Shown here one piece after another: positions 1-64,000 of a stretch of DNA of 64,000 nt. Source of the stretch: an uncultured delta proteobacterium (lineage in GTDB: Bacteria; Desulfobacterota; Desulfovibrionia; Desulfovibrionales; Desulfovibrionaceae). Numbering within the stretch: the stretch's first letter is position 1; the number at the start of each line of letters is the position of its first letter. Below the pieces are notes generated by a model. It made no database searches, was not told where the DNA came from, and was given only the letters and a program-made list of their open reading frames with translations. The stretch lies in the NCBI GenBank assembly GCA_900079685.1, contig LT599018.1, forward strand, positions 737,012 through 801,011. The letters run 5' to 3'. Both the position numbers and the translations under genes were made by a program.

Positions 1-1
1 C

Positions 2-937
2 AGGACCCTGACGACGCTCTGGAACGACAGCGCCAACCAGCTGTACCCCAAGGTGGAAAAAACCGCCCTGGTCGCCCTGGACCCGGATATGGAAGGGCTG
101 GATGTCCTCAGGAAAGGCGGCTACCTCGTCGATACGGACAAAAACGTCGCCATCATCAGGGTCCGGTACCGCCAGCATACGTTCAATGCGGACAACGTGC
201 GCCAGGAGCGCGCCCTTTCCGTGGAATCGCATGAGGTCATCCACCCCATAACAGGCATCCCCACCACCGAAGTGAACATTTTGCGCGACGGCGGCAACAT
301 GTTCCTCCGCCTGAACGACATCGTGCGCGGCGAATATACCGGCCGGATTATTTATAAACGGAATGAAATCGTCGAAAACACGGATACCGAGGAAAAACGC
401 CTCAAGTTCCTCTATGCCTGGCTCTCCAAACACCAGCGCCGCATGATCGGCTATGGCGACGAATTCTTCGGCAATATCAGCAGGATCCTTGACAGGTACC
501 TGCACGCGCCGGAACATTACGAAGTGTTTGAAGCGCTCCACGACCTGCATTATGAGGTCATCGAAAAATTCAATTACATCCAGCAGGCCAGGAAAGTCCG
601 CCTCCTCGAAGATTTGCGCGACAGAAACAGCAAATCCGGGCGGTTGTCCTACCACGCCATGCTTGCCAGCGTGATTGCGGAACTGCACGACCTGAAGTTT
701 GAAATCGTCAGCTATTTCGACCCGCTGGTGGCCAGCATCATCACCATTGGGGAAAGCATCCTCAATGACCGGTACCTGCTGGCCAACTATATTGAGAAAA
801 GAGACGACGCGCTCACCCCGAGAGGGATGGAAATCAAAAAAAGCTACCGCAAACTCGTCAGCCTTGTGGACGAGTTTAAAGCCATCCGCAAAACACGCAC
901 TGAAATGCTGTCCCGGTACGCGCAAAGCGCGGACTGA
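2..937 (+). CDS. Hypothetical protein, 5' end outside the window
   Basis: An open frame runs from the first bases of the window to a TGA at 935-937. A GTG at 53 could be read as a start, but the frame stays open upstream of it and no ribosome site precedes it, so the gene is most likely cut by the window edge. The visible part (about 311 residues) has a beta-rich first third and a long, charged helical second half (roughly residues 120-300), with no membrane segment or Cys pairs. I do not recognise the family. It lies 38 bases before gcvT on the same strand, which suggests neighbouring transcription but not function. Confidence 0.7.
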   Translation, partial: RTLTTLWNDSANQLYPKVEKTALVALDPDMEGLDVLRKGGYLVDTDKNVAIIRVRYRQHTFNADNVRQERALSVESHEVIHPITGIPTTEVNILRDGGNMFLRLNDIVRGEYTGRIIYKRNEIVENTDTEEKRLKFLYAWLSKHQRRMIGYGDEFFGNISRILDRYLHAPEHYEVFEALHDLHYEVIEKFNYIQQARKVRLLEDLRDRNSKSGRLSYHAMLASVIAELHDLKFEIVSYFDPLVASIITIGESILNDRYLLANYIEKRDDALTPRGMEIKKSYRKLVSLVDEFKAIRKTRTEMLSRYAQSAD

Positions 938-975
938 GCACCGTATCACCCTTCATTCGCCGCAAAGGAGCCCTC

Positions 976-2058
976 ATGACAGCCCTTCTCACAACGCCGC
1001 TTCACACGTGGCATGTGGCCCAAAAAGCCAAAATGGCCCCTTTCGCGGGCTGGGATATGCCCATACAGTACAAGGGAATCATCGCCGAGCACCTGCATAC
1101 CCGGGAAAAAGCCTCGCTCTTTGACATCTGCCACATGGGGGAATTCATCCTCAAGGGTCCCGGAGCCAAGGACGCTCTTGCCAAAGCCCTCACTCACAAC
1201 CTGGAAACGTTGAAGCCCGGCCGCTGCCGCTACGGCTTCCTGCTGGGTGAAGACGGCGGGATATGCGATGACCTGATCGTGTACTGCCTGGATACGGACC
1301 ACTACATGATCGTGGTCAATGCCGCCTGCCGCGCAAGCGATTACGCGGCCATAGCCTCCCGCCTTCCCGCCGGGCTTTCCTTACAGGACGTTTCCGACGA
1401 GACGGGCAAAATCGACCTCCAGGGCCCGGCCTCCCTTGCCGCCCTGGAACGGATACTGCCCGGCCCGTGGCGGCAGATGCCCTACTTCGGCCTTGTGCAG
1501 GCCGAATTTGACGACGCGCCCCTGCTTGTCAGCCGCACGGGCTATACCGGCGAACTCGGGTTCGAGCTGTACCTGCCCGCGTCAAAAGTCCTGGCGCTCT
1601 GGGAAGCCTGCCTTGCGGACCCCGACGTGGAACCGGCGGGCCTCGGCGCGCGCGACACCATCCGTCTGGAAGTGGGGCTGCCGCTGTACGGCCAGGACCT
1701 CGACACCCGCCACACGCCTGCGGAAGGCGGGTATGCAGGCATGCTGACGTCGGATGCGGCCTATATCGGCAAAGCGGGCGCCCTGACCGTGCGCGAAAAG
1801 CTTGTCGGCCTCTCCCTGGAAGGGCGCCGGAGCGCGCGCCACAACGACGAAGTGCTGTTGCACGGCAAAAAGGTCGGCATCGTCACCAGCGCCTCCTTTG
1901 CGCCGTCCCTCGGGCATGCGGTCGCTCTCGCCTATATCGCGGCGGAACACGCCGACGCGGAACAGTTCACCATTCTCGCGTCCAAGACCGAGCTGCCCGC
2001 AAGCCGCGTTGCCCTGCCCTTTTACACCAAGGGAACCGCCAGGATGAAACTGGCCTGA
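976..2058 (+). CDS. gcvT: Glycine cleavage system aminomethyltransferase (T protein)
   Basis: This 360-residue protein matches the length of bacterial GcvT, which moves the methylene group of glycine from lipoyl-GcvH to tetrahydrofolate and releases ammonia. Recognisable family segments are DICHMGEF near residue 50, RTGYTGELGFELY near 180, GLGARDTIRLEVG with LYGQD near 220-240, and AYIGKAGAL. An AAAGGAG sits 8 bases before the ATG. GcvH and GcvP partners are not in the window, so this copy stands apart from a complete cleavage operon. A folate-binding YgfZ-like role is possible but the full T-protein motifs argue against it. Confidence 0.93.
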   Translation: MTALLTTPLHTWHVAQKAKMAPFAGWDMPIQYKGIIAEHLHTREKASLFDICHMGEFILKGPGAKDALAKALTHNLETLKPGRCRYGFLLGEDGGICDDLIVYCLDTDHYMIVVNAACRASDYAAIASRLPAGLSLQDVSDETGKIDLQGPASLAALERILPGPWRQMPYFGLVQAEFDDAPLLVSRTGYTGELGFELYLPASKVLALWEACLADPDVEPAGLGARDTIRLEVGLPLYGQDLDTRHTPAEGGYAGMLTSDAAYIGKAGALTVREKLVGLSLEGRRSARHNDEVLLHGKKVGIVTSASFAPSLGHAVALAYIAAEHADAEQFTILASKTELPASRVALPFYTKGTARMKLA

Positions 2059-2080
2059 CCCACCGGGATGTATTTTGACC

Positions 2081-2809
2081 ATGCACACGTTTTTTCTGCC
2101 GGCTGAGGCCTGGCAAGAACCCTACCAGGTGACCGGGGCCGAAGCCCGTCACCTGGTTACGGTTTTACGCGTCAAACAGGGGGAAACGGTCCGCCTTCTC
2201 GACGGCGAAGGCCGTGAAGGCACTTTTGCGGTTGCCGATATAGGCAAACGCCATGTCTCCCTTACGCCCCGCAATATTATGATGCATGACCGCCCCATCG
2301 GGCGCGTGACCCTTGCCATCGGGTACGGCCGGGGGCTGCGCCGGGGCTGGCTTCTGGAAAAGGCCGTGGAGCTGGAAGCGGCGGGCGTCTGGTTCTGGCA
2401 GGCGGACCGCAGCCAGGGCAAAGTGCCGGAGGAAAGCAAGGAAACCTGGTTCTCCCAGATGACCGCCGGAGCCAAACAGAGCAACAATCCCTGGCTTCCC
2501 GCCCTGACCACCCTGCCGGACGGGGTGGACGGGCTCATCAAGGCCCGTTCCGGCTTTGACAAAAGTTTTGTCCTGTGGGAAGGCGATACAAAAGGCGCGG
2601 TTCTTTCCATGAGCGATCTGGCGCCCGCCGCGAACGCCCTGTATGTGCTGGGCCCGGAAGGCGGCTTTTCGGAACGGGAAATAACGCGCCTGACCGGAGC
2701 CGGTTTTACACCCGTCAGTCTCGGTAATCGCGTGCTGCGGTGGGAGACGGCGGCCATGCTCTGCCTCGGGCTCGCCTGGTGGGCGCGCCAACAGGAAACA
2801 ACGCCATGA
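2081..2809 (+). CDS. rsmE: 16S rRNA (uracil-1498-N3)-methyltransferase RsmE
   Basis: A 242-residue SPOUT methyltransferase that uses SAM to methylate U1498 of 16S rRNA. The knot motifs are at the C-terminus: VLGPEGGFSEREI and SLGNRVLRWETA (family G-x-RILRxETA). The N-terminal PUA-like part begins with FFLP and EARHLVTVLRVK. I chose the ATG at 2081 over a TTG at 2075 because the protein then begins MHTFFLP as in homologues. Its TGA overlaps the start of rarA by four bases (ATGA), so the two are translationally coupled. Confidence 0.93.
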   Translation: MHTFFLPAEAWQEPYQVTGAEARHLVTVLRVKQGETVRLLDGEGREGTFAVADIGKRHVSLTPRNIMMHDRPIGRVTLAIGYGRGLRRGWLLEKAVELEAAGVWFWQADRSQGKVPEESKETWFSQMTAGAKQSNNPWLPALTTLPDGVDGLIKARSGFDKSFVLWEGDTKGAVLSMSDLAPAANALYVLGPEGGFSEREITRLTGAGFTPVSLGNRVLRWETAAMLCLGLAWWARQQETTP

Positions 2810-4047
2810 GCATTCTCGCTCCATTGCCTGAACGGCTCCGTCCCGACGACCTCACCAAATTCGTCGGGCAGGACCACCTGAAGGCCAAAATAGAAAACCT
2901 GCTCCGGGCCAAGCGGCTGCCGAGCCTCTTGTTGTTCGGCCCTCCGGGCTGCGGCAAATCGACGCTCGCCCTCCTGCTCGCCAGGGCCCACGGGCAGAAA
3001 ATCACCCGGATCAGCGCGCCGGAAGCCGGTCTTACCCAACTCCGCAAAATGCTCGCGGGCACGGACGTGCTGATCCTGGACGAGTTGCACCGTTTTTCAA
3101 AGGCGCAGCAGGACTTTTTCCTGCCCATCCTTGAAAGCGGGGAATTGACGCTCATCGCGACCACCACGGAAAACCCGTCTTTCAGCGTCACGCCGCAGCT
3201 GCTTTCCCGGCTGCACGTGCTGCGCCTGCGCCCCCTTTCCGCGGCCGAGTTGCAGGGCCTTGCCCGCCGCGGGCTGGAAGACCTGGGCATCACCCTCAAC
3301 AATGAAGCGCTGGACATGCTGGCCTCCCTTGCGAACGGGGATGCCCGCGTGCTCCTGAACCTGGTGGAATACACGGCCGCCCTGCCCCCGGAAAAGCACA
3401 CCAATGAAGGAATCCGGGAATCGCTGCCCGAGATCGTCATGCGCCATGACAAGACCGGGGACAGCCATTACGAGCGGGCGTCCGCGCTTATCAAGTCCAT
3501 CCGGGGGAGCGATCCGGATGCGTCTCTTTACTATCTCGCCTGTCTCCTGGAGGGGGGCGAGGACCCCCGCTTCATCTGCCGCCGGTTGATTCTCTCCGCC
3601 TCGGAGGATGTCGGCCTGGCCGACCCGCAGGCCCTCCCCCTGGCGGTAGCCTGCCAGCAGGCGGTTGAGTTCGTGGGCATGCCCGAAGGATTTATCCCCC
3701 TGGCGGAAACCGTGGTGTACCTTGCCCTTGCGCGCAAGAGCAATACCGCGTACGCCGCGTATGGCAATGCCGCGCGCGAGGTGAAAATGAACGGGCCGCA
3801 AGGCGTCCCCCTGCATCTGCGCAACGCGACAACCAAATTGCAGCGCCAGTGGGGGTACGGCAAGGATTACCAGTATCCGCACAATTTCCCCGAGGCCTGG
3901 GTCGACCAGGAATATCTGCCGGATTCGGTCGCGGGCAAACGCTTTTACTACCCCAAGGAAGTTGGGGAAGAAGGCCGTCTCTCCAACTGGTGGAAGCGGC
4001 TGCTCTCCCGTAAAGGGGGAGGCAAAGGCCCGCAAGGAGGGACGTGA
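2806..4047 (+). CDS. rarA: Replication-associated recombination protein A (AAA+ ATPase)
   Basis: A 413-residue RarA/MgsA protein, an AAA+ ATPase of the clamp-loader clade that acts at stalled replication forks. Visible motifs are RPDDLTKFVGQDHL at the N-terminus, Walker A GPPGCGKST, Walker B LILDELHRFSKAQQDFFLP and sensor region TTTENPSF. The C-terminal half carries the family tetramerisation region, with YPHNFPEAWVDQEYLPD near the end. The start is the ATG overlapping the rsmE stop. Longer upstream frames only read antisense or shadow sequence. Confidence 0.95.
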   Translation: MSILAPLPERLRPDDLTKFVGQDHLKAKIENLLRAKRLPSLLLFGPPGCGKSTLALLLARAHGQKITRISAPEAGLTQLRKMLAGTDVLILDELHRFSKAQQDFFLPILESGELTLIATTTENPSFSVTPQLLSRLHVLRLRPLSAAELQGLARRGLEDLGITLNNEALDMLASLANGDARVLLNLVEYTAALPPEKHTNEGIRESLPEIVMRHDKTGDSHYERASALIKSIRGSDPDASLYYLACLLEGGEDPRFICRRLILSASEDVGLADPQALPLAVACQQAVEFVGMPEGFIPLAETVVYLALARKSNTAYAAYGNAAREVKMNGPQGVPLHLRNATTKLQRQWGYGKDYQYPHNFPEAWVDQEYLPDSVAGKRFYYPKEVGEEGRLSNWWKRLLSRKGGGKGPQGGT

Positions 4048-4925
4048 TGCCTGTCGAGGAAGAGTCGATGCCCGTGAGGAAAGAGTCGTTAATAGACGAC
4101 GCCGTCACCCTTAATCCCTACCCGGATGATCCGTATGTGACGCCGGAAACAGCGGCGTTGCCCGTTTCCTCGTTTTTTCCGAACCTCAGTTTTTACTGGC
4201 GCATGTGCGCCACGCTGAAACGCGCCTCAAATATCGCCCGGGCCGGGAACTATACTTCAGACGACTGGATACGCTCCAGCATCGCCATCCGCGAGGCCAT
4301 GGAAAAGTGCGGCACCAAGGTTACGGTTGCGGGATTCAGCCACTTCAAGAACATGGACGGCCCCTGCGTGTTCATCGGCAACCACATGAGCACGCTGGAA
4401 ACCTTCATGCTGCCCGGCCTCATCCGCCCGTTCCGGCCCGTGACCTTCGTGGTCAAGCGGAGTCTGCTCGTCTATCCCGTGTTCAGCCACATCATGCGGG
4501 CCCGCGAGCCCATCGTCGTGGACCGCAAGGACCCCCGCGCCGACTTCACCGCCGTTATGCGGGGCGGGCTGGAGAATCTCGCCAAGGGCATTTCCGTGAT
4601 CGTCTTTCCGCAAAGCACGCGGTACTTCGGCCTCAACAGGCAGCACTTCAACTCCATGGGCGTGAAACTGGCCCGCAAGGCGAACGTACCCGTCGTGCCG
4701 CTGGCGCTGCGCACGGACGCCTGGGGCATGAACGGCTTTTTCGGCCTGCTCAAGGACCATGGGCCCATTCATCCGGAAATTCCCGTCCATTTCCGGTTCG
4801 GCGAACCCATGACGGTGACCGGCAACGGCAAGGAAGAACACGAACGGGTCTACTCGTTTATCGAAAATTCCCTCGCAGAATGGGGAATAGCGCCGGAGAC
4901 GGCCGACCTTCCCGCCGAAGCCTAG
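4047..4925 (+). CDS. PlsC-like lysophospholipid acyltransferase family protein
   Basis: A 292-residue protein with the acyltransferase fold of PlsC/LPLAT enzymes, expected at the membrane in glycerolipid acylation. The first catalytic block reads GNHMSTLE (His113, Glu118), an HX4E form of the usual HX4D. The second reads FPQSTR (187-192) where FPEGTR is typical, and VPVVPLAL is the family's last block. An AAGGAGGG lies 6 bases before the ATG, which overlaps the rarA stop by one base, so it is the third gene of a coupled rsmE-rarA set. The acyl acceptor cannot be told from sequence. Confidence 0.8.
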   Translation: MPVEEESMPVRKESLIDDAVTLNPYPDDPYVTPETAALPVSSFFPNLSFYWRMCATLKRASNIARAGNYTSDDWIRSSIAIREAMEKCGTKVTVAGFSHFKNMDGPCVFIGNHMSTLETFMLPGLIRPFRPVTFVVKRSLLVYPVFSHIMRAREPIVVDRKDPRADFTAVMRGGLENLAKGISVIVFPQSTRYFGLNRQHFNSMGVKLARKANVPVVPLALRTDAWGMNGFFGLLKDHGPIHPEIPVHFRFGEPMTVTGNGKEEHERVYSFIENSLAEWGIAPETADLPAEA

Positions 4926-4943
4926 ACAGCGCCTCCTTCTTGC

Positions 4944-4986
4944 AAAAACCGAAAACACCCGCCATAGGCGGGTGTTTTCGGTTTTT
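4944..4986. terminator. Bidirectional intrinsic terminator
   Basis: A perfect 20-bp inverted repeat (4944-4963 with 4967-4986, 3-base loop). Its stem ends in A5/T5, so it gives a U-tract on both strands. It lies between the convergent acyltransferase and paaK genes and should serve both. Confidence 0.9.
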
Positions 4987-5020
4987 CGGTTTTTCTCTTT
5001 CCAGGTTCTTCCGGCAGGCG

Positions 5021-6328
5021 TCAGCTCTGCCCGCGAAGATCCGTGACGCGGGAGGATTTGCCCTCGTACCGCGCGAGGCTCTTGGGTTCGACCATGCGCA
5101 CCTTGGCGGTAACACCGAGGAAGTCCTTGATGGCCTTCTGGATGTCGGCTTCGCGCTTCTGGATGTGCCGCACTTCGTCGGAGGCGAACATTTCCTCCGA
5201 GAACTCGACCTTGACCTCCATGACGTCCAGGCTGTCCTCGCGGCGCACTTCGATCTGGTAATGGGGGGAAACGCCTTCCATTTCCAGGAGCAGTCCTTCG
5301 ATCTGCTGCGGGAACACGTTGACGCCCCGGATGATGAGCATGTCGTCGCTTCTGCCCAGGATGCGGCCCATGCGCACGTGGGTTCTGCCGCAAGCGCAGG
5401 GGGTGTAGTCCAGGCTGGTAATGTCGCGGGTCCGGTAGCGGACAAGGGGGATGCCCTCTTTGGTCAGGGTGGTGAGGACGAGCTCGCCGGTTTCTCCGGG
5501 GCCCTTGACCTTGCCGGAGACGGGATCGATGATTTCCGGCAGGAAGTGGTCTTCCCAGATATGCATGCCGCATTTGGCTTCCAGGCATTCCATGGAAATG
5601 CCGGGCCCCATGACCTCGGACAGGCCGTAAATATTCAACGCGTCGATGCCGAGTTTGTTCTCGATATCCTGGCGCATTTCCTCGGTCCAGGGTTCCGCGC
5701 CGAAAATGCCGACCCGCAGAGGAAGCTCTTTCACGTTGATGCCCATTTCCTCGGCGGCTTCGTACAGAAAAAGGATATAGGACGGCGTGCAGCAGACGGC
5801 CGTTGCGCCGAAATCGCGCAGGAGTTGCGCCTGGCGTTTGGTGGCCCCGCCGGAAACGGGGATGACCGTGGCGCCGAGCTTTTCCGCCCCGTAATGCGCG
5901 CCGAGCCCCCCGGTGAACAAGCCGTAGCCATAAGCGTTATGGAGAAGATCACGGCTGGTCATGCCGGCGGCCCGCATGCTGCGGGCCATGCATTCCGACC
6001 AGATATCGATATCGCGATGGGTATAGCCGACAACCGTGGATTTGCCCGTGGTTCCGCTGGAAGCGTGCAGCCGGACAATGACGTCGCGCGGCACCGCGAA
6101 CATGCCGAAGGGATACCCGTTGCGCAGATCCTGCTTTTCCGTGAACGGAAGCCTGGCAAGATCACCGAGGGAGCAAACGTCCGAAGGATGCATCCCCGCC
6201 GCATCAAAAGCCTTGCGATAATGGGGTACATTGGCGTAAACACGCTCGCAGAGGTTGCGCAAACGCAGAAGCTGCAATTTTTGTAACTCTTCCCGGGGCA
6301 GCATTTCTTTTTCCACATTAAACATCAT
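5021..6328 (-). CDS. paaK: Phenylacetate-CoA ligase (AMP-forming)
   Basis: A 435-residue adenylate-forming ligase, the usual length for PaaK, which activates phenylacetate or related aryl acids to CoA thioesters. The P-loop is [14 protein letters not shown], followed by the family segment [15 protein letters not shown] and, near the C-terminus, a TRDI motif and the [15 protein letters not shown] hinge. In anaerobes such ligases usually work with indolepyruvate oxidoreductase in aromatic amino acid turnover; no ior genes are in view, but an ACT protein of the kind often linked to them lies about 2.5 kb away. AAAGGAT precedes the ATG by about 7 bases. Confidence 0.9.
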
Positions 6329-6558
6329 GGCCGTATCCTTTGGCGTAGTGTTACATAACGGGTTTGTTTTGCCCTATTCGCGCGATACGGTCAACACGCC
6401 CCGCCGGACCGGGGCAACAAAAACGGTCTGCAGGCCTGGAAGCGACACGATTCGTTTCCGGCAGGAATATTGAAAGACTGCCAATGGGTTTTGAGATTTG
6501 CGCTACACCGGATCATGGTGTACCGTACGTTGATAGAAAGGAGAAAGGAATTTACCGC

Positions 6559-6957
6559 ATGCCCACAAAGATGAAATTCGCCGATGTGCCCGTCAGGGAA
6601 AAACTTGAACGCGTTTCCGGCTGGCTACAGGAAAAAAAAGGCAAGGATATCCTCGCCCTTGATTTGACGAACAACCACACCTTCACCGAAGGCATTATCA
6701 TTGTTACCGCAAGTTCCATCCGTCATGGTCAAGGGCTGGCGGACCATATTCTGGCGGAAAGCAAAACGGAACGGTATGAATTCCTGCGCATGGAAGGGTA
6801 CCAGACGGGCCTGTGGATCCTGCTGGATATGAACGACGTGGTTGTCAGCATTTTCCAGGAAGATACGCGCGAACTGTACCGCCTCGAAGATCTGTGGAAA
6901 AACGCCGGGATCGTAAGGGATACGCGCGCGCATGCCCCCGCGATAGAGACCTTCTAG
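6559..6957 (+). CDS. rsfS: Ribosomal silencing factor RsfS
   Basis: A 132-residue protein of the RsfS/DUF143 family, which binds L14 of the 50S subunit and blocks subunit joining in starved cells. Family features are DILALDLTNNHTFTEGIIIVTASSIRHGQGLADHI (read here in pieces) and the C-terminal YRLEDLW. The ATG at 6559 is preceded by a strong AAAGGAG/AAAGGAA stretch. A longer in-frame extension to 6364 has no homology and reads through the promoter region, so it was rejected. gpmI starts 14 bases downstream. Confidence 0.93.
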   Translation: MPTKMKFADVPVREKLERVSGWLQEKKGKDILALDLTNNHTFTEGIIIVTASSIRHGQGLADHILAESKTERYEFLRMEGYQTGLWILLDMNDVVVSIFQEDTRELYRLEDLWKNAGIVRDTRAHAPAIETF

Positions 6958-6971
6958 AAAGAGACGTCGCC

Positions 6972-8513
6972 ATGAACAATCTGACTCCCACGGTGCTGCT
7001 CATCCTCGACGGCTGGGGAATCGCCCCTGCCGGACCCGGCAATGCCGCGTCCCTCGCCGACACCCCTGCCATCGACTCTATCTTCGGCCACCCCTCCTGC
7101 ACCGCCATTGAAGCGTCCGGGCGCGCCGTCGGCCTGCCCGCGGGCTACATGGGCAACTCCGAAGTCGGCCACATGAACCTCGGCGCGGGCCGCATCGTAT
7201 ACCAGGACATGACGTTGATCGAAGTGGCCATGGAAAAGGGAGAATTTGCCGCCAACCCCGTCATCAGCGACGTGCTCGGTAAAACCAAAGCGTCCGGCGG
7301 CGCCGTGCATTGCATCGGCCTTTTGTCGAACGGCGGGGTCCACAGCCACATCGACCACGTCAAAGGCCTGCTTGACGCGGCCAAAATCGCCGGCGTTCCC
7401 GCCTTCGTGCACGCCTTCATGGACGGCCGCGACACGTCCCCCACCAGCGGGGCCGGATTTATCCGGGAGCTTCTGGACCACATGGAAAAAATCGGGCACG
7501 GGAAACTTGCCACCATGATAGGCCGGTACTACGCCATGGACCGCGACAAGCACTGGGAGCGGAATATCCTGGCCTGGAACGCCATGGTCCACGGGGAAGG
7601 CAAAACGGTCGAAAATCCCGTGGAAGCGCTGAAAAAGGCTTACGCCAACGACGAAACCGATGAGTTTTTGAAGCCGCGCATCGTGGTCGCGGGCGATGAA
7701 GCGCCCCACTGCATTGCGGACAACGACGGGCTTTTCTTCTTCAACTTCCGGGCCGACAGGTCCCGCCAGCTGACAAAAGCCTTCCATGAGAAAGATTTCA
7801 CCGAATTTGAACGGGGTAACGCGCCAAAACTCGCGGCCTTCGCCACCTTCACCCCGTACGATTCCTCCATTCCCGTGCCGGCGGCCTTCACCAAGCCGGA
7901 AGTGACGGCCTCCATGGGCGAGATCGTTGCAACGCTGGGCTTGCAGCAGCTGCGCATCGCGGAAACGGAAAAATACGCCCATGTGACCTATTTCTTCAGC
8001 TGCGGCCGGGAAGACAAGTTCCCCGGCGAAGAGCGCCGCCTCATCCCCTCGCCCCGGGATGTGGCCACCTACGATCGTAAACCGGAAATGAGCGCCTACC
8101 AGGTCGCCGAAACCTTCGTCGAGGAATGGCGCACGGGCAAATACGGTTTTGCGGTCTGCAACCTGGCCAACCCGGACATGGTCGGTCATACCGGCATCAT
8201 CCCGGCGGGCATTAAGGCCTGTGAGGCGGTGGACGCCTGCGCCAAAAAGATCGTTGACGCCGTTCTCGCCTCGAACGGGCGCGTTCTGGTCACGGCGGAC
8301 CACGGCAATATTGAGGAATTGCTCACAGAGGACGGCAAACCCATGACGGCGCATACCACCAATCTGGTGCCGCTCGCCGTCCTGGACAACGGCCCGGTAA
8401 AAAAACTGCGCCCCGGCGGCAAGCTCGGCGACGTCTCCCCCACCATCCTGCATCTCTGGGGAGCCGCGCAGCCCGAGGCGATGACCGGCAAAAGCCTTTG
8501 GGAGGAAGCATGA
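6972..8513 (+). CDS. gpmI: 2,3-bisphosphoglycerate-independent phosphoglycerate mutase
   Basis: A 513-residue iPGM that interconverts 3- and 2-phosphoglycerate in glycolysis using two Mn ions. The metal and phosphoserine sites are visible: LLILDGWG at the start, MGNSEVGHMNLGAGR with the catalytic Ser, FMDGRDTSPTSG, and VTADHGNIEELL near the end. Length is standard for the family. It follows rsfS closely, and its TGA overlaps the ATG of the next small gene by four bases, so the three probably form an operon. Confidence 0.96.
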   Translation: MNNLTPTVLLILDGWGIAPAGPGNAASLADTPAIDSIFGHPSCTAIEASGRAVGLPAGYMGNSEVGHMNLGAGRIVYQDMTLIEVAMEKGEFAANPVISDVLGKTKASGGAVHCIGLLSNGGVHSHIDHVKGLLDAAKIAGVPAFVHAFMDGRDTSPTSGAGFIRELLDHMEKIGHGKLATMIGRYYAMDRDKHWERNILAWNAMVHGEGKTVENPVEALKKAYANDETDEFLKPRIVVAGDEAPHCIADNDGLFFFNFRADRSRQLTKAFHEKDFTEFERGNAPKLAAFATFTPYDSSIPVPAAFTKPEVTASMGEIVATLGLQQLRIAETEKYAHVTYFFSCGREDKFPGEERRLIPSPRDVATYDRKPEMSAYQVAETFVEEWRTGKYGFAVCNLANPDMVGHTGIIPAGIKACEAVDACAKKIVDAVLASNGRVLVTADHGNIEELLTEDGKPMTAHTTNLVPLAVLDNGPVKKLRPGGKLGDVSPTILHLWGAAQPEAMTGKSLWEEA

Positions 8514-8749
8514 GCTCCTCGCGCCCCATTACACCGGTGAAACCTTCGGGCATGGAGCTGGTCTTCTACTACACCTGCCCGTTTTGCAACCGGGAACTCC
8601 CCCTCGTCGCCCCGCAGCAACCCGGGCTCATCACCTGCGACGTCTGCCGCCAGAAGTTTCCCATCGTGCCGGTGGACCAGCGCAGCGTGTATTACGTCCG
8701 CATCATGATGGGCAACGGCGCTGCCGCGATTGATCCGGACTTCATGTAG
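8510..8749 (+). CDS. Small zinc-ribbon protein of unknown function
   Basis: A 79-residue protein with two CxxC pairs (Cys23/Cys26 and Cys43/Cys46) spaced as in a zinc ribbon. The rest is short, ends IDPDFM, and shows no membrane segment or other domain. GGAGG lies just before the ATG, which overlaps the gpmI stop, so it is almost certainly translated by coupling. Function is unknown. Confidence 0.75.
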   Translation: MSSSRPITPVKPSGMELVFYYTCPFCNRELPLVAPQQPGLITCDVCRQKFPIVPVDQRSVYYVRIMMGNGAAAIDPDFM

Positions 8750-8770
8750 TCATTCCGGGATGGTACCCCC

Positions 8771-8798
8771 TCCCGCCTTGTCAAGGCGGATCGGGAGT
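8771..8798 (+). other. Hairpin between the zinc-ribbon gene and the ACT gene
   Basis: CTCCCGCCTT pairs with AAGGCGG-AT-CGGGAG around a short loop. There is no T-run after it, so it may be a processing or stalling structure rather than a complete terminator. Confidence 0.4.
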
Positions 8799-8867
8799 GA
8801 TATTCTGATACTGTCGTAAAGTGTAACGCCATGTGCATGCATGCTGCCAATACAGGAGTTCCCAGCA

Positions 8868-9296
8868 ATGAAAATCGAGCAACTCTCCATCTTTCTCGAG
8901 AACAAGGCAGGCCGCCTGGCGGAAGTCACGGACGTTCTTGCAAAGGCCTGCATCAACATCCGCGCCCTTTCCCTCGCGGATACCTCGGATTTCGGCATCC
9001 TGCGCCTCATCGTCAATGACCACGAAACGGCCAAAACCGCGCTGAAAAGCGCCGGTTTCACCGTGGGGCTGACCAGCGTCGTCGCCGTTGAAGTGCCCCA
9101 TGTTCCCGGCGGGCTTAACGCCATTTTACAAATGCTCGGCAAGAAAGGTATCAACGTCGAATACATGTACGCGTTTCTGCAAAAGGGCGACAACGCCGTC
9201 CTTATCTTCCGCTTCAACAACCTGGACGCCGCCATGGAAGTCCTGCGGGAAGCGAAGATTCCCATTTTGAGCAGCGAGCAGGTTTGCCACGGCTGA
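8868..9296 (+). CDS. Tandem ACT-domain protein
   Basis: A 142-residue protein made almost wholly of two ACT domains (about 1-66 and 70-142), the small ligand-binding fold that usually senses amino acids. The first opens [18 protein letters not shown], the second begins near [17 protein letters not shown] with [10 protein letters not shown]. Such stand-alone proteins are often linked to phenylacetate-CoA ligase and indolepyruvate oxidoreductase genes in anaerobes, and paaK is nearby, so a sensing role in aromatic amino acid metabolism is an inference. CAGGAG lies about 10 bases before the ATG. Confidence 0.85.
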
Positions 9297-9313
9297 GAAA
9301 ACTCCGCATCCTT

Positions 9314-9360
9314 AAACGAAAACTCCCCGCGCCATTGCCGGTCGCGGGGAGTTTTCGTTT
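9314..9360. terminator. Bidirectional intrinsic terminator
   Basis: A perfect 18-bp inverted repeat (9314-9331 with 9343-9360) with a GC-rich core and AAAACG/CGTTTT ends. It separates the convergent ACT gene and the TRAP transporter operon. Confidence 0.9.
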
Positions 9361-9402
9361 GCAAAGGAAGCCGCACGGGCTTCCGGGCCGTCCACAACGG
9401 CG

Positions 9403-10689
9403 TTACCGGATAATCGTAACCAGCCCCAGGGCAATGGTCGGCACATAACTGAGCAGCAGCACGATTCCCAGTTCCACAAAAAAGAACGGGATGATGTATT
9501 TGCTGATTTGCTCAAGGGTCGTGCCGTGCTCGCGCACAAGCCCCTGCGCCACAAACAGGTTGACGGCCATGGGCGGCGTAATCATGCCCAGCGACGTGTT
9601 TACGATAATGATGATGCCCAGCGCCAGCGGGTCCAGCCCTATCTGGGCCGCGATGGGCAGCAGAATGGGCGTTACGAGAAGAATTATGGCCTGGGTTTCC
9701 AGGAATACGCCCAGGAAAAGCAGGCAGATGTTGATGAGCAGGATCAGGACGAAAGCGTTGGTGGTTATCGCCATCATGCCGTTGACGATGGCCTCGGAAA
9801 CCTTGCCCACGTTGAGCAGCCACGCGAAAGACTGCGAGCAGGCGATGACGAAAAACACTATCGCCGTGCTCACCCCGGCGTTGATGATGATTTTCTTCAT
9901 CGTTTCCATGTCCATTTCCCTGTAAATAAGGAAACTCACGATGAGGCTGTACAGGGAGGCAACGGCGCCGGCTTCCGTCGGGGTGAAAATGCCGCCGTAA
10001 ATGCCGCCCAAAATGATTATGGGCATGAACAGCGCCAGAATAGCCCCGTAAAAGGCCGCGCCGAGTTCGCTCAGGCGAAACGCGCCGGAGGTGGGCACAT
10101 TGAGCTTTTTCGCCATTTGAGAGGCGCATACGCACAACACAAACGCAAGAACGACGCCAGGCACAATGCCGGCGATAAAAAGATCGCCGATGGATACGCC
10201 GGCGACAACGCCGTAAGTGATCATGGGGATGGAGGGCGGTATGACCACGCCCAGCGTGCCCGCTGCGGCTGCGGTCGCCGCGGCGAAAGGCGGTTTATAC
10301 CCTTCCTTGACCATGGAAGGCACCATAATGCCCCCGATTGCCGCCACGGTCGCCGGGTTGGAACCGCTGATGGCGCCGAAAAAAGCGGAAGCCACGACGG
10401 TAATCAGGCCGAGCCCGCCCCTGAAAGACCCCACCAGTGCGGAAGCAAGACGGATCAGGCGCTTGGATATGCCGCCGTGCTCCATGATGCCGCCGGCCAG
10501 CATGAAAAAGGGAATGGCCATGAAAGGGAAAGAATCGATGGCCGTAAACATGCGCTGCCCCACCACGATGGGGCTGATGGGCAACGGGCCGCTCAAAATG
10601 CCGACGATGGCGGAAAAACCGATGCAGATGGCAATGGGAATGCCCATAGCGAGAAGGGCGAACAACGTTCCGAACATAGCAAAACCCAT
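9403..10689 (-). CDS. dctM: TRAP transporter large permease (DctM family)
   Basis: A 428-residue, highly hydrophobic protein with about 12 membrane segments, the normal size of the TRAP large subunit that carries the substrate using the sodium gradient. Family signatures include SFPFMAIPFFMLAGGIMEHGG and the repeated GAISGSNPATVAAIG / PPSIPMITYGV segments. GGAGGTG lies 6 bases before the ATG at 10689. The longer upstream frame overlaps dctQ in another frame and was rejected. It is the last gene of the acid-sugar operon. Confidence 0.94.
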   Translation of the reverse strand: MGFAMFGTLFALLAMGIPIAICIGFSAIVGILSGPLPISPIVVGQRMFTAIDSFPFMAIPFFMLAGGIMEHGGISKRLIRLASALVGSFRGGLGLITVVASAFFGAISGSNPATVAAIGGIMVPSMVKEGYKPPFAAATAAAAGTLGVVIPPSIPMITYGVVAGVSIGDLFIAGIVPGVVLAFVLCVCASQMAKKLNVPTSGAFRLSELGAAFYGAILALFMPIIILGGIYGGIFTPTEAGAVASLYSLIVSFLIYREMDMETMKKIIINAGVSTAIVFFVIACSQSFAWLLNVGKVSEAIVNGMMAITTNAFVLILLINICLLFLGVFLETQAIILLVTPILLPIAAQIGLDPLALGIIIIVNTSLGMITPPMAVNLFVAQGLVREHGTTLEQISKYIIPFFFVELGIVLLLSYVPTIALGLVTIIR

Positions 10690-10691
10690 GG

Positions 10692-11168
10692 TTACACCTC
10701 CCCGTCCAGTCTGCGCCAGTCGCCCCAATAGGCTTGGATGGTGCGCACGGCGAGCAGGATCATGCCCAGGGGCACGCCGGCGTACGCGATCCAGATGGGA
10801 ATCATCAAGGCGGGCGACGTTTGCCCGATCACCATCTGTTTGCCGATGATGGTGAAAAGAAACGCGGAAATGATGCCGCAAAACGTCAGGATGATCGCTG
10901 CCTGAACAATAATGACAAGGCGCTTGCCGGCTTTGCTTTTGACCATGTCGGTAAGCACCGCCACGCCGATATGCGCGCGGCGCTTCATGGCAAGGGCTAT
11001 GCCGATATAGCCGAGATACACCATGGTATACCGGGCCACTTCCTCACCCCAGAACATGGAAAAAAAACCGGTATAGCGGGCGGTTGTCGCGGCGAGCACC
11101 ACAACGACCATGACGGGGAACAGGACGAGGATGGCGTATTCCTCAAAATTGTCGATAAATTTACGCAT
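10692..11168 (-). CDS. dctQ: TRAP transporter small permease (DctQ family)
   Basis: A 158-residue membrane protein with four predicted helices (about 12-32, 45-60, 85-108, 125-145), the standard form of the small TRAP subunit. The family segment EEVARYTMVYLGYIGIALAMKRRAHIGV is present. Its stop lies 2 bases from the dctM start and it follows dctP, giving the usual P-Q-M order. Confidence 0.92.
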   Translation of the reverse strand: MRKFIDNFEEYAILVLFPVMVVVVLAATTARYTGFFSMFWGEEVARYTMVYLGYIGIALAMKRRAHIGVAVLTDMVKSKAGKRLVIIVQAAIILTFCGIISAFLFTIIGKQMVIGQTSPALMIPIWIAYAGVPLGMILLAVRTIQAYWGDWRRLDGEV

Positions 11169-11268
11169 AACGCCTCGTTTCGCGGCTGAGGGCCGAAGTT
11201 GAAATTAACCGGGCGGAGCCTGAAAGACCGGCAGCGAGCCCGCGGGCCCGCTGCCGTTACGATGCACG

Positions 11269-12246
11269 TTACTTCTGCGCCTTGACCAGGCTGTCGATGA
11301 CGTCCTTGCCGATGGTGGATTCAAACTCCTTGTACACGGGGGCGAGGGTCTTGGCCCATTCGGCCTTGTCCACTTCGATAATTTCCGCGCCGCCCTTCTT
11401 CAGGTCTTCGATGAGCTTCGCTTCGCCGTTCTTGCTGAAATTGCGTTCCCAGTCACGCGCTTCGGCAATGGATTTGGTCATGATGTCGCGATGCTCGGGG
11501 GTCAGCTTTTCCCATACCTGCTTGTTGATAAGCAGAATGGCCGGGGCGTAGAAGTGGCCGGTCAGGCTGACGTACTTGTTCACTTCGTAGAACTTGGAGG
11601 TGTAGATGATGACCAGCGGGTTTTCCTGCCCGTCAACGGTCTTCTGCTGCAGGGCGGTGAACAGTTCGCCGAACGGCATGGGGGTCGGGTAGGCGCCCAG
11701 GGTTTTAAACGTGGCGAGGTGGACCGGGTTTTCCATCAGGCGGATTTTCAGGCCCTTGGCGTCCGCGGGCTTTTTCACCGGCAGTTTGGAGTTGGTCAGC
11801 ATGCGGAAACCGTTCTCCCAGATGGAAAGGCCGATCATGTTCTGCTTTTCCAGAGACTTCAGAATAGCCTGGCCGTCCGGTCCGTCCATCCACTTGTAGG
11901 CTTTTTCGCGGTCAGTGACGATGAACGGAAGGTCGAACACCATGAATGTCTTGGTAAAGTTCGCCAGGGGGGCGGAAGAAACCAGGGACATTTCCAGGGT
12001 GCCCATGGTCACGCCTTCAATAGCGTCACGCTCGGAACCGAGCTGGGAGGAGTGATACACGTCCAGGGACAGCTCGCCCTTTGTTCTTTCTTTCAGAAGT
12101 TTGTCAAGGTAGAGAAGACCGTTGTGGTAATGGGAAGTGGGGTCAAGGGTGTGGTTGACGCGAAAAACGGTCTTGCCCTGGGCCACGGAAACCATGAGAA
12201 CGGCAGCCAGTGCCGCGATCATCAGAATGCCAACGCGTTTTTTCAT
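11269..12246 (-). CDS. dctP: TRAP transporter substrate-binding protein (DctP family)
   Basis: A 325-residue periplasmic receptor with a Sec signal peptide (about residues 1-24, ending VAQG). The mature part contains the DctP signature KIRLMENP near residue 168, whose Arg contacts the substrate carboxylate in known family members, followed by GAYPTPMPFGELFTALQQKTVDGQENP. A carboxylate ligand is therefore expected, and the operon context points to a four-carbon sugar acid. AAAAGGAG precedes the ATG. Confidence 0.94.
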   Translation of the reverse strand: MKKRVGILMIAALAAVLMVSVAQGKTVFRVNHTLDPTSHYHNGLLYLDKLLKERTKGELSLDVYHSSQLGSERDAIEGVTMGTLEMSLVSSAPLANFTKTFMVFDLPFIVTDREKAYKWMDGPDGQAILKSLEKQNMIGLSIWENGFRMLTNSKLPVKKPADAKGLKIRLMENPVHLATFKTLGAYPTPMPFGELFTALQQKTVDGQENPLVIIYTSKFYEVNKYVSLTGHFYAPAILLINKQVWEKLTPEHRDIMTKSIAEARDWERNFSKNGEAKLIEDLKKGGAEIIEVDKAEWAKTLAPVYKEFESTIGKDVIDSLVKAQK

Positions 12247-12417
12247 TACAAACTCCTTTTTTATTCCTTTTTGCTAAACTGTGTCGTTACGACGCCTGAA
12301 AGCCTCCAAAGGTGTCTTTCCGCTGTCTCCTCCGTATAGATGGTGCGCGAATTTCTGCCTGAGCCGCCTCCGGGCGAAGGTTACGCCCCGCGCCGGCGGC
12401 CCGGCATGCCGGTTTTG

Positions 12418-13596
12418 CTATTTGGGCCAGTCGCCGAAGCTGCGAAGCAGGATTTTTTCCACCTGCGCCTGGTCCACCGCTCTGGGGTTGCTGTTCCAGA
12501 GGCGCGCGTTCAGGAGCGTCAGCGGGGCCATTTCTTTCACATGCGCTTCGGCGCCGCCGTAATTTTCCAGGCCGAAAACGAAATCCATGCTCTTGGCAAG
12601 ATCCGTCACCGCCCGCACGGACAGCGCCGCCCCGTCATACAGAGACAACCCCGCCGTGTGGTAGCCGAAAATTTCCGCGATATGCCGGTATTTCTCCGGC
12701 GCGGCAATCAGGTTGTATTCCATGGTCGCCGGGAGCATAAGCGTGGTGGCCAGCCCGTGCGCCAGGTGGTAGCGCGCGCCCGCCGCCATGGCGCAGGCAT
12801 GAGCCCCGCCGCACTGCGTATTGGTAAAAGCCATGCCCGCCAGCAGGCTCGCCGTAAGCATGCCTTCCCTGGCTTCCACGTTTGCGCCGTCCGCATAGGC
12901 TTTGCGCAGATACTTGGCGATCAGCTCGATGGCCCGCACCGCCAGGCAGTCCGTCAGGGGGGTCGCCGCTCGGCTGACATACGCCTCAATGGCGTGGATC
13001 AACGCGTCAAGCCCGGTCCAGGACGTCATGCGCGGCGGCAGGCTCAGCGTCAGTTCCGGGTCGATCAGCACGGTGTGGGCGTACATGAATTCGGACACAA
13101 TGCCGAGTTTCACCTGCCGTTCCACGTCGTTCAGGATGCTGATATTGGTCGCTTCCGACCCCGTGCCCGCCGTGGTGGGGATGAACAGCGTCGGCAAGCC
13201 GGGGTTGGGAACAAGGTTGACGCCGACCAGCTTGCGCAGGTCTCCGCCGGGATTGCCGGTCATAACCGCCGCGATCTTGGCGACGTCGATGGAACTGCCC
13301 CCGCCGAACCCGATGACCAGATCAGGCTTGTCGGCGGTAAGGAGCGCGATAACTTCCTTGGCCTGGTCCAGGGTGGGATCGGCACCGACCTGGTTGTACA
13401 CGGCGACGGCGATGCCCGCCTCCTCAAGCGATTTCCGGACAGGCTCGTCGAGCTTCAATGCCGCGATGCCCGGGTCCGTGACGAACATCACCTTGCAAAC
13501 GTTGCGGGGTTTCAGCAATTCCCCAAGGGAACGGCTGATGCCCTTGCCTACCCGGATAAACCCCGGGGATGCGAAAACGGTGCCGAAATTTGCCAT
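12418..13596 (-). CDS. Iron-containing alcohol dehydrogenase (group III)
   Basis: A 392-residue NAD(P)-dependent dehydrogenase of the FucO/1,3-propanediol dehydrogenase family. The nucleotide site is GFGGGSSIDVAK (97-107), followed by TTAGTGSEAT (141-150). The four metal ligands expected from FucO are present: Asp197, His201, His266 and His280. A second conserved His four residues after the third ligand (FucO His267) is Met270 here. It lies between the PdxA-like gene and the TRAP genes; it may reduce or oxidise an aldehyde intermediate of the same pathway, but the substrate cannot be read from sequence. Confidence 0.88.
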   Translation of the reverse strand: MANFGTVFASPGFIRVGKGISRSLGELLKPRNVCKVMFVTDPGIAALKLDEPVRKSLEEAGIAVAVYNQVGADPTLDQAKEVIALLTADKPDLVIGFGGGSSIDVAKIAAVMTGNPGGDLRKLVGVNLVPNPGLPTLFIPTTAGTGSEATNISILNDVERQVKLGIVSEFMYAHTVLIDPELTLSLPPRMTSWTGLDALIHAIEAYVSRAATPLTDCLAVRAIELIAKYLRKAYADGANVEAREGMLTASLLAGMAFTNTQCGGAHACAMAAGARYHLAHGLATTLMLPATMEYNLIAAPEKYRHIAEIFGYHTAGLSLYDGAALSVRAVTDLAKSMDFVFGLENYGGAEAHVKEMAPLTLLNARLWNSNPRAVDQAQVEKILLRSFGDWPK

Positions 13597-13695
13597 AGAA
13601 CGTGCTCCTTTCGTGTCTGGCGGGCTAAAACGGGAATATATGTAACTCTATAACACTGCCCTGCTTGGACGAAAATAGTATTTATCGGGCCGGCA

Positions 13696-14694
13696 TCACA
13701 AACCCTTGCGGAAATTCGGCGCGTACAGCGCCGCCAGGCGGATCGCCTCCACCATGCTCACCGCGCTGACCTTGCCTGTGCCCGCGATGTCAAAGGCCGT
13801 GCCGTGGTCCACGGACGTCCGCAAAAACGGCAGGCCGAGGGTGAGCGAAATGGTGCGTTCAAAATCCACCATCTTCGACGCGATGTGCCCCTGGTCGTGA
13901 TACAGGGAAAGCACCGCGTCCCACGCGCCTTTCAGCGCGAAGTGGAATACCGAATCAGCCGGTTTCGGGCCCTCCACCCGGTAACCTTCTTTACGGGCGT
14001 CCTCGATCGCGGGCACGATCTCGGCATCCTCCTCGCAGCCGAAGAGGCCGTGCTCCCCGCTGTGGGGGTTAAGGCCCGCGACGGCCAGGCTCGGATTGTC
14101 AATGCCCAGCCGGCGCAGCGCATTCGTGCAGCGGCGGATATAATCGAGCACCCGCTCCCGCTTCACGGCCTTGCAGGCATCCAGCAGCGACATGTGCCGG
14201 GTGAGGAAAAAAATCCGCAGGTCGTGGACCTGGAACATGGTCAGGGGATCGTTGCTGTTCGTCAGTCCGGCCAGAATTTCCGTATGGCCGATAAACGGCA
14301 CGTTGGCGGCCTTTAAGGATTCCTTGTTGATGGCCGTTGTTGCCAGCGCGTCGACCTTGTCCGCCATCGCAAGATCGACGGACGTTTTAATATAGTCAAA
14401 CGCGGCCTGGCCGCACATGGCGCTGACCTTGCCGTACGCAAAGGCATTCAGGTCGATATTGTCCAGGTGCAGCAGGTTGAGCGCCTTCTCGTCCAGACCG
14501 GACAGGTTTTCGTCAACCCGGCGTATCGCCACGTCCACGCCCATGGCCTTGCCCGCCCGGCGCAATATTTCCTCATGGCCGACGGCCACGACGCAGGCAT
14601 TGTCACGGACCGCCGGGTCAACCATGGAGGCCATGAGAATTTCCGGCCCCACGCCGGCGGCATCGCCCATCGGTACACAAATAATCGGTTTCAT
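13696..14694 (-). CDS. PdxA-family 4-phospho-sugar-acid dehydrogenase (PdxA2-like)
   Basis: A 332-residue protein of the 4-hydroxythreonine-4-phosphate dehydrogenase family. Metal-site histidines are in IGHTE near 136, [10 protein letters not shown] near 165, NPHSGEHG near 210 and LYHDQGHI near 266. In the biosynthetic enzyme the product feeds vitamin B6, but PdxA2 paralogues next to DUF1537 kinases oxidise and decarboxylate 4-phospho-D-threonate or D-erythronate to dihydroxyacetone phosphate. The kinase ends 3 bases upstream, which favours the catabolic role. A true PdxA function cannot be excluded without a second copy in the genome. Confidence 0.88.
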
Positions 14695-14697
14695 ATG

Positions 14698-16035
14698 CTA
14701 TCCTAGAGATTGTCTGGTTTGGGTTCCTATTTTGGTGAAGAGAAACTCGACGCACTGCACGAGTCCTTCGCTGTCGCCCACAAAGCCGCCCTTGGTCACC
14801 ATGGGCAGGCCGGGATGGCTGCCGCCCAGAACATGGCCGTACACGGCCAGCGGAATGACGTTGTCGCGCACGCTGAAGCCCGTTCCGCCCAAAGTCCGGA
14901 TGGTTGTGACCGTGACCTCGCCGCCCGAGGTGTAGAGCCCGCCGATACGCAGCTCCGGTTTACCCAGCAGCCGCTCCGCTATGGCCGCGAGCGCCGTGTT
15001 GATCTGCACGGATATTTCGCTCGGCGTGAGGCCGAGCCGCGCGGACAATTCCTCCATGGAAAACACGTCCTCGGGCCGCTCCACCGTGCACACGCCGAAA
15101 ACATTGGCGCCTTGCGGGTTGGAGAGGGCCGTGACGGCTGCCTCTATCTCCCGCTCCCGCCGGTCCGCATCAAGCAGTTTTTCGCAATCCACGCGCACGA
15201 TATGGGTTTTATGGGCCAGGCGGAGCGTTTCAATTTGGCGCTGGGTCAATTCGCTGGTGCTCCCGATGATGGTCAGCACCCTGTCCACGAACTCGACTTC
15301 CGGGGAGGCCAGGCGCACGGCGGCCAGCTCCGCGGTGAACGGACCGGGGTCCACGGCGAGAACCGGGAACGGCATCTCGCGAAATCCCTGGGCCACCGCC
15401 ACGATATCGTCGTTGGTCACACCGTCGCAAACGATGATGCGGCACCCCTCGCGCCAGAGGCGCAGCGCTTCCGCGCGCACGGCTTCCGGCCCGGCGAGGA
15501 CGGTCGTCAGGGAAATGAAGCCGCTGGGCAGGTCGGTCTGCTCCGCGATAACCGTGATGGTGGAAGACGATTTGACCGGAGTGGCCGCATCCCGGGCGAT
15601 GGGCGAGCGTTCCAGGGGGATGCCGTGAACGATGAGATACCCCCCGGCGGCGATTCTGCCCGAGCCGGGAAACGGCGGCACCACGACGGCCACGGCCTTT
15701 TCGCCGCCGGGCCCGGCTGCCGCGTCAAGCGCGGCGAGAGCCCCTTCGATTTCCGCCCCCACATTGCCCCGCAATGTGGTGTCAATCCGTTTGGAGACGA
15801 CCACCGGCTTTTGCGCGGCGAACAAAGAGACGGCCTTGCGGACCTTTTCCCTGGCTTCCCCGGGGTTCAAAAGTCTGCTGTCCGCGGTGAACGCGACGGC
15901 GGTATAGCCCTCGAACTCCCGCGGATCCCATTTTTCAAGATCAAGACAGGTGGCGCTCGGGAACCCCTTGGCCGTCAGAAGCGCGCCGTTGGAGTTGGCG
16001 CCCGTGAGGTCGTCCGCGACGACAACGATTTTCAT
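14698..16035 (-). CDS. Four-carbon acid sugar kinase (DUF1537 family)
   Basis: A 445-residue kinase of the DUF1537 family (DtnK/OtnK type), which phosphorylates the 4-hydroxyl of threonate, erythronate or 2-oxotetronate with ATP. The N-terminal domain begins with VVADDLTGANSNGA, the substrate-site signature. The C-terminal nucleotide domain carries TLGGTGFSV and HPGLPMVTKGGFVGD, matching the family glycine-rich motif. It overlaps the end of the regulator gene by four bases and is followed closely by the PdxA-like gene, the arrangement described for D-threonate catabolism. Confidence 0.9.
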   Translation of the reverse strand: MKIVVVADDLTGANSNGALLTAKGFPSATCLDLEKWDPREFEGYTAVAFTADSRLLNPGEAREKVRKAVSLFAAQKPVVVSKRIDTTLRGNVGAEIEGALAALDAAAGPGGEKAVAVVVPPFPGSGRIAAGGYLIVHGIPLERSPIARDAATPVKSSSTITVIAEQTDLPSGFISLTTVLAGPEAVRAEALRLWREGCRIIVCDGVTNDDIVAVAQGFREMPFPVLAVDPGPFTAELAAVRLASPEVEFVDRVLTIIGSTSELTQRQIETLRLAHKTHIVRVDCEKLLDADRREREIEAAVTALSNPQGANVFGVCTVERPEDVFSMEELSARLGLTPSEISVQINTALAAIAERLLGKPELRIGGLYTSGGEVTVTTIRTLGGTGFSVRDNVIPLAVYGHVLGGSHPGLPMVTKGGFVGDSEGLVQCVEFLFTKIGTQTRQSLG

Positions 16036-16841
16036 GGCATCTCCGCGCGTTTGGAAACGGTACTTTCCGGTTCCGGAACAAAGGACGCCAGACGCAAAAC
16101 TCCCTCAGCCGTGGCAATGGACTCGCGCGATTTGCGCGGCAGGCCTGAATCGGAAATGATGCAGGAAAAATCGGCGAGCTCCCCCACGGCCCAGGTGCTG
16201 AACGTGCCGAACTTGGAAGAATCCGCCAGCAGCACGGCCTGCTCGGCGCAGGCGATCATCTGCCTTTTCACGCGCATTTTCGCGGTGGAGCTGGTGGTCG
16301 CGCCGTGCTTGGCATCCCACACGTTGGTCCCGATAAACGCCTGGGTGACGCTGAGTTGCGAAAGATAATCCACCGCGCTCTGGTCGTTGCAGGACCGGCT
16401 GAGCGGATCAATCCACCCGCCCGTGACGTACACAGTGACGGTGGGGCTGGAAGAAAGGAGCAGCGCTATCTGTAAATCCGGTGTGATAACCGTAACGGTT
16501 CTGCCGCGGAGCAGGTCCGCGAGTTCCAGCGTCGTGGTTCCGGCATCGAGCATAATGCAGCTTTCGTCCTGAACGAGCTCGGCAGCCACGGCGGCAATGG
16601 CCTTTTTGGCCTCCAGCATGGTCGCGGCTTTACTGGCGTAAGGAATTTCGTGGGAGAGAAAATGCGGGGGAACGGCTCCGCCCCAGGTGCGCTTGAGCAT
16701 GTTCTCCTGCTCAAGAATTTTCAGATCACGCCGGGCGGTCATGACCGATATACCGAAATGCCTGGCAAGCGTATCCGTGTCCACGCCGCCGTTTTGCTGT
16801 ATGAAAACAGCCATCTCTGAGCGTCGCCTGGCAGGAAGCAT
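16032..16841 (-). CDS. DeoR/GlpR-family transcriptional regulator
   Basis: A 269-residue regulator with an N-terminal winged helix (VDTDTLARHFGISVMTARRDLKILEQ, read in pieces, then LKRTWGGAV) and a C-terminal DeoR sensor domain whose LDAGTTTLELADLL forms the phosphate-sugar pocket. The ATG at 16841 was chosen because AAGGAG lies 6 bases upstream; an in-frame TTG at 16859 would put that ribosome site inside the gene. It is the first gene of the acid-sugar operon and probably represses it until a phosphorylated intermediate binds. Confidence 0.9.
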   Translation of the reverse strand: MLPARRRSEMAVFIQQNGGVDTDTLARHFGISVMTARRDLKILEQENMLKRTWGGAVPPHFLSHEIPYASKAATMLEAKKAIAAVAAELVQDESCIMLDAGTTTLELADLLRGRTVTVITPDLQIALLLSSSPTVTVYVTGGWIDPLSRSCNDQSAVDYLSQLSVTQAFIGTNVWDAKHGATTSSTAKMRVKRQMIACAEQAVLLADSSKFGTFSTWAVGELADFSCIISDSGLPRKSRESIATAEGVLRLASFVPEPESTVSKRAEMP

Positions 16842-16866
16842 ACTGCTCTCCTTACTCAAAGTTGAT

Positions 16867-16885
16867 CAAAATTTTATCTATTTTG
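16867..16885 (-). promoter_or_regulatory. Candidate operator of the DeoR-type regulator
   Basis: A perfect inverted repeat CAAAAT-N7-ATTTTG lies about 26 bases before the regulator start and covers the predicted transcription start. DeoR-family proteins often bind such AT-rich repeats, so autoregulation is a reasonable inference. Confidence 0.45.
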
Positions 16886-16890
16886 GTTCT

Positions 16891-16919
16891 TTTTGAGCAT
16901 TAATCATAGTGGATGTCAA
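16891..16919 (-). promoter_or_regulatory. Candidate promoter of the acid-sugar operon
   Basis: On the minus strand a perfect TTGACA (16914-16919) is followed after 17 bases by TCAAAA (16891-16896), a weak -10. The predicted start falls inside the CAAAAT-N7-ATTTTG repeat. The surrounding 16,860-17,000 stretch is strikingly AT-rich compared with its neighbours. Confidence 0.45.
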
Positions 16920-17120
16920 GGCGGCGCATCTGCAAAACGTTTTTAAATATAGAGTAATTATTTGTTATTATTGTTTTATATTATATTATGAAATAACTAC
17001 AGGGTACAGTCGGGAATGGTTTATTTTGTGAAAACGAACACAAGCGACCAACATCCCGGCACGGTCAAGGGGGGCAGACCGGAATACGCGTTCAGGCGGG
17101 CATCAAACAGGGGGAAATCG

Positions 17121-18995
17121 CTAAAAAGGAAAAAGCAACGGCAGGGCAATAACCATGACCACTCCCATAAGTACCTGTAACGGCAAACCGATTTTCAGGT
17201 AATCAAAAAAGGTGTACCGCCCGGCGGACATGACCAGAGCATTGGAGGGGGTGGAAAAAGGACTGGCGAAACACATGCAGGCGGAGGTCGCCACACCGAA
17301 TAAAAAAGGCAGCGGGCTGCACCCCAGGTCGACCGCGATTTGAATGGCCACCGGAGCCACCAGCAAGGAGACCGGCGTCTGGCTGATGATGATGTTCATG
17401 ACGGAAGTGATGCCGTACACTACCGCGAATGCGGCCGTGGGGCCGTAGTCTCTTCCCAGTTGCGTTATCACTTCGGAAGCCATGCCGACCAGCCCGGTTT
17501 TCTCCATGGCGATGGCCATCGGCAGCATGGCCGCGATCATCACGATGGTTTCCCAGTTAATCGAGGAATACGCGCCTTCAATGTTGCGGAAGCATCCGCC
17601 GAGAATCAGCACCATGGCTCCGGCCAGCACGGCGGTCACCGTGGGCAGCAAGCCGGTGGCCATGCAGCCGATCATCAAGAACACAGTGGCGGCCACCAGG
17701 GGCATCTTCTCACTTCTGGTGGTGGCGGCAGCATGCTCCTGGGGGCGGCCCACAACGACCCAGTGACGGGTTTTGTCGTCCAGCCGCGTCAGGTCGGCCC
17801 AGGTCCCTTGCACAAGGATGGCGTCGCCCGACTGGATGACCTGGTTTCGCAGATCATCAAGGATGTACTGGTTCCGCCGGTGAATACCCAGCACGTTGAT
17901 GCCGTACTGCTCGCGCAAGCCGGAGTCGGCGATGGTTCTGCCCACGATGGTGGCCGCCGACATAATGACAAGTTCACATAAGCCCACAGAGTCGAAGCGG
18001 TATTTGCCCCGCCCGTTTTCCTTTTTCAGCGTTCCCTGCACGCGGACCTTCATTTCCCCGGCAAAATCCGTGATGCGTTCGCTGGCCCCCTGGCAATAGA
18101 TGGTGTCACCCGATTGAATCACGGTACGGGCGCTGGGGGGTATCTGCTCCTCTTTGCTGCTCGTAAAGAGTGAGGAGCCGTTTTTCGCGGTCCGTCTGAT
18201 TTCCTGAACAGCTATCCCGAAGCGGTCGGGCAACCCGAGCTCCAGCAAGCTTTTCCCGACCATGGGAGAATTGTGCGGGACGGAGACGATATAGCTGTTC
18301 TGTGACAGGTCGTATTGTTCAATGAGTTCGAAAAGGGCCGCGCCCCTGCTTTTCGTACTGACGGTGTCGTGCTTGCGGCGGGCGAGAAAGGCGGACGTCG
18401 CGGGGGCCAAAATGAACAGGCCGAAAAACAAACAGACCATGCCCACGGGCAGGTACGAAAAAAGCGTCAGCGACTCAAACCCGGCCTTGACGTATACATC
18501 GTTCACCACCATGTTCGGCGGGTTGCCGATGAGGGTAAGCATGCCGCCGATGCTGGCCATGAACGCCAGCGGCATCAGAAAGCGGCTGGGGCTGACGTTG
18601 ATGGACGTCGCCAGGCTCACGACGATGGGCATCATGATGGCAACGGTTCCGGTGCTGCTGACCAGCGAGCCGACCAGAGCGGTGATAAGCATAAAAACCA
18701 TGAACAGCATGTTCTGGTTGGTACCGGCCACGGACAGGATTCTGTCGCTGATCATGTTGGCCAGCCCGGTACGCACAATGGCGCCGCCGACGATGAACAT
18801 CCCCGCGATGGTCAGAATGATGTTGTTGGAAAAACCGCTCAGGGCCTCGGCTGGGGTAAGCACGCCGGTGAGCAGCAGGCAGAGCAGCGCGCACAGGGCC
18901 ACGATGTCGGATCGAAGCTTCCCGATTGCGAAAAAAACGACTGCAACGAGGAGTACCGTTATCGTAATACCAATGGAGACCAGTTCGGACGGCAT
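17121..18995 (-). CDS. SLC13-family anion transporter with two RCK_C domains
   Basis: A 624-residue membrane protein of the divalent-anion:sodium symporter family. The N-terminal helices include SGFSNNIILTIAGMFIVGGAI and SSTGTVAIMMPIV, and IGNPPNMVVND is the first substrate-site loop. Two TrkA-C (RCK_C) regulatory domains fill the middle (about residues 215-300 and 320-400), followed by a second membrane half with SQTPVSLLVAPV. This layout is typical of sulfate, phosphate or dicarboxylate carriers whose ligand is unresolved. The ATG at 18995 lies 168 bases from the IS element and has only a weak AAAGAG site. Confidence 0.85.
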   Translation of the reverse strand: MPSELVSIGITITVLLVAVVFFAIGKLRSDIVALCALLCLLLTGVLTPAEALSGFSNNIILTIAGMFIVGGAIVRTGLANMISDRILSVAGTNQNMLFMVFMLITALVGSLVSSTGTVAIMMPIVVSLATSINVSPSRFLMPLAFMASIGGMLTLIGNPPNMVVNDVYVKAGFESLTLFSYLPVGMVCLFFGLFILAPATSAFLARRKHDTVSTKSRGAALFELIEQYDLSQNSYIVSVPHNSPMVGKSLLELGLPDRFGIAVQEIRRTAKNGSSLFTSSKEEQIPPSARTVIQSGDTIYCQGASERITDFAGEMKVRVQGTLKKENGRGKYRFDSVGLCELVIMSAATIVGRTIADSGLREQYGINVLGIHRRNQYILDDLRNQVIQSGDAILVQGTWADLTRLDDKTRHWVVVGRPQEHAAATTRSEKMPLVAATVFLMIGCMATGLLPTVTAVLAGAMVLILGGCFRNIEGAYSSINWETIVMIAAMLPMAIAMEKTGLVGMASEVITQLGRDYGPTAAFAVVYGITSVMNIIISQTPVSLLVAPVAIQIAVDLGCSPLPFLFGVATSACMCFASPFSTPSNALVMSAGRYTFFDYLKIGLPLQVLMGVVMVIALPLLFPF

Positions 18996-19158
18996 GGCGC
19001 TCTTTACACACAGGCAGGTTAAACGTCGGCAAAAAATGCTTTTGAATAGCCCGTTTGCATGGGTTTGGCAACTCTCATTGCAATCTTTCCTTTTATAAAA
19101 GCCGCCACATGACGCATGCGGCTAAAAAACGGCCCCATTCCAAACATCATGACAAAAT

Positions 19159-19163
19159 AAAAC
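19159..19163. repeat. Target-site duplication, left copy
   Basis: AAAAC directly outside the left IS end, repeated exactly at 20431-20435 outside the right end. Confidence 0.7.
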
Positions 19164-19183
19164 ATCAATGCTGTCCGGTTAAG
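19164..19183. repeat. IS terminal inverted repeat, left
   Basis: Begins ATCAATGCTGTCCGG and matches the reverse complement of 20411-20430 with a single mismatch (T against C at position 16). Confidence 0.9.
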
Positions 19184-20327
19184 CTGCCAAGGATAACAGA
19201 CTGAGGTTATAGAGGTTTTCATTTTTTCGTCGTCGGGGCTTCAGGAGTTCTTCCAGCGAGTCTGTTCCGAGGATGTTCAGTGAGGCGATTTGGAAAAGTT
19301 GCTGCACGGACAGCCCTGTTTTACTCAGGAATTTCTGGTAGGCCAGGAGCAGGTAGACGGTCAGCGCGGTATAAATCTGAATCAATACAGCATTTTCCGT
19401 GTTCCCGACAAAGCTTTTGATGCGTAGATTCTGTTTGATTTCGCGAAAAAAGAGTTCGATTTTCCAGCGTTCTTTGTAAATATCGGCGATGGTGCGGGCG
19501 GACAGGCGAAAGTGATTTGTCAGAAATTCGTAACGCTTGCCTGTTTCGGCGTCCCGGTAGCCGATGCGACGCAGGCGCAAGACTTTTCCCCGGCTGTGCT
19601 TCACTTCGATAATGTGGTCGGAAGTAACCCCGCTTGTGCGGTTCACCGGGCGGCGCTCCAGCAGTTTGTAAACAGCGTTGTCCTTCAGGCGGGTGACGAA
19701 AAAGATGCCATTTTCGAGCAGGGTCTGAAACCAGGGGTAACTGACATAGCCTTTGTCGAAGGTCACGATGGAGCCTTTGGGCAGAGAAAGACTTTTCGCC
19801 ATACGGCTTTCGTGCGTTTTGGCCACATCAACGGTGACAAATGCCGGGATATGACCATCGTGGTCAAGCACTGTGTTCATTTTGACGCCGCCCTTGTTTT
19901 GGCGGAACGTGGCCCAGGGAAACAGCGACAAACACAGGCTGATGGTGGTGGCGTCCATGCTGTAAAGTTTGCATTTGAAATGAAATTTGTGTTTGGAGGC
20001 CTTGGGAACACACAGGCTGTACATGTCGGCAAATAGATCTTTGAAAAAGCCCACAGGCCGGGAGTTGTTGGCATCGGAGAAAGTGGAACGTGCAACGGGA
20101 AAAAGGCCAAAATGATACAGCCTCTTGCCGCAGGCGGCCAAACAGCGCAATCCGTCACGCATGGAGCGCCTTGCTGCAAGCTGGATAAAAGCCATGACCG
20201 TAAACTGTTCCTTAAAGCCGAATTGTCGAGAAGAACGACCTGTTTTATGCCGGGCTTCCAGTTTCTGAAAAACATGTCTGGGAATCAATGATAGCATTTG
20301 AGAAAAGAGTGTATTATGATGGCTCAT
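19179..20327 (-). CDS. IS4-family transposase (DDE)
   Basis: A 382-residue transposase with the three acidic residues of the DDE fold: Asp in SMDATTISL, Asp in TFDKGYVSYPWF and Glu in YKERWKIELFFREIK. The last fits the IS4-family Y-(2)-R-(3)-E-(6)-K signature exactly. An N-terminal region of about 90 residues (SQMLSLIPRHVFQKL..., RSMRDGLRCLAA) resembles the DUF4372 domain of such transposases. I chose the ATG at 20327 because GGAGA lies 8 bases upstream; a second in-frame ATG at 20399 has no such site. The gene reaches into the left terminal repeat. Start region is folded in a hairpin described separately. Confidence 0.93.
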   Translation of the reverse strand: MSHHNTLFSQMLSLIPRHVFQKLEARHKTGRSSRQFGFKEQFTVMAFIQLAARRSMRDGLRCLAACGKRLYHFGLFPVARSTFSDANNSRPVGFFKDLFADMYSLCVPKASKHKFHFKCKLYSMDATTISLCLSLFPWATFRQNKGGVKMNTVLDHDGHIPAFVTVDVAKTHESRMAKSLSLPKGSIVTFDKGYVSYPWFQTLLENGIFFVTRLKDNAVYKLLERRPVNRTSGVTSDHIIEVKHSRGKVLRLRRIGYRDAETGKRYEFLTNHFRLSARTIADIYKERWKIELFFREIKQNLRIKSFVGNTENAVLIQIYTALTVYLLLAYQKFLSKTGLSVQQLFQIASLNILGTDSLEELLKPRRRKNENLYNLSLLSLAA

Positions 20328-20399
20328 GTTCAAAATCTCCTTGGGCTGCAATGGGTTATGCAACTGTTTTGTAGCATAAACCTCGGAGATTTTGAACAT
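20326..20399 (-). promoter_or_regulatory. Fold-back hairpin over the transposase ribosome site and start codon
   Basis: A perfect 15-bp inverted repeat (20326-20340 and 20385-20399) with a 44-base loop. In the transposase mRNA the 3' arm contains GGAGA and the beginning of the ATG, so the two arms would hide the start when transcription comes from outside the element. This resembles protection from read-through expression known in IS10 and IS50. Confidence 0.6.
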
Positions 20400-20410
20400 A
20401 TTTAACGCAC

Positions 20411-20430
20411 CTTAGCCGGACAGCATTGAT
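20411..20430. repeat. IS terminal inverted repeat, right
   Basis: Ends CCGGACAGCATTGAT and pairs with 19164-19183 at 19 of 20 positions. Confidence 0.9.
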
Positions 20431-20469
20431 AAAACATCCTGACAGCCGAACAGGATACCAGGATGTTTT
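20431..20469 (-). terminator. Intrinsic terminator of ssb, touched by the IS
   Basis: AAAACATCCTG (20431-20441) pairs perfectly with CAGGATGTTTT (20459-20469). Read on the minus strand it follows ssb by 23 bases and ends in TTTT. The first five bases are also the right target duplication of the IS, so the element sits exactly at the terminator's distal end. Confidence 0.7.
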
Positions 20470-20492
20470 AGCGTGACGGATAGAAGTGTTTT

Positions 20493-21050
20493 TCAGAACG
20501 GCACGTCGTCCATTCCGCTGGCTTCGGACGGAAAGGCCGGGCCCAGATCTTCCGGTTCGGGATTTCTCGGCTGCTGGCGCTGGGGCGCGCTGCCGCGTCC
20601 TCCGCCTTGCTGGCCGCCGCCATACTGTTTTCCGCCACCGGCTTGTTGCCCGCCGCCGAATTGCTGGTCCCCGCCATATTGCTGGTCCGAAGGCCCGCTC
20701 GCATAGTCGCCCTGCCCCGCCGAACCTTTACGGTCGAGGAATTGCACGCGCTGGGCCTTGATTTCCGTGGTGTATCTGTCCTGGCCCTGCTGGTCCTGCC
20801 ATTTACGGGTCTGCAGGCTCCCCTCCACAAAGACGAGGCTCCCCTTGGCGAGATAGTTGGCGCAGTTTTCCGCCTGGCGCTGGAAAACCACCACCGAATG
20901 CCACTCCGTCCGGTCCACCTTGTTGCCGTCCCGGTCGGTGTAACTTTCATCCGTGGCGATGCGCAGGTTAGCCATGGGCATTCCGGAAGCGGAATACCGT
21001 AATTCGGGGTCGCGGCCCAATCTGCCGATAAGCATCACTTTGTTCAGCAT
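20493..21050 (-). CDS. ssb: Single-stranded DNA-binding protein
   Basis: A 185-residue SSB. The N-terminal 110 residues form the OB fold (MLNKVMLIGRLGRDPELRY at the start, WHSVVVFQRQAE, VEGSLQTRKWQD). A Gly/Gln-rich linker of about 60 residues with QQYGG/QQFGG repeats follows, and the last residues MDDVPF are the conserved acidic tip that recruits replication and repair partners. AGAGGA precedes the ATG. It follows the carboxylase operon on the same strand by 72 bases but is probably also transcribed separately. Confidence 0.96.
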   Translation of the reverse strand: MLNKVMLIGRLGRDPELRYSASGMPMANLRIATDESYTDRDGNKVDRTEWHSVVVFQRQAENCANYLAKGSLVFVEGSLQTRKWQDQQGQDRYTTEIKAQRVQFLDRKGSAGQGDYASGPSDQQYGGDQQFGGGQQAGGGKQYGGGQQGGGRGSAPQRQQPRNPEPEDLGPAFPSEASGMDDVPF

Positions 21051-21122
21051 GATCCTCTCCTCAGGCAGCCGCCATGCGCGCTGCCGACACGGGTGGCAGG
21101 CAAAATCGCCCGTTTTGTCCAG

Positions 21123-21518
21123 TTATGCCAGCTTCTCTTCCAACGAGTCCAGAGTGTCCTCGATCTGGTTGGTCGCGGTGTTCGCGGCCTGCGGCTGCCA
21201 GTCGGCAAGGGCCGCTTCCAGCGTTGCCGCGTTTTTTTCCAGCTCGCGCAACCCGGCTGCCAGTTTACTTTTGACGTCCTTGTCCCAATCGCCCAGCCGG
21301 GATTCTTCCAAAAGCCCTTGCGCGAGTTCCATCACGCCCCGACGGACGGGCTCGGCCTTCACGGGAGGGGCGAAAACCTCGGGGTTCGGCTTCCAGCCGT
21401 CCTGGAAAACCTGCCCTTTCCCGGGCCAGGCAAGCGCGCACAAACGGGGCCAGGAGCGGAATACGTCCTCTTCATTATACGTTGTCACGCTCAACCGGAC
21501 CGTCAATACGCGCCCCAT
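21123..21518 (-). CDS. Hypothetical protein linked to the carboxylase operon
   Basis: A 131-residue soluble protein that starts 3 bases after the carrier-protein stop, so it is probably co-translated with it. The first half has no recognised domain; the second half (about residues 65-131) is helical and heptad-like, ending NQIEDTLDSLEEKLA, which suggests a short coiled coil. I do not recognise a family. Its position as the last gene of an accC-accAD-carrier set makes an accessory role in the carboxylase complex conceivable, but that is inference. Confidence 0.7.
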   Translation of the reverse strand: MGRVLTVRLSVTTYNEEDVFRSWPRLCALAWPGKGQVFQDGWKPNPEVFAPPVKAEPVRRGVMELAQGLLEESRLGDWDKDVKSKLAAGLRELEKNAATLEAALADWQPQAANTATNQIEDTLDSLEEKLA

Positions 21519-21521
21519 GGC

Positions 21522-22172
21522 CTAGTCCTCTTCGCGCCATTCGGTCTGCACGCGCATGACCACATCCTCGATGGCGCTGACCATATCCGGCGGGCACACG
21601 CCGATGAGGGGCTGTCCCGCGTCCATGTTCTCGTTGCGCGAGAAATACACCGCGTAGATGACGCCTTCCGGCCCGGTGTACGCGAGGGGACTTTCGCGCT
21701 TCATGCGCGACATGATGAAAAGGTCCATGCCGTCATAGACGGAAATGGCCTTGGGGCCGGACACGTTGATCTTCACGTCCACGGTCGGGATAAAGTAATA
21801 TTTCGCCCGTTCCGGGGCCGGAAAAAGGTGCAGCGCTTTTTTCAGAATGGCGGAGAGCACTTCCTCGCGGGAGAGGTAGTGGCGCAGCTTCATAAGCTCC
21901 GTTCCCGCCTGGACGAAGGTTCCGGTCAATTCTTCGTGAACGAGTGTCACTTCGCCCTTTTCCGTCGCGTAAATGGGTTTGGGGTTGCGCTCGCGTTCCA
22001 GCGTCGCCAGGAGCGTGCCCTCTTTTTCCTTGTACTGGCCGGAAGGCCCCATGACTTTCGTCCCGGCCTTGATGGCCGGAAACGTCAAAATACCGCTGTG
22101 CGGCGCGGTAACCGTGATTTCCGCATAGGGGGAAGCCTGTATTTCTTCAAGCAGCTTGCTTACGTCCAACAT
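21522..22172 (-). CDS. Biotin carrier-like protein with two hammerhead domains
   Basis: A 216-residue protein downstream of the AccA-AccD fusion. The N-terminal domain (about 15-96) fits a biotinyl/lipoyl fold, but the position of the biotinylated Lys in the AMKM motif is Arg62 in LERERN. The C-terminal domain (about 125-195) also fits the fold: GMDLFIMSRMKRESP followed by GVIYAVYF and GQPLIGV aligns with the carrier motif and places a Lys at 158. Lys158 is therefore the best biotin site, in an unusual RMKR setting. The ATG at 22172 begins MLDVSKLLEE; a longer start lacks a site. No other AMKM motif occurs in the operon. Confidence 0.8.
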   Translation of the reverse strand: MLDVSKLLEEIQASPYAEITVTAPHSGILTFPAIKAGTKVMGPSGQYKEKEGTLLATLERERNPKPIYATEKGEVTLVHEELTGTFVQAGTELMKLRHYLSREEVLSAILKKALHLFPAPERAKYYFIPTVDVKINVSGPKAISVYDGMDLFIMSRMKRESPLAYTGPEGVIYAVYFSRNENMDAGQPLIGVCPPDMVSAIEDVVMRVQTEWREED

Positions 22173-22208
22173 GGTGTATCCTGTGCGCCTCACGGGGAGG
22201 CATTGAGT

Positions 22209-24476
22209 CTATCGGTAATACAGGTTCCGGCCGCCCATGGTGTGCAGCGCCTGGGTCAGGTTGAAGCGCGCTTCCCGGCGGTCCCAGATGCCCTGGATAT
22301 GCCCGCGGGCCAGAGCCTTGTACACGTTATGGTAATGGGGCGGCAGCACCATGCCCGTCGTTTCCGTGATGACGCCCGGACCGGCAAAGCCGACGTTGGC
22401 CGAGCGGATGCCGAACTGGTACGGCGAGCAGCCGAGGAAGCTCGCAATGGGACCGGCGTAGGAATTGGTGTCGTACATGACGACGTACAAGCCCCCGGCA
22501 TCGATGTAGCGGCGGACGGCCATGGTGCAGCGCGGCATCTGGATGACGCCGTTGGTGCCTTCCTGGATGCGGATGCCCGCCGTGCCGTGCACGTAGGCGA
22601 TGAAGGGGTAGCGTTTCCTTCTGGCCCGGGCCGCCGCGCGCAGGAATTTTTCGCCTTCGGCCGCGCCCACGGTGCCGCCGCGGAAGTTGGCCATCAACAT
22701 GGCGACGACCACGCGGATGCCGTTGATGCGCGCTTCAAAGGTCATGCAGCCGGACTTGTGCCCGGTGGCCTTTTTCGCCTGTTCCAGCTTCAGGTCAAAG
22801 CCGGGCATATCCAGGGGGTTGCCCGCCTCGATCTGGGCGTTGAACTCATGGATGGAACCCGGATCGAACACGTTGCTGAGGTACCACTCGTACTCCATGG
22901 GGAAATGGTGCCCGCAGTTGGGGCAAACCCCGGCGAATTCGCCGTACAGGTCGGGCGCCCACAGATCGAGGCAGCCCTGAACCTTGGAGTTGGGGCAGGT
23001 TATGGAACGGTCTTCCTTGGACCGGGGGCTGACGTAGGTCCAGTTGCCGCCGCGCGCGTCCTGTTCGTCCCATTCCGAGAGTTCCGTCAACTGGCGTTCC
23101 GTTTCCTCGGTCTTGCGCTTGGAAAAGCCCGGCAGTTTGCGGAACACCCTGACCAGCGGGCCGAAAAGCCGCTGGGTCATGAACCGCACTTCAGCGTCGA
23201 TATCCTCAAGAGCGTAAGACACGCTCTGTTTGCGCCTGCCCAGGAAGTCATACTTGAAGTGCGAGGCCCAATCCCACCAGAACGACGTGATCTTTTCCCG
23301 CATGCGGGAAACTTTCGGCCGTTCGTCGTGGTGCGCCTGGAGGGAAAGCTTGCGGAACTTGCGGTGGCGTTTGGCCACCAGCTTGTCCAGCTTGCCGCTG
23401 GAAAGGTTCCACCGCACGTGCGAGGTATCGTAATCAATCCCGTCGGCCGGTTTCTTGCGGCGGAATTTCGCCCCCAGGGAACGGAAAAACCCGATGCCGC
23501 GCACGCTGAGCACCACCTCGTCCGTGGCCCGCAGTATTTCCTGGCGCAGGGAACGGAAGAAGTCGTAATGGTAGGGGCGCGCGCCGAGTTCCGGCTCCTG
23601 GATGACGTAGTCCACGTATCCCATGCGGAGGTTGTCTTCCGCCGTGATTTTCATCTGGCTGGCGCACCGCTCGATAAGTTCCGGCGTCGCGCGCTCGCCC
23701 TCGCGCAGGCGGCCTTCAATGGCTGCCGCGCCTTCGGGGGAGATGACGGAATAATACCCGTGCGACAACATGAGGCGCCGGTCCGCAAGGCCGATGGCCT
23801 CCGCGCCGCCGGAGCCGCCCTCGGAAATGACGGCCACGATGGGCACGCGCAGGCTGGACAGCTCGTAAATGTTCTTGGCGATCTGCTGGCCCGCGCCGGG
23901 GGAATCCTCGATGGGGAACGAGCCGGGCGTGAAGATATAGGTATGGATCGGGATATTTTCCGTTTCCGCGATCTTCATGTAATATTGGGCCTTGGCGTTA
24001 CCGAACGGCTTTACCGAGCCGCCGTTGCGGAATTCCTCGCCGTGCCCTTTTTCCTGCCCGATGACCATGACCGACTGGTTGAACACCTTCTTGCCCTGGC
24101 GGCGGGTAATGTACGCGCGGGCAATGACCATGGCGGGGTCTATGGAGTGTTCGTCCTTGCTGCCGATCTCGGTATAGTTGTCATAGACGTTTTCCAGGAT
24201 GTCCCGCAGGCAGATGCGCTGCGGGTGGCGCACGACGCGCACCTTGTCCATGGGCGTCAGGTCGGCTTCAAGCTTGCGTTCAACAAAGTCGAACAAATCC
24301 GCAAGCGTGGTGACGGCCTCGGTCTTTTCCTGGTCGGAAAGCATGGCCTCACGCTGCCGGTAGTCGGCCATTTTCGTTTCGAGCAGGCGCACGTTTTCGT
24401 TATGCTTGCCCGCAAATATATCGCGAATGTAGTTGAGACGTTCGCCAAGTTGTTGCAGTTTCTTTTCTCTATCCAT
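22209..24476 (-). CDS. Acetyl-CoA carboxylase carboxyltransferase, AccA-AccD fusion
   Basis: A 755-residue protein joining both carboxyltransferase subunits. Residues about 75-330 are AccA-like: RAYITRRQGKKV, GSFPIEDSPGAGQQIAKNI, SEGGSGGAEAIGLAD and SPEGAAAI. The C-terminal half is AccD-like, with a zinc ribbon near 480-515 (TCP...GC and CPNCGHH) and the oxyanion segments ANFRGGTVGAAEGEK and GTAGIRIQEGTNGVIQ. The order is alpha then beta, and about 120 basic, helical residues join them. It should transfer CO2 from carboxybiotin to acetyl-CoA for fatty acid synthesis. It lies between accC and the carrier gene. Confidence 0.9.
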   Translation of the reverse strand: MDREKKLQQLGERLNYIRDIFAGKHNENVRLLETKMADYRQREAMLSDQEKTEAVTTLADLFDFVERKLEADLTPMDKVRVVRHPQRICLRDILENVYDNYTEIGSKDEHSIDPAMVIARAYITRRQGKKVFNQSVMVIGQEKGHGEEFRNGGSVKPFGNAKAQYYMKIAETENIPIHTYIFTPGSFPIEDSPGAGQQIAKNIYELSSLRVPIVAVISEGGSGGAEAIGLADRRLMLSHGYYSVISPEGAAAIEGRLREGERATPELIERCASQMKITAEDNLRMGYVDYVIQEPELGARPYHYDFFRSLRQEILRATDEVVLSVRGIGFFRSLGAKFRRKKPADGIDYDTSHVRWNLSSGKLDKLVAKRHRKFRKLSLQAHHDERPKVSRMREKITSFWWDWASHFKYDFLGRRKQSVSYALEDIDAEVRFMTQRLFGPLVRVFRKLPGFSKRKTEETERQLTELSEWDEQDARGGNWTYVSPRSKEDRSITCPNSKVQGCLDLWAPDLYGEFAGVCPNCGHHFPMEYEWYLSNVFDPGSIHEFNAQIEAGNPLDMPGFDLKLEQAKKATGHKSGCMTFEARINGIRVVVAMLMANFRGGTVGAAEGEKFLRAAARARRKRYPFIAYVHGTAGIRIQEGTNGVIQMPRCTMAVRRYIDAGGLYVVMYDTNSYAGPIASFLGCSPYQFGIRSANVGFAGPGVITETTGMVLPPHYHNVYKALARGHIQGIWDRREARFNLTQALHTMGGRNLYYR

Positions 24477-24599
24477 GAGTTTTCCGGTATACGAGCCGCA
24501 AGGGACTCAACTGTATTCCCCGGTCGGGGGCCAGGGGGACCCTGGCAAGATACGGGGCGAACGGCCCCGGTTTTCACAAACGTTGCTTCACCAAAAAAA

Positions 24600-26030
24600 C
24601 TAGAACAGCAAAATCCGGTTGGTCTTTTCCCTGAGAAAGTCCACGTTGGACTTCAGGGCGCCGGCATTGTTGGCGCCCTTGAGCACCATGTTGTCCAGGA
24701 AGGATATGCCCCGCTCCCGCACTTCCGCGAGATCCTTGCCCCAAATGATGCCGAGCGCCAGGTTGGGGTCGAATTCCGTGGGGATATCGTACGCTTCCTT
24801 GGTCGGCACATGGGTATACATGGACAGCCAGTTTTCTTCCTTCCAGGAAAATTTCTCGATCCTGCCGACCCAGGGAGCGAAGGAGCTTTTCGGGTCTTCG
24901 GCGATGATCCGGTACTCGATACCCGTGCCCTCGAACGTGATATCGTCCTGGGTGTACCCCAGGGGAGCGCCAAGCCCCAGGCGGATCTGCTCGGCGATCA
25001 GGTCCACGCCCTTCTGCCCCTTGATGCGGGAAATGGCGGCGGAAACGCCGTTTTCCACCTGGATGCGGGTGTTGACTTCCATCAGGTACGGGCGGCCGTC
25101 ACGGGTGACGATCCATTCCCAGGTGCCGACGTTGTCGTACTTCACCCGTTCCGCCAGGGCCAGGGAGTGGCGGATGATGTCATCCATAAGCTTTTGGGCG
25201 TCAAAGTCATACACTATGTTCTCGGGGTCGAACCCCGGCGCGACCTCAAGGCGTTTTTGCAGGCCCGTGCTCTGGATGGAGCAGTTGCGCGTGCCGAAGT
25301 GCACGATGTTCTTGCCGCCGCGTTCCGCCACGATCTGCACTTCAAGGTGGTTGAAGTCGCGGATGCGCTGCTCGATGAGCACGCCCTCGTCCTTGAACTG
25401 GCGGGCGGCGTAGTTGCGCACGCGCCGGTACACGGACCGGAAAAGATCCGGGTCGTGCACTTCCTCAATGCCCATGCCCCCGCCGCCGGCGGAGGCCTTG
25501 ACCAGCACAAGCGGGTTGGCGATGCCGTGCTCCAGCTGGAATTCGAAAAGGCTGCGCGCGATTTTCTCGGCTTCCATTTCATCGTAAATGGGCCGGTCGG
25601 AACCGGGAACGGTCGGCACTTCAAGGCTGCGGGCCAGGCGCTTGGTGTTGATCTTGTCCCCGAGCTCGCGAATGACCCGCCAGGAAGGGCCGATGAAGAT
25701 CAATTTGCGGTCGCGCTGGGTGACCCGGCGGGCAAAGCGGTAATCCTCGGCGAAAAACCCGTAGCCCGGATGGATTGCGGTTGCGCCCGCGTCGTCGGCC
25801 ACGGCCAGAATTTCGTTGGCATCGTGGTAGGAGGCCACCCGGTACAGGCTTTTGGGCCCGCCGAGCTGCCGCGCCAGAGCGACATGGCCGGAGGCCACGT
25901 CTTCCGCCGTGTGCACGCAGACAAAACCAAGCCCGAGTTTGTGGCAGGCCCGGACGATGCGAACGGCTATCTCGCCCCTGTTCGCCACCAAAACCTTGTG
26001 TGTGGAATCAGTATTTGCGGAAGTACTCAC
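24600..26030 (-). CDS. accC: Biotin carboxylase subunit of acetyl-CoA carboxylase
   Basis: A 476-residue ATP-grasp enzyme that carboxylates carrier-bound biotin. Family motifs are VLVANRGEIAVRIVRAC, AIHPGYGFFAED, VKASAGGGGMGIEEV (the ATP-binding glycine loop), LEVQIVAERGG, GTRNCSIQSTGLQKRLEVAPG and EVNTRIQVENGVSAAI. No biotinyl domain follows at the C-terminus. Start is GTG at 26030 with GAGG 5 bases upstream. It opens the carboxylase operon; the next gene, the AccA-AccD fusion, begins 123 bases later. Confidence 0.94.
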   Translation of the reverse strand: MSTSANTDSTHKVLVANRGEIAVRIVRACHKLGLGFVCVHTAEDVASGHVALARQLGGPKSLYRVASYHDANEILAVADDAGATAIHPGYGFFAEDYRFARRVTQRDRKLIFIGPSWRVIRELGDKINTKRLARSLEVPTVPGSDRPIYDEMEAEKIARSLFEFQLEHGIANPLVLVKASAGGGGMGIEEVHDPDLFRSVYRRVRNYAARQFKDEGVLIEQRIRDFNHLEVQIVAERGGKNIVHFGTRNCSIQSTGLQKRLEVAPGFDPENIVYDFDAQKLMDDIIRHSLALAERVKYDNVGTWEWIVTRDGRPYLMEVNTRIQVENGVSAAISRIKGQKGVDLIAEQIRLGLGAPLGYTQDDITFEGTGIEYRIIAEDPKSSFAPWVGRIEKFSWKEENWLSMYTHVPTKEAYDIPTEFDPNLALGIIWGKDLAEVRERGISFLDNMVLKGANNAGALKSNVDFLREKTNRILLF

Positions 26031-26201
26031 CTGAACCTCGAAAAGCTGGCAACGCCCTGAAGAGGCGTGTGAAAAGTCTCAATATGAAATAATCCGGACA
26101 AGGCGCACCGTGCGCCGTCTTGCGCATCGACCGGGAAGCGCGTTACACTCCGGGCGAAAACAGACTATACCCGTCTCCCCGGCGAATGAGGAGGGAATAA
26201 T

Positions 26202-27029
26202 ATGCAAAATTTCACAAAAGTCCAGAACTGTGCAAAGGCCTTGCGGGGCTTGATCCAAACCAGGGTTAAAATGCCCCGCTACGGCATTATCCTCGGAACG
26301 GGCCTCGGCGGCGTTGCAGACCTTGTGGAAGACCCGCTGTACGTTCCCTTTGCGGACCTGGCGGACTTTCCCCTCTCCGGGGTGGATTCCCACGCGGGCC
26401 GCTTCGTGTTCGGCGAGGCCAAGGGGGTGCCTGTCGTCATCCAGCAGGGCCGCTGCCATATATATGAAGGATACACCCCGGCGGACGTGTGCATGGGCAC
26501 GCGGGTCATGGGCGCCCTCGGCGTGGAGGGCCTTATCGTGACCAACGCGGCCGGCGCGCTGAACCCACAGTTTGACGCCGGGTCCGTGATGGTCATTACC
26601 GACCACATCAACTTCACGGGGCAGAGCCCGCTGACCGGCCCCAACGCCGACGATGCGGGGCCGCGTTTTCCGGACATGAGCGCCGTCTATGACCGCGACC
26701 TGATCGCCCTGGCGGAAAAGGCCGCCTTAAGCACCGGCATACGCCTGGAAAAAGGCGTCTATGTCGGCCTTGCCGGTCCCCAGTTGGAAACCCCGGCGGA
26801 AACGCGCATGTTCCGCGCCCTCGGGGCGGACGCCATCGGCATGTCCACGGTTCTGGAGGTCATCGCGGCCCGGCACATGGGGTTGAAGGTTCTGGGCTTT
26901 TCCTGCCTCTCCAACAAAAACCTGCCGGACTGCATGGCGGAAACGTCGCTGGACGAAATCATCGAAGTCGCGGGGCTTGCCGGAAAACGCCTGACCACGA
27001 TCATCACGCAACTGTTGAGCCGCTTGTAA
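26202..27029 (+). CDS. punA: Purine nucleoside phosphorylase (trimeric type)
   Basis: A 275-residue enzyme that splits purine nucleosides with phosphate to the base and ribose-1-phosphate. Family motifs are GIILGTGLGGVAD (phosphate loop), HIYEGY, VTNAAGALNP, YVGLAGPQLETPAE and GMSTVLEVIAARHMG, with SNKNLP near the base-binding site. This fits the trimeric PNP class. Methylthioadenosine phosphorylase is related, but the GPQLETPAE and NAAG segments favour PNP. GAGGAGGG lies 7 bases before the ATG. It is divergent from accC across a 171-base gap. Confidence 0.93.
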   Translation: MQNFTKVQNCAKALRGLIQTRVKMPRYGIILGTGLGGVADLVEDPLYVPFADLADFPLSGVDSHAGRFVFGEAKGVPVVIQQGRCHIYEGYTPADVCMGTRVMGALGVEGLIVTNAAGALNPQFDAGSVMVITDHINFTGQSPLTGPNADDAGPRFPDMSAVYDRDLIALAEKAALSTGIRLEKGVYVGLAGPQLETPAETRMFRALGADAIGMSTVLEVIAARHMGLKVLGFSCLSNKNLPDCMAETSLDEIIEVAGLAGKRLTTIITQLLSRL

Positions 27030-27127
27030 CGTTGGGAGTTTCGAAGCATCTGGAAAATAAAACTTCTGTTGCCCTCCCCCCTGTCCGGGGGTACAACCGC
27101 CACTAAACTGTCTTTCAGGTGTTTTTC

Positions 27128-28189
27128 ATGGCTCTCGATACAGACGTGCTGCTGTTCTTTTTCGCCGCCCTTGCCGGCGGGGCGTTCGGCAAATTCATAA
27201 AACTTCCCGGCGGGGCGCTTCTCGGCTCGACCATCGCGGTAGCCGCCGTCGGCATTATGTTCGACCTTTCCCATACGCCGCCGTTTTTTTTGATTCTGCT
27301 TATCCAGCTCCTGACCGGCTGCATGCTCGGGCAGAGCATCAACCGGCGGTTCTGGCAGGATATCCTCACAATCTGGCGTCCCTGCCTCACGGTTATTTTC
27401 CTCTATACCCTGCTCGCCGTGCCGTTCGCGGCCGTCCTGGCCATGGTCTTCGGCTTCGACGTGCTCACGGCGCTCTTGGCGGCAACCCCGGCCAGGATGC
27501 AGGATATGATCGTCCTTGCCGGTTCGACGGATGCCGACGCGGTCACGGTCATGCTGATGCAGCTCGTCCGGCAGTTCGCCATCATCGGCATCACGCCGTT
27601 TTTGCTGTTCCAATATACGCGGGGGAAAAAGAACGCCGCAACGGCCCGGAAAAACGGCGGCCTGCACCTGCCCGCCTTTTGCCGGGCGGATGCGGAATCC
27701 TACGCTATTCTTATGGTGCCCGGCATCCTCGGCGCGGCGGCGGGGCACGCAACCGGCCATATTCTCGGGGCGCTCCTCGGCGCATTCTGCGGGGTGGCGC
27801 TTTCCCGCATCATCTGGCTGCGGGCCGGTGAAATCCCGTTCCCCAAGCCCTTTGCCTTCATCATCCAGTGCCTGGCGGGCATTCTTCTGGGTTCGCGCAT
27901 CACGCCGGAAATCGGCGACCTTGTTTTCGCCCGCCTCACCCCGCTTGTCGCGGCCTGCCTCTACGTCATTCTCGCCGGGCTTGTGGCTGCCGCCATACTG
28001 CACCGCCACTACAAGTGGCACAAGGGCCTGAGCTGGATGGCCGCCGCGCCCGGACGCGTCTCGGACATGCTGGCCATGTCCCAGGATATCGATCTTTCCG
28101 GCGGCGAACGGCTGGCCCTGGCCTCGGTGCATACCGTCCGCCAGGTCTACTTCACCCTGCTCATCTCGGCGGCCATGGTGTTCTTTTGA
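27128..28189 (+). CDS. AbrB-family membrane protein (putative transporter)
   Basis: A 353-residue membrane protein with about ten helices in two similar halves, the layout of the AbrB family (named after an ammonia monooxygenase association). Typical segments are GKFIKLPGGALLGSTI, ATPARMQDMIVLAG in the first half, and the related AAPGRVSDMLAMSQD in the second. The transported substrate is unknown. An in-frame GTG at 27119 adds only three residues; the ATG is better placed after AGG. It converges on the next gene, with two bases between stops. Confidence 0.82.
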   Translation: MALDTDVLLFFFAALAGGAFGKFIKLPGGALLGSTIAVAAVGIMFDLSHTPPFFLILLIQLLTGCMLGQSINRRFWQDILTIWRPCLTVIFLYTLLAVPFAAVLAMVFGFDVLTALLAATPARMQDMIVLAGSTDADAVTVMLMQLVRQFAIIGITPFLLFQYTRGKKNAATARKNGGLHLPAFCRADAESYAILMVPGILGAAAGHATGHILGALLGAFCGVALSRIIWLRAGEIPFPKPFAFIIQCLAGILLGSRITPEIGDLVFARLTPLVAACLYVILAGLVAAAILHRHYKWHKGLSWMAAAPGRVSDMLAMSQDIDLSGGERLALASVHTVRQVYFTLLISAAMVFF

Positions 28190-28191
28190 TA

Positions 28192-28605
28192 CTATAACAA
28201 CAACACAAGCGAGCCGAGCACGATCAGCCCGCCGCCCGCGAGGGTTCTGGCGTCCACCGGTTCATGCAGGATGAGGATGGCCAGGAATATGGTGATGGCG
28301 ACGCTCAGTTTGTCGATGGGCTGGACCTTGGAAACATCGCCGACTTGCAGCGCCTTGAAATAAAAAAGCCAGGAAAGCCCCGTGGCAACGGCGGACAAAA
28401 CCAGAAAAAGCATGGTGTGGCCGGGGATATCCTTGATCCCCTTGACCGAGCCGCCTGCCAGGGCTATGCCCCAGGTAAGAACAAGAATGCAGCTGACGCG
28501 GATGGCCGTTGCCAGGTTGGAATCGATATCCTTGACGCCTATTTTGGAAAATATCGCCGTCAGAGCGGCAAAAACAGCGGATAACAGCGCGTAGACCTTC
28601 CACAT
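28192..28605 (-). CDS. Half-size EamA-family transporter
   Basis: A 137-residue membrane protein with five predicted helices, equal to one EamA (drug/metabolite transporter) repeat. Family segments are AALTAIFSKIGVKDIDSNLATAIR and FKALQVGDVSKVQPIDKLSVAITIFLAILIL (in parts). Single-repeat members act as dimers. The ATG at 28605 was chosen because GAGGTG lies 5 bases upstream; a longer start at 28656 lacks a site. Substrate is unknown. Confidence 0.85.
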   Translation of the reverse strand: MWKVYALLSAVFAALTAIFSKIGVKDIDSNLATAIRVSCILVLTWGIALAGGSVKGIKDIPGHTMLFLVLSAVATGLSWLFYFKALQVGDVSKVQPIDKLSVAITIFLAILILHEPVDARTLAGGGLIVLGSLVLLL

Positions 28606-28683
28606 GGCACACCTCACCGGAACTGTTTCCCCGGTTATACCCACTCCGCCAACCATTGGCGACAGAAATCACTTCCCGGAAGG

Positions 28684-30906
28684 ATGATGCCCCAACTCAG
28701 TTCACACCTTGCCGCATTGTTCGGTTTCCGCACGTTCAGACCGCACCAGGAAGCCGTTGTGCGCGCCGTGCTTGAGGGCCGCGACACGTTCACGGTCATG
28801 CCGACAGGCGGCGGAAAATCCTTGTGTTACCAGCTTCCCGCCAAAATCCTGCCCGGAACGTGCGTCGTCGTCAGCCCGCTCATTTCCCTGATGAAGGACC
28901 AGGTCGATACCGCGAACGCCACGGGCCTTGCCGCCGCCGCCTTCAACAGCACGACAGCGCCGAAAGACAGGGACGGCATCCGTTCCGCCCTCATGACGGA
29001 TGACCTGGATCTGCTGTACGTTTCCCCGGAACGCCTCCGCCTGCCGGAATTCCTGAACTTTCTGAAAACCGTGCGCATCAGCTTTTTCGCCATCGACGAG
29101 GCGCACTGCATTTCCGAATGGGGGCACGACTTCCGTCCGGACTACCTCGCCCTTTCGGCCCTGCGGGAGACGTTTCCCGCTACGCCCCTCGCCGCGTTTA
29201 CCGCGACCGCCACGGAGCGGGTCTCGCGGGACATTATCGCGCGGCTGGCCTTGCGCAACCCGTATGAAACCAGGGCTTCCTTCAACCGCCCCAATCTTTT
29301 TTACCAGGTGACGCCCAAAGAAGATCTCGAGACGCAGCTGCTGGCATTCTTGCGGGAGCACGAGGATGAATCCGGCATCATTTACCGGACCACGCGCAAA
29401 GACGTGGAAAAAACCGCGCGTCTTCTGACCGCTCGCGGCATCCGCGCCCTGCCCTACCACGCCGGTCTTTCCGACGCGGAACGCACCGCGACCCAGGAGG
29501 CGTTCCGTAACGACCGCTGCCCGGTCATTGTGGCGACCATCGCTTTCGGCATGGGAATAGACAAACCCAACGTGCGCTTCGTCATCCACGGCGACCTGCC
29601 TAAAAATCTGGAAAGCTACTACCAGGAAACAGGCCGGGCCGGGCGCGACGGGGACAACGCGCGGTGCGCGCTGTTCTACGGCAGGCAGGATATCGCCCAG
29701 CTGCTCCGCTTCGCCGAAGGCATCGAGGATGCGGACGCGCGGGAGATCGCGAAAACCCAGGTCTACCGGATGCTCGACTTCACGCAAAAGGAAGGCTGCC
29801 GCCGGAAAAGCCTGCTCGGGTACTTCGGCGAGGAACTCCCCGGCGAAAACTGCGGCGGCTGCGACATCTGCGCCGGGGAAACGGAACGCGAGGACGCGAC
29901 GGTCGACGCGCAGAAACTGCTCTCGGCCATGGTCCGCACCGATTGCCGGTTCGGAGCCGGGCATTGCATCAGCATTGTGATGGGCAAGGAAACCCCGCGC
30001 ATCCGGGCGCTGGGCCATGACGCGCTGCCCACCTTCGGTGTGGGGCAAGATAGGGATCAGAACTACTGGCGCAGGGTCATGGACGCCATAATCGCCCAGG
30101 GGCTGGCCGTCGCGTCGGACCCGGTCCTGCCGGTTCCGCGTATCACCGTCAACGGGTGGGAGGTGCTGCGCGGCCAACGGAACGTTTCCATCATCCGGTT
30201 GGCGGAAAGCAAAACAACGCGTTCCCGGATACGCAAACGCGATTTGGACCAATCCCCCCTCTTCTTTCTCCTGCGCGAGGAACGGACCCGCATTGCCCAG
30301 GAATACAGCGTGCCGCCCTACGCCGTTTTCGCCGACCGGTCCTTGCGTGAAATGGCCTCCGTCATGCCGGACACTCCGGAAGCCTTTCTGGCGATAGGCG
30401 GCGTCGGCCGCCACAAGCTGGAAGCGTTCGGGGAAACGTTTCTGGCCGTCATCAACCGGTACCGGGATGAGAACCCGGAAGCGGCGGCCACGGCGGACAA
30501 GGAAACGGCGTCACGGAGTCCCGCCGGTAAAAACGGCAAGGAAAAACCGGCGGACCCTGGCAAGGAACGCGCGCAAAGGGGCGATTCCTTACGCGAAACC
30601 GAGCGCCTTCTGGACCTGGGATTTTCCATCGAGGCCGTTGCCGCCGAACGCGGCAGGACGGCGGGGACGATCCTCTCCCACATGGCGAAGCTCAGCGCGG
30701 GCGGCAAGGTGTTCCGCACGGAACAGTTCATGGAACAGGAACGGCTGGACGCCATACAGGACTGTTTCACCAGGGCGGGCACCTTTTTCCTGATGCCCGT
30801 GGTTGAGCAATCCCGCCAGCACCCGGCATTCGCGCCGGACGGGATCGGCTTTGACGAGGCCCGCCTCGCCCGTATTTTATTGCGGAAAGAAGAATCTACC
30901 GAGTAA
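28684..30906 (+). CDS. recQ: ATP-dependent DNA helicase RecQ
   Basis: A 740-residue superfamily-2 helicase that unwinds recombination and replication intermediates. Motif I is PTGGGKSLCYQLPA, motif II is IDEAHCISEWGHDFRPDY, and motif VI is QETGRAGRDG. A zinc-binding Cys cluster follows (EGCRRKSLLGYFGE, NCGGCDIC). An RQC region and an HRDC domain (about 520-590, SLREMASVMPDTPEAFLAI) come next, then a basic linker and a helix-turn-helix tail (RETERLLDLGFSIEAVAAERG) of the kind found in longer RecQ proteins. Two adjacent ATGs (28684, 28687) follow GGAAGG. The end overlaps the convergent MEMO gene by 11 bases. Confidence 0.96.
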   Translation: MMPQLSSHLAALFGFRTFRPHQEAVVRAVLEGRDTFTVMPTGGGKSLCYQLPAKILPGTCVVVSPLISLMKDQVDTANATGLAAAAFNSTTAPKDRDGIRSALMTDDLDLLYVSPERLRLPEFLNFLKTVRISFFAIDEAHCISEWGHDFRPDYLALSALRETFPATPLAAFTATATERVSRDIIARLALRNPYETRASFNRPNLFYQVTPKEDLETQLLAFLREHEDESGIIYRTTRKDVEKTARLLTARGIRALPYHAGLSDAERTATQEAFRNDRCPVIVATIAFGMGIDKPNVRFVIHGDLPKNLESYYQETGRAGRDGDNARCALFYGRQDIAQLLRFAEGIEDADAREIAKTQVYRMLDFTQKEGCRRKSLLGYFGEELPGENCGGCDICAGETEREDATVDAQKLLSAMVRTDCRFGAGHCISIVMGKETPRIRALGHDALPTFGVGQDRDQNYWRRVMDAIIAQGLAVASDPVLPVPRITVNGWEVLRGQRNVSIIRLAESKTTRSRIRKRDLDQSPLFFLLREERTRIAQEYSVPPYAVFADRSLREMASVMPDTPEAFLAIGGVGRHKLEAFGETFLAVINRYRDENPEAAATADKETASRSPAGKNGKEKPADPGKERAQRGDSLRETERLLDLGFSIEAVAAERGRTAGTILSHMAKLSAGGKVFRTEQFMEQERLDAIQDCFTRAGTFFLMPVVEQSRQHPAFAPDGIGFDEARLARILLRKEESTE

Positions 30907-31756
30907 TCGCCACTCCGGCGTACCCCACGACCCTCTCCATATCCGCCCCGTGGGCGCGGCCCGTCTGGCCGGAGGTCGCGTACGCCATGACCCTGGCCTT
31001 GGCCGCCCCGAGTTTGGCCAGGGCGAACAGGGCGAGCGTCATGGGGAAGACGCCGCACATGCTGATGCCGTTATCCTGAATCGTCTTGAAGTACGTTTCC
31101 GGGTCCAGGGTTTTCAGGGCGTCCAACGCCAAGGTGTCCATGAGCACTGATTTGTCGTGCGGCAGATAGTGCGACATGTCCGAACTTACCACGATAAGAA
31201 TTGTATCGCCGGAGGCGGCTGCGTCCGCAACCACAGCGGCCAGCGCCTCACCGGCTTTTTGCAGCGCGGCCAGCGGCATGCGGGAAACGGTCACGGCTGC
31301 CATCCGGGCGTTCGGGTTCATGATCTGGAAAAAAGGAACCAGCACTTCCAAGGAATGTTCCTGCACATGGGCTTTCGTATCGCCGGAAAAGCCCACGTTT
31401 GCCGCAACCAGGGCGCTCGAGGCTGCCTCGTCGACGGGCATGGCGCCCAGAGGGGTCCGCCACGGCCCGCCGTTCCAGACGGAAAGGGGCGCGCCATGGC
31501 CCGTATGGTTCGGCCCGAGCACAATGAGACGGTCGGGGAGTGAGGCCTGCCCCAGCGTCATGCCCGCGATGGGGCCGGAAAAGACATATCCGGCATGCGG
31601 CACAAGAAGGGCAAGCAATTCCCGGCCTTTCAGATCGACCAGCTTTTGCGGCCGCATCCGGAGGTACCGGAGAACCTCTTCGCGCAGAGACTGTGGCGTA
31701 TCAGAGTAAAACCGGCCCGCAACAACGCTCTGCCGAGGTGTATCAGAAAACTGCAT
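30896..31756 (-). CDS. MEMO1-family protein (AmmeMemoRadiSam system B-type)
   Basis: A 286-residue protein of the MEMO family, structurally related to extradiol dioxygenases. The metal-like histidines are visible in VPHAGYVFSGPIAG (His54), GPNHTGHG (His84 and His87) and SSDMSHY, with a Cys in ISMCGVFP. In many prokaryotes it is grouped with an AMMECR1 protein and a radical SAM enzyme; neither is nearby here. The ATG at 31756 has GGAGGGG directly upstream. It follows glmU on the same strand after a 190-base gap that holds a long hairpin. Confidence 0.9.
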   Translation of the reverse strand: MQFSDTPRQSVVAGRFYSDTPQSLREEVLRYLRMRPQKLVDLKGRELLALLVPHAGYVFSGPIAGMTLGQASLPDRLIVLGPNHTGHGAPLSVWNGGPWRTPLGAMPVDEAASSALVAANVGFSGDTKAHVQEHSLEVLVPFFQIMNPNARMAAVTVSRMPLAALQKAGEALAAVVADAAASGDTILIVVSSDMSHYLPHDKSVLMDTLALDALKTLDPETYFKTIQDNGISMCGVFPMTLALFALAKLGAAKARVMAYATSGQTGRAHGADMERVVGYAGVAITR

Positions 31757-31872
31757 ATCCCCTCCGGTCGATTGGCGTGTACTACCGATCCGGCCTAAGG
31801 AACCTGAAGGCGCCGGAATGCCGACTATACCGATTACCCTACAAACATTTCTTTTTTTTGCAAGGGGAACTG

Positions 31873-31941
31873 AGTAGTGGCTTCTTTTGCCCTCAGACAA
31901 GCGGAGCCTAACGCAGTATAGGGGCAAAAGAAGCCACTACT
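31873..31941. repeat. 20-bp inverted repeat with 29-base loop between glmU and the MEMO gene
   Basis: AGTAGTGGCTTCTTTTGCCC (31873-31892) is exactly complementary to 31922-31941. It begins five bases after the glmU stop. Neither side is followed by a T-run on the coding strand, so it does not look like a simple terminator. It could be an mRNA-stabilising or processing hairpin, or the ends of a very small mobile element. Confidence 0.7.
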
Positions 31942-31946
31942 GGCGG

Positions 31947-33317
31947 CTATTTTTTCTTCCAGGGCAGGTTGTTTTGCCGGACGCGACTGACGCCGAGAGT
32001 TTCGTCCGGGACGTTCTTGGTTATGACCGACCCCGCTCCGATAAACGCATTATCCCCGATGCGCACCGGCGCGACGAGCGCGGCGTTCGACCCCACAAAG
32101 GCGCCCGCGCCGATATGGGTCGCGTGTTTGTTTTTCCCATCATAGTTGCAGGTAATGACGCCCGCGCCGATATTGGCCCCGGCGCCCACATCCGCGTCGC
32201 CGATGTACGCCAGGTGATTGGCCTTGGCCCCCTTTCCCAGGCGGGATTTTTTTATCTCCACGTAGCTGCCAAGGTGCGCTCCCTCCTCCATGACGGCGCC
32301 GGGGCGCATCCTGGCGAAAGGCCCGGCGATGCAGTTTTCACCGACGCGCGCGCCCACGAAATGGCAGAAGGAATGCACAACCGCGCCTTCCAGAACCGCT
32401 GTATCCTCAAGATAGCAATGGGAGGCCACGCGCGCGCCCCTGGCTATCCGGCTTTTCCGGTACAGTTCGCTCGGGCCTGTGAGCATGGCGCCCGGTTCGA
32501 CCACGGCATCCGGCCCAAGGCGGACAAGGGCGGGCATGAAAATGAGCGCCCCCGCGTCAAGGGCTTTTTGAACCAGGCGCGCGCGCAAGAGTTCCTCCGC
32601 CGCGACAAGTTCGCCGGGAGTGTTCACGCCGAGCAGTTGCAGGTCATTCCCAGCGTTGACGCCGGAAACGCGCAACCCTTGCGCCACGGCCAGCCCCACC
32701 AGGTCGGTAATGTAAAACTCCCCGCTTTTGTTAGCGTTCTGCAATTTCGGCAACAGAGGCGTTATGGCGTCGCAGCGGAGAAAATAAATGCCGCTGTTTA
32801 TCTCGCGCGGGCACGGGCCGTGCTCCGTCTCGGAGTAATCCCTGGCTTCAATGATGGCCGCGACCTCGCCGTTTTTGCGGACAACCCTGCCGAACGCGCC
32901 CGTGTCTTCAAGGGTGAGCGTGATAAAGGCCAGGTCGCTTGCATCGCGGAGCGCGGCATCCACGAAGGACCGCATGGCGTCCGTCGCGATAAGGGGCGTA
33001 TCCCCGTTGACGACGAGCACGTGGCTTACGCCGCTCCGCACAATTTCCGGCCAGGCGGTTTGCAGGGCATGGCCGGTGCCGAGTTGCCGCTCCTGCACCA
33101 CGAACCGCGTCCCGCTCTCGGGAAAACAGGCCTCGACGCTCGCCGCGCCGTGGCCGATGACGGTCCAGACGTTCTGCCCGCCAAGAGGGGACAACGCATC
33201 CAGCACATACCGCAACATGGGTTCGCCAAGCATCGGCTGCAGAACTTTCGGGTTGTCGGAATGCATGCGGGTGCCCTTGCCCGCGGCCAGAATCACTATG
33301 CCAAGCTGCGTTTCCAT
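31947..33317 (-). CDS. glmU: Bifunctional GlmU: GlcN-1-P acetyltransferase / UDP-GlcNAc pyrophosphorylase
   Basis: A 456-residue two-domain enzyme making UDP-GlcNAc for peptidoglycan and lipid A. The N-terminal uridyltransferase has VILAAGKGTRMHSDNPKVLQ and VVNGDTPLI. From about residue 250 the left-handed beta-helix repeats follow, with IGAGVITCNYDGKNKH and IGDNAFIGAGSVI. AAAGGAG lies before the ATG. It is divergent from the pseudouridine synthase gene across a 175-base gap. Confidence 0.96.
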   Translation of the reverse strand: METQLGIVILAAGKGTRMHSDNPKVLQPMLGEPMLRYVLDALSPLGGQNVWTVIGHGAASVEACFPESGTRFVVQERQLGTGHALQTAWPEIVRSGVSHVLVVNGDTPLIATDAMRSFVDAALRDASDLAFITLTLEDTGAFGRVVRKNGEVAAIIEARDYSETEHGPCPREINSGIYFLRCDAITPLLPKLQNANKSGEFYITDLVGLAVAQGLRVSGVNAGNDLQLLGVNTPGELVAAEELLRARLVQKALDAGALIFMPALVRLGPDAVVEPGAMLTGPSELYRKSRIARGARVASHCYLEDTAVLEGAVVHSFCHFVGARVGENCIAGPFARMRPGAVMEEGAHLGSYVEIKKSRLGKGAKANHLAYIGDADVGAGANIGAGVITCNYDGKNKHATHIGAGAFVGSNAALVAPVRIGDNAFIGAGSVITKNVPDETLGVSRVRQNNLPWKKK

Positions 33318-33492
33318 GAATGCTCCTTTCAGCGGAAATATTCCGCGAGTTTACAGGCGATGCGGCGCAAATTCAAGCGCCTGCATTCAAAAGCGGGAAT
33401 GCCCGGATATGTGCCCGGGAGAAGTTTCCGGGCGCGGCGGCACGGCGCAAACCGGTTGCCATCGGTGCGGCCATGCCGTATTGCTGGGAACC

Positions 33493-34476
33493 ATGAGCAC
33501 GGAACGTTCCCATACCGTCCCGGAAACGGAAAACGGCAGCCGTCTGGATGCCTTTGTCGCTCGCGTCTTGCGGGATGGCAACGGCTGCGGTGTCCGCGCG
33601 GCAAAGCGGCTCATCGAGGATGGGGCTGTCCTTGTCGACGGCAAACCCCGCCCCGCGCAGTTCAAGCTGCGGACCGGGAACGTGGTCGCCGTGCACCGGG
33701 AAATACCGCCCTCTTCCCCGGATACGCTCGTGCTGGCGGGCATCGGCGGGGAATATCTGGCCTTTGCCAAACCGGCGGGCCTCCATACGGCCCGGATTGC
33801 CGGAAGCGCCGAGCCGAGCCTGGAACAAGCACTCGCCGCGCAGTGGGAGACGGTTAGAAAGTCGCCCCTGTTACCGGAACATCATCCGATCCCCGACGTT
33901 CTCCGGGCGGTTCTCGGGCCGTTGCCGCACGAAGAATCCACAACCGTCCCGGCCTTGCCGCCGGAACCGCCCGCACTCCTGTCCCGGCTGGACGCCGTAA
34001 CGTCCGGGATTGTGCTGGCGGCGGCATCCGACGGTGCGGCCAGCCGGTTCCGCGCGATGGAAGCCGCGGGCCGGGTCTGTAAATATTACCTGGCCGTGGT
34101 CGACGGCATCCTTGACACCGCCGTGAGCGTGACAAACGCGCTGAACACCTCCAACCGCGCACAAACAAAGGTTTTGCCGGAGGCGGATCCGGATCCGGCG
34201 CGCCACACAGCCCTCTATCCTCTGGGCGAAGCCGCTTCGTTTCCCATACCGGGAGCGGCCGGCGGAACGACCCTCGCGGCCATATGCATCAAGCGGGGGG
34301 CGCGCCACCAGATACGCGCGCATCTGGCGCACGCGGGGTTTCCCATTTGCGGGGATACGCTGTACGGCCGGGAACAAGGGGGAGCACCGTTCCGGCTGCA
34401 TCACGCCCGCCTTGTCATCCCGGAATTTTCCTTTTTCTGCCTCCCTACCTGGCTGCCGCTGACGCCCATTGTCTAG
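33493..34476 (+). CDS. RluA-family pseudouridine synthase
   Basis: A 327-residue RNA pseudouridine synthase. An S4-like RNA-binding segment occupies about residues 15-70 (SRLDAFVARVL, AKRLIEDGAVLVDG). The catalytic motif is LLSRLDAVTSG with Asp167, and the family C-terminal motif ARHQIRAHLAHAGFPICGDTLYG is present. An insertion of about 60 residues (105-162) separates the FAKPAGLHT strand from the catalytic loop, longer than in RluD. The target RNA is unclear. A longer frame reading upstream through glmU sequence was rejected because the ATG at 33493 begins the conserved part. Confidence 0.85.
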   Translation: MSTERSHTVPETENGSRLDAFVARVLRDGNGCGVRAAKRLIEDGAVLVDGKPRPAQFKLRTGNVVAVHREIPPSSPDTLVLAGIGGEYLAFAKPAGLHTARIAGSAEPSLEQALAAQWETVRKSPLLPEHHPIPDVLRAVLGPLPHEESTTVPALPPEPPALLSRLDAVTSGIVLAAASDGAASRFRAMEAAGRVCKYYLAVVDGILDTAVSVTNALNTSNRAQTKVLPEADPDPARHTALYPLGEAASFPIPGAAGGTTLAAICIKRGARHQIRAHLAHAGFPICGDTLYGREQGGAPFRLHHARLVIPEFSFFCLPTWLPLTPIV

Positions 34477-34492
34477 AAAAAGAGAACAAATC

Positions 34493-34521
34493 TTGCATTC
34501 GGCCCGATTGATGCGTATAGT
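34493..34521 (+). promoter_or_regulatory. Sigma-70-type promoter directly at the ZapB-like gene
   Basis: TTGCAT (34493-34498) and TATAGT (34516-34521) are separated by exactly 17 bases. The ATG follows only six bases after the -10, so the transcript would begin at or next to the start codon. Confidence 0.65.
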
Positions 34522-34527
34522 AACTCC

Positions 34528-34764
34528 ATGAAAGAGCTTCTTGATTTGTTGGACGAACGCGTAACTTCCCTTTGCCGGGAAGTGGATGCCTTACGGCAGG
34601 AAAATACGCAACTGCGCCAGGACCTGACGGAAAAAACAGGCCCCCTGGCGGAGGAAAACGCGGCGCTGAAAGAAGCCCTTGCTCAGGAACGTAATGCACG
34701 AGAGACCGCAGCAAGCAGAATAGATTCATTGCTGCAGCGTCTGACCAAGCATTTGCCGGAATAG
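34528..34764 (+). CDS. ZapB-like coiled-coil cell division protein
   Basis: A 78-residue protein that is almost all heptad repeats (LLDLLDERVTSLCREVDALRQENTQL, in pieces, then LAEENAALKEAL and IDSLLQRL). This form and its place immediately before zapA match short ZapB-like partners of the Z-ring. Its start lacks any ribosome site (AACTCC precedes the ATG) and sits at the predicted transcription start, so it may be read from a leaderless mRNA. zapA follows 9 bases later. Confidence 0.8.
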   Translation: MKELLDLLDERVTSLCREVDALRQENTQLRQDLTEKTGPLAEENAALKEALAQERNARETAASRIDSLLQRLTKHLPE

Positions 34765-34773
34765 GCGGCCCCC

Positions 34774-35058
34774 ATGGCCCACTATAACTTTAATGTGCTT
34801 GGACAAGACGTTTCATTCAGGGCCGAGGCTGATCCCACACGGATCGAGCAGGCCCGGGTACTGCTGGAAGAACGGTACAACAAGCTTCAGCAGCACGGAA
34901 AACAGCTGAGTAAAGAAAAACTTCTGACGTTCCTCGCCTTGGCTTTGGCGGATGATATGCTCCAGGCCAGAGAGGAAATGAAAAAGTCGGAACAGAAAGT
35001 ACAGTCGATTTTGGAACGTTTAGCCACGCAAAGCCCGGCATCTGACGGGCAAACGTGA
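34774..35058 (+). CDS. zapA: Cell division protein ZapA
   Basis: A 94-residue ZapA, a dimer/tetramer that bundles FtsZ filaments. The N-terminal domain is YNFNVLGQDVSFRAEADPTRIEQARVLLEERYN (in pieces) and the C-terminal helix begins LLTFLALALADDML, the usual dimerisation segment. It follows the ZapB-like gene at 9 bases and is followed at once by a probable 6S RNA, the linkage seen in many proteobacteria. Confidence 0.9.
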   Translation: MAHYNFNVLGQDVSFRAEADPTRIEQARVLLEERYNKLQQHGKQLSKEKLLTFLALALADDMLQAREEMKKSEQKVQSILERLATQSPASDGQT

Positions 35059-35061
35059 TAC

Positions 35062-35250
35062 AGTTGCACCTCCCTGGAACGCACGTGATGCTTCGTTCAC
35101 TGCAGGCCTCACAAGCATCAGAATAGGGGAACAATCTCCGGACCGGTGTGCACGCCCGTTTTACGGGAAGCCTGATGGGCCGGAAGCGTTTTCCACCGTA
35201 GGTCTTAGGCCCTGCGGAGAACAACGCACACGACGTTCTGGGGCGCAACT
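35062..35250 (+). ncRNA. ssrS: Probable 6S RNA
   Basis: A 189-base region right after zapA folds on a long closing stem: AGTTGC (35062-35067) with GCAACT (35245-35250), and CCCTGGAACG (35072-35081) with CGTTCTGGGG (35234-35243). Inside lie a perfect 8-bp hairpin (TGATGCTT with AAGCATCA) and a CCCG-TTTTA-CGGG tip. The 3' side has CCCTGCGGAGAAC, similar to the end of E. coli 6S RNA. Size, rod-like fold and position after zapA all fit 6S RNA, which occupies the sigma-70 holoenzyme in stationary phase. No protein is coded here. A T-run follows at about 35264. Confidence 0.7.
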
Positions 35251-35281
35251 ACCCAAATCAGTACTTTTTTCAGCAAAATCC

Positions 35282-35324
35282 GTCCTGCTGTCTGGAATTT
35301 CCGGAGTCATGCGGGACTTTTTTT
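35282..35324 (+). terminator. Intrinsic terminator downstream of 6S RNA
   Basis: GTCCTGC (35282-35288) pairs with GCGGGAC (35311-35317), one G-T pair, directly followed by seven T. An inner CTGGAATTTCCGG can pair too. Confidence 0.65.
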
Positions 35325-35340
35325 ATGTCCGCGGCTCCGG

Positions 35341-35536
35341 CGCCGCATGGGAAATCCTGCGGCGTTTGCACGGGCGGCTTCCGGCCCGTGGTTGACCCGG
35401 CCCTGGGAAATTCCCAAAAGGCCGACTTTGGGCGGCATTTCGTCGCCCGACCGGTTCCGGACGGATATCCGAGATGATACAGCAAGGCCCCTCGAAACGG
35501 GGTAATCCGCGCGGCAAACGCGCGCCGGTTACCGGC
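35341..35536 (+). other. Hairpin-rich leader or ncRNA before rny
   Basis: No open frame of note is present. At least five hairpins stand in series: 35341-35364 (CGCCGCA/TGCGGCG), 35369-35390 (CACGGGC/GCCCGTG), 35398-35424 (CGGCC/GGCCG), 35488-35502 (CCCC/GGGG) and 35524-35536 (GCCGG/CCGGC). The stretch begins after a terminator and ends 28 bases before the RNase Y start. It may be a structured 5' leader or a separate small RNA. Confidence 0.45.
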
Positions 35537-35564
35537 CTTCGCAGTGGCCCCATGAGGACGCACC

Positions 35565-37127
35565 ATGAACGGCATGACACACACCCTATTGGCGGTGGGC
35601 GGAGTGGCGGCGGCATTCATCGCCGGCTATATTCTGCACAACGTCATTAATGCCAAACGGTTGAGGGATGCCAAGGAGTTCGCCAGCCGTATTGAGGACG
35701 AGGCGCGTAAGGAAGGCCTGGCACAAAAGAAGGAAATCCTTCTTCAAGGAAAACATGAACTTCTTGAATACAAACGCCAGGCTGAACAGGAACTCAAAGA
35801 ACTCGAAAAAGAACTGAAAAACAAAGAAAAAAAGCTCGAAGATTACAGCGAAAGACTTGAAGAAAAACTTGAAAAAGCCACCGAGAAAGAACACGATCTC
35901 CTGTTGATGGAAAAAGAGCTGGCCCGCAAGGAACGCGGCCTGGAAGAAAAGGACGAGCAGCTCGGCCGGAAAATGGACGAGCAGGAACGCAAACTCCAGG
36001 AAGTCTCCGGGCTGACGGTGGAAGAAGCCAAAAGCCGCCTGATGGAGGAAATCGCCGCGAGAACCCGCCACGAAGCCGCGAAAACCATGCGCGTGATAGA
36101 AATGGAAGCGAAGGAAAACGCGGATAGAAAAGCCAAGGAAATCATCGCCAACGCCATCCAGCGGTATGCGGGCGACTACGTGGGCGAACAGACGGTTACC
36201 GCCGTCACGCTGCCCAGCGACGATATGAAGGGCAGGATCATCGGCCGTGAAGGCCGCAACATCCGCGCCCTGGAAGCCGCGACCGGCGTTGATCTCATCA
36301 TCGACGACACCCCGGAAACGGTCATCCTTTCCGCTTACAACCCCCTGCGCCGCCAGGTTGCGAAAATGGCCCTGGAGCGTCTGATCCAGGACGGCCGCAT
36401 CCACCCCGCCCGCATTGAGGACATCGTCCGCAAAGCCGAGGAGGAGCTGGACGTGCAAATCCGGGAAGTGGGCCAGCAGGCCACCTTTGACGCCGGCGTG
36501 CACGGCATCCATCCCGACATCATGCGCCTTCTGGGGCAGCTTAAATACAGAACGAGCTTTTCGCAGAACGTGCTGCAGCACTCCCTTGAAGTCTCCTCCC
36601 TCTGCGGCATGATGGCCGCCGAGCTCGGCATGGACGTCAAAAAAGCCAAACGGGCCGGGCTCCTCCATGACCTCGGCAAGGCCGTGGACCACGAGGTGGA
36701 AGGCCCCCACGCCCTCATCGGCGCGGATATCGCCAAAAAATATGGCGAAAGCAAGGAAATCGTGCACGCCATCGCCGCGCACCACGAAGACATGACCCCG
36801 GATTCCGTGCTCGCGGTTCTGACCCAGGCCGCGGACTGTCTCTCCGGCGCGCGGCCCGGAGCACGCAAAGAATTGCTGCAAAACTACGTCAAACGGCTGG
36901 AAGACCTTGAAGGCATTGCCGCTGCGTTTGACGGGGTGACCAAGGCCTACGCGATCCAGGCCGGACGCGAGCTCAGGGTCATGGTCAACTCGGATTCCGT
37001 CGACGACGATACCACCTACCTGCTTTGCAAGGATATCGCTGAAAAAATCGAGCAAAGCCTGACATACCCCGGCCAGATCCGGGTTACCGTCATCCGCGAA
37101 CGCCGGGCCGTGGGCATCGCGAAGTAA
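35565..37127 (+). CDS. rny: Ribonuclease Y
   Basis: A 520-residue membrane-anchored endoribonuclease that starts mRNA decay. It has one N-terminal helix (about 6-26), a long charged coiled coil (35-200), a KH domain with [19 protein letters not shown], and an HD domain with [12 protein letters not shown] and AAHHED. The length and order are standard. The start is the ATG at 35565, preceded by GAGGACGC. Its leader is unusually structured, and a double terminator follows. Confidence 0.96.
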
Positions 37128-37141
37128 CGTTTGTGAAGAAA

Positions 37142-37198
37142 CCGGGCAGGATGCTCTTCTGCCCGGATACTCCAAAAGGCGCGTGAGCGCCTTTTTTT
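37142..37198 (+). terminator. Tandem hairpins and terminator after rny
   Basis: CCGGGCAG/CTGCCCGG (37142-37166) is followed by AGGCGC-GTGA-GCGCCT (37177-37192) and a run of seven T. The T-run ends 12 bases before the next start codon. Confidence 0.85.
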
Positions 37199-37209
37199 CC
37201 GGAGAACGC

Positions 37210-38121
37210 ATGCCCGCTCTTACCCTGCCGTTTTACAAGCTGAGCCCCGGCGGCAACCCCACGATTTTGATCCGGGAAAACAGCCTCCTGGCCTCCCCCT
37301 ACGGCCCGGAAGACCGGGCGGCCATTGCCCGCGCCCTCATGGACCCCGACCACCTCGGCGCCGAACAGGTGGGGTTTCTCGACACGTCCCGCTCTCTGCC
37401 CCATATGGAAATGATGGGCGGCGAGTTCTGCGTGAACGCGATCCGCTCCGCCGCGCTTATTTTCGCGCGGCTCGGCCTGCTGCCGGAAGGCCAGACCCCC
37501 GGCTGCCGGGAAGGAAGCGTCACAACCTCCGGCGCTGGCGCCCCGATCCCCGTCCGCGTCTCTCCGATACCGGGTCCGTGCGCGCCTGAAACCGGCCTGC
37601 CCGGCTCCATGGCCATGGAAGCGGCCATAGCCCTGCCCCTGCCCAAGGACGCCACGGACAGCCTCGTGACCGAATGCGCCCATGGGGAAGTTCTTGTCCG
37701 GCTGCCCGGCATCACCCATCTGTTATTGGATGCGAACGTCCACTCCCTGCCGGATTCCCCCCTTGACGCGGCGGCGGCCAAACGGGCCGCATACGGCCTG
37801 GACGCCGAAGAAGCCGCCGGTGTGATCTGGCATGTTCCCGGCCCGGCGAAGACAGTGGCCATTACCCCGGTGGTGCGCGTGGCCGCAACCGGGTCCTCGG
37901 TGGTGGAAACCGCCTGCGGGTCCGGCTCCCTGGCCGTGGCCCTCTTGATGGCACGGTCCGGCGGCAGCGGCTTTATCCTGCGCCAGCCGAGCGGCCATGC
38001 CATCACCGTGGCGTTTGCGGCGTATGCCGCTTCCCCGGGCCACCTTTTGGGCCACATGCTCGCCTGGATCAGCGGACCCGTCCGCCTGATCGCCGAAGGA
38101 ACGGCGAACGTCTCCTGGTGA
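37210..38121 (+). CDS. DapF-fold amino acid racemase/epimerase
   Basis: A 303-residue protein of the diaminopimelate epimerase superfamily. Both catalytic cysteines of the fold are present: Cys74 in MMGGEFCVNAIRS and Cys236 in VETACGSGSLAVAL. The first motif differs from the CGNG of true DapF and is closer in style to GGEFC-type histidine or other amino acid racemases of metallophore pathways. No opine synthase is nearby, so the substrate is open. GGAG precedes the ATG at 37210. It lies just after the rny terminator, so it may depend on read-through or its own promoter. Confidence 0.75.
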   Translation: MPALTLPFYKLSPGGNPTILIRENSLLASPYGPEDRAAIARALMDPDHLGAEQVGFLDTSRSLPHMEMMGGEFCVNAIRSAALIFARLGLLPEGQTPGCREGSVTTSGAGAPIPVRVSPIPGPCAPETGLPGSMAMEAAIALPLPKDATDSLVTECAHGEVLVRLPGITHLLLDANVHSLPDSPLDAAAAKRAAYGLDAEEAAGVIWHVPGPAKTVAITPVVRVAATGSSVVETACGSGSLAVALLMARSGGSGFILRQPSGHAITVAFAAYAASPGHLLGHMLAWISGPVRLIAEGTANVSW

Positions 38122-38157
38122 CATTTCCCGGTTGCGCCGGATGCGGCTGATAGTGAA

Positions 38158-38191
38158 GACCGCCATACTCCCCTTGCGGAGTATGGCGGTC
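38158..38191. terminator. Bidirectional terminator-like hairpin
   Basis: A 14-bp perfect stem (38158-38171 with 38178-38191, GACCGCCATACTCC and its complement) between the convergent racemase and PAP2 genes, followed by TTT on the plus strand. Confidence 0.75.
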
Positions 38192-38213
38192 TTTATAGGC
38201 GGACAAAAGCGCC

Positions 38214-38933
38214 CTACCTGCCGAACATCCCCGTCCCGCCCGGCGGGAAGAACCAGCGCGGCAGCAGTTTTTCAAGCTTTGCGGCGCACCAATCGCTTGC
38301 CGGGGTCAGCAGAACCCAGCTGACCGCCATGCAGGCAATGGAGAGCGACCCCATATACACGTCGCTGAACCAGTGCGCTCCGGACAATATCCTGGGCATG
38401 GCGAAAACGGCCACTATCAGCACGGCGGCGGCAAAGGCGCGCCTTCCGAAATACCGCGCCATGTAGGCCGCGAAGATCATGAGCATCATGCCGTGGTCGC
38501 CGGGGAAACTGTTCCGGTCCGCGTCTTTTGTGGTGAAAGCAACCATTTTGCTGACCCGGTTGACGTCCTCGAACGTGAACGTCGGGCTCGGGTGCGCTAT
38601 GGGAATAAGGCCGCCGCATTGTTTTATCACAATAGCCGTGAGCAGCATGCACAGGCCGATGCAGACCAATATGCGTTTGCCGGCATTGTCCCGCTGCCGG
38701 AAATAGTGGAGGTACAAGATTCCCATGCACACAAATGAAACCGCGTCAAAAATCCGCATGTTGGTATACGCCACCAGGGATGTGAACCAGGACCCCGGCA
38801 CCAGACACGCATTGAAATAGTAAAAAACAGCCGTATCAAGGTCTTTCCAGGCTGCAGCGCACAAAAAATACGACGCCATGAGACACGCGCCGAAGAGGGT
38901 CAATGCCGTTGCCGCAACAAGCCGTTTAGCCAT
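38214..38933 (-). CDS. PAP2-family lipid phosphatase
   Basis: A 239-residue membrane protein with about six helices. The phosphatase motifs are SFPGDHG (142-148, the PSGH block) and RILSGAHWFSDV (181-192, with His187 and Asp191), and KDADRNSFP supplies the upstream basic residues. Such enzymes dephosphorylate lipids such as undecaprenyl pyrophosphate or act on lipid A; SFPGDHG forms are common in the latter group, but the substrate is not certain. Its start overlaps the end of radA by eight bases. Confidence 0.85.
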   Translation of the reverse strand: MAKRLVAATALTLFGACLMASYFLCAAAWKDLDTAVFYYFNACLVPGSWFTSLVAYTNMRIFDAVSFVCMGILYLHYFRQRDNAGKRILVCIGLCMLLTAIVIKQCGGLIPIAHPSPTFTFEDVNRVSKMVAFTTKDADRNSFPGDHGMMLMIFAAYMARYFGRRAFAAAVLIVAVFAMPRILSGAHWFSDVYMGSLSIACMAVSWVLLTPASDWCAAKLEKLLPRWFFPPGGTGMFGR

Positions 38934-40329
38934 CGGAAACCATCCCGCCGGGTCCGGCGTTTTTGCGTGTGTTGCCGAAAAGGGCGCGTTGCAGGTCCGT
39001 CAGGGTCCTTACGCCGCCTTTTTCCTTCAAACTCCCCCCCGTGGCATGGGGGAAAAGAATCGGATCGTACCCAAGGCGCTCCGCCTGGGCAATCCGGATG
39101 TTGTGGTTATACACGGGCCGCACCTGTCCGTTGAGATCCACCTCGCCCCAGGCGATGGCGCGCTCCGGCAGCGGCACGTCGTAAAAGGAGGACAGCACCG
39201 CCGCGACCAGCGCCAGGTCCATGCCCGGATCCTGGATCTTCAGGCCGCCGCCGACCTTGGCGTAAATGTCGACCTGCGACAAATTGAGCCGCAGCCGTTT
39301 TTCCAGAACCGCCAGTAAAAGATGCAGCCGGTTGACGTCGAACCCCAGCCCCGTCCGCCGGGGAATCGCAAGGTACGTTTTGGTGACAAGCGCCTGAATC
39401 TCTACCGCGAAAGGCCGTTGCCCCTCAATGGCCATGGCGACGGCGGTGCCGGAAAGGGACGCGTCGCGCGCGCCGAGAAAATAGGTGGAGGGGTCGGGCA
39501 CAAGTTCCATGCCCGCATTGACCATCTGGAAAATAAGCAGTTCCTGGTTGGGGCCAAAACGGTTTTTAAGCACCCGCAAAATGCGGAACATGTGCCGCCG
39601 CTCCCCTTCCAGGGAAATAACCGTGTCCACAAGATGCTCAAGGAGCTTCGGCCCCGCGATGGCCCCCTCCTTGGTCACATGCCCGACAAAGAGTACGCAG
39701 GTGCCCGCCTTGCGGCACATCTCCGCAAGCTCGGTCGCCACCGCCCGGACCTGGCTGACGTTGCCGGGCAGGCCCTCGGCCTGGGTCGTGGCCACGGTCT
39801 GCACCGAGTCGACGATGAGCAGGTCCGGCGGTTCCGGGCCTTCAAGAGCCGGAAAAACATCCTCGATCTGGGAGGTCGCTATGCCGGTGAGATTCTCATG
39901 CAGCACACCAAGCCGCTCGGCCCTGGCCTTGATCTGGGAGAGCGCTTCCTCGCCGGAAAGGTAGACGGTCCGTTTCCCCGAAGAGGCGACTGCCCCGGCA
40001 AGTTGCAGCAGCAAGGTCGATTTGCCTATGCCCGGTTCCCCGCCGACAAGAATGGACGCGCCCGGCGCGAAACCGCCGCCCAAAATCCGGTCCACGGCGG
40101 CAACCCCGGTGCTGAACACCGCGGAATGGGAATCAGCGGCATCTTGTAACGGCGCTATGAACGGTATGGGAGAAAGCGACGACGGCCTGCGCCCTTTGCC
40201 GGGCTTTTCCGCGGTAACCGCGACAGGCTCAAGCGTATTCCAGGCGCTGCAAGAGGCGCATTGCCCCCGCCATTGCATGGCTTTGGCGCCGCAGGCGCTG
40301 CAAACATAGATTTCCCGCTGTTTCGCCAT
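38926..40329 (-). CDS. radA: DNA repair protein RadA
   Basis: A 467-residue RecA-related branch-migration ATPase. The N-terminal zinc finger is VCSACGAKAMQWRGQCASC, Walker A is GGEPGIGKSTLL, Walker B is LLIVDSVQTV, and the RadA-specific KNRFG motif follows. The C-terminal Lon-like domain runs from about residue 285 (GTAVAMAIEGQRPFAVEIQALV). Length is standard. The gene starts 6 bases after the DUF3426 protein. Confidence 0.96.
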   Translation of the reverse strand: MAKQREIYVCSACGAKAMQWRGQCASCSAWNTLEPVAVTAEKPGKGRRPSSLSPIPFIAPLQDAADSHSAVFSTGVAAVDRILGGGFAPGASILVGGEPGIGKSTLLLQLAGAVASSGKRTVYLSGEEALSQIKARAERLGVLHENLTGIATSQIEDVFPALEGPEPPDLLIVDSVQTVATTQAEGLPGNVSQVRAVATELAEMCRKAGTCVLFVGHVTKEGAIAGPKLLEHLVDTVISLEGERRHMFRILRVLKNRFGPNQELLIFQMVNAGMELVPDPSTYFLGARDASLSGTAVAMAIEGQRPFAVEIQALVTKTYLAIPRRTGLGFDVNRLHLLLAVLEKRLRLNLSQVDIYAKVGGGLKIQDPGMDLALVAAVLSSFYDVPLPERAIAWGEVDLNGQVRPVYNHNIRIAQAERLGYDPILFPHATGGSLKEKGGVRTLTDLQRALFGNTRKNAGPGGMVSDG

Positions 40330-40335
40330 ACGGCA

Positions 40336-41280
40336 TCACTTCTTTGCCGGGTCCTGCACGTCGATGATTTTGACTTCAAATTCATAGGCGGAATGGGGCA
40401 AATCAAAAAATACCGAGGTAAAGCGTACGCTGCTGCCGGGGAGAATATCCGTGTTGTTGGAAAGGATCACTGACTGGTTGACAAGCGCGCCTTCGATCGC
40501 GGCCTGGGGCAAGGTGCGCAACTGCAAAAGCGAGAGCGTCACGCCGCAGTATTGCTCGCGCATGACAAGCGCGTTCCCCTTGGCGTCATACAGGGTGATT
40601 TCCAGGAGGATAAGATCTTTCGGGGTTTCGAAATTATTGACGACGGCCCCTTCCACCACCACCATCGGGCCGGTTTTCTCGTTTTCCGTCACCGTATACT
40701 GGCGGACGTTCTCCAGGGACAAACGGCGGACAGCCGCCAGCCGCGCCGCTTCTTTTTCCTGGTCCGCGCTGCGTGTTTTGCCGCCGAGGGATTCCACCGT
40801 GCTGCCGTCCGTCGCCCGCACGGGGTCCGTACCCTTCGGCGGCGCAAAGACCGCTGAATAGACCATGATCCCGCCGTACGCCAACAGCGCGACAACGAGA
40901 CACATGCCGCCGAGCAGGATCAGCTTTTTTTTGCTGATTTTGTTCCCGGCGGCTTTTTTCGCCAGGGGGGACACGACATCGTCAACCGACGCGGGAGGAG
41001 CCGCGATATCGCCTTCCGGCGCGTCATCCGCAAGTTCTTCATCCGCGATGTCCGCAAAAGCCTCGTCGGCAGCGTCAAACGACGCCGCTTCTTCCGCCCG
41101 GGGAGGTGTGGCGGCAGCCATGCCCGCAGGTGCGGCGGCCCCTTCCGGTGAAACGGCGTCATCCAGTTCCGGAAGCGCGAACACGTTGCCGCAATTGGAA
41201 CAACGGGCCTTGCGGCCCGGGCGGTACTTGTCGTCCGGAATGTCAAATTTCGTTTCACATTGGGGGCAGGTTACAATCAT
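40336..41280 (-). CDS. Zinc-ribbon/DUF3426 membrane protein
   Basis: A 314-residue protein with an N-terminal MJ0042-type zinc ribbon (VTCPQCETKFDIP and ARCSNCGNVF), then an acidic Ala-rich linker, one membrane helix near 130-155 (LILLGGMCLVVALLAYGGI) and a C-terminal extracytoplasmic domain (about 205-314) of the DUF3426 type. The function of the family is unknown. It is cotranscribed with radA by spacing. Confidence 0.85.
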   Translation of the reverse strand: MIVTCPQCETKFDIPDDKYRPGRKARCSNCGNVFALPELDDAVSPEGAAAPAGMAAATPPRAEEAASFDAADEAFADIADEELADDAPEGDIAAPPASVDDVVSPLAKKAAGNKISKKKLILLGGMCLVVALLAYGGIMVYSAVFAPPKGTDPVRATDGSTVESLGGKTRSADQEKEAARLAAVRRLSLENVRQYTVTENEKTGPMVVVEGAVVNNFETPKDLILLEITLYDAKGNALVMREQYCGVTLSLLQLRTLPQAAIEGALVNQSVILSNNTDILPGSSVRFTSVFFDLPHSAYEFEVKIIDVQDPAKK

Positions 41281-41443
41281 GCGCCATCCTTAGCGGAGAA
41301 CATCGCGGGCGCTCGGCCCGCCGGATCATCGCGAATCAACAAGAGATACTATGCAACCAACCGCAATGCAAGTCCGCCACAACACAGATCGCGGCTCATT
41401 TTGCCCTGATAGCGCAAACGGAGCCGCGGCCGGACGGATCTCT

Positions 41444-41977
41444 TCATTCGAACACAACTTCGTACACCGCCGGGAGTTCGCGGTACTTTTCCGCGTAATC
41501 AAGGCCGTACCCGACGATAAAACCCTCGCGCAGCGTAAAGCCGGTGAAGTCCGGTTTGACGTCCACCTCACGCCGCTCCCGCTTGTCCACCAGCACGGCC
41601 AGCCGGAGCGACGCCGCGCCGCGCACCTTGAAGAGGCGCAGCAGAAAATCCATGCTGTGGCCGGAATCGATCACATCCTCGACAATAAGGACGTGCTTAC
41701 CCTCAAGGGAAAGTTCCACGTCCTTGACGAGCATGACGTCGCCCGCGCTTTTCGTGCCCGAGCCGTAACTGGCGAGGCGCACGAAGTCTATCTGCGGGCG
41801 GACGGTCAGCTCTTTCACAAGATCCGAAAAAAACATGAACGCGCCTTTGAGCACGCAGACCACGACCAAGTCTTTATCCGAATAGAGCCGGTTCACTTCC
41901 TCGCCGATCTCCCGCACGCGGGCGGCAATGGCTTCCCGCGAATACACGCAGCGCAGTGTTTCCTTTTTCCCCGGCAT
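41444..41977 (-). CDS. hpt: Hypoxanthine phosphoribosyltransferase
   Basis: A 177-residue purine salvage enzyme that makes IMP or GMP from the base and PRPP. The PRPP loop is VLIVEDVIDSGHSM; VVVCVLKGAFMFFSDL and ASYGSGTKSAGDV are further family segments. The ATG at 41977 has AGGAG 8 bases upstream and overlaps the stop of the GNAT gene, so I rejected a longer start at 42046. Confidence 0.94.
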   Translation of the reverse strand: MPGKKETLRCVYSREAIAARVREIGEEVNRLYSDKDLVVVCVLKGAFMFFSDLVKELTVRPQIDFVRLASYGSGTKSAGDVMLVKDVELSLEGKHVLIVEDVIDSGHSMDFLLRLFKVRGAASLRLAVLVDKRERREVDVKPDFTGFTLREGFIVGYGLDYAEKYRELPAVYEVVFE

Positions 41978-42441
41978 CACACGCTCCTGATGAGGGCGAT
42001 TTCGTCGCAGTTGGGGAATTTGGGACAGTGGATGCAGTCCGTCCATATTTTCTGGGGCAGGGTTTCCTTGGGGACTTCCGCGAAGCCCAGGCCCTTGAAA
42101 AAGGCGGTCTGGTACGTCAGGGTGAAAACCTGGGTAATCCCGAACGAGGCGGCATCCTCAAGGCAGGCGTTGACCAGCTTTTGCCCGAGCCCTTGCCGTC
42201 TGTGGGTGTCGGCGACATACAGGGAACGCACTTCGGCCAGATTCTCCCAGATGATGGCAAGAGCGCAGCACCCGGCAACGCCGCCGGTTTCCTCGTCCGC
42301 GAGGACGAAAAAATCCCGCAGCGCGGTAAAAATCTGCCCCCGCGAGCGCGGCAGCAAAAGCCCCTTTTCCGCGCCGGCGACGATCAGGGAATGCATCGGA
42401 ACAACATCTTTGCCGTGCGCTTTCCGTAAAACCAGGCTCAT
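41977..42441 (-). CDS. GNAT acetyltransferase, ArgA-like short form
   Basis: A 154-residue GNAT enzyme. The acetyl-CoA loop is RRQGLGQKLV within LYVADTHRRQGLG, and the fold ends with a Cys-bearing tail, DCIHCPKFPNCDEIAL. This short GNAT with the Cys tail resembles the stand-alone N-acetylglutamate synthases described in bacteria that lack the kinase-like ArgA half, so a role in arginine synthesis is possible. It overlaps both neighbours (TlpA-like gene and hpt) by one to three bases, which indicates tight coupling. Confidence 0.8.
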   Translation of the reverse strand: MSLVLRKAHGKDVVPMHSLIVAGAEKGLLLPRSRGQIFTALRDFFVLADEETGGVAGCCALAIIWENLAEVRSLYVADTHRRQGLGQKLVNACLEDAASFGITQVFTLTYQTAFFKGLGFAEVPKETLPQKIWTDCIHCPKFPNCDEIALIRSV

Positions 42442-42923
42442 TACTTTGACTCCATGTGGGATTTCAGAAACTCCCGCAGATCGCCTTCCTCGACCAGCCC
42501 GGCCGCGTTGCCGACAACCTCGCCCTTGCCGTCAAAGACGAGCATGTGCGGAATGCCGGAAACTCCCACGGCCTGCACCAGATCATCACCGGCTTTTTTC
42601 ACGGGATAGTTGAACTTTGTCTTTGCCGCGTACGTGCGCAATGCCTCGTCGTCCTCATCCACGGAAGCCCCGATCAGAACGAGCTTGTCCTTGCCGATAT
42701 CCTTGCGGATGCGGATCAGGCTCGGGATTTCCTCCCGGCACGGCGGGCACCAGGTGGCAAAAAAGTTTATCATCACAATTTTGCCCTTGTTCGCCTTGAC
42801 CAGGTCTTCCATTTGTTTGTAACCGAAGATCTCGAACTCGGCCGCGCCGGCGGCACCGGGCGCCCCGGCCAAAAGAACGAGCAACGCCAACACCAACGAA
42901 CCGCGTTTCAGATACAGTTTCAT
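42441..42923 (-). CDS. TlpA/ResA-like thiol-disulfide protein
   Basis: A 160-residue exported thioredoxin-fold protein. Residues 1-27 form a signal peptide (LVLALLVLLAGAPGAAGA). The active site is FFATWCPPC (Cys59 and Cys62), and the cis-Pro loop is VSGIPHML. CPPC sites of this type are used in reductive maturation of cytochromes or exported thiols. Some of these are lipid-anchored; no lipobox is seen here. It starts 7 bases after metH. Confidence 0.9.
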   Translation of the reverse strand: MKLYLKRGSLVLALLVLLAGAPGAAGAAEFEIFGYKQMEDLVKANKGKIVMINFFATWCPPCREEIPSLIRIRKDIGKDKLVLIGASVDEDDEALRTYAAKTKFNYPVKKAGDDLVQAVGVSGIPHMLVFDGKGEVVGNAAGLVEEGDLREFLKSHMESK

Positions 42924-42930
42924 AGGTACC

Positions 42931-45363
42931 TCATTTTCCCGTCAATTCCCGCGCCACGCGAACTGCGTCCACGGCGTCGGAAGAATAATGGGCTCCGATG
43001 CTTTCCGCGAAAGATGGCGTCACCACGGCCCCGCCGACCATGACCGGCACGGAGAGCCCTTCCTTTTGCAGCAAGGTCACGGTATCGGCCATGCGGACCA
43101 TGGTGGTGGTCATCAGGGCGGAAAGCCCTATGGCCGCCGCCTTTCCGCTCCGGGCCGCCTTGACGATCTCGGCCGCGGGCACGTCCTTGCCCAGGTCGAT
43201 AACCTCAAACCCGTGGTTGCGGAGCATCAGGTTGACAATATTCTTCCCTATGTCATGGATATCGCCCTCGACCGTGGCCGTCAATATGACTGTTTTCTCT
43301 TCCGCCCGGGCGTCTTTTTCCAGCAGGGGGCGAACCACGGCAAAAGCCGCCTGCATCGTTTCCGCCGAGCGGATCAACTGGGGCAAAAAATATTCCTTAC
43401 GCTCGTACTTTGTCCCGACGTCCGTTATGGCCGGGATAAGCTCATCCGCAACCAGGGCGAAGGGGTCGCGCCCGCCGTCAAGGGCGGTTTGCACCATGGG
43501 GATGATTTCTTCCTTGCGCCCGAGGATCACGGCGTCGGCAAGAGACAGAGCAACTTTCGCATCCGCGCCTCCCCCGCCCTGCGCGGCGGCCTGGGATGCC
43601 CCCTCCCCCGGCTTCCAGCCTGTGTACGTTGCGATAAACCTGCCCGCCGCGAGGTCGCGGCCCGCCAGGAGGTCGGAAACCGCAACGGCTTCCCGGATGC
43701 GGGCATTGCCGGGGTTGGCGATGCAGGCATTCAACCCCACGCCCGCGCCCATGCTCAAAAATCCGGCATTGACCAGCTCCCTGGCAGGCAGGCCGAAAGA
43801 AACGTTGGAAAGCCCCGCGGTTGTAGGTAAATTAAGCTTTTCACGGCAATAGCGCACCACATCCAGGCATTCCAGGGCCGCGCGGGCGTTGGCGGAAACC
43901 GTGAGAACCAGCACGTCCACCAGCGCCAGGTGCCGGGGAACGCCCAAATCATCCATGGCGGCGAGCATGGATTCGATAATGGCTATGCGTTCGCCCGCGC
44001 TTTCCGGTAATTTTTTGCCTTTTAGCGGCAGCAGAATGAACGGCGCGCCGTAATCCCGGCACAGCGGGCCGAGGCGCTCCAGGTTGCCCGGCTCGTTGCT
44101 GATGGAATTGACCAGCGGGGATGCCGGATACGCGGCCAGGGCGGCGGCAACGGCCTCCGCGTTGGAGGAATCGAGCGCCAGGGGGATGGCATGCCGGGAG
44201 GCCAGCGCCGCGACAAGCTCGGGCAGCAGCGCCACCTCGTCCACCAGGGGCGCGCCCACGTTGACGTCGAGCACATGCGCGCCCGCGGCCACCTGCTCAT
44301 CCGCGAAGCGCAGCGCCGTTGTAAATTCCCCGACGGCCAGTTCGGCGGAAAGCTGCTTTTTGCCCGTGGGGTTGATGCGCTCGCCGATGATCCGGAACGG
44401 CTCGTCATATCCGATCCGCACAAGGCCCGAGCGGCTGGTGACGGTCACGCCTCCGGCCATGGATGGGGCCTCGCGCATGACGCGGCCAGGGCCCGTGTTC
44501 GCGTGCAGGGCGCGGATATGGTCCGGCGTGGTGCCGCAGCAACCGCCTATCAGTTGCACGCCGTCGCGCGCGATAAGCCCGGCGGCCTCCGCAAAGGGAG
44601 CGGGCGGCAGGCGGAACACGGTTTCATTGCCGACAAGCTCCGGCAACCCGGCGTTGGGCTCCGCCATGACCGGCACGGGAGAGACCGCGAGCAGGCGCGT
44701 GACGACCTCCGCCATTTCCTTCGGTCCGGCGCTGCAGTTGGTGCCGATGAACGTCACCCCCATGTTGGCAGCCGTGGCGGCGAACACTTCCGGGGAGGAA
44801 CCCGTAAGGCTGCGCCCGTTCTCAAACGTCATGGAGACGCCGATGGGAAGGGCGCATTCCTGGCGGGCCGCAAGGACAATGGCCTTGACTTCGGCGATAT
44901 CGAACTGCGTTTCGGCCAGAAGCAGATCAACCCTGCCGGCAACCAGGCCGCGTATCTGCTCCCGGAACGCCGCGACAAGATCGGTGAACGGGATATCGCC
45001 CAGCGGCGGCACGAACTTGCCGGAAGGGCCGATGCTTCCCGCGACAAAGACGGGGCGGCCCAGCTTGGCCGCCGCGGCATCCGCCGCCTCGCGCGCGATT
45101 TCCGCCATGCGCCGGTTGAACGCCGCCGCGTCGAGCCCGGCGGGGAGTTTATAGCGCGTGCCGCCGAAGGTGTTGGTGGTCAGGATATCCGCCCCGGCCT
45201 CGGCGTATTCCATATGGATGCCGCGCAACGTGCCCGGCGATTCAAGGCAGAACTCCTCCGGGCTGACCCCGGCGGGGAGTCCCCTGGCCTGCAACATGGT
45301 GCCCAGGCCGCCGTCAAAAAAGAGCCGCGCTCCGGACGAAAGCTTCGCCAAAAAATCGGACAC
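42931..45363 (-). CDS. metH: B12-dependent methionine synthase without reactivation domain
   Basis: An 810-residue enzyme transferring methyl from methyltetrahydrofolate to homocysteine through cobalamin. The homocysteine domain (about 1-290) carries the zinc cysteines in TNCSAGP and LIGGCCGTTPDH. The pterin domain (about 315-575) includes IGERINPTGKK and LDVNVGAPLVDE. The cobalamin module ends the protein, with GDIHDIGKNIV (DxHxxG cobalt ligand) and GLSALMTTTM. The fourth, SAM-binding reactivation domain of E. coli MetH is absent. The start is GTG at 45363 with AAGGAG 6 bases upstream. Confidence 0.93.
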   Translation of the reverse strand: MSDFLAKLSSGARLFFDGGLGTMLQARGLPAGVSPEEFCLESPGTLRGIHMEYAEAGADILTTNTFGGTRYKLPAGLDAAAFNRRMAEIAREAADAAAAKLGRPVFVAGSIGPSGKFVPPLGDIPFTDLVAAFREQIRGLVAGRVDLLLAETQFDIAEVKAIVLAARQECALPIGVSMTFENGRSLTGSSPEVFAATAANMGVTFIGTNCSAGPKEMAEVVTRLLAVSPVPVMAEPNAGLPELVGNETVFRLPPAPFAEAAGLIARDGVQLIGGCCGTTPDHIRALHANTGPGRVMREAPSMAGGVTVTSRSGLVRIGYDEPFRIIGERINPTGKKQLSAELAVGEFTTALRFADEQVAAGAHVLDVNVGAPLVDEVALLPELVAALASRHAIPLALDSSNAEAVAAALAAYPASPLVNSISNEPGNLERLGPLCRDYGAPFILLPLKGKKLPESAGERIAIIESMLAAMDDLGVPRHLALVDVLVLTVSANARAALECLDVVRYCREKLNLPTTAGLSNVSFGLPARELVNAGFLSMGAGVGLNACIANPGNARIREAVAVSDLLAGRDLAAGRFIATYTGWKPGEGASQAAAQGGGGADAKVALSLADAVILGRKEEIIPMVQTALDGGRDPFALVADELIPAITDVGTKYERKEYFLPQLIRSAETMQAAFAVVRPLLEKDARAEEKTVILTATVEGDIHDIGKNIVNLMLRNHGFEVIDLGKDVPAAEIVKAARSGKAAAIGLSALMTTTMVRMADTVTLLQKEGLSVPVMVGGAVVTPSFAESIGAHYSSDAVDAVRVARELTGK

Positions 45364-45667
45364 AATGCACTCCTTGCAAAATCCGTATACCGTCCGCGCC
45401 TATAGAGTCCGCGAAAGCCGAACGGCGTTGTATCAGTATGCCTGCTCTCTCCTACTGAAAAAGCGGCAAAAGAACAAACAAAAATCCGGTGCGACGCAGC
45501 GGCATGATATTTATTACCGGATTCCTCTACGGGATTTTTTCCCGGGAAGATGGTAATGGGTATATGGTATAACAGGTGCTTCGCAATGCAACCGGGCCGC
45601 AAGCCCCCCGGGTGGGCGCGGGAATCTCCCTTTTCTTACGCGGAAGCTTCTGATAAGGATACTGCAA
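45364..45667. other. Divergent intergenic region between metH and the sigma factor gene
   Basis: The 304 bases contain the metH ribosome site and the sigma factor leader. I see no open frame of note, no cobalamin or SAM riboswitch signature, and no convincing -35/-10 pair. A CGGGA-TTTTTT-TCCCG hairpin lies near 45530-45546. The second half is GC-rich around 45590-45630. Confidence 0.5.
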
Positions 45668-46783
45668 ATGAAAACGCCAAAAGACGCGCATCCTGCCAAG
45701 GATGCCCATACCAAGGGGGATGATGCGGCCGCCGATCTGCTCCTTGATGACGAAATTGACGAGGAACAGGACCCTGACGGTGATTCTCCCGAGGTTCTGC
45801 TTGACCCGGAAGACCTGGACGACGTCGCGGATCTGGACAAAGACGAAGACCTGACGACCGCCCTGCTGCCGGAGTCCGATCTTGCGGACAAGCCCCTGCC
45901 CGTGCCGGTCTCCCGTTCCGGGGCGGCGGACAGCCTTAACCTGTATATCCGCGAAATCAGCAAATTTCCCCTGCTCAAGCCCGAGGAAGAATACACCCTC
46001 GCGCGCAAAGTCATTGACGAAAACGACCCGGACGCGGCCTTCCGGCTCGTTTCCTCGCACCTGCGCCTGGTCGTCAAAATCGCCATGGATTTTCAACGCC
46101 GCTGGATGCAGAACGTGCTCGACCTCATCCAGGAGGGCAACGTCGGCCTGATGCGCGCGGTGAACAAGTTCGACCCGGAAAAAGGCATCAAGTTCTCCTA
46201 TTACGCCGCCTTTTGGATCAAAGCGTATATCCTTAAATTTATCATGGATAACTGGCGCATGGTCAAAATCGGCACGACCCAGGCGCAGCGGAAACTGTTC
46301 TATAATCTGAACAAGGAACGCCAGAAGCTCATCGCCCAGGGCTATGATCCGGATGCCGCCACCCTTTCCAAAAGCCTGAACGTGAGCGAGCGGCAGGTTA
46401 TGGAAATGGAACAGCGGATGGACGGCTCCGACGTGTCCCTTGACGCGACCATCAACACGGACGGCGCTCCCGGAGCCAGCCGCATCGAGCTGCTCCCGGC
46501 CATCGGGCCGGGCATAGAAGACGTCCTTGCGGACAACCAGATCGCCCATCTCGTGCGCGACAAGCTGAAAACCATTGCCCCTTTGCTTTCGGATAAAGAA
46601 GCGTATATTCTGGAACACCGCCTCCTGACGGATGAACCTGTGACGTTGCGGGAAATCGGCGAAAAGTACGACATCACCCGCGAACGGGTGCGCCAGATCG
46701 AAGCGCGCCTCCTGCAGAAGGTCCGGGACCATCTGTTCAAGGAAATCAAGGATTTTTCCCAGGACTGGATCAGTGAAGAGTGA
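45668..46783 (+). CDS. rpoH: Sigma-32-like RNA polymerase sigma factor with acidic N-terminus
   Basis: A 371-residue group 3 sigma factor. Region 2 is LRLVVKIAMDFQRRW to WIKAYILKFIMDNWRMVK (in pieces), and it contains QRKLFYNLNK near 207-216, close to the RpoH box QRKLFFNLR. Region 4 ends with ITRERVRQIEARLL. RpoH in enteric bacteria has about 285 residues; here the extra length is an Asp/Glu-rich N-terminal stretch (about 1-85). The RpoH box and lack of region 1.1 signatures argue for heat-shock sigma rather than RpoD, though the N-terminus is unlike classical RpoH. Confidence 0.85.
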   Translation: MKTPKDAHPAKDAHTKGDDAAADLLLDDEIDEEQDPDGDSPEVLLDPEDLDDVADLDKDEDLTTALLPESDLADKPLPVPVSRSGAADSLNLYIREISKFPLLKPEEEYTLARKVIDENDPDAAFRLVSSHLRLVVKIAMDFQRRWMQNVLDLIQEGNVGLMRAVNKFDPEKGIKFSYYAAFWIKAYILKFIMDNWRMVKIGTTQAQRKLFYNLNKERQKLIAQGYDPDAATLSKSLNVSERQVMEMEQRMDGSDVSLDATINTDGAPGASRIELLPAIGPGIEDVLADNQIAHLVRDKLKTIAPLLSDKEAYILEHRLLTDEPVTLREIGEKYDITRERVRQIEARLLQKVRDHLFKEIKDFSQDWISEE

Positions 46784-46831
46784 CAAACCCGGCGTCTGCC
46801 CCGCGGACCGTCTGTCATCGTAAGGAAATGC

Positions 46832-48607
46832 ATGAACCTCTCTTTTGCCCGCGCCTTAGCTTGTCCGGTCGCGCCCGGGCCGGTCGCGTCCGGGCCGGTC
46901 ACGTCCGGGAATGACGCCGCATGGGCGGAACCAGCCCGCAGCGGCCCGCGCCGCGCGGCTCTTCTTGCCGTTCTCTTCGCGTTCTGCTGCCTCGCGGGGT
47001 GCGCGAAAGACGCTTCCCCCGTTAAATGGGATCTCGGCCCGGAAGGCGAGGCCATGTACCACTTCCTGGTCCAGCTGGAAGCCGCCTCTTCCGGCGATGC
47101 GGATACCTACGCCGCCGCCGGGAAAAAACTCCTGGAACTCGACCCGAGCGAAGCGTCCTTTCTTGAAATGGCCGATTTCTCCATGCGGCGCGGCAAGCTG
47201 GAGGAAGCGCGGACCATCGCCCGCGACGGGCTGGCCCTTTTCCCGGCAAGCCTGCCCCTGACGCTCATTATCAGCGATACCTACATCCAGCAGGAAAAAT
47301 TCACGGAAGCCGCGGACACGCTCCTCTTTTTCACCAAGGGCCACCCCGAAAACCAGGACGCCATGCAGGAACTCGCCCGCGTGTACCTTGTGGGAGAGCG
47401 GTACGCGGAGTTCGACGCCCTTCTTAGGTCCGTGCCTCCGGCCAAAATGACCCCGTACCTGCACTACGTCAAAGCCCGGTCCCTTCTCAACCGCAACAAG
47501 CTTGCCGAAGGGGAAAAAGAACTGCGCCTCGTGGTCAGGCAAGCCCCGGACATGATAGACGCCTGGGTAAACCTCGGCATCGCCCTGCAACTTCAAGGGA
47601 AGCATGCGGCCTCTTTCCCCATGTTCCGCAAAGCCATCAACAGCGACCCGGAAAACCTGGGCCTCTGGCTGCGCCTCATAGACGCGCAACTGCGCGCCAA
47701 ACGGTTTGACCTCGCGTTCCGGACCTACACGGAAGCGCCCCCTTCCCCTCCCTTCCAACTGGAGGCCGGGATGCTGTTCGTGGAAGCCAAGCAGTACACG
47801 ACCGCCCGGAAAATTTTCCTGCAGGTCAGGGATACGCCCGGTGCGCCGGAAGAAGTGCACATTTATCTTGCCGCGCTCGCCATGGAAAACCTGAACAACC
47901 CGTCCGAAGCCCTGCGGGAACTGGCGCTTATCCCGCCCACGAGCCCGCTGGCGGAACGGGCGCTGCGCTGGCGTTTGCAGATCCTGGAAGAAGCCGGCCG
48001 GGTACATGAAAGCGTTCCCATCGCCAAAGAGTACGCGGAACAAAACCCCGACTCCGCGGAGTTTCAGGTCATTTACGCGCAAGCTTGCGCCGCTTCCGGG
48101 GATACGCAGACCGCCATAAGAACGTTGCGTTCCGCCCGGCAGAAATGGCCGGACAACGTTTCCGTCGCGCTGCTCCTCGCTTCCGTCCTGGACCCGAATA
48201 CGGACAAGGACGAAGCCATGCGGCTCATGGAATTCGTCATTCTGCACCAGCCGCGCAACGCCTTCGCCCTCAACTACGTCGGGTACATGCTGGCGGACGA
48301 GAACCGCGAGCTGGAGCGCGCGTATGACCTGATAGCCAGAGCCGCCGTGGAAGCGCCCGAGGACCCGCACGTGGCGGATTCCCTGGCCTGGGTGTTCTAC
48401 CGGCTCGGCAACTACACGGAAGCGTGGGCCGCCATACGCAAAAGCATCAGCCTCGGCGGCGACCACCCCGTCATTTGGGAACACTACGGCGATATCGCCG
48501 TCAAACTCGGCAACACGGCCGAAGCGCGGAAAGGCTATTCCAACGCGCTGAAAACCAAGCCGGATGATCCGGAAGCGATCCGGCGGAAACTCAAGGAACT
48601 TCCCTGA
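46832..48607 (+). CDS. TPR-repeat lipoprotein
   Basis: A 591-residue protein with a lipobox (FCCLAGC, Cys57) after an unusually long N-terminal extension of about 40 residues, then about a dozen TPR-like helical repeats to the C-terminus (for example LVGERYAEFDALLR, DAWVNLGIALQLQGK, SLAWVFYRLGNYTEAW). It should be an outer-membrane or periplasm-facing scaffold. The extension contains three copies of a P-V-(A/T)-(P/S)-G unit coded by a 15-bp DNA repeat. Its stop overlaps the start of the LolB-like gene, a pairing seen in many proteobacteria. Confidence 0.88.
   Translation: MNLSFARALACPVAPGPVASGPVTSGNDAAWAEPARSGPRRAALLAVLFAFCCLAGCAKDASPVKWDLGPEGEAMYHFLVQLEAASSGDADTYAAAGKKLLELDPSEASFLEMADFSMRRGKLEEARTIARDGLALFPASLPLTLIISDTYIQQEKFTEAADTLLFFTKGHPENQDAMQELARVYLVGERYAEFDALLRSVPPAKMTPYLHYVKARSLLNRNKLAEGEKELRLVVRQAPDMIDAWVNLGIALQLQGKHAASFPMFRKAINSDPENLGLWLRLIDAQLRAKRFDLAFRTYTEAPPSPPFQLEAGMLFVEAKQYTTARKIFLQVRDTPGAPEEVHIYLAALAMENLNNPSEALRELALIPPTSPLAERALRWRLQILEEAGRVHESVPIAKEYAEQNPDSAEFQVIYAQACAASGDTQTAIRTLRSARQKWPDNVSVALLLASVLDPNTDKDEAMRLMEFVILHQPRNAFALNYVGYMLADENRELERAYDLIARAAVEAPEDPHVADSLAWVFYRLGNYTEAWAAIRKSISLGGDHPVIWEHYGDIAVKLGNTAEARKGYSNALKTKPDDPEAIRRKLKELP
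46865..46909 (+). repeat. Three tandem 15-bp repeats in the lipoprotein signal region
   Basis: Units at 46865-46879, 46880-46894 and 46895-46909 read CCGGTCGCGCCCGGG with one or two changes each. They code for PVAPG, PVASG and PVTSG and keep the frame. Confidence 0.85.
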
Positions 48608-49443
48608 TGCGCGCCTCCCTACGATTCTTTTTGCCGCACGCCGTCCGTTGCGGCGCGCTGGCCCTCATGCTGGTATTCCTCGGCGCGTGCGCCAGGTCGA
48701 CCGATACCCTCCGCACCCCGGCGGACCCCGTCGTCGCGCAAACCCTCTGGTCGCGGTTCACCCATTCGGCACAACGGGCGCAAAAGGCGGACCCCTTCCG
48801 CCTTAATGCCACGCTGTACTATTCCGGAAAAGAGGACAGCCAGCGGGTGACCGTATATTTCTGGGGTAACGGCGAGAACGAGTCCCCCCTGCCGCTGCGG
48901 CTGGATATCCTGATGGGACCGGGCAGCGTGATGGCCGCCATCAGGGAAGACTCCGGCGGGCTTTCCATCTATGTGCCGCGCGACAAAACCGTGTACCAAG
49001 CCGATGAAGGCAACCTCCTCGCCTTTGATTTGCCCGTGCCCTTTTCCCTTGCCGATCTGTCCGCCCTTGTCACCGGCAAGTTCGCGGATCTTTTCGCTCC
49101 GCCGGAAGCCGACGCGGAAGACGTGATCCGTAGCGCCATGCAGGGCGACAACGGCGCCGTGGTCTACCACCTGCCCGAGGCGCCGCTTCCGGGCCGGGTC
49201 ACCCTTGACGAAAACGCGCTGCCCGTTGCCTGGAGCGACGGGGAGAACTGGACATTGACCATCGAATACTGGCCGGACAGCACCAGAACGACCCCCCGCA
49301 AGCTGTATATCAAACACGCCGAGGGCCGCGAGGCAACGCTCATCGTCCGCGAACTCGATCATCCGAAACCGTTCACGGTCAAACAGCTCGACCTCACCGT
49401 ACCGCAGGGAACACGCCTTGCGCCACTTGAGGTTAGGCAGTAA
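48607..49443 (+). CDS. lolB: LolB-like outer membrane lipoprotein
   Basis: A 278-residue lipoprotein with a lipobox (VFLGAC, Cys28) and a mostly beta-strand mature domain (DPFRLNATLYYSG, LRLDILMGPGSVMAAI, GRVTLDENALPVAWSDG) fitting the LolB/LppX barrel that receives lipoproteins from LolA. It is larger than E. coli LolB (about 207 residues) and sequence similarity appears weak, so the name rests on fold-like pattern and position after the TPR lipoprotein. It overlaps that gene by one base. Confidence 0.65.
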   Translation: MRASLRFFLPHAVRCGALALMLVFLGACARSTDTLRTPADPVVAQTLWSRFTHSAQRAQKADPFRLNATLYYSGKEDSQRVTVYFWGNGENESPLPLRLDILMGPGSVMAAIREDSGGLSIYVPRDKTVYQADEGNLLAFDLPVPFSLADLSALVTGKFADLFAPPEADAEDVIRSAMQGDNGAVVYHLPEAPLPGRVTLDENALPVAWSDGENWTLTIEYWPDSTRTTPRKLYIKHAEGREATLIVRELDHPKPFTVKQLDLTVPQGTRLAPLEVRQ

Positions 49444-49461
49444 TATCGGGCCGGTTTCGCC

Positions 49462-49526
49462 CAATCATAGGGTCCAATCATAGGGTCCAATCATAGGGTC
49501 CAATCATAGGGCCCAATCATAGGGAC
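49462..49526 (+). repeat. Five tandem 13-bp repeats upstream of rpiB
   Basis: Units of CAATCATAGGGTC at 49462, 49475, 49488, 49501 and 49514; the last two differ only in base 12 (GCC and GAC endings). A partial CAATCATTGAGG follows at about 49535 and merges into the rpiB ribosome site. Confidence 0.95.
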
Positions 49527-49552
49527 GGTTTGCTCAATCATTGAGGAATATC

Positions 49553-49984
49553 ATGGCAAAAATACTGTATATGGGGTCCGATCATGCCGGGCTGTCTTTG
49601 AAAAACGCGTTACTCCCGGCTCTGCGGCAACAGGGCTGGACCATTGAGGATATGGGCACCCAAAGCGGGGACAGCTGCGACTACCCCGACTTTGCCCACG
49701 CGGTCTGTACCAAAGTTCTGGAAAATGACGCGTTCGGCATCCTGATCTGCGGCACCGGCATCGGCATGTCCATGGCGGCCAACAGGCATAAAGGCATCCG
49801 GGCGGCTCTCTGTACGCACGAATTCCATGCCAGGGCGACCAGGGAGCACAACAACGCCAACGTGCTCTGCCTCGGCGAACGCGTGACCGCGCCCGGCCTG
49901 GCAGTGGAACTGGCCACAATTTTCCTGTCCACGGAATATGCCGGGGGCCGCCATCAAAAACGCATCGAAAAAATAGATATATAA
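49553..49984 (+). CDS. rpiB: Ribose-5-phosphate isomerase B
   Basis: A 143-residue RpiB/LacAB-family isomerase that interconverts ribose-5-phosphate and ribulose-5-phosphate. Family motifs are YMGSDHAGLSLK, SCDYPDFAHAV, GILICGTGIGMSMAANRHKGIRAA (in pieces, with the catalytic Cys) and HNNANVLCLGER. The ATG at 49553 was chosen over a TTG at 49541 because GAGG lies 7 bases upstream. The 13-bp tandem repeats lie directly before its ribosome site. Confidence 0.95.
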   Translation: MAKILYMGSDHAGLSLKNALLPALRQQGWTIEDMGTQSGDSCDYPDFAHAVCTKVLENDAFGILICGTGIGMSMAANRHKGIRAALCTHEFHARATREHNNANVLCLGERVTAPGLAVELATIFLSTEYAGGRHQKRIEKIDI

Positions 49985-50005
49985 TCTAAGTTAAATAGTA
50001 ATTCC

Positions 50006-50038
50006 GCGATACATATTCCGCTCAGTGCGGTGTATCGC
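50006..50038 (+). other. Hairpin between rpiB and cysS
   Basis: GCGATACA pairs with TGTATCGC, and an inner CCGC-TCAGT-GCGG is stacked inside. No T-run follows, so it may act as a processing site or weak terminator. I see no T-box signature for the following aminoacyl-tRNA synthetase gene. Confidence 0.5.
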
Positions 50039-50085
50039 AGCCGCACCTTCCGAAGAAACGCGCACCGCGCGGGAGAATAGACCGC

Positions 50086-51543
50086 ATGCAATTGTATAAT
50101 TCGCTGTCCAGAAAGAAAGAGGAATTCACCCCGGTCACCCCCGGCAAAGTCAGCCTGTATTCCTGCGGCATCACGGCGTATGATCTTAGCCACATCGGCC
50201 ACGCCCGTTCGGCCGTGGTCTTCGACATTCTCGTGCGCTACCTGCGTTCCCTGGGGTACGACGTCACCTTCATCCGCAACTTCACGGATATCGAGGACAA
50301 GATCATCAACCGCGCCAACAAGGAAGGCGTGCCCTGGCAGCAGGTGGTGGATACCTACATCACCGCCTTCCACGACGACATGGACATCCTCGGAGTGCAG
50401 CGCGCGACCCATGAGCCCAAGGCCACGGACCATATCGGCGACATGATCGCGCTGATAGAGAAGCTTATCAAAAAAGACCACGCCTACGCCACGCCTGAAG
50501 GCGACGTGTATTTCCGGGTCCGGTCCTTCAAGGACTACGGCAAACTCTCGGGCCGGAGCGTGGATGAACTGGAAGCCGGTGCGCGGGTGGCGCCGGACGA
50601 AACCAAGGAAGACCCCCTGGATTTCGCGCTCTGGAAAGCCGCCAAACCCGGCGAGCCGTTCTGGGAAAGCCCTTGGAGCAAAGGCCGCCCCGGCTGGCAT
50701 ATCGAATGCTCGGCCATGAGCGAAAAATACGCCCCGCTCCCTCTGGATATCCACGGCGGCGGCCAGGACCTCATCTTCCCGCATCACGAAAACGAAATAG
50801 CCCAGAGTGAGGCCGCCATTGACGGCCCCTTCTGCCGCTTCTGGGTCCATAACGGCTTCGTGCAGGTCAATTCCGAAAAGATGTCCAAATCGCTGGGCAA
50901 CTTCCGCACCATCCGTGATATCCTGGCGTCCTACCTGCCGGAAACGCTGCGGTTTTTCCTCATCACCCGCCACTACCACAGCCCGATCGACTTTACCTTC
51001 GATGCCATGGACGAAGCGGAAAAAAACCTGCGGCGCATCTATGAAACCCTTGTCCTGACCAAGGAAGAGCTTTCCCGCGAAAAATGGGTGGCGTTTCCGC
51101 TGAAGAACGCCTTTGCCACCGAGTTTGATGCGGTGGAAAAGGCCTGGACCGCCGCGATGGATGACGACCTCAATACCGCCGCGGCCATGGGCCACGTGAA
51201 CACCCTCATTCACCTGATAAATCGCCTGACCGAGGATAAAAACGGCCGCAAAACGGAAAGCGCGAAAATTCTGTACACCCGTTTTTGCGAGGCCATGGCC
51301 CGCTGGGGTGCGATTCTCGGCCTGTTCCAGCGCGACCCGGCCGCGTTTCTGGATGAACTCAAACAGTGCCGCGCCAAACGCATCGCGCTTGACGTTGCGA
51401 AGGTTGAAGACCTCATGCTGCAACGGCAAGAAGCACGGAAAAACAAAGAGTACGCGAAGTCCGACGCGCTGCGCGACGAGCTGACAGCCCTTGGCGTTTC
51501 CGTGCGCGACACCCCCCAGGGGGCAACATGGGATATAGCATAA
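50086..51543 (+). CDS. cysS: Cysteinyl-tRNA synthetase
   Basis: A 485-residue class I synthetase. The ATP-binding motifs are HIGHARS and KMSKSLGN; SCGITAYD and WHIECSAM supply the zinc-site cysteines that select cysteine, and HHENEIAQSEA is the family's zinc histidine region. Length is standard. The stop overlaps the start of the next gene by 16 bases. Confidence 0.97.
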   Translation: MQLYNSLSRKKEEFTPVTPGKVSLYSCGITAYDLSHIGHARSAVVFDILVRYLRSLGYDVTFIRNFTDIEDKIINRANKEGVPWQQVVDTYITAFHDDMDILGVQRATHEPKATDHIGDMIALIEKLIKKDHAYATPEGDVYFRVRSFKDYGKLSGRSVDELEAGARVAPDETKEDPLDFALWKAAKPGEPFWESPWSKGRPGWHIECSAMSEKYAPLPLDIHGGGQDLIFPHHENEIAQSEAAIDGPFCRFWVHNGFVQVNSEKMSKSLGNFRTIRDILASYLPETLRFFLITRHYHSPIDFTFDAMDEAEKNLRRIYETLVLTKEELSREKWVAFPLKNAFATEFDAVEKAWTAAMDDDLNTAAAMGHVNTLIHLINRLTEDKNGRKTESAKILYTRFCEAMARWGAILGLFQRDPAAFLDELKQCRAKRIALDVAKVEDLMLQRQEARKNKEYAKSDALRDELTALGVSVRDTPQGATWDIA

Positions 51544-52970
51544 GCCTTACTCCGTACGCGCGGCGGCTGCTTTTTGCGGCGGCCGCCGCCGTTTTCCTCG
51601 TCTGCTCGGGGTTGAGCGTTCCCGGCGCGCACGCGGCCTGGGGGGAGTTCACCATCAAGGACGAGGTGGAGCTCGGTAAAAAAATCAAGGCTTCCGTCCG
51701 GTCGAGCCTGCCCATCGTCGACGATCCGGAAGTGCAGGAATACGTCAACGGCCTCCTGAACCGGATACTGGCGTCGGCGCCGCCCCAGCCCTTCGATTTT
51801 TCCATCAGCGTCATCCGCCATAACGCCATCAACGCCTTTGCCACGCCGGGCGGCAACCTCTTTGTGTTCACAGGCCTTATCCTCGCCATGGAGCATGAGT
51901 CGGAGGTGGCCGGCGTTCTGGCGCACGAAATTGCCCACGCCACCCAGCGCCATATCGCCGGGCGTATCGCCCAGATGCAGAAAATAAGCCTGCTTTCCCT
52001 CGCGGGCGCCCTTATCGGGGGGTTTCTGGGAGGCGACGCCGGTTCCGCCGTGGCCGTGGGCTCGCTGGCCGCCGGGCAGTCGGCTCAATTGAAATACAGC
52101 CGCGCGGACGAAACCGATGCCGACCACGTTGGCATGGGGTATTTCACCAAAGCCGGATACCCGCCGCAGGGCATGGTGGGCGCTTTTGAAAAAATCCGCC
52201 GGCAGCAGTGGTTCCTGGGCAGCAGCATCCCTACTTACCTCTCCACCCACCCGGCCATCCAAGACCGTATCCAGTCCATGAACGTCCGCATCCAGTCTCT
52301 TCCGGCGAATTTGCGGAACCGCAAGGATGACGACACCAAGTTCAAACGGATACAGGCCTTGATCCGGGCGCGGTTCAGCGACACCGACCAGGCCCTGGCC
52401 GCGTTCAACAAACAGGTGCGGGAAAAGGGCGCAAGCCGCTGCCTTGCCCTCATGGGCCAAGGGATCGTCTATTCGCGCACCAACCGGATAAACGACGCGG
52501 AAAACATCTTTGAGGAAGCGTTAACCTGCGCGCCCGGGGAACCGCTCATCGCGCGGGAGGCGGGCATCTTCCACTACCAGCGCGGCTCGCGCGACAAGGC
52601 CGGGATTCTTCTCACCAAAGCCATGACATTGAACTCCAGGGACCATGTGGCCCGGTTCTACTACGCCCGCCTTCTGGCGGACGGCGGCAACCTGCGCGGC
52701 GCGCAGGAGGAATACAAACGCATCCTGCTCGACCTGCCCGACGATCCGGAAGTGCATGTTTTTTACGCGCAGGCGCTCGGTGCCGACAAGCAGCTGTTCA
52801 AGGCGTATCTGCACATGGCGTACGGTTCGCTGTATGCCAATGACAAGAAAAAAACCCAACAGAACTACGACAGGGCCAAAAGCGCCGCCAAGACCCCCCA
52901 GGACGAGGCGGAACTCAAACGCCTCGGCGATGCGTTCAAAGAGCGGACGGAGCTGTTCGAAGGAAAATGA
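51528..52970 (+). CDS. M48-family metalloprotease with TPR tail (BepA-like)
   Basis: A 480-residue exported protein with a signal peptide (about 1-36, ending GAHA). The protease domain has HEIAH (133-137) and a downstream zinc ligand in RADETDADHVG (about Glu195). The C-terminal third (about 290-470) forms TPR repeats. This is the layout of BepA, which acts on outer-membrane assembly intermediates. The start lies inside cysS and uses an AGGGGG site, so translation is probably coupled. Confidence 0.9.
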   Translation: MGYSISLTPYARRLLFAAAAAVFLVCSGLSVPGAHAAWGEFTIKDEVELGKKIKASVRSSLPIVDDPEVQEYVNGLLNRILASAPPQPFDFSISVIRHNAINAFATPGGNLFVFTGLILAMEHESEVAGVLAHEIAHATQRHIAGRIAQMQKISLLSLAGALIGGFLGGDAGSAVAVGSLAAGQSAQLKYSRADETDADHVGMGYFTKAGYPPQGMVGAFEKIRRQQWFLGSSIPTYLSTHPAIQDRIQSMNVRIQSLPANLRNRKDDDTKFKRIQALIRARFSDTDQALAAFNKQVREKGASRCLALMGQGIVYSRTNRINDAENIFEEALTCAPGEPLIAREAGIFHYQRGSRDKAGILLTKAMTLNSRDHVARFYYARLLADGGNLRGAQEEYKRILLDLPDDPEVHVFYAQALGADKQLFKAYLHMAYGSLYANDKKKTQQNYDRAKSAAKTPQDEAELKRLGDAFKERTELFEGK

Positions 52971-52981
52971 TCCCGGGTGTT

Positions 52982-53035
52982 CTTTTGACGCAAAACGCCT
53001 GCCGGTGTGATACGGCAGGCGTTTTGCGTCAAAAG
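52982..53035. terminator. Strong bidirectional terminator
   Basis: A perfect 23-bp stem (52982-53004 with 53013-53035) and 8-base loop between the convergent protease and pepD genes, with CTTTT/AAAAG outer ends. Confidence 0.92.
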
Positions 53036-53051
53036 CATCGCGGGTAAGGCG

Positions 53052-54548
53052 TTATTCCCCCAGCAGGCGGAGCACTTTACGCAGCAGGTTCCAGGTGTTC
53101 GCGACGGAGCGGATCTTCACCGCCTCGTTGACCGTATGCGCGCCGGTGATATCCGGCCCGAAGGCGATGAAATCCACCTTCCGTCCAAGCTCTTTAAATT
53201 TCTCAAAAAACAATCCGCATTCCAGGCCCGCGTGGATTCCCGCCACCGTGGCTTCCTTTTTGAAAAGCGACGTATACGCCTGTTTAAAAACGTCGCGCAG
53301 CTTCGATTCCGGGCTGAACTCCCAGGCCGGGTAATCGCTCACATACGAGGCGGTTGCGCCTATGCATTCCGCGACGGCCACGGTTTGTTGGTACATCAGT
53401 TCTTTCTTGCTGCCCACGGAACTCCGCAGCAGGCTGGAAAAAATCGCATTCCCGCCGTCCATGCGCACCACACCGAGGTTGGCGGAGCTTTCCACCATGC
53501 GTTGGGTCGTGATGTTCAGATCCATGGCCATCACGCCGTTCGGCAAAAGAAGCAACGCTGCGACAACCCGGGAAAAACATTCCCTGGTGAGCAGGGTCTC
53601 CGCCGCGTCCGCCTTCTGCGCCGTCAGCGCCAGCCCCTCGCCGTCAGCCGCCTTGAGTTCGTTTTTGAATACGCCGCACAAGACGTTGAGCTCTTTTTGC
53701 AGCCCGTCTTTGTCGGTATTGATGCACACCACGGCAGCGCTTTCCGAGGGAATGACGTTGCTCGCGCTGCCGCCGGAAAGTGCCGCAAGATAACAATCAT
53801 ACTTCGCCGCGAGGGTGGAAAGTATCCGCCCCATAAGGCGGTTGGCGTTGCCCCGTTCTTTGTCTATTGCCGTGCCGGAGTGCCCGCCGGCCAGCCCACT
53901 CACGTTTATACGGAAAAAAGCGCGCTTGGCGCCGCCGGGTAAATCATCGGGCAGGCCGCCGGAAGCGACGGTCGCGAGCGGCAGGGAAACCTCGGTCCGG
54001 CGTCCTCCGGCGCAACTGACGCAAAAAACGCCCTCTTCCTCGGAGTCAAGGTTGATGAAATACTCGCCGGACAGCTGCGACACGTCAAAACCGGCGGCGC
54101 CGGTCATGCCGACTTCTTCCGCGACGGTTATCACGGCTTCCAGCGCCGGGTGCGGGACATCCTTGGAATCAAGCAACGCCATGATGAACGCCAGGGCTAT
54201 GCCGTTGTCCGCGCCGAGGGTCGTCCCGGCCGCCGTCAGCGTATCTCCCTTGACGACCAGGGTGATGGGGTCCCGGGAAAAATCGAAGCCGCTCCCCTCT
54301 TCCTTCACGCAGACCATGTCCATATGGCCCTGCAAAATTACGGTCGGCGCTTTTTCCATGCCGCTGCTGGCCGGTTTTTTGATGCACACGTTGCCGAGCG
54401 CGTCCTGGGCGACAAAAAGGCCGCGCTCTTTGGCGAACGACACAAGATGGTCGCTGATCTGTTTTTCATAATGGGAGCAGCGGGGAATAGCCGCAATAAC
54501 TTCAAACCATTTGAAGCATTCCGTGGGGTCCAGGTTTTCCAGTTTCAT
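53052..54548 (-). CDS. pepD: Aminoacyl-histidine dipeptidase (PepD type, M20 family)
   Basis: A 498-residue cytosolic dipeptidase. The metal and catalytic residues appear in ILQGHMDMVCV, GTTLGADNGI, VAEEVGMTGA and LDSEEEGVF, and a C-terminal His-containing segment KVDFIAFGPDITGAHTVNE closes the site. Length and order fit PepD, which splits Xaa-His and other dipeptides. GGAGAC precedes the ATG. Confidence 0.94.
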   Translation of the reverse strand: MKLENLDPTECFKWFEVIAAIPRCSHYEKQISDHLVSFAKERGLFVAQDALGNVCIKKPASSGMEKAPTVILQGHMDMVCVKEEGSGFDFSRDPITLVVKGDTLTAAGTTLGADNGIALAFIMALLDSKDVPHPALEAVITVAEEVGMTGAAGFDVSQLSGEYFINLDSEEEGVFCVSCAGGRRTEVSLPLATVASGGLPDDLPGGAKRAFFRINVSGLAGGHSGTAIDKERGNANRLMGRILSTLAAKYDCYLAALSGGSASNVIPSESAAVVCINTDKDGLQKELNVLCGVFKNELKAADGEGLALTAQKADAAETLLTRECFSRVVAALLLLPNGVMAMDLNITTQRMVESSANLGVVRMDGGNAIFSSLLRSSVGSKKELMYQQTVAVAECIGATASYVSDYPAWEFSPESKLRDVFKQAYTSLFKKEATVAGIHAGLECGLFFEKFKELGRKVDFIAFGPDITGAHTVNEAVKIRSVANTWNLLRKVLRLLGE

Positions 54549-54791
54549 GGGAAGTCTCCTTTACGGAATATACCGCCCATTCTACCAGACACACGCGTGC
54601 AAGACCACCACTCTCTTCAAATAATACCGTCCGTGTATGGGCAATAAAGGATCAACTCCGCAAAAAACCTCACAAAAAGTGCGCAAAACTTCGTGCGGCA
54701 GAGCTTCCGTGAAAACCGTGCCCAAACAACTGGCGGCAGCGGCAACCCAGCAGGCACTCCCCGGCAGGAACCGTCACGGCTCTCTCCGGCG

Positions 54792-55076
54792 TCACTGCAC
54801 CCGGGAATCAGGGTCAACGGCAATCTTGCTCAGCATTGCATCCAGAATCCGGCAAAATCGCTGCTGAACAAGGGAAAACCGCTCCAAGGCCTCAGTTATT
54901 TCAGCCATTGCCTCGTTAGTGCGATGGAGTTGTTCCACCCGCCTCTTTTCAATTATTTCCTTGTTTTTCCGGTACCAGGCGGGAACAGTGCCGAGTACTT
55001 CCCTGGCGGCAATCAAAGCTTCCTCTTCCGAGTACAGACTCCCAGGAATATCTTTATTGTAATGGGTATCTTTCAT
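54792..55076 (-). CDS. Small hypothetical protein
   Basis: A 94-residue, charged and mostly helical protein (NEAMAEITEALERFSLVQQRFCRIL forms a long helix, read in pieces). GAGGGA lies before the ATG, and it follows rubrerythrin on the same strand behind a strong terminator, so it has its own promoter. I do not recognise a family; the codon pattern is less GC-biased than in its neighbours. Confidence 0.55.
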   Translation of the reverse strand: MKDTHYNKDIPGSLYSEEEALIAAREVLGTVPAWYRKNKEIIEKRRVEQLHRTNEAMAEITEALERFSLVQQRFCRILDAMLSKIAVDPDSRVQ

Positions 55077-55184
55077 GACAATCCCTCACTATTTAACGTT
55101 TTCCCATTACAATATAAAGAAATAATGAGACAAAAAAACAATTTTAACGTTGAATAGCAGAGAAATAATGCCATTGAGCGTACA

Positions 55185-55233
55185 AATAACGCCGCTTCCG
55201 CATCGATACAAGCAATGCGGAAGCGGCGTTATT
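55185..55233 (-). terminator. Terminator of rubrerythrin
   Basis: A perfect 19-bp inverted repeat (55185-55203 with 55215-55233) 25 bases after the rubrerythrin stop on the minus strand, ending in TTATT. Confidence 0.85.
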
Positions 55234-55258
55234 CAAATACTAAGAAAATATAATAAAC

Positions 55259-55753
55259 TTATGCTACTTTCTCAAATGCTTTTGCAGCAGCATTGCAGAC
55301 GGGACAGGGGCCGTCGTGCGGTCCTTCATGCGTATAGCCGCAAACGGAGCAGATGTAATAATCCACGGGGTCCATCTTGCCTTTGGCGGCGAGAGCCTTT
55401 TTGTACAGATTGGCGTGCACTTCCTCGACCGCGTTCACCCACTTCATGTAGGAAGCGGCGGCCTTGTTGCCTTCGGCCTCGGCATCCTTAATCATATCGG
55501 GGTACATCTTGGTAAATTCGTAGGTTTCCCCGGAGATGGCGTCTTCCAGGTTCGCCAGAGTGTCATGCACTTTTCCGGCAAGACGGAGGTGCGCATGCGC
55601 ATGGATGGTTTCAGCGGCAGCGGCGGCTCTGAACAATTTGGCGACCTGCGCGAACCCGTCTTTTTCCGCTTTGTCCGCATACGCGAGATATTTACGGTTA
55701 GCCTGGGATTCACCGGCAAACGCATCCATAAGGTTCTGTTTCGTTTCAGCCAT
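55259..55753 (-). CDS. rbr: Rubrerythrin
   Basis: A 164-residue non-haem diiron peroxidase that protects anaerobes from hydrogen peroxide. The diiron-site glutamates are in AFAGESQANRKY, AAAAETIHAHAH and AVEEVHANLY, and the C-terminal rubredoxin-like centre is CSVCGYTHEGPHDGPCPVC. Length is short but standard for one family branch. A TAATAATAATCATT stretch upstream of the ATG resembles a PerR/Fur site. Confidence 0.95.
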   Translation of the reverse strand: MAETKQNLMDAFAGESQANRKYLAYADKAEKDGFAQVAKLFRAAAAAETIHAHAHLRLAGKVHDTLANLEDAISGETYEFTKMYPDMIKDAEAEGNKAAASYMKWVNAVEEVHANLYKKALAAKGKMDPVDYYICSVCGYTHEGPHDGPCPVCNAAAKAFEKVA

Positions 55754-55781
55754 GTTATTTCTCCTTGTTGTTTTTAATAGG

Positions 55782-55797
55782 AATGATTATTATTAGT
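55782..55797 (-). promoter_or_regulatory. Possible PerR/Fur-like site upstream of rbr
   Basis: TAATAATAATCATT on the minus strand, about 30 bases before the rubrerythrin start, is partly palindromic and similar to Fur/PerR boxes. Rubrerythrin genes are PerR targets in Desulfovibrio; the match here is imperfect. Confidence 0.3.
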
Positions 55798-55882
55798 GTA
55801 CGCTAGAAAGTTTGTAAAGCCTTTTTTCATTTTTCCGGTAAAAGAAACCTCACAGTTTTGGATAGTATCACAAGGATTCAGT

Positions 55883-56239
55883 ATGGCAACCCTGCGCGAA
55901 TGCGGCTCTCTTGATATCGATTGGGAACTCGCCCCCGAGGACGCTGTGACCATGTACCTCGAATGGGGGAACAACAATTGGCACTCCTCCCGCCCTCCGG
56001 TGCGGTCCAGGTTTGACGAGTCCATCTACTTTGTGGTGGACACCTGGGAAGAAACGCCCGTCATCCGCCTTATCCGGCGCAACTCGGAAGCCAGTGAGGA
56101 AATTCTCTCCCTTCCCATGCCCGCCGACCTGCTCCCCGCCTGGCGGCGGGAGAACGGCACGGCGCGCGGCGTGTTCGCGCCCGGCGAAGCGGTGACGGCA
56201 TGGCTCAAGGAGCAGGTGCATGCCGCCGTTCCCGGGTAA
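55883..56239 (+). CDS. Conserved hypothetical protein
   Basis: A 118-residue soluble protein beginning MATLRECGSLDIDWELAPEDAVTMYLEW (in pieces) and rich in Trp and acidic residues. No motif is recognised. The ATG at 55883 lies after CAAGG; the frame stays open upstream to 55796 but that part overlaps the rubrerythrin promoter and looks non-coding. It stands alone, 164 bases before ffh. Confidence 0.65.
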   Translation: MATLRECGSLDIDWELAPEDAVTMYLEWGNNNWHSSRPPVRSRFDESIYFVVDTWEETPVIRLIRRNSEASEEILSLPMPADLLPAWRRENGTARGVFAPGEAVTAWLKEQVHAAVPG

Positions 56240-56403
56240 CATCCCCTTTGCCCCGGATGTAAAAGCCGGAGCCACCGGGATAAAATGCGCCGCCCGCCGG
56301 GGTCTTTCTTGACTTGCCACCGCGCGGACGATACTCTCCCACCTTTCCTCTATTTATTACCACACAACGCCGCCCCAAGGGACGGCGATACCCGGACGGT
56401 TCT

Positions 56404-57909
56404 ATGTTTGAAAGCCTTTCAGATCGCTTGAGCAGTGCGCTGCGTTCCATGACCGGCCGCACGCGGCTCGATGAAAAAACCATCCAGGACGGCCTGCGCG
56501 AGGTGCGCCTGGCCCTTCTCGAAGCGGACGTCAACGTCCGGGTGGTCAGGGATTTTACGGAAAAAGTCAGGGAGCGCTGCCTCGACCAGGAAATTCTGCA
56601 AAGCCTGACGCCCGCCCAGCAGGTGCTTTCCATCGTCAACGAAGAGCTCATCGCGCTCCTCGGCGGGGAAACGGCTGAGTTGAACCTCAGCGGCAAGCGC
56701 CCGTCCATCATAATGATGGTCGGTTTGCAGGGTTCCGGTAAAACCACATCCACCGCGAAAATCGCCAACAAGCTCCGGGAAGGGGGCAAAAAGCCCTACC
56801 TCGTGCCCGCGGACGTCTACCGCCCCGCCGCCATCGACCAGTTGACAACGCTCGCCCGGCAGCTCGGCATGCCCGTCTACCCCTCCGCCACGAGCATGAA
56901 CCCCGTGGATATCGCGGCAAGCGCCGTGAAAGAGGCGGCGGAGGCCGGTTGCGACGTCGTTCTCCTGGATACCGCCGGCCGGCTTCACGTCGATGCGGAA
57001 CTGATGCGCGAGCTTGTGGCCATCAAGGAAAACGTCGCGCCCGCGGAAATTCTTTTCGTGGCCGACGCCATGACCGGCCAGGACGCAGTGACCGTCGCCG
57101 AAGCCTTTAATAACGACCTCGCCATCACCGGGGTCGTGCTGACCAAAATGGACGGCGACGCGCGCGGCGGCGCCGCCCTTTCCATCAAGTCCGTCACCGG
57201 GGCCAGCGTCAAGTTCGTCGGCGTCGGCGAAAAAGTCACCGATATCGAGCCGTTCCACCCGGACCGGATCGCAAGCCGCATCCTGGGCATGGGCGACATG
57301 CTCACCCTCATGGAGAAAGCCAAAGCGACCTTTGACGAGAAGGAAGCCGAGGAAACCGCCAGAAAGCTCCAGAAGGCCGAGTTCAACCTCGAGGATTTTC
57401 TCTCCCAGATGAAGAAGCTGAAAAGCTTCGGGTCCATCGAAAGCCTCCTCAAGCTCATTCCGGGCATGAGCGGCCTTGCGGGGAAACTGGGCGGCAACGT
57501 GCCGGAAAAGGAACTCTCCCGCTTTGAGGCCATCATCAACTCCATGACGCTGAAAGAGCGCAGGAACCCCAAGATCATCAACCCCGGCCGCCGCCAGCGC
57601 ATCGCCAAGGGCAGCGGCACCACCGTCGCCCAGGTCAACCAGCTGCTCAAGCAGTTTGAGGGCATGCGCAGCATGATGCAGAAAACCATGAGCGGCAAGG
57701 GTGCCAAAGGCGGCATGCCCCGCATGGGCAGCATGCCGGGAATGGGGGGGATGCCCGGAATGGGCGGCATGGGCGGTTTGCCCGGCATGGGAGGCTTCGG
57801 CGGTATGGATGACGCCTCCTCGCACGGCGGGGGGCTTTCAAAAACCGCGCTCAAGAAAAAAAAGGAAAAACGCAAGGCCGAGCGGAAGAAAAAGAAAAAT
57901 AAACGGTAG
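56404..57909 (+). CDS. ffh: Signal recognition particle protein Ffh
   Basis: A 501-residue SRP54 GTPase for co-translational membrane targeting. The N domain opens FESLSDRLSSALRS, the GTPase loop is GLQGSGKTTSTAKIA, with DTAGRLHVDAEL and TKMDGDARGGAAL. The methionine-rich M domain binds signal peptides and 4.5S RNA (RRQRIAKGSGT), and the tail has Met-Gly repeats (MPGMGGMPGMGG) and a Lys-rich end. Length is above the usual 450 because of that tail. The ATG at 56404 begins the conserved part. Confidence 0.96.
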   Translation: MFESLSDRLSSALRSMTGRTRLDEKTIQDGLREVRLALLEADVNVRVVRDFTEKVRERCLDQEILQSLTPAQQVLSIVNEELIALLGGETAELNLSGKRPSIIMMVGLQGSGKTTSTAKIANKLREGGKKPYLVPADVYRPAAIDQLTTLARQLGMPVYPSATSMNPVDIAASAVKEAAEAGCDVVLLDTAGRLHVDAELMRELVAIKENVAPAEILFVADAMTGQDAVTVAEAFNNDLAITGVVLTKMDGDARGGAALSIKSVTGASVKFVGVGEKVTDIEPFHPDRIASRILGMGDMLTLMEKAKATFDEKEAEETARKLQKAEFNLEDFLSQMKKLKSFGSIESLLKLIPGMSGLAGKLGGNVPEKELSRFEAIINSMTLKERRNPKIINPGRRQRIAKGSGTTVAQVNQLLKQFEGMRSMMQKTMSGKGAKGGMPRMGSMPGMGGMPGMGGMGGLPGMGGFGGMDDASSHGGGLSKTALKKKKEKRKAERKKKKNKR

Positions 57910-57992
57910 GGGCGTTGCTTTTCAGGGGGCGGCGCTCCGGCGAAGGAAATTGCCTCCCGGCCGTATAAAACGGTTCGCCTGCCGTCTTGTTG

Positions 57993-58021
57993 TTGACTAA
58001 TTTCGCCGCGTCCTGTATCCG
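57993..58021 (+). promoter_or_regulatory. Possible promoter for rpsP
   Basis: TTGACT (57993-57998) is followed after 17 bases by TATCCG. The -10 is poor, and a terminator-like hairpin lies between this site and rpsP. Confidence 0.3.
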
Positions 58022-58127
58022 TCCCGCGTATACTTTTTTTTGCCGGGTTGTTCCCGCGCCGGTAAAACGGGATTGTCCCGCTCCATCCGGAAGGCTGTTC
58101 AAGCGGGTTTCAGGTAAAAGTGACAAG

Positions 58128-58167
58128 GCAAGCATATAAAATTTTTAAGTAGCTTGCGCTTTTTTTT
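58128..58167 (+). terminator. Terminator or attenuator before rpsP
   Basis: GCAAGC (58128-58133) pairs with GCTTGC (58152-58157), then C and T8 follow. It sits 31 bases before rpsP, so it may end ffh transcription or attenuate rpsP. Confidence 0.55.
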
Positions 58168-58198
58168 AAACTGAGTATTCTGTTAAGGAGTGTGTGTT

Positions 58199-58438
58199 AT
58201 GGCCATCAAGTTACGTTTGACCCGTATGGGCACGAAAAAACGCCCTTTCTATCGCATAGTCGCCATCAACGGCGGGACGCGCCGTGACGGCCGCCCCCTG
58301 GACTATGTGGGTCACTACAACCCCATGACCAACCCGGCCCAGGTTGTGATTGACCAGGAAAAGGTTAAAAAATGGCTTGATCTTGGCGCTGAAGCGTCTG
58401 ATACGGTAAAGAGCCTTATTAAAAAAGCCGCGGGCTGA
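58199..58438 (+). CDS. rpsP: 30S ribosomal protein S16
   Basis: A 79-residue S16 starting [20 protein letters not shown] with LDYVGHYNP, matching the family end to end. AAGGAG lies 8 bases before the ATG. It opens the conserved rpsP-khpA-rimM-trmD-rplS cluster. Confidence 0.97.
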
Positions 58439-58448
58439 TCCCACGACG

Positions 58449-58465
58449 GCGCCGGAACGTCCGGC
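58449..58465 (+). other. Hairpin in the rpsP-khpA gap
   Basis: CGCCGGA-ACG-TCCGGCG, a 7-bp stem just after rpsP. The 127-base gap also has a smaller CCAAC/GTTGG hairpin. Neither has a T-run. Confidence 0.4.
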
Positions 58466-58565
58466 GTTGCCCCTCATGGAAACCCGCGATGAAGACGCTA
58501 GGCCCCAACCTTCGTTGGCTAGTCACTGAATTGATCGGGTTAGCTGAATCTCTATGAGGTGCGTC

Positions 58566-58799
58566 ATGTTAAAAGAACTGGTCACTTACGTCGCGAAATC
58601 ATTGGTCGACAATCCCGATGCCGTACAGATCACCGAAGTGGAAGGCGAGCACACCAGTGTGCTCGAGCTTCGCGTGGCAAAGGAAGACCTCGGGAAAGTA
58701 ATTGGGAAACAGGGGCGCACGGCGCGGGCCATTCGCACGATTCTGGCCGCGGCCTCAAGCAAGGCCAAAAAACGCACTGTTCTGGAAATTCTGGAATAG
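58566..58799 (+). CDS. khpA: KH-domain RNA-binding protein KhpA
   Basis: A 77-residue single KH domain with the signature [16 protein letters not shown]. KhpA partners with KhpB/Jag in RNA binding and is usually placed between rpsP and rimM, as here. GAGGTG precedes the ATG at 58566; an upstream ATG at 58554 has no such site. Confidence 0.93.
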
Positions 58800-58856
58800 C
58801 GCCGGGCGGACGGGTTCCCAGGCCTGCATGGCCGTGCCTCACACGGCGGTAACCGT

Positions 58857-59393
58857 ATGCCCGAAGAATCGCTCCTGCCCATAGGCAGAGTCCGTAAAGC
58901 CCATGGAATCAAAGGGGAAGTCAGCGTGGACTACTACGCTGACTCCCCCGATTTGCTTCGCGGCGGCGTCTATCTCCGGCAACCGGGGCAAGGCGCCGTT
59001 CTGTATCCCATCACCTCCTTCCGCGCGCATCACGGTTCCCTCCTCGTCCTCTTCAAGGGAATTACCGATAGGAACGCCGCCGAAAGCCTGCGGAACCTCG
59101 ATCTCCTCATCCCCGAAGACCGCCTCCCGGAACCGGACGACGGCGCCATTTACCTCCACGAAATAATGGGGCTGCGCGTCATCGCCGTTGACGAACAAGG
59201 GAGTGAAAGCGACTGGGGGACCATTGCCGACGTCGCGGACAACGCCGGCCAGGAAATGTGGACCATCTCCCTGCCGGGTGCGGCGGACGTTCTCTTCCCC
59301 GCTTCCCCGGAACTGGTTCTGGGATTCGACCTTGATGCGCGCGTTGTGCGCATAGCCCCCCCGCTGGGGCTTCTCGACCTTTACCGCTCCTGA
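58857..59393 (+). CDS. rimM: Ribosome maturation factor RimM
   Basis: A 178-residue 16S rRNA processing factor that binds S19 during 30S assembly. The N-terminal barrel opens LLPIGRVRKAHGIKGEV, and the PRC-like second barrel ends LVLGFDLDARVVRIAPPLGLLDLY. trmD starts 5 bases later. The ribosome site is weak (GGCGGT). Confidence 0.94.
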   Translation: MPEESLLPIGRVRKAHGIKGEVSVDYYADSPDLLRGGVYLRQPGQGAVLYPITSFRAHHGSLLVLFKGITDRNAAESLRNLDLLIPEDRLPEPDDGAIYLHEIMGLRVIAVDEQGSESDWGTIADVADNAGQEMWTISLPGAADVLFPASPELVLGFDLDARVVRIAPPLGLLDLYRS

Positions 59394-59398
59394 CACGT

Positions 59399-60706
59399 AT
59401 GCGCATACGCATTGTTACGCTTTTTCCCGAATTTTTCGACGGCCCGCTCCAGGCGGGGCTCCTCGGGCGCGCCCAGGATGCCGAAAAACTCGCCGTAACC
59501 CTGCACAACCCCAGAGACAAAGCCACCGACCGGCATAGAACCGTGGATGACCGTCCATACGGCGGCGGGCCCGGCATGGTCATGCTCCTGGAACCGCTTG
59601 CCGCTACGTTGCGCGAGTTGGGCCACGCCTCTCCCGGCAGGGCTCAGCCCGGCAGGCTGCTGGTCATGAGCCCCAAAGGGCGCCTGCTCAACCAGGCGCT
59701 GGCCCGCGAACTCGCGGCGGATCTCGCCCGCGGAGACGCCCTGACCATCGTCTGCGGCCGGTATGAAGGGTTTGACGGCCGGCTGGATGATCTTTTCCCC
59801 ACCGAGCACGTTTCCATCGGGGACGTCGTTCTGAACGGCGGGGAAACCGCGGCGCTCGCGGTTATCGAAGCAGCGGCCCGGCTGGTGCCGGGGTTCATGG
59901 GCCATGCGGAATCCGGCGAGGAGGAAAGTTTTTCGCAGTCCCTGCTGGAATACCCCCAGTACACCAGGCCCGAGGTGTTTGAGGGCCTCGCCGTTCCGGA
60001 AATTCTCCGCTCCGGCGACCATGGGCGCATCGCGGCCTGGCGGCGGCAAGAATCGCTTGCCGCGACGGCCCGCCTGCGGCCGGACCTGCTCCAAAGCGCC
60101 CCGCTCACCGTGGATGACGCGGACTTTTTGCGGCATTTCCCCCGCGAACATACGGCCAAAAATCTTTTTTGCGCGCTGGTGCATTACCCGGTTCTCGATA
60201 AAGAGAAAAAATCTGTCGCTGTTTCTTTGACAAATCTCGACATTCACGATATAGCCCGCTGTTCGCAAACGTATGGACTTGGCGGTTACTACGTGACCAC
60301 GCCCCTGGAAGACCAGGAGCACCTCCTGAAAAGCCTGCTCGAGCATTGGCAAACAGGGGCGGGCGCGAGGAGCAACGCGGACCGGGCACAGGCCTTCAGC
60401 CTTGTCAGACCGGCGAAGAGCGTGGAGGAAGCCGTCAAGGACATCACGGAGCGCACCGGCAAGCGCCCGTTGCTTATTACAACCAGCGCTTCCGGGCACG
60501 GTTCCGCCACCTTTGACGGCGTGCGGGCCCTGATGCGGGAACAACCGGTTCTGCTGCTTTTCGGCACGGGACAAGGACTTTCACCGCACCTCACGGCGCA
60601 ATGCGACGCCATGCTACCGCCGGTAGCGCGTTTCAGCGGGTACAACCATCTTTCGGTGCGGTCCGCTGTTGCCATAGTACTGGACAGAATTGTGGGCGAC
60701 TGGTAA
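59399..60706 (+). CDS. trmD: TrmD tRNA (guanine-37-N1)-methyltransferase fused to a second SPOUT domain
   Basis: A 435-residue protein; TrmD alone has about 240-250. Residues 1-245 are TrmD: IRIVTLFPEFF, RPYGGGPGMVM, VCGRYEGFDGRLDD, GDVVLNGGETAALAVI and GHAESGEEESF. Residues about 255-435 form a further SAM-dependent knot domain of the TM1570/PF09936 type, with VSLTNLDIHDIARCSQTYGL, LLFGTGQGLSP and SGYNHLSVRSAVAIVLDRI. The first part makes m1G37 in tRNA; the second has no assigned target. It fits between rimM and rplS in the usual order. Confidence 0.92.
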   Translation: MRIRIVTLFPEFFDGPLQAGLLGRAQDAEKLAVTLHNPRDKATDRHRTVDDRPYGGGPGMVMLLEPLAATLRELGHASPGRAQPGRLLVMSPKGRLLNQALARELAADLARGDALTIVCGRYEGFDGRLDDLFPTEHVSIGDVVLNGGETAALAVIEAAARLVPGFMGHAESGEEESFSQSLLEYPQYTRPEVFEGLAVPEILRSGDHGRIAAWRRQESLAATARLRPDLLQSAPLTVDDADFLRHFPREHTAKNLFCALVHYPVLDKEKKSVAVSLTNLDIHDIARCSQTYGLGGYYVTTPLEDQEHLLKSLLEHWQTGAGARSNADRAQAFSLVRPAKSVEEAVKDITERTGKRPLLITTSASGHGSATFDGVRALMREQPVLLLFGTGQGLSPHLTAQCDAMLPPVARFSGYNHLSVRSAVAIVLDRIVGDW

Positions 60707-60778
60707 AGAAGCGCCCTGAAAGATGAAAATTTAGTTGCCGGGACGCACATAACGCACAGACGGCACGGGAGAGATGAC

Positions 60779-61126
60779 ATGAGCCTTATCAAGCAGCTTG
60801 AAGAAGAACAACTGCGCACGGACCTGCCGCAATTCAAATCCGGCGATATGGTTAAGGTGCATATGCGTATCGTCGAAGGGGAAAAAGAGCGGGTGCAGAT
60901 TTTCCAGGGCAACGTCATCCGCATTCACCGCGGCGCTTCCAACGCGACCTTCACCGTCCGTAAAATCTCCGACGGTATCGGGGTGGAACGTATCTTCCCC
61001 CTGCATTCGCCGCATATCGAAAAAGTGGAACTCGTTTCCGAGGGCCGTGTGCGCCGCTCGCGTCTTTACTACCTGCGCCTGCGCAAGGGGAAAGCCGCCC
61101 GCATCAAGCCCAAGAAAAACTGGTAG
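60779..61126 (+). CDS. rplS: 50S ribosomal protein L19
   Basis: A 115-residue L19 with [41 protein letters not shown] and [17 protein letters not shown], all family segments. It follows trmD after 72 bases and is followed by a strong terminator. Confidence 0.97.
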
Positions 61127-61131
61127 AACGC

Positions 61132-61161
61132 AAAAACCGGCCGCCAAGGCCGGTTTTTTTT
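61132..61161 (+). terminator. Terminator between rplS and rnhB
   Basis: AAAAACCGGCC pairs with GGCCGGTTTTT around GCCAA, ending in eight T. The T-run finishes 12 bases before the rnhB start, so rnhB depends on read-through or another promoter. Confidence 0.88.
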
Positions 61162-61173
61162 ATGGGGAACATC

Positions 61174-61833
61174 ATGGCCCTATCCCCGCGCACAGTGGAT
61201 ATCGCCGCCTTTACCGGACATATCGGCATTGACGAAGCCGGCCGCGGCTGCCTTGCCGGCCCCGTTGTCGCGGCCGCGGTTCTCTTCGCGCCGGATTTTT
61301 CCTTTCAGGACGTCCTCCCCGGCCTCGATGATTCCAAAAAGCTGACGGCCAAAACCCGCGAAAAACTGTTCCCCGCCATCAAAGAGGCCGCCGTGTGCTG
61401 GAGCCTGGGGCTGGCCTGGCCGGAAGAGATCGACCGCATCAATATCCTGAACGCCACCTTCCGGGCCATGGGCCGGGCCGTTGTCGGCTTACGACTGGCC
61501 GCCCTGCCGCCGCTGGTCATAGACGGCAACCACTGCATCCGGCCCGACGCCTGGCAGGCAGTAAGCCGCGCGCCCGTTCCGCCGCAATGCGCGGTCATTG
61601 ACGGCGACGCGCTCGTTCCCCAGATCGCGGCGGCATCCGTGCTGGCGAAAACGTTCCGCGACCGGTTGATGCTGCGCCTTGACGCTCGCCACCCCGGGTA
61701 CGGCTTCGCCGTCCACAAAGGCTACGGGACCAAGGACCACCGCGAGGCCGTAACACGGCTCGGCGCCTGCCGCCTGCACAGAAAGACGTTCCGGGGCGTC
61801 CGGGAAGAGGAACGGCAGCTGACGCTGTTCTAA
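61174..61833 (+). CDS. rnhB: Ribonuclease HII
   Basis: A 219-residue RNase HII that removes ribonucleotides from DNA. The catalytic acids are in GIDEAGRGCLAGPVVAAAV and VIDGDALVPQIAAASVLAK, with LDDSKKLTAKTRE and HPGYGFAVHKGYGTKDH. The ATG at 61174 was preferred to one at 61162 because GGGGAA lies before it and 61162 abuts the terminator. Confidence 0.95.
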   Translation: MALSPRTVDIAAFTGHIGIDEAGRGCLAGPVVAAAVLFAPDFSFQDVLPGLDDSKKLTAKTREKLFPAIKEAAVCWSLGLAWPEEIDRINILNATFRAMGRAVVGLRLAALPPLVIDGNHCIRPDAWQAVSRAPVPPQCAVIDGDALVPQIAAASVLAKTFRDRLMLRLDARHPGYGFAVHKGYGTKDHREAVTRLGACRLHRKTFRGVREEERQLTLF

Positions 61834-61977
61834 TCGCCGCCCCGGCATCTCCCGCCCGCCAGCCGATTGCCTTTTGCCGGAGGATGCTATACCTCACAAG
61901 AATGCCGCCGGGACAGGCGTTTTTTCCGCGCGGCGCCTTCCATGCTTTTGCAGAAACCCCGGAACCTCGCCGACGCA

Positions 61978-62436
61978 ATGACCATGCCGCCGAAAACAGA
62001 CATGCGAGCCGCCCACATAGCCACCGGGCTTCACGGTGAAGAAGAAGCCCTGCGCTACCTTTCCCACAGGGGATTCCGCCTGGCAGCCCAAAATTGGCGG
62101 CCCTGCGGCAGGGCCAGGAATCTTGAGCTCGACCTGGTGGGGGAGTGGGAAAAATCCCTGGTGTTCGTCGAGGTGAAAACACGCCACACTCTTGCCGCTG
62201 GAACGTTCGACGGCCCGGCGGGGTTGCGCGGCTTTACCCCGGCGAAGCAACGGACCATGGTCCGCGCGGCCCGCGCCTATTTGATGGAAACCGGCCAGTG
62301 GGAGAAACCTTGCCGCTTCGACCTTGTCTGCATCACCCTCTTACCCGGCACAGTGCCGCAGGTGGACCATTACCGTGACGTCATCGAACTCGGGCAAACT
62401 CTGGATAGTGGCGACGCCTCTTGGCAACCCTGGTGA
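61978..62436 (+). CDS. YraN/UPF0102-family nuclease-like protein
   Basis: A protein of about 152 residues with the endonuclease-like fold of UPF0102: GLHGEEEALRYLSHRGFRLAAQNWR, then LELDLVGEW and VFVEVKTRHT, whose acidic and Lys residues make a PD-(D/E)xK-like site. The usual EIDL is LELDL here. The start is uncertain: the frame is open to a TTG at 61867, and ATGs at 61942, 61978 and 62002 all lack a clear ribosome site. 61978 gives a family-like length. It overlaps the start of rsmI. Confidence 0.75.
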   Translation: MTMPPKTDMRAAHIATGLHGEEEALRYLSHRGFRLAAQNWRPCGRARNLELDLVGEWEKSLVFVEVKTRHTLAAGTFDGPAGLRGFTPAKQRTMVRAARAYLMETGQWEKPCRFDLVCITLLPGTVPQVDHYRDVIELGQTLDSGDASWQPW

Positions 62437-63223
62437 CCTGTCCCCCAGAGCCAGAGAGATCCTTGCCGCCGCCGACCTGGTACTCGCTGAGGATACCAGG
62501 CGCTCGGGCACGCTCCTTGCCGCCTGCGGCGTAGCGGCAAAGCGTTTTTCCAGCCTGCACGACCACAATGAAAAAAGCCGCCTCGCGGGCGTCCTGGAAG
62601 AGTTGCAAAACGGCGCCGTGGCCGCGCTTGTCTCCGACGCCGGTACTCCGCTCGTATCGGACCCCGGGTATCAGCTGGTAAAAGCCTGCCGTGAAGCGGG
62701 CATTGCCGTCGCCCCGGTGCCGGGCCCCTGCGCGCCCGTTGCCGCTCTTTCGGCCAGCGGCCTCCCGCCGATGCCCTTTACCTTTTTGGGGTTCCCGCCC
62801 CGGTCCAAAGGGGACATCCGGAAATTTTTTGCCCCGTACGCCTCTTTAATGACCACCCTTATTTTTTTTGAGCGGAAGGACCGCCTCGTCGAGACCCTTG
62901 CCCTCGCCTACGAGATATTGGGGAACCGGGTGGGCTGCATCGCGCGGGAAATAACCAAAACCTACGAAGAGTTCATCCCCTTCGCCCTGGACGAGGACGT
63001 GGAAAAAACCTTCGCCGGGCGCGAGTTGCTGGGAGAAATCACGGTTGTGCTCGGCCCGCCGGAGCATGTGGCTGCCGCGCCGGAAAACGACGTTCTCGCC
63101 ATACTGCGGGAGCAGAAGGAACTTGCGCCGGACGCCAAACCCCGCGCCATTGCCCGGAAAACGCAACAACTCGTCACCGGTTGGAGCGTTGATGAGGTCT
63201 ATGCCCTACTGCGCCGCCTCTAG
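62375..63223 (+). CDS. rsmI: 16S rRNA (cytidine-1402-2'-O)-methyltransferase RsmI
   Basis: A 282-residue tetrapyrrole-methylase-fold enzyme. Family motifs are LWIVATPLGNPGDLSPRARE, VLAEDTRRSG, LVSDAGTPLVSDPGYQLV and VPGPCAPVAALSASGLPP. The conserved part begins at about residue 10, so I take the GTG at 62375, with AGGTGG 9 bases upstream, as the start; a longer ATG at 62324 lies deep in the previous gene. The gene overlaps yraN by 62 bases. Confidence 0.9.
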   Translation: MTSSNSGKLWIVATPLGNPGDLSPRAREILAAADLVLAEDTRRSGTLLAACGVAAKRFSSLHDHNEKSRLAGVLEELQNGAVAALVSDAGTPLVSDPGYQLVKACREAGIAVAPVPGPCAPVAALSASGLPPMPFTFLGFPPRSKGDIRKFFAPYASLMTTLIFFERKDRLVETLALAYEILGNRVGCIAREITKTYEEFIPFALDEDVEKTFAGRELLGEITVVLGPPEHVAAAPENDVLAILREQKELAPDAKPRAIARKTQQLVTGWSVDEVYALLRRL

Positions 63224-63309
63224 CCCTTATATTTTCCCCGCGCCGAAACGCTCACGGCCGCCTATATCCCGGTTTATTTCCGTGAAGAAATGCCGTATAC
63301 TTATCGGCA

Positions 63310-64000
63310 ATGCGCACCACACCCCACACTCCCTTCCTGCGTGTCTTTCTGCGCACCTATTTTGTAGGTGCCGCATTTAACATGCACGGTTTGCAAAACG
63401 TGGGATTCATGTACGCCATGGACCCGGGGCTGGCCGCCATCCATACTGACCCCGCGGAACTGCGCAAAGCGCGGAACCGGTATGCCCGGCATTATAACTG
63501 CCACCCGTACTGGACGCCCCTTGTCACCGGCATGCTGCTGCATACCGAGACGGAAATAGCCAAAGGCCGCATGTCTCCCGACACCTTGGGCTCCATCAAG
63601 GATACTGCCGTCAACACGTTGTCCGCGTTGGGAGATTCCGTTTTCGGCGGCACGCTTTTGGTTACCTGGGCCCTCGCCATGGCGGCGCTGTTCGTCAGCG
63701 GGCACGGCGAACTTGCGTTTGCCGGCAGCATCGCGCTTTTCCTGGCGTTGCAGCTGTTCAAACTCGGCACGTTTGTGGCCGGGCTGCGGTACGGCCTTTC
63801 AACGCTGTTCTGGTTGCGCCGCTGGAACCTTATCAACTGGGGCGACAGGCTTAAAATCGGCAATACCGCCCTCCTGCTTCTTTTTCTGGTGCTTTGCCTG
63901 CCGGAGAAAGACAACCCCGCCCTCTGGGGGCTGGCGGTGGTGTGCATCATACTCGCCACGTGGCTAGCCGCGCGGCTGCATGTGCCCAGATCCCTGCTCG
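63310..64000 (+). CDS. PTS mannose-family IID component, 3' end outside the window
   Basis: An ATG at 63310 opens a frame that continues to the window edge (about 230 residues visible). It reads FFLRTYFVG-like FLRTYFVGAAFNMHGLQNVGFMYAMDP, DPAELRKARNRYARHYNCHPY and GDSVFGGTLLVTWAL, all characteristic of EIID of the mannose/fructose/sorbose PTS. At least two membrane helices follow. In Desulfovibrio relatives such genes form part of a small PTS cluster whose sugar is often unclear; the sibling genes should lie beyond the edge. No good ribosome site is visible. Confidence 0.85.
   Translation, partial: MRTTPHTPFLRVFLRTYFVGAAFNMHGLQNVGFMYAMDPGLAAIHTDPAELRKARNRYARHYNCHPYWTPLVTGMLLHTETEIAKGRMSPDTLGSIKDTAVNTLSALGDSVFGGTLLVTWALAMAALFVSGHGELAFAGSIALFLALQLFKLGTFVAGLRYGLSTLFWLRRWNLINWGDRLKIGNTALLLLFLVLCLPEKDNPALWGLAVVCIILATWLAARLHVPRSLL

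Follow-up and report, generated by a model that had tools for sequence, protein, structure and literature searches.

Our analysis identifies an AccB-like biotin carrier of 216 amino acids that is built of two hammerhead domains. It is encoded on the minus strand (21522-22172) of a 64,000-nucleotide stretch from an uncultured delta proteobacterium of the Desulfovibrionaceae (hereafter the window). Judged from its sequence and its predicted structure, this protein very probably serves a divergent heteromeric acetyl-CoA carboxylase as its biotin carboxyl carrier subunit, with biotin on Lys158 of the second hammerhead. The putative site in domain 2 is [S/T]-x-M-K-R-[E/D] in place of E-A-M-K-M, and in the window it takes the form SRMKRE (Lys158 codon at 21699-21701, minus strand). 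Neither the AMKM criterion nor the AccB model classifies the carrier as a standard AccB, and its divergence explains why that model fails to find an AccB here. In the textbook view, biotin ligases recognise their target through the AMKM site. A group in which central carboxylases would instead rely on another conserved site, and would have the acceptor in a second domain, offers a natural test of ligase recognition.

Two predicted hammerhead domains

The initial annotation had proposed that the open reading frame holds two biotinyl-like domains, that Arg62 takes the place of the AMKM lysine in the first and that Lys158 takes the place of the carrier lysine in the second. All three proposals are borne out by profile alignments and predicted structures. 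The Pfam Biotin_lipoyl model matches the carrier barely over its cut-off (22.5 versus 22.1 bits; best stretch residues 50-96, in domain 1), and no NCBIfam model matched the carrier itself over cut-off. Profile-profile comparison with nine AMKM/SMKM domains places Arg62 of domain 1 on the biotin lysine with an E-value of 5e-12 and a probability of 97.5% (domain 1, residues 16-99, 21876-22127; Arg62 codon, 21987-21989; both on the minus strand). The same comparison places Lys158 of domain 2 (residues 114-194, 21591-21833, minus strand) on the biotin lysine with an E-value of 9e-6 and a probability of 83%.

The full-length carrier was modelled with AlphaFold2 from an alignment of 22 sequences (mean pLDDT 88.7), and residues 16-97 of that model align with E. 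coli BCCP (1bdo) at a Z of 11.7 and an rmsd of 2.1 over 72 positions (VIA-align). A separate model of residues 100-216, built from 18 sequences (pLDDT 85.4), aligns with 1bdo at an rmsd of 1.9 over 76 positions and with 4hr7 at an rmsd of 1.5 over 72 positions, in both cases with a Z of 8.8, which is slightly above the 7-8 that is typical of the tool for models without clear relatives. We nevertheless regard domain 2 as a hammerhead, because the top rows of a Foldseek search with this model are biotin carrier domains, that is, the right family, and because the sequence profiles agree. Both domains are thus predicted to have the barrel-sandwich (hammerhead) biotinyl fold, including residues 125-195, on whose fold the earlier reading had depended. 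In the full model, domain 1 has its hairpin beta-turn at residues 61-62. That of domain 2 is formed by residues 157-158, with Lys158 at the turn between strands 150-156 and 159-164. Compared directly by profile, the two domains gave no convincing match (E 0.074); a tandem duplication is therefore not established.

Conservation of the putative acceptor site

Relatives were collected from 26 loci in named genomes and from genome searches of the phylum (247 genomes) and of the family Desulfovibrionaceae (149 genomes). The carrier was found in 45 of the former and 147 of the latter, and the start position of its reading frame is a start codon (ATG, GTG or TTG) in the relatives as well. Including that of the window, 89 distinct sequences were read, and Met157-Lys158-Arg159 is invariant in them. 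Position 155 is Ser in 82 sequences, Thr in five, Tyr in one and Ala in one, and position 160 is Glu in 67 and Asp in 22. At position 62 the residues are Arg (55), Lys (13), His (10), Gly (7), Asn (3) and Ser (1).

These counts bear on the question of which domain would carry the biotin. Of the two, domain 1 matches the hammerhead fold better (Z 11.7 versus 8.8) and has a lysine at position 62 in the 13 sequences just mentioned, so that one could place the biotin on domain 1, or on neither domain, and regard the hairpin likeness of domain 2 as coincidental. With no lysine at position 62 in 76 of the 89 sequences and a lysine at position 158 in every one of them, we consider this extremely unlikely. 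In our reading domain 1 keeps its fold without a conserved acceptor and probably has a structural role, and the hairpin tip of domain 2 would bear the biotin on its Lys158. The initial annotation had described the lysine as apparently moved to the second domain. This wording is loose: with a lysine still at position 62 in 13 sequences, domain 1 has rather drifted.

The acc operon

The carrier gene belongs to one operon-like run on the minus strand in the order accC, accA-accD fusion, carrier and an ORF of 131 amino acids without family match (21123-21518). The biotin carboxylase AccC comprises 476 amino acids (24600-26030), and the single-chain carboxyltransferase consists of an AccA-like part (residues 26-321) followed by an AccD-like part (residues 508-747; whole gene 22209-24476). 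AccC and the fusion are clear matches to acetyl-CoA carboxylase models yet remain below the curated cut-offs of those models. In the window's genome the fusion is the sole match of a search for ACCA. The genes for AccC, the fusion and the carrier stand together in 26 of 26 neighbourhoods read and in three more genomes (G251, G255, G282). In the proposed mechanism the biotinylated arm of Lys158 would swing between AccC and the fused AccA-AccD carboxyltransferase, on which an acyl-CoA would presumably serve as substrate.

A homologue of the 131-aa ORF follows the carrier in four of five Desulfovibrionaceae neighbourhoods read and in none of 24 from other families; in 23 of these 24 its place is taken by a second ligase-like gene.

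The window fusion has its AccA part in front, which reverses the order usual in single-chain CoA carboxyltransferases.

Search for another AccB or acceptor

The initial annotation had also left room for the carrier being encoded elsewhere, and suggested a search for a normal AccB. At E<=1e-10 the window's genome yields no match to the AccB model TIGR00531, which speaks for the window protein, but biotin sites of the usual kind do exist in that genome. PF00364 has nine matches over cut-off there, and only two of these loci have an [A/S]MKM biotin site: one encodes a 72-aa AMKM carrier, and in the other an SMKM domain forms the end of an OadA-like protein, with an OadG-like protein encoded next to it. 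It should be kept in mind that PF00364 often misses carriers of the SxMKR kind; the window carrier itself is absent from its matches in this genome. One could accordingly assume that the true carrier of the carboxylase is the 72-aa protein, the OadA-like SMKM domain or, in the relatives, the biotinyl domain of pyruvate carboxylase, and that the window protein is a scaffold only. Both candidates occur in the window's genome, and the ten other Desulfovibrionaceae of the phylum set do have pyruvate carboxylase. However, each of the two candidates has partners of its own, namely the OadA-like/OadG-like context in the case of the SMKM domain, and a MadB-type carboxybiotin decarboxylase and an extra ligase in the case of the 72-aa carrier.

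The assumption is also hard to sustain across the relatives. A DNA pattern for E-[A/S]-M-K-M, which covers Ala and the TCN spellings of Ser and misses other spellings, gave sites in five of the 11 Desulfovibrionaceae of the phylum set. All sites outside the window's genome were read and none is a biotinyl domain, and neither is the third site within the window's genome. By this pattern, no real EAMKM/ESMKM carrier was found in the ten other Desulfovibrionaceae, while an S[I/V]MKQE domain of pyruvate carboxylase is present in all ten. Three further relatives (G251, G255, G282) have the carrier with AccC and the fusion adjacent and one ligase match each, and no pyruvate carboxylase match was found in them. 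G282 has no PF00364 match at E<=0.001, and the single match in G251 at this threshold is the SxMKR carrier itself. The single match in G255 spans profile positions 45-73 only, within a 404-aa frame in which a motif scan (MK followed by Q, R or M) gave no biotin site. In these three genomes the SxMKR carrier thus appears to be the only acceptor, as far as the imperfect PF00364 search can tell. That a ligase is retained where one acceptor is visible provides the strongest indirect support for biotinylation of the carrier, weakened by the carriers that PF00364 misses. Together with the invariance of M-K-R in 89 of 89 sequences, these observations render a carrier encoded elsewhere very unlikely.

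Over the phylum set, the TIGR00531 cut-off is reached in none of the 45 carrier genomes, as opposed to 54 of the 202 others (Fisher p 5e-6, relatedness not corrected). Weaker matches occur in six of the 45. Five of these (G014, G051, G081, G095, G105) lie at the end of frames of about 650 amino acids. The sixth is a 158-aa frame (G126:C19:14931-15323) that matches positions 10-154 of the AccB model with 52.3 bits (cut-off 115.2); judged by its sequence, this frame may encode a further AccB-like carrier alongside the SxMKR carrier of the same genome.

The 72-aa AMKM carrier of the window's genome lies in a cluster on contig C2 (L047, 5321-7834) together with the MadB-type carboxybiotin decarboxylase and the extra divergent biotin ligase; this cluster is a second biotin system in that genome.

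A related motif on pyruvate carboxylase

A biotinyl domain of pyruvate carboxylase was found in 129 of the 149 Desulfovibrionaceae genomes. Among these, 70 loci were read (the 30 best-scoring and 40 picked from lower matches; 12 of the 70 were read with a looser-framed pattern that requires Q, R or M after MK), and the site is S[I/V]MKQE in 69 and AIMKQE in one. Pyruvate carboxylase is a biotin enzyme, and in this family its site is shaped like the SxMKR of the carrier. In all seven g3 genomes, 3.4-3.6 kb separate the ligase gene from the pyruvate carboxylase domain.

Biotin ligases and a second ligase-like protein

A ligase was found with TIGR00121 (E<=1e-5) in all 45 carrier genomes. In the window's genome, a ligase of the Desulfovibrionaceae type (contig C1, outside the window) would probably attach the biotin. 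Outside the Desulfovibrionaceae, 32 of the 34 carrier genomes have a second ligase-like copy (loci L200-L231), and these 32 copies form one side of a branch supported by 100 and 99 in two trees. In 23 genomes the second copy is near the carrier on the same strand, within 176 bases or in overlapping frames in 21 and at 1.1 and 2.2 kb in two. The order accC, accAD, carrier, ligase is seen in 23 of the 26 neighbourhoods, and two of the other three are from Desulfovibrionaceae. In the remaining nine of the 32 the second copy is away from the carrier, on a different contig in seven and distant on the same contig in two (G089, G177).

The second copies are altered at three places, namely a Ser (in STN), a Gln (in KQT) and the KWPND motif, which we take to be residues of biotin contact or catalysis in BirA. 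Aligned with Pyrococcus BPL (1wnl), the Ser of STN falls on Arg and the Gln of KQT on Leu. Across the second copies, Arg stands in place of the Ser in 29 of the 30 ungapped rows, and all 32 have a hydrophobic residue (Leu, Met, Val or Ile) where the Gln would be. KWPND is found in none of them; the site reads KW[VI]ND in 23 and RW[VI]ND in nine, and eight of these nine are not near the carrier. The canonical ligase copies (33/33 ungapped) and the Desulfovibrionaceae-type ligases in the tree (11/11) keep Ser, Gln and KWPND. By family model the second copies nonetheless belong with the biotin protein ligases at E<=1e-5, some of them below the TIGR00121 cut-off. In all five that were scanned in full, TIGR00121 exceeded its cut-off and was outscored by one other biotin ligase model only, and lipoate ligase models were weak.

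An altered pocket in an acc-linked protein raises the question of what group, if any, is attached to the carrier. From sequence, the second ligase-like protein could be a ligase matched to SxMKR, a ligase for another group or a non-catalytic partner. For the carrier, the substitutions listed above would fit a reading in which Lys158 bears a group other than biotin, placed by the acc-linked protein, or in which that protein is a non-catalytic carrier partner. We regard this as unlikely, since the Desulfovibrionaceae keep the same carrier with ligases that are canonical at Ser, Gln and KWPND (11 of 11). Furthermore, the ligases of G255 and G282, where the SxMKR carrier is the only acceptor found, retain these residues too, and two f27 genomes (G026, G157) have a canonical ligase only and still the carrier. 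AccC and the fusion fall by profile into biotin-enzyme families, and the five scanned second copies score best with biotin ligase models rather than with lipoate models. Biotin on Lys158 therefore remains our preferred reading. A wider scenario would make the acc-linked proteins either a separate superfamily branch, charging the SxMKR carrier with something other than plain biotin, or a dedicated non-ligase partner of it. The Desulfovibrionaceae, which lack these proteins, would then use a divergent biotin ligase for the same carrier and for the S[I/V]MKQE pyruvate carboxylase. This scenario seems to us rather unlikely. In the free tree the Desulfovibrionaceae ligases stand apart from the acc-linked branch with weak support, and an AU test did not reject their union with that branch (p 0.712).

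A strict pairing of ligase and motif was considered and rejected, since one ligase occurs with both motifs in five g178 and two f27 genomes. The five g178 genomes (G283, G334, G349, G356, G367), read from 15 g178 survey genomes without a pyruvate carboxylase match, all combine one ligase match and an SxMKR carrier with an EAMKME domain, the latter on a frame of about 610 amino acids. The two f27 genomes (G026, G157) have both kinds of carrier with their one canonical ligase.

Comparison with known systems

The carrier shares with AccB (TIGR00531; E. coli BCCP, 1bdo/4hr7) the predicted hammerhead fold, the lysine at a beta-turn (here the invariant Lys158), an operon with AccC and the carboxyltransferase, and the presumed role as a swinging arm. 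In contrast to AccB it has two hammerheads with the acceptor in the second, carries SRMKRE where the A/V/S-M-K-M motif (EAMKM in AccB) would be expected, and has no TIGR00531 match at the threshold given above.

Variant BCCPs are known from Sulfolobus tokodaii and Aquifex aeolicus, each with a single acceptor domain. Like these, the carrier would have its acceptor lysine in a site other than AMKM, but its residue at -3 is mostly Ser, that at +1 is Arg, and a related motif is present on the pyruvate carboxylase of the same family. According to PMC3048393, AMKM is the usual biotin site, with AMKS in S. tokodaii BCCP and ALKV in A. aeolicus BCCP as exceptions, and E. coli BirA does not biotinylate the S. 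tokodaii site.

The acc-linked proteins match the family model of the biotin protein ligases (TIGR00121; Pyrococcus BPL 1wnl, E. coli BirA 1bia) and align along the catalytic domain; they differ from these ligases in the replaced pocket residues (in 32) and in the loss of the KWPND Lys (in 9/32). Lombard and Moreira 2011 (PMC3199775) give a single BPL or BirA gene per species, but PMC4861984 describes two birA genes for Lactococcus lactis. Two ligases per genome are therefore not new in themselves. Among the matches listed in a search of open-access full texts, nothing was recognised as an SxMKR carrier or as acc-linked second ligases.

Further features of the window

Antisense to the whole acc operon runs an open frame of 1655 amino acids (21093-26060), which is probably a shadow frame of G+C-rich coding DNA. 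An ORF at 19179-20399 resembles, by eye, an IS4-type transposase and lies near an ssb-like gene at 20493-21050.
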